From: a bacterium
Lineage (GTDB): Bacteria > JALSQH01
Direction: 5' to 3'
DNA length: 10,254 bases
NCBI GenBank assembly: GCA_026985515.1
Contig: JALSQH010000251.1
Span: 1-10,254 of the forward strand
The notes beneath the pieces were generated by a model. It was not told where the DNA came from. It was given only the letters and a program-made list of their open reading frames with translations, and did no database searches. A program made the position numbers and the translations under genes. Below, one piece after another: positions 1-10,254 of this stretch; positions within the stretch are counted from its first letter, which is position 1; every line of letters begins with the position of its first letter.

Positions 1-1968
1 GGCGATGGAAGCCACCATTACTGTGGTCAAATTGAGTGGTATATGTGCAATGGCCATAAATGATAGTCCGGCAAGAATGGGAAAGATGTTGGGAAGAATT
101 GTGAGAATGGCTACTCTTGCACTTTTAAAGAAAATGCCAATTATGAGGAATATCATCAGGAAGGCGGTAAAGAAACTCTCTATCTGGCCCTTCACAATCC
201 TGTCAGCAACTTCAACTATAAGGGAAATTGTTCCGGTAAAGTGAACTTTTATGTTTTTTGTTCTCCATCTCTGTTTGAGATAATCTGTAAATCCCTTTTT
301 AAGTTCGTCAACCTTCTCGGTATTTACATTCGCTGTCATAACCAGGGATCTGGCAAAGGAATATTCCTCGTTGACTGTCATATTCAGAAATTCGCTTCCC
401 TCCATCAGAAGGAGATACTGGGCTATGAGATTATTATTGCGGGGAATTCTGAAGTATGCCGGGCCCCCCCTGTGAAAAATTCTGTTCACTTCTTTAACGA
501 TAACAGGAAGTGATATTATTTTTCTTACCTGCCTGTAATGACCTATGAATCTTTCAAACCTGTCCATTTCTGTTAAAGCTTTTTTATGCTTAAAGGTATT
601 TGTCTCTCCCCTGTAGGTTATCAAAATGGGGGCTGATCCCGAAAGATGAGTATCAATAATTGAGTATGCCACCCTGACAGGATCTTTCGGTGAGAAGTAT
701 TCTCTCATGCTTGATTCAACTTTGAGAAAGAATACAAAGGGAAGCATGAAGATTACTAAAATAAGCGAAATCAGAATGATTACATTTTTCCGCCTTTTTA
801 TAAAGGAGGGTAAAAATTCCAGAAAATTGTCAAGTAATCCCCGTTGAGTTCTTTTTATAGATACCTGGCTCCTGTGGGGAATTATCATGAGAAGAGAAGG
901 CACAAAAGTTATGGTGTAGAGATAAGCAACCATTACTCCAACAGCAGCAATTTCTCCAAGTTCTTTTACCGTCTGAATATTGCTGAACATGAGAGAGGAA
1001 AATCCAAGTGCTGTAGTAAAGCTTGTCATAAAGCAGGGTCCTATCATTCTTTCAAGGGTGTTAACAAGAGCTTTCTTTTTGTCGTTGAGAATCGTAAATT
1101 CTCCTTTGTAGTGGTTGAGAATGTGTATGACATCTGTCAGTCCAATTACACTTATCAGTGTTGGCAGGATTGAGGTGGATATGTTTATGTTTTTTCCCGT
1201 CAGGACGAGATATGCAAGGGCAACAATCATGGTGGACCATACTGAGAGATTGGGTAAAAGGATGAAGTAAAAGTTCCTGAATATGAAAAATAGGATTATG
1301 AAAACAATTATTACCGGGAGAATTGTGAAGATGTAAATGTCATGACGAACCTTGAAGTAAAGCTCCTCTATCATTATAGGTGCACCTGCAAGGTAGAATT
1401 TCTTAAAGTTTTTACGTAAAATCCTTTTTATCTGTTTCACAACAGATACAATTCTATTCTCATTGTATGCCTGTTCTGAGAGGGTTATATAGATAGCTGT
1501 GTATTTCAGGTCATCTGAGACAATATAGTTCTGAAGAAGATTTGAGATTAAAAGAAGCCTTTTTAGTTCTTTTATTTCTTTTCTTTCAGGCGGTGTGTGT
1601 GGCACTATTGGACCGGTTGATATTGTATTTCCCGAGGTTTTGATGTAGCTGAAATTTGTTATTCCAGAAACACTTTCAATGTATGGAATTCTTTTTAAAT
1701 CGTTTATGCACCTTTCAATTGCCACATAATCAGCAGGGTCATTGATATTCCAGGGAATTGCTGCTGTAATTAGTCTGTCACTTCCAAATTCTTTTATTGT
1801 TTCTTCAAGCACAGAAGTATCAGACACATTTTTCAGAACCAGTTCTTTCAATGAATTATTGATCCTGAGATCCGGTAGATAGGTTGATGAAAAGATGACA
1901 AGAATCAGATCAAAGAGAAATAGATAGGGATAATTTTTTACTATGAATCTTGCTAACCAGCTTACCAC
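1..1968 (-). CDS. RND-superfamily exporter (MMPL/HAE3-like), 3' end cut off by window
   Basis: The minus strand is open from a GTG at 1968 to base 1 (656 codons) with no stop; an in-frame TAA lies two codons before the GTG. The protein has a membrane segment at about residues 13-30, a periplasmic-type loop to about 210, and a block of hydrophobic helices at about 211-370 containing GLTDVIHILNHY (Asp279). A second loop follows after a helix at about 395-415, then a second membrane block starts near 600 with LPNIFPILAGLSF. This two-fold repeated layout is that of RND proteins of the MMPL/predicted-exporter group (SSD-like), which move lipids, hydrophobic compounds or similar cargo using the proton gradient. 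The second-half charged motif expected just after SIA is outside the window, so roughly 100 or more residues are missing. No Shine-Dalgarno is visible at the GTG. It follows the 502-residue surface-protein gene by 39 bases. The cargo cannot be told; family assignment is firm, the start is less so. Confidence 0.88.
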   Translation of the reverse strand, partial: MVSWLARFIVKNYPYLFLFDLILVIFSSTYLPDLRINNSLKELVLKNVSDTSVLEETIKEFGSDRLITAAIPWNINDPADYVAIERCINDLKRIPYIESVSGITNFSYIKTSGNTISTGPIVPHTPPERKEIKELKRLLLISNLLQNYIVSDDLKYTAIYITLSEQAYNENRIVSVVKQIKRILRKNFKKFYLAGAPIMIEELYFKVRHDIYIFTILPVIIVFIILFFIFRNFYFILLPNLSVWSTMIVALAYLVLTGKNINISTSILPTLISVIGLTDVIHILNHYKGEFTILNDKKKALVNTLERMIGPCFMTSFTTALGFSSLMFSNIQTVKELGEIAAVGVMVAYLYTITFVPSLLMIIPHRSQVSIKRTQRGLLDNFLEFLPSFIKRRKNVIILISLILVIFMLPFVFFLKVESSMREYFSPKDPVRVAYSIIDTHLSGSAPILITYRGETNTFKHKKALTEMDRFERFIGHYRQVRKIISLPVIVKEVNRIFHRGGPAYFRIPRNNNLIAQYLLLMEGSEFLNMTVNEEYSFARSLVMTANVNTEKVDELKKGFTDYLKQRWRTKNIKVHFTGTISLIVEVADRIVKGQIESFFTAFLMIFLIIGIFFKSARVAILTILPNIFPILAGLSFMAIAHIPLNLTTVMVASIA

Positions 1969-1974
1969 ATGTTA

Positions 1975-1980
1975 ATTTTA
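1975..1980 (-). promoter_or_regulatory. Possible -10 hexamer (TAAAAT) directly before the RND gene
   Basis: On the minus strand TAAAAT lies 6 bases before the GTG start of the RND gene, so transcription starting 7 bases downstream would begin at the GTG itself. There is no convincing -35 at 16-18 bp spacing (TTTCCT at 17). The same hexamer precedes two other starts in this window that lack a Shine-Dalgarno. Weak evidence alone, since the region is AT-rich. Confidence 0.25.
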
Positions 1981-1990
1981 AAACTTTGAA

Positions 1991-2024
1991 GGGAAAAAGG
2001 AAAGGAGTTAACCCCTTTCCTTTT
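1991..2024 (-). terminator. Hairpin with short T-run at the end of the 502-residue protein gene
   Basis: An 11-bp perfect inverted repeat pairs 1995-2005 with 2014-2024 around an 8-base loop that contains the stop codon TAA. Read on the minus strand the right arm ends in CCTTTTT and is followed by CCC. The stem has only four G:C pairs and the T-run is five bases, so termination is probably partial. It could end the upstream transcript or attenuate read-through into the RND gene. Confidence 0.5.
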
Positions 2025-3516
2025 GATATCTGAGTTTCTTATAGAAGAATGGCAGGAGGATCATCAGGAGAAAACCTGGCAGAATATTTCCGTTTCCACT
2101 CATGTCACATCCACCTCCACCACCTGAGTGTGAACCTGGAGGAGGTGGTGCTGTTACATTTATTGTGAAGTGCTGAAGCATGAAACTGCTGCCGTTGTCC
2201 ACTTCCACAATTACATGATAAAGGCCGGTTTTTGGTGGATGCCACTGAATATACCCGCTTCCTGAATCTATACTCATTCCATCAGGAGCATAAAGGAGAC
2301 CATAGTGAAGTGTCCCTGATCCCTCAGCCTGTACATCATATATGTAGTTGTTGCCAAGCTGTACACTTCTGGGAGGATAACTTGTTATATTGGGAGAATT
2401 CTCATTGAGATACATACCATTGAGAACAAGCAACGGATGACCGGGGGCTCCTGTTCTGGAATCACCATAGTAGAAGGAGTAGTCCTGATTTACAATGACA
2501 TGTGCATTAAAAGCTCTTGTGGGATCGAAGAACCAGTCTCCCCTCAGAACAGATGAACTGTCACCGTAATCGTCAAAGAACCAGGGAAGAACTTCACCCG
2601 GGAGGTAGTTGCCATTATAGAGGGCTGATTTCAGGGTCTTACCGAAATTTCCGGGCCATCCAAGAATGTATCCATAGTAATTGTCGGTGGAGTCAAACAT
2701 TTCTGGATGTGAAAATTGCAACTCCCAGATTCCCCTTGAAGAGGTGATGTCTATAAGTTCATAGGGAACAGGATTGAGGTTGTTTATGTCTCCTCCAAGG
2801 TCATCGTTGGAAATGGATTCATCCCCTGCTGCTGGAGCAGTGAAATCTGTTGCATTTGGATCAAAGTAATAGGTAAGCATGTGTAGAGACTCAGTTTTTA
2901 TTCCTTCAAGCCAGTTCCTCAAATCATGGCCTTTGCCGTCATGTGCATAACTTGCAAATAACACTGGATGATTACCATACATACCTGCAGCAGAGTAAGA
3001 GTCATCGTAGAAATCGAGTCCACCACTTATATTGAGGCTTCCACTTTCTATGTCGTTACCCTGTTGTTCTTTGTAGACGGAAACTCTGTTATTTGTCATG
3101 ATTTCAAGGGCAGTGAAGTCACCGTAAGTAGAACCATCCTTGTAAACCACCACCATTATTCCGTCAAACTCGTGTGAGTATGGTGACAGACCACCTTCAT
3201 TTGTCCATACGTGGTAGAGGAAGTAGTAGATGAAAAAGTGAGTTTTACTTTCAATAACGAAGTAGTAAACCGCAGCAGGTAACTGTCCATTGTCATTCAG
3301 GGCATTCTGAATATTGTTGGTGGGATCAAAATCTCCATCAAAGTCAACAGAAGTGATTCTGTCAAATGCGCCGGTTGAGTCGGGGTAGACCTCCTGGTAA
3401 ATTACAGGAGCATAGTGTTCCGCTAATTCTTTGTATGAGGCGTATCCAGAAAGTCTGCCTGCCCACAGGCCCCCTAAAAATAAAGTGATGGTTAAAAATA
3501 CCTTCACCTTTCTCAT
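2008..3516 (-). CDS. Secreted protein with Ig-like domain and Cys-containing C-terminal sorting/anchor signal
   Basis: This 502-residue protein starts at ATG 3516, chosen over an upstream in-frame ATG (3567) because GGAGG lies 6 bases before it and the protein then opens with a clean signal peptide (MRKVKVFLTI..., hydrophobic to about residue 25). Residues 32-300 form an unrecognised domain beginning YAPVIYQEVYP, with aromatic-rich strands (VYYFVIES, FFIYYFLYHVW) and the motif HEFDGIMVVV at 115-124. Residues about 374-454 resemble a cadherin-like/He_PIG Ig domain (YDVQAEG, PDGMSID, GYIQW, GLYHVIVEVD). The tail has PPPPG, a Gly-rich stretch ending in Cys470 (GGGGGC), a hydrophobic helix (about 478-491) and a basic end (KKLRYQK). 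That layout matches CTERM-type sorting signals such as Synerg-, MYXO- or GlyGly-CTERM, so the mature protein is probably processed and exposed on the surface. Function of the main domain is unknown. It is the first gene of a two-gene set with the RND exporter. Confidence 0.85.
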   Translation of the reverse strand: MRKVKVFLTITLFLGGLWAGRLSGYASYKELAEHYAPVIYQEVYPDSTGAFDRITSVDFDGDFDPTNNIQNALNDNGQLPAAVYYFVIESKTHFFIYYFLYHVWTNEGGLSPYSHEFDGIMVVVYKDGSTYGDFTALEIMTNNRVSVYKEQQGNDIESGSLNISGGLDFYDDSYSAAGMYGNHPVLFASYAHDGKGHDLRNWLEGIKTESLHMLTYYFDPNATDFTAPAAGDESISNDDLGGDINNLNPVPYELIDITSSRGIWELQFSHPEMFDSTDNYYGYILGWPGNFGKTLKSALYNGNYLPGEVLPWFFDDYGDSSSVLRGDWFFDPTRAFNAHVIVNQDYSFYYGDSRTGAPGHPLLVLNGMYLNENSPNITSYPPRSVQLGNNYIYDVQAEGSGTLHYGLLYAPDGMSIDSGSGYIQWHPPKTGLYHVIVEVDNGSSFMLQHFTINVTAPPPPGSHSGGGGGCDMSGNGNILPGFLLMILLPFFYKKLRYQKERG

Positions 3517-3522
3517 GATGCA

Positions 3523-3527
3523 CCTCC
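3523..3527 (-). promoter_or_regulatory. Shine-Dalgarno that fixes the start of the 502-residue protein
   Basis: GGAGG on the minus strand with a 6-base spacer to ATG 3516. It lies inside GGGAGGTG and selects this ATG rather than the one 17 codons upstream. Confidence 0.8.
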
Positions 3528-3538
3528 CTTCTCTAAAT

Positions 3539-3567
3539 ACCTTATCACAAAGAATTTTTAAAGTCAA
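3539..3567 (-). promoter_or_regulatory. Sigma-70-type promoter of the secreted-protein gene
   Basis: On the minus strand TTGACT (3567-3562) and TAAGGT (3544-3539) are 17 bp apart, with TG one base before the -10 (extended -10). Transcription would start near 3532, leaving a leader of about 16 bases that includes the GGAGG Shine-Dalgarno. The promoter is divergent from the zapA promoter. Confidence 0.6.
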
Positions 3568-3634
3568 GACGCCAGTTTTGGCACAAATAAAATTTTTGCG
3601 AACAAAACTTGACAGTACCCCTCCTTTTCTCTGT

Positions 3635-3663
3635 TTGTATTTTGTGTATTTTTCTGGTAAAAT
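3635..3663 (+). promoter_or_regulatory. Promoter of zapA, predicted to give a near-leaderless mRNA
   Basis: TTGTAT (3635-3640), a 17-bp spacer, and TAAAAT (3658-3663) preceded by TGG (extended -10). The ATG of zapA is only 9 bases after the -10, so the transcript should begin about 1-3 bases before it. The TAA of the hexamer is also an in-frame stop, so no earlier ATG, GTG or TTG start is possible. Confidence 0.55.
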
Positions 3664-3672
3664 ATTCCTGCA

Positions 3673-3957
3673 ATGGAAGAGAGAGAAGTAAAAGTTGTAA
3701 TTGGAGGGAAGGTTTTTACGATTTTAACTTCTGAGAGTGAAGAAGTTATCAGAGCTGGTGAAAGATTGATAAATGAAAGATGGAAGGAGCTTGCAGGAAA
3801 GCTGGAAAATCTTGATAGTTTCTCCAGATGGCTGCTTTTATCTTTTGATCTTGCAGTGGATCTGGTCAAGGCTGAGAAATTGCAGGAGAATTTGAAACTG
3901 CTTGGAAATAGAGCTTCAGAAGTACTTGAAAGATTTGGGGAGAGAGGCGGGGATTAA
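3673..3957 (+). CDS. zapA: Cell division protein ZapA
   Basis: The 94-residue product has the size and pattern of ZapA: a short beta-rich N-terminus (VKVVIGGKVFTILTSESEE) followed by helices with INERWKEL and a long amphipathic stretch (WLLLSFDLAVDLVKAEKLQENL) suited to coiled-coil dimers. ZapA binds FtsZ filaments in the cytoplasm and promotes Z-ring bundling. The start is certain, because an in-frame TAA is 15 bases upstream and no other common start codon lies between. No Shine-Dalgarno is present in the 20 bases before the ATG, unlike most genes here; see the promoter entry. Its position before a structured RNA and a 5-formyl-THF cyclo-ligase matches the zapA-ssrS-fau order known from E. 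coli, which supports the call. ZapA sequences diverge strongly, so the identification rests on size, pattern and context. Confidence 0.82.
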   Translation: MEEREVKVVIGGKVFTILTSESEEVIRAGERLINERWKELAGKLENLDSFSRWLLLSFDLAVDLVKAEKLQENLKLLGNRASEVLERFGERGGD

Positions 3958-3967
3958 AATATAAGGA

Positions 3968-4075
3968 AAGGGGAAAGAAGAGGAAGCAATGGCAAATTCA
4001 TATATAAATTCGTCGGTAAGGACTTATTACATCCCCTTTAAATCAAGATAATTTTCGTTTCCTCTCTTTCCCCTT
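3968..4075 (+). ncRNA. Rod-shaped structured RNA; candidate 6S RNA (ssrS) or leader of the cyclo-ligase gene
   Basis: Bases 3968-3978 pair with 4065-4075 (11 bp); after a one-base bulge, 3980-3987 pair with 4057-4064 (8 bp, one G:U). This makes a 19-bp closing stem. Inside it AAATT (3994-3998) can pair with AATTT (4050-4054), and GTAA/TTAC (4016-4019 with 4027-4030) can form an apical hairpin, giving a rod with open bubbles. In E. coli and many other bacteria 6S RNA, a rod with a central bubble that binds RNA polymerase, lies exactly between zapA and fau. A TAAAAT (3955-3960) that overlaps the zapA stop would start transcription near 3967, at the base of the stem, although I find no good -35. 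At about 108-115 bases it is short for 6S RNA (commonly 160-200), so a cis-acting leader is a real alternative. There is no T-run after the stem, so it is not a simple terminator. Confidence 0.45.
3989..4051 (+). CDS. Possible 20-codon small ORF inside the structured RNA
   Basis: ATG at 3989 opens a 20-codon frame (MANSYINSSV...PFKSR) ending in TAA at 4049-4051. GAGG (3980-3983) sits 5 bases upstream, a proper Shine-Dalgarno distance, but it is part of the left arm of the closing stem and would be masked when the stem forms. It could be a leader peptide of the downstream gene, or chance: 20 codons is short, and purine-rich stem arms easily look like ribosome sites. If the region is a 6S RNA, this frame is meaningless. 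Confidence 0.2.
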   Translation: MANSYINSSVRTYYIPFKSR

Positions 4076-4087
4076 ACAGGTGTTATT

Positions 4088-4630
4088 ATGAAGTTTGACA
4101 TAAGGAACTTCTGTCTGGCATATAGATTTTCTCTATCATCAGAAGTTAAGAGAATTATCGAATTGATTTTTCTCCACAAAACAGGCAACCTTGTGAGGAA
4201 ATCCGGTGTTAAATTTGTGGGTATTTACTATCCTGTAAAAAGAGAGCCTTCCCTTCTCAAGTTAATGGAAGTTGCTGAAGAAATTAGGTTTTACTTCCCT
4301 GTAATGAAGGAGAAAGATCTCTGCTGGGGTAGTTACAGGGGGTGGAACCGGGGAAAAATTAACAGATACGGAATATGGGAGCCTGAAAGGTGTGATAATG
4401 AAATACCAGAACTGATTCTTGTTCCAGGTGTCGCATTTGATATGAAGGGTTACAGAGTGGGATATGGAGGAGGTTTTTTTGACAGATTCCTGGAAAATTA
4501 CAGCGGGATCAGTGTTGGAATTGTGTATGACAGGTGCCTCTTCAGAGAGTTGCCTGCTGAAGAGCATGATATTCCCGTAAAACTTGTTGTTAGTGAGAAG
4601 AAAGTGGTAGGAGAGAGGGTGTCTGTATAA
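4088..4630 (+). CDS. fau: 5-formyltetrahydrofolate cyclo-ligase (MTHFS)
   Basis: This 180-residue cytoplasmic enzyme converts 5-formyl-THF to 5,10-methenyl-THF with ATP, returning the stored folate to one-carbon metabolism. The family signature VPGVAFDMKGYRVGYGGGFF-DRFL is at residues 112-135 with the Gly-rich YGGGF loop; YGIWEP at 94-99 and EEHDIPVKLVVSE at 158-170 are also typical. The N-terminal basic pattern K-x3-R-x6-R (K2, R6, R13) fits the ATP-binding start of the family. The length is normal (about 180-200). The ATG has AGGTG six bases before it. The gene follows the zapA-structured RNA unit and ends 15 bases before rny, so it probably belongs to the same operon. The tail KLVVSE differs slightly from the more usual DxIITE, which does not argue against activity. 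Confidence 0.9.
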   Translation: MKFDIRNFCLAYRFSLSSEVKRIIELIFLHKTGNLVRKSGVKFVGIYYPVKREPSLLKLMEVAEEIRFYFPVMKEKDLCWGSYRGWNRGKINRYGIWEPERCDNEIPELILVPGVAFDMKGYRVGYGGGFFDRFLENYSGISVGIVYDRCLFRELPAEEHDIPVKLVVSEKKVVGERVSV

Positions 4631-4645
4631 AAAAGGAGGTTGAAA

Positions 4646-6205
4646 ATGTCAGGTATTTATCTTGTGGTAACTGGTTTGATCGCTTTGATAGCAGGAATAG
4701 GTGCTGGATACTTAATTTTTAACAGACTTTCCACCAAAAGGGTGGAGGATGCCAGGAACCTTGCTGATCAGATTATAGAAGAGGCAAAAAAAGAGGCTGA
4801 GAACATCAAGAAAGAGGCGGAGTTAAAGACAAAGTCTGAATTGCTCAAGCTTCAATCTGAAATGGAAAAGAAGTACAGAGAAAAGGAAGAAGAATTCAGA
4901 AAGAAAGAGCAGAGACTGATTCAGAAGGAGGAGGTGCTTGACAGGAGAATAGATCAGGTTGAGAAGAAGGAGCAGGAACTTATAAAGAGAGAAAGGGACA
5001 TTATTGAAACTGAGAGGAATCTTGAGAGAAGAGTTACCTATTATGATCAGCTGGTGGAAGAGGTTAAAACAAGGCTGGAGCGGATAGCGGGGATGACAAG
5101 AGAAGAGGCAAAGGAGGAGCTCAAGCAACAGATCATTGATGAAGCAAAACTGGAAGCTGCCAAGACTGTGAAACAGATCATTGAAGAGGCAAAAGAAGAG
5201 GCTGAGAGGGAGGCCAAGAAAATAATAGCACTGACAATTCAGAGGTACGCTGGTGACTACGTCTCTGAATCCACTGTTTCTGTTGTGACGCTTCCCAATG
5301 ATGAGATGAAGGGAAGGATAATTGGAAGGGAGGGTAGAAACATAAGGGCAATAGAGGCTGCCACAGGGGTAGATGTGATAATTGATGATACACCTGAAGC
5401 TGTTATCATATCGGCCCATAACCCTGTCAGGAGAGAAATAGCAAGGCTTTCTCTTGAAAAACTTGTTGCTGATGGAAGAATTCATCCTGCAAGAATTGAG
5501 GAGGTGGTTCAGCAGTCAAAGAAGGAAATTGAAAGGGAGATCAAGGAGGCTGGAGAGAAGGCTGTTTTTGATCTTGGAATTTCAAAACTTCACCCTGAAT
5601 TGGTCAAACTTGTGGGAAGGTTGAAATACAGAACGAGTTTCGGGCAGAATATTTATGTTCATTCTATGGAGGTGGCTTTTATCTCGGGAATGATGGCTTC
5701 TGAACTGGGCCTTGATGTGAAAATGGCACGAAGGGCGGGACTTCTGCATGATATAGGAAAGGCTGTGGACCATGAATTTGAAGGTACCCATGCTCAGATT
5801 GGTGCAGATCTTGCCAAGAAATATGGAGAACCCCCAGAGATAGTTCAGGCTATTGCTCAGCACCATGATGATAATCCTGAAAGTATCCTTGCTGTTATTG
5901 TTCAGGCTGCAGATGCTCTTTCCGCTGCAAGGCCGGGTGCAAGAAGAGAAATGCTTGAGAATTACATCAGGAGACTTGAAGAACTTGAGAACATAGCAAT
6001 GCAGTTTCACGGGGTTCAGAAAGCATATGCAATTCAGGCTGGAAGAGAGCTGAGGGTAATAGTTCAGAGTGACAAAATAAGCGACGAGGAATCCCTGATG
6101 TTATCCAGGGATATTGCAAAGGAGATTGAGAAAAATTTAAACTATCCCGGTCAGATAAAGGTTACTGTTATAAGGGAGACAAGAGCAATTTCCTTTGCGA
6201 GGTAG
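4646..6205 (+). CDS. rny: Ribonuclease Y
   Basis: RNase Y is a membrane-anchored endoribonuclease that starts mRNA decay. The 519-residue protein has the full family layout: an N-terminal membrane helix (residues 4-25), a long charged coiled coil (about 30-200), a KH RNA-binding domain with [10 protein letters not shown] at 223-232, and an HD metal-dependent domain. In the HD domain HSMEVA (H339), LLHDIGK (H368, D369), QHHDD (H406, H407) and [15 protein letters not shown] (D423) supply the metal ligands. Its length equals that of B. subtilis RNase Y (about 520). The ATG at 4646 is preferred to an in-frame TTG at 4640 because AAAGGAGG ends 6 bases before the ATG and only 1 base lies between it and the TTG. 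The stop is 3 bases from the ymdB start, and this rny-ymdB pairing is widely conserved. Confidence 0.97.
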
Positions 6206-6208
6206 ATT

Positions 6209-6985
6209 ATGAAGATCCTTTTTCTTGGCGATATAGTTGGGAAACCGGGAAGAAGAGCAGTGAAGAAATTTTTATCAGAATTCAGGGACTTTGATTTTTT
6301 GATAGCCAATGTTGAGAACAGTGCCGGCGGTTTTGGAATAACGGGACCGGTCTTCAACGAGTTGAAAGAAATGGGAATTGATGTGATGACATCAGGAAAT
6401 CATATATGGGATAAGAAGGATGGTGCAAAGGTTCTGGATGAGTATCCTGAATTCATACTGAGACCCGCTAATTATCCCCCGGGAGTGATGGGTAAGGGTT
6501 ACACCGTAAGAAAGAAAAATAACTTTAAAATAGGTGTGATAAACCTTCAGGGAAGAGTCTTCATGGATCCAATTGATGATCCTTTCAGAAAAGCGGAAGA
6601 GATCCTTGATGAGATAAGGAGTGAGGCTGATATAATTATTGTTGATTTTCATGCTGAAGCCACTGCCGAAAAGCAGGCTCTGGGCTGGTTTCTTGATGGA
6701 AAAGTTACAGCTGTTATAGGTACACATACGCATGTTCAGACTGCCGATGAAAGATTATTGAAAAAGGGAACATTTTATATCACCGATGCGGGAATGTGTG
6801 GATCCGTTGATTCAGTGATAGGAACTAAAATAGAAGATGCTCTTTACAGAATCAGGTTTCAGATCCCTGTAAGATTCAATGTTGCAAAGGGGGAAGAAGA
6901 GGTCCAGGGGGTTTTGATTGAAATTGACAATGCAGGCAGAGTAGTTGATTATAAACGTATAAAGGAGAGGATTGAAAGTGAGTGA
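6209..6985 (+). CDS. ymdB: YmdB-type metallophosphodiesterase (TIGR00282 family)
   Basis: The 258-residue protein is of normal family length and shows all metal-binding motifs: GDIVGKPGR with Asp8, [10 protein letters not shown] (Glu36, Asn37), SGNHIWD (Asn64, His65), DFHAEAT (His148) and [10 protein letters not shown] (His173, His175). In B. subtilis and relatives YmdB is a dinuclear-metal phosphodiesterase that acts on 2',3'-cyclic nucleotides and influences biofilm and mRNA levels. A link with RNase Y has been proposed there, and the adjacent rny fits it. The start ATG follows the rny stop by 3 bases, with its ribosome site (GCGAGG) inside the rny end, so translational coupling is likely. 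The 3' end overlaps tyrS. It should not be confused with the unrelated E. coli YmdB macrodomain protein. Confidence 0.95.
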
Positions 6986-8195
6986 AAAGGTGAGATCTGT
7001 TGAAGAGGCTTACAAATTTTTGATGAGAGGTGTTGTGGAAGTTATACCTGAAGATGGTCTCCTCAAAAAGCTTGAAGAGTCCTACAGAACTGGCAGGCCC
7101 CTGAAGATAAAGGCTGGTTTTGATCCAACTGCACCAGATCTCCATCTTGGTCACACTGTGTTGATCAACAAATTGAGACAATTTCAGGATCTGGGACATG
7201 AGGTTTACTTTCTAATTGGAGATTTTACAGGGATGATCGGTGATCCCACTGGAAGAAGTGAAACGAGGAAAGCTTTGACTCGTGAAGAAGTATTGAAAAA
7301 TGCGGAGACCTACAGAAGGCAGGTTTTCAAGATTCTTGATCCGGAGAAAACAAAAATTGTTTTTAACAGTGAATGGAATGAAAAGTTGACACCCAGAGAA
7401 TTCATTGAACTGCTTGCAAAATTTACCGTGGCGCAGATGCTAGAGAGGGATGATTTTTCAAAGAGATTCCGGGAAAATAAGCCTATTTTTCTGCATGAAT
7501 TACTCTATCCCATAATTCAGGGATACGATTCTGTGGCTTTGAGGGCGGATGTAGAACTTGGAGGTACAGATCAGAAGTTTAATTTGCTTGTTGGCAGGCA
7601 GCTACAGAAAGAATTTGGACAGGAACCACAGGTTGTCATGATGATGCCGCTTCTTGTGGGGCTGGATGGTGTACAGAAGATGAGTAAATCCTATGGTAAT
7701 TATGTGGGAATTGAGGAACCTCCCCAGGAGATGTTTGGAAAAATCATGTCTATTTCAGATGAATTGATGATTACATACTATGAGTTGCTCAGCAACTGCA
7801 GCAACGAGTATCTTGAAAAAGTGAAAAGGGGTGAAATCCACCCCATGGAGGCAAAAGAAAATCTCGCCTTTGAAATTGTAGAACGATTTCATGGAAGAGA
7901 AGAGGCGGAAAGGGCAAGGGAAACTTTCAGAAAGCTCTTTTCAAAAAGAGAGATTCGTGAAGAGGATCTTCCTGAAATAGTTTTGCCCGCATCCAGGGAT
8001 GAAGAATGGTTGCCCTCAATTTTGAAAGAAGCAGGAGTGATAAACAGCACTTCTGAAGGTAAGAGATTGCTTCAACAGGGAGCTGTGAAAATAAACAATG
8101 AAAAGATAACCGACCCAGATTTCAGATTGAAGCGTGAGGGAAAATACATTTTCAGGGTGGGGAAGAAAAAATTTTTTCTCTTGAGATTTGAGTAA
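6978..8195 (+). CDS. tyrS: Tyrosyl-tRNA synthetase
   Basis: TyrRS charges tRNA-Tyr in the cytoplasm. Counted from GTG 6978 the protein has 405 residues, usual for the type-2 bacterial form. It shows the class I HIGH-like motif HLGH (56-59), the loop [17 protein letters not shown] (81-97), the tyrosine-pocket region [17 protein letters not shown] (183-199), KMSKS at 234-238, and a C-terminal S4 RNA-binding domain (about 343-405). DVELGGTDQ marks it as TyrRS rather than TrpRS. The start is ambiguous: TTG at 6972 is 4 bases after AGGAG, while GTG at 6978 is 7 bases after AGAGG of the same AAAGGAGAGG. I prefer the GTG. Either start overlaps the end of ymdB by 8-14 bases, implying coupled translation. 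The stop codon region also contains the promoter of the next gene. Confidence 0.97.
8164..8179 (+). promoter_or_regulatory. A6T6 palindrome at the end of tyrS; possible UP element
   Basis: A 16-bp perfect palindrome (AGAAAAAATTTTTTCT) encodes KKFF near the TyrS C-terminus. It ends 8 bases before the predicted -35 of the lipoprotein gene, about -44 to -59 from the expected start site, where RNA polymerase alpha subunits bind A/T tracts. Such A-tracts also bend DNA. It may be only codon composition. Confidence 0.3.
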
Positions 8196-8216
8196 AGGAT
8201 TTTTTTGGGCTAAAAT
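8188..8216 (+). promoter_or_regulatory. Promoter of the lipoprotein operon embedded in the tyrS stop
   Basis: TTGAGT (8188-8193), 17 bp, TAAAAT (8211-8216). The -35 shares bases with the last codons and stop of tyrS. The ATG of the lipoprotein gene is 9 bases after the -10, the same spacing as at zapA, so the mRNA should have only about 2-4 untranslated bases. The TAA of the hexamer is again an in-frame stop, which rules out an earlier common start codon. Confidence 0.55.
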
Positions 8217-8225
8217 AAAAGACGA

Positions 8226-8816
8226 ATGAAAAAGTTCACGAAAATTATTGCTGCAGGTATTGTATTTCTTCTTGTTTTTACTTATGGCTGTGGCGAAGAA
8301 AAGGGAAACGGGACTTCTACTTCTTCTTCAAATGGGGGAACGCGTTTTACAGGATATGTTCCGGGCAAAAAGTCGGAAGGTAAATCAGGGGAAACTGAAC
8401 TACCGGAAGCCCCTGAGGAGAATGGAATCTCTTTTACAGTTAGAGACAGTAATGTAACCATACCTCCGGAACAGATAAGCATAGTGGAACAGCAGGCTTT
8501 TATTTACATAGGTGGCAATGTGGAGGTAGATAATGTTACATACAGCATAAGCTTCACTTTCATAAAGTCGGTTTCTTATCCTCACACATACAATCTGGTT
8601 ACTGGAAGACCCCAGTCTCAGGATGATGCAGTCTTTTTCTATCAGGAAGCGGTGTCAGGTGGGACAGTGAAAACCATTCAGAAGGTAAAGGATGGATTAC
8701 TGGTGGTCAAAAAGCTTAGCGACAGAGAAATTACAGGTGGATTCTGGGCAAGAATAGGACTTGACAATGGTGAAGATCTCTATATCCACGATGGAACAAT
8801 AAACCTGGAGAGGTGA
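8226..8816 (+). CDS. Lipoprotein of unknown function
   Basis: The 196-residue protein begins with a lipoprotein signal: MKKFTKII, a hydrophobic core, and the lipobox TYGC with Cys22 as the lipidated residue. Gly at +2 (not Asp) would favour passage to the outer membrane if this organism follows the enterobacterial rule. Residues 23-67 form a low-complexity linker rich in Gly, Ser, Thr, Glu and Lys. Residues 68-196 look like a compact beta-rich domain (ISFTVRDSNVTIP, AFIYIGGNVEV, TYSISFTFI, GFWARIGLDNGEDLYIHDG) that I do not recognise; there is no other Cys in the mature part. There is no Shine-Dalgarno before the ATG. The stop is 1 base before the response regulator gene, so the two are co-transcribed, and the lipoprotein might be an envelope partner of that signalling step, which is inference only. 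Confidence 0.82.
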   Translation: MKKFTKIIAAGIVFLLVFTYGCGEEKGNGTSTSSSNGGTRFTGYVPGKKSEGKSGETELPEAPEENGISFTVRDSNVTIPPEQISIVEQQAFIYIGGNVEVDNVTYSISFTFIKSVSYPHTYNLVTGRPQSQDDAVFFYQEAVSGGTVKTIQKVKDGLLVVKKLSDREITGGFWARIGLDNGEDLYIHDGTINLER

Positions 8817-8817
8817 A

Positions 8818-9213
8818 ATGTTTAAGAAAATTCTTGCAGTAGATGATTCTGAAGTTATTCTTAATCTCCATAAGATGACCTTCAAGAGATACCCCAATGT
8901 TGAGCTAATTACGGCAAAGAACGGGGTGGAAGCACTTAAAAAACTGCAGGAGATTGAAGGTATTGAAGTTATATTGCTTGATATTAATATGCCCCTGATG
9001 GATGGCATCACCTTTCTTGAAATTGTGAGGAGAGAAAAGGATAAGTATGGAGATATCCCCATAGTTATTATCAGTACGGAGGGGGAGGAGGAGAGTGTTC
9101 TGGAGGCTCTCAGAAAAGGGGCAACGGGATACATAAAAAAGCCTTTCAGGCAGAGGGAACTTCACGAATTACTTGAAAAAATCGAGATGAAACTCAAACA
9201 GGGAAAACAGTAA
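8818..9213 (+). CDS. Single-domain response regulator (CheY-like receiver)
   Basis: This 131-residue protein is a receiver domain with no output domain. It has the acidic pair Asp9/Asp10 (ILAVDDSE), the phosphorylation site Asp55 (VILLDINMPLMDG), the switch Ser86/Thr87 (IVIISTEGEE) and the conserved Lys108 before Pro (YIKKPF). Such proteins pass phosphate from a histidine kinase to a protein target, as CheY does to the flagellar motor, or act in relays. No kinase or chemotaxis gene is in the window, so its partner is unknown. The ribosome site GGAGAGGTGAA lies in the end of the lipoprotein gene, and the genes are 1 base apart. It might control the neighbouring lipoprotein or hydrolase, but nothing in the sequence proves this. 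Confidence 0.93.
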   Translation: MFKKILAVDDSEVILNLHKMTFKRYPNVELITAKNGVEALKKLQEIEGIEVILLDINMPLMDGITFLEIVRREKDKYGDIPIVIISTEGEEESVLEALRKGATGYIKKPFRQRELHELLEKIEMKLKQGKQ

Positions 9214-9219
9214 GGGGTA

Positions 9220-10254
9220 ATGCCATTCCTCGTATGGCAAAAAATTACCAGAGAGTGGGGATCTTTTTTCTGGAAGGATTTCATTCCTTTTGAGACTCCC
9301 GATGGTTTACAACTGAGAATGATCAGAAAATGGCATCCTGATTATAGGGGTAAGGGTGCCGTTCTTCTTATACATGGTTTTGCTCAGAACAGATATTCAT
9401 GGCATCTTCCTGATAGAAGTTTTGTAAACTATCTCGCCGTAAATGGATATGATGTGTTTAACCTCGAATTGAGAGGACATGGTAGAAGTGGTTTCAGGAG
9501 CTCTCCCCCTGAGTTGTTTGAAGATTATGTGGAAAAAGATGTTCCATCTGCGGTAAAAAAAGTGGTTGAAGTTAGTGGAGAAAAAAAATTATTTGTAATT
9601 GGACACAGTCTCGGAGGAGCAATAATCTATGCATCTGCACCTTTTTTTAAGGATCACATAAGGGGAATCGTTACCATTGGGGGTGTATTTCTGTTTGGGC
9701 AGGGGCAGAAGATTTTTAACCTTATATCAAAATTGGCAGTTACTCTAGACAGGAATTTAAGATTCCTGGATCTGCTGGGTTATGTTCCTTTTCACATTGT
9801 GGGTGAAATTCTTGAGAAGACCACAATAATTCTGAATTCACCTCTTTTCCGTGACTTCCCGATTACTCCATGGTATCCTGGAAGCATTGAGAGAGAACTT
9901 GCCAGATTCAGATTGAAAGAGGGATTTGATAAGACGGGAATCAATATACTGAAAATAATGATAAAATGGGCATCGGAAGGAAGGTTTACAGATCTGGAGG
10001 GTAAGAAGGATTACTGGTCTGAGTTCGTAAAACTGGATGTTCCGCTTCTTGTGATAACCGGTGATAGAGATACTCTTTGTACCCATGCAGATGCGTATCC
10101 AGCATATTTTTTTTCACAATCAAGGGATAAAGAATACAGAATTTTCACATTTAAAGATGGAAATACTCACTGGGGTCATATTGATTTGATCCAGGGACAG
10201 ATGGCTCCATATATTGTCTGGCCATACATTCTACACTGGATGGAAGTCAGGTGA
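9220..10254 (+). CDS. Alpha/beta hydrolase (lipase/esterase-like)
   Basis: A 344-residue alpha/beta-hydrolase-fold enzyme, complete to its TGA at the window's last bases. The oxyanion motif is IHGF (51-54). The nucleophile elbow is GHSLGG with Ser130, the acid is in ITGDRDTLC (Asp284, or Asp282), and the catalytic His is His320 in HWGHIDLI. DVFNLELRGHGRSG (78-91) is the usual strand and turn after the oxyanion loop. A cap region rich in hydrophobic residues covers about 158-250 and would decide the substrate. The tail GHIDLI...YIVWPYILHWM resembles lipase and polyhydroxyalkanoate-linked hydrolases, so an acyl ester is a reasonable but unproved substrate. No signal peptide is seen, so it is probably cytoplasmic. 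It begins 6 bases after the response regulator stop, with AAGGGG overlapping that stop at an unusually short distance (about 2 bases). Confidence 0.9.
   Translation: MPFLVWQKITREWGSFFWKDFIPFETPDGLQLRMIRKWHPDYRGKGAVLLIHGFAQNRYSWHLPDRSFVNYLAVNGYDVFNLELRGHGRSGFRSSPPELFEDYVEKDVPSAVKKVVEVSGEKKLFVIGHSLGGAIIYASAPFFKDHIRGIVTIGGVFLFGQGQKIFNLISKLAVTLDRNLRFLDLLGYVPFHIVGEILEKTTIILNSPLFRDFPITPWYPGSIERELARFRLKEGFDKTGINILKIMIKWASEGRFTDLEGKKDYWSEFVKLDVPLLVITGDRDTLCTHADAYPAYFFSQSRDKEYRIFTFKDGNTHWGHIDLIQGQMAPYIVWPYILHWMEVR

Follow-up and report, generated by a model that had tools for sequence, protein, structure and literature searches.

A conserved RNA hairpin in the gap between zapA and the cyclo-ligase gene: a possible translated leader

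Three described systems bear comparison with the locus analysed in this study. In Streptococcus, the fthC motif (uORFC-39-1) consists of an upstream open reading frame (ORF) ahead of the 5-formyltetrahydrofolate cyclo-ligase gene, with a conserved purine-rich Shine-Dalgarno (SD) sequence and AUG (PMC11109978). Its authors propose that the supply of initiator tRNA sets the rate of initiation at this ORF (PMC11109978). The motif folds into three hairpins, the third of which is an intrinsic terminator, and its 69 representatives all come from Streptococcus (PMC11109978). In Salmonella, the intergenic small ORF of mgtQ-mgtB frees the ribosome-binding site of the next gene; mgtQ has 8 codons and acts by ribosome destabilisation at Asp/Glu codons, a mechanism that was tested (PMC8092293). 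The third system, 6S RNA (RF00013), is comparable through its position beside zapA and the cyclo-ligase gene and through its appearance as a single rod; one of the shortest known 6S RNAs is about 160 nt long (PMC9130861).

The window, a stretch of 10,254 nucleotides, is contig C251 of a 2.36-Mb draft genome that is 97.6% complete. The gene order on its plus strand is zapA, cyclo-ligase gene, RNase Y gene, gene of a YmdB-like phosphoesterase and tyrosyl-tRNA synthetase gene, and the whole gap between zapA and the cyclo-ligase gene measures 130 nt. A total of two genomes of the phylum were used for the comparison, that of the window (G000) and that of a relative from another genus of the same family (G001, 80% complete). 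The relative shows the same gene order as the window and carries the element in the same gap (locus L002), and the flanking proteins are 50% (ZapA) and 47% (cyclo-ligase) identical between the two. Both genera also conserve, divergently beside zapA, the gene of a large protein that looks secreted and has no domain match beyond a weak Ig-like one (window 2008-3567, minus strand; L002 3-767, minus strand). Features of the locus are listed in Table 1.

Table 1. Features of the zapA/cyclo-ligase gap and its flanks. Positions are those of the window unless L002 is given.
Feature	Position	Strand	Description
zapA	3673..3957	+	upstream gene; Pfam ZapA 7.3e-11
5' arm of rod	3968..3987	+	purine strand; contains SD-like GAGG of upstream frame; 3969-3987 identical in relative
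Ultra-conserved block AGGGGAAAGAAGAGGAAGCAATG	3969..3991	+	5' arm and AUG; 23-base exact match to relative; conservation ends at AUG
Candidate upstream ORF	3989..4051	+	20 codons and TAA (MANSYINSSVRTYYIPFKSR); fills loop; in frame with cyclo-ligase start 99 nt downstream
UCCCCUUU in loop	4032..4039	+	can pair with AAAGGGGA at 3967-3974 (alternative fold); not conserved in relative
3' arm of rod	4057..4075	+	pyrimidine strand; pairing kept in relative (full duplex there -26.4 kcal/mol)
SD AGGTG of cyclo-ligase gene	4078..4082	+	identified from sequence; anti-SD pairing -6.4 kcal/mol
5-formyltetrahydrofolate cyclo-ligase gene (fthC/ygfA)	4088..4630	+	presumed target; Pfam PF01812 1.7e-31
Upstream ORF of relative	L002 1215-1289		24 codons (MTAFLYKIFSAVLENLLIKFRIVG); in frame; 108 nt from cyclo-ligase start of relative

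The gap holds a real, conserved RNA hairpin. Analysis of the window agreed with the closing stem described in an earlier, sequence-only reading of this DNA: bases 3968-3978 and 3980-3987 pair with 4057-4075, giving 19 pairs and one bulged base (A3979 or a neighbour). The fold of 3961-4080 has an energy of -33.1 kcal/mol (z -3.2), with one of 200 shuffles equally good, and the duplex formed between the 5' arm and the remainder of the gap (-32.0 kcal/mol) was matched by none of 2000 dinucleotide shuffles. The genome background was determined on a 178-kb sample of this genome, in which 20-nt stretches, taken in 5-nt steps, were each paired with the sequence lying 50-130 nt further downstream; the best pairing reached -26.4, compared with -27.1 for the rod in the same scan. 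The minus strand of the region folds about as well as the plus strand. The sequence-only reading had also placed bubbles and a small apical hairpin inside the stem. The interior of the rod is weakly structured in the window, where the loop alone folds at -3.1 kcal/mol and the apical hairpin is marginal, but the relative has a solid apical hairpin at the corresponding place (GACUGC/GCAGUC); a central bubble was not found.

Comparison of the two genera revealed no long exact match in non-coding sequence of the two contigs other than the block of 23 identical bases. Of the two arms, the 3' arm is the freer to vary; in the relative it carries six edits and still pairs, with 12 of 2000 shuffles equally good. 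No compensatory changes were found in the stem between the window and the relative, in which the 5' arms are identical. Since the pairing of the relative's 3' arm is what random edits would leave, covariation gives support neither for nor against the stem. Further copies of the last 22 bases of the block were found in neither genome (up to three mismatches), nor in 384 other genomes (up to two mismatches), and no copy of this 22-mer was present in viral contigs. A MITE or other repeat was rejected, as the element is single-copy and occupies one place in both genomes. A partial second match on contig C34 was likewise set aside, as it lies inside an apparent coding sequence.

The conserved AUG opens a short frame that the sequence-only reading did not mention. 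In the block, GAGG lies five bases ahead of the AUG, and in both genomes the frame closes at its first stop, a TAA immediately ahead of the 3' arm. In post hoc tests against shuffled loops, the placement of the stop beside the 3' arm gave P values of about 0.04 (window) and 0.018 (relative), and the openness of the frame alone was unremarkable (P 0.28 in the window and 0.09 in the relative). Similarity between the two peptides was not found, shuffles scoring as well in 93% of cases; the peptide of the relative is fairly hydrophobic and that of the window not strongly so. The upstream SD is of moderate strength, with 19-34% of all ATGs equal or better, and it is predicted to be hidden in both genomes, with mean unpaired values of 0.06 for the window, where the alternative fold contributes to the hiding, and 0.26 for the relative.

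Overall, we tentatively favour the reading that the rod is a translated leader in the form of a hairpin, acting in cis on the cyclo-ligase gene within a zapA/cyclo-ligase/rny operon transcript. An element controlling the cyclo-ligase gene was the second of the two options in the sequence-only reading, and it fits the evidence better than 6S RNA. The leader reading rests on two sequences and their predicted folds. In such a leader, the 5' arm would carry the ribosome-binding site and AUG of the short ORF, the loop would be the body of the ORF and the stop would fall just ahead of the 3' arm. Ribosome loading on the upstream ORF during transcription of the 3' arm would keep the hairpin open. With slow loading the hairpin would close, so that the upstream start site would be hidden and a helix would occupy part of the 30S footprint at the cyclo-ligase start. 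Through the hairpin, cyclo-ligase output would thus come to depend, in one direction or the other, on how fast translation initiates. The size of the 30S footprint is established, and the foot of the stem, with 2 nt between it and the cyclo-ligase SD, falls inside it. When the 5' arm is occupied in the folding model, the predicted exposure of the cyclo-ligase SD shows no common direction of change across the two genomes. Supply of fMet-tRNA is plausible as the input, since the cyclo-ligase feeds 10-formyl-tetrahydrofolate.

Among the described systems, the fthC motif may be considered, by analogy, the nearest relative in kind of this putative leader. The two share the downstream gene, a conserved purine-rich SD-like stretch with an AUG, an in-frame stop in or next to a hairpin and a short uncharacterised frame; this likeness concerns their descriptions, and in architecture the two differ. 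Unlike the three hairpins and terminator of the fthC motif, the element described here has one long stem around the frame and no terminator, and it belongs to a zapA/cyclo-ligase/rny operon in an unrelated, barely sampled phylum. With mgtQ-mgtB it has in common a short ORF placed in an intergenic gap of an operon, where stem-loops enclose it close to the ribosome-binding site of the following gene, but there is no homology between them and the mechanism proposed here is inferred. If the leader reading is true, Streptococcus is joined by a separate, second case in which a short ORF guards the cyclo-ligase gene, and the idea that bacteria sense initiator-tRNA formylation by leader ORFs becomes directly testable. 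A more specific proposal, which we consider a long shot, is that the element is a translation-initiation sensor for one-carbon metabolism. In this proposal, competition between the hairpin and an upstream ORF start dependent on formylated initiator tRNA would determine how much is made of the enzyme restoring 10-formyl-tetrahydrofolate, and the sensor, located in the 6S slot, would have an origin independent of the Streptococcus fthC leader.

Analysis of the flanking sequence revealed a competitor for the 3' arm. The 3' end of zapA (3937-3957) is a purine tract able to pair with this arm at -27.4 kcal/mol. If the fold of the window takes in the zapA end and leaves it free, the 3' arm pairs preferentially with that tail, and the rod is no longer the structure of lowest predicted energy; blocking the tail in the prediction restores the rod. 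In the cell, a ribosome terminating on zapA would have this blocking effect, freeing the 3' arm for the rod. Pairing with the zapA tail was rejected as a built-in switch: it is present in both genomes, yet it is no stronger than after synonymous recoding (P 0.14 in the window and 0.08 in the relative), and it is no more than purine-rich coding yields. In the relative, the end of the 3' arm can form a further hairpin over the cyclo-ligase SD (CUCCC-UGU-GGGAG, L002 1305-1317), exclusive with the rod; its equivalent in the window has only 3 bp.

Several explanations other than a translated leader were considered for the rod. It could, with no upstream ORF involved, be a spacer or processing hairpin whose sole task is to separate or couple its two flanking genes, either as a site where RNase III cuts the operon mRNA in two or as a helix that joins the zapA stop and the cyclo-ligase SD. 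The near-perfect 19-bp helix placed exactly between the stop at 3957 and the SD at 4078 is consistent with this role, as are the lack of peptide conservation and the unremarkable openness of the window frame. Such a role, however, needs no run of 23 identical bases ending at an AUG, and greater freedom of the 3' arm to vary is not expected from it, so that we consider it possible but unlikely. Conservation of the 5' strand as sequence, beyond the needs of pairing, would suit another small RNA acting in trans, or an RNA bound by a protein, with the conserved purine strand as its functional part, and the zapA end of the relative contains a weak promoter-like match (9/12; L002 1158-1187). Against this, which makes it improbable in our view, neither genome has a complementary site with up to three mismatches, and the window gap has neither a sigma70-type promoter match nor a plus-strand intrinsic terminator for a separate small RNA. 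Chance pairing of a purine with a pyrimidine tract is hardly credible: purine-rich strands pair readily with any pyrimidine tract, as the zapA tail does, but the pairing of the rod was reached by none of 2000 shuffles in the window and by 12 of 2000 in the relative, was unmatched in the 178 kb of background and is conserved between genera. We give next to no credence to a type I toxin-like messenger, in which the start of a tiny hydrophobic peptide would be hidden by end-to-end pairing. The pairing of 5' and 3' ends over the SD and the hydrophobic peptide of the relative resemble such a messenger, but the two peptides are unrelated, that of the window lacks strong hydrophobicity, the operon is a housekeeping one and there is no second copy.

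The remaining alternative, a compact 6S RNA, was the first option of the sequence-only reading, which was right in treating the gap as a frequent 6S slot. In other phyla, Rfam identified 6S RNA beside zapA in 10 of 30 loci and upstream of the cyclo-ligase gene in 3 of 20, and a local 6S model made from these 13 RNAs found two more slot 6S RNAs, L060 (55 bits) and L071 (29 bits), both below the Rfam gathering cut-off. Members of the 6S family have a length of about 160-200 nt, bind sigma70 RNA polymerase and template pRNA; their fold comprises a closing stem, an open central bubble bordered by G-C pairs and a long terminal arm. The slot 6S RNAs are 158-190 nt long, and the rod, at about 108 nt, is below the common 6S size, as had been noted in that reading. 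They have a C-rich start (CCCUGC), a G-rich end (GGCGGGG) and a common CCCACCUGG hairpin. The rod, with its purine 5' arm and pyrimidine 3' arm, shows the opposite polarity to them on either strand, and it has no symmetric central bubble and no CCxACCUG 3'-bubble hairpin, carrying instead a weak hairpin directly at the stem. The search with the Rfam 6S covariance model (RF00013) that the reading had suggested found nothing at E<=10, whether in the gap of the window, in that of the relative or elsewhere in either genome. The local model, also with filters off, yielded stray fragments only in the two gaps (scores no higher than 0.5 and 5.3 bits). A compact and highly divergent 6S RNA binding RNA polymerase would be in keeping with the slot position known from many other phyla and with the lack of a convincing 6S RNA elsewhere, though tmRNA was found in the genome of the window. 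Nevertheless, neither Rfam nor a local model able to detect held-out slot 6S RNAs matches the rod, and its length, arm polarity and missing central bubble also argue against this explanation, which we regard as very unlikely.

The element in this gap has consequences for the annotation of 6S RNA. The zapA/cyclo-ligase gap is treated as a 6S address and here holds something else; hence position alone cannot assign 6S RNA. The sequence-only reading had named a clear 6S gene elsewhere, together with absent covariation, as grounds for abandoning its proposal; compensatory changes are indeed absent, but with Rfam and the local model no convincing 6S RNA was identified elsewhere in either genome. 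Loss of 6S RNA and its extreme divergence are therefore both possible, and the loss in both genomes of the phylum is possibly real. In the tmRNA control, tmRNA scored above the cut-off in the genome of the window and not in that of the relative, which is 80% complete. The best match of the local model (C11:20166-20278, minus strand, 19.9 bits) was discarded, as its position is antisense within a coding frame and Rfam does not support it. Search of the two gaps with the whole Rfam library gave chance matches only for other families, mostly eukaryotic microRNA hairpins. In the other phyla, the RNA at L071:1269-1436 (minus strand) is a 6S-like RNA in the zapA slot, and that at L060:1771-1992, in the zapA-rny gap of genome G002, shows a textbook 6S fold (z -6.3).
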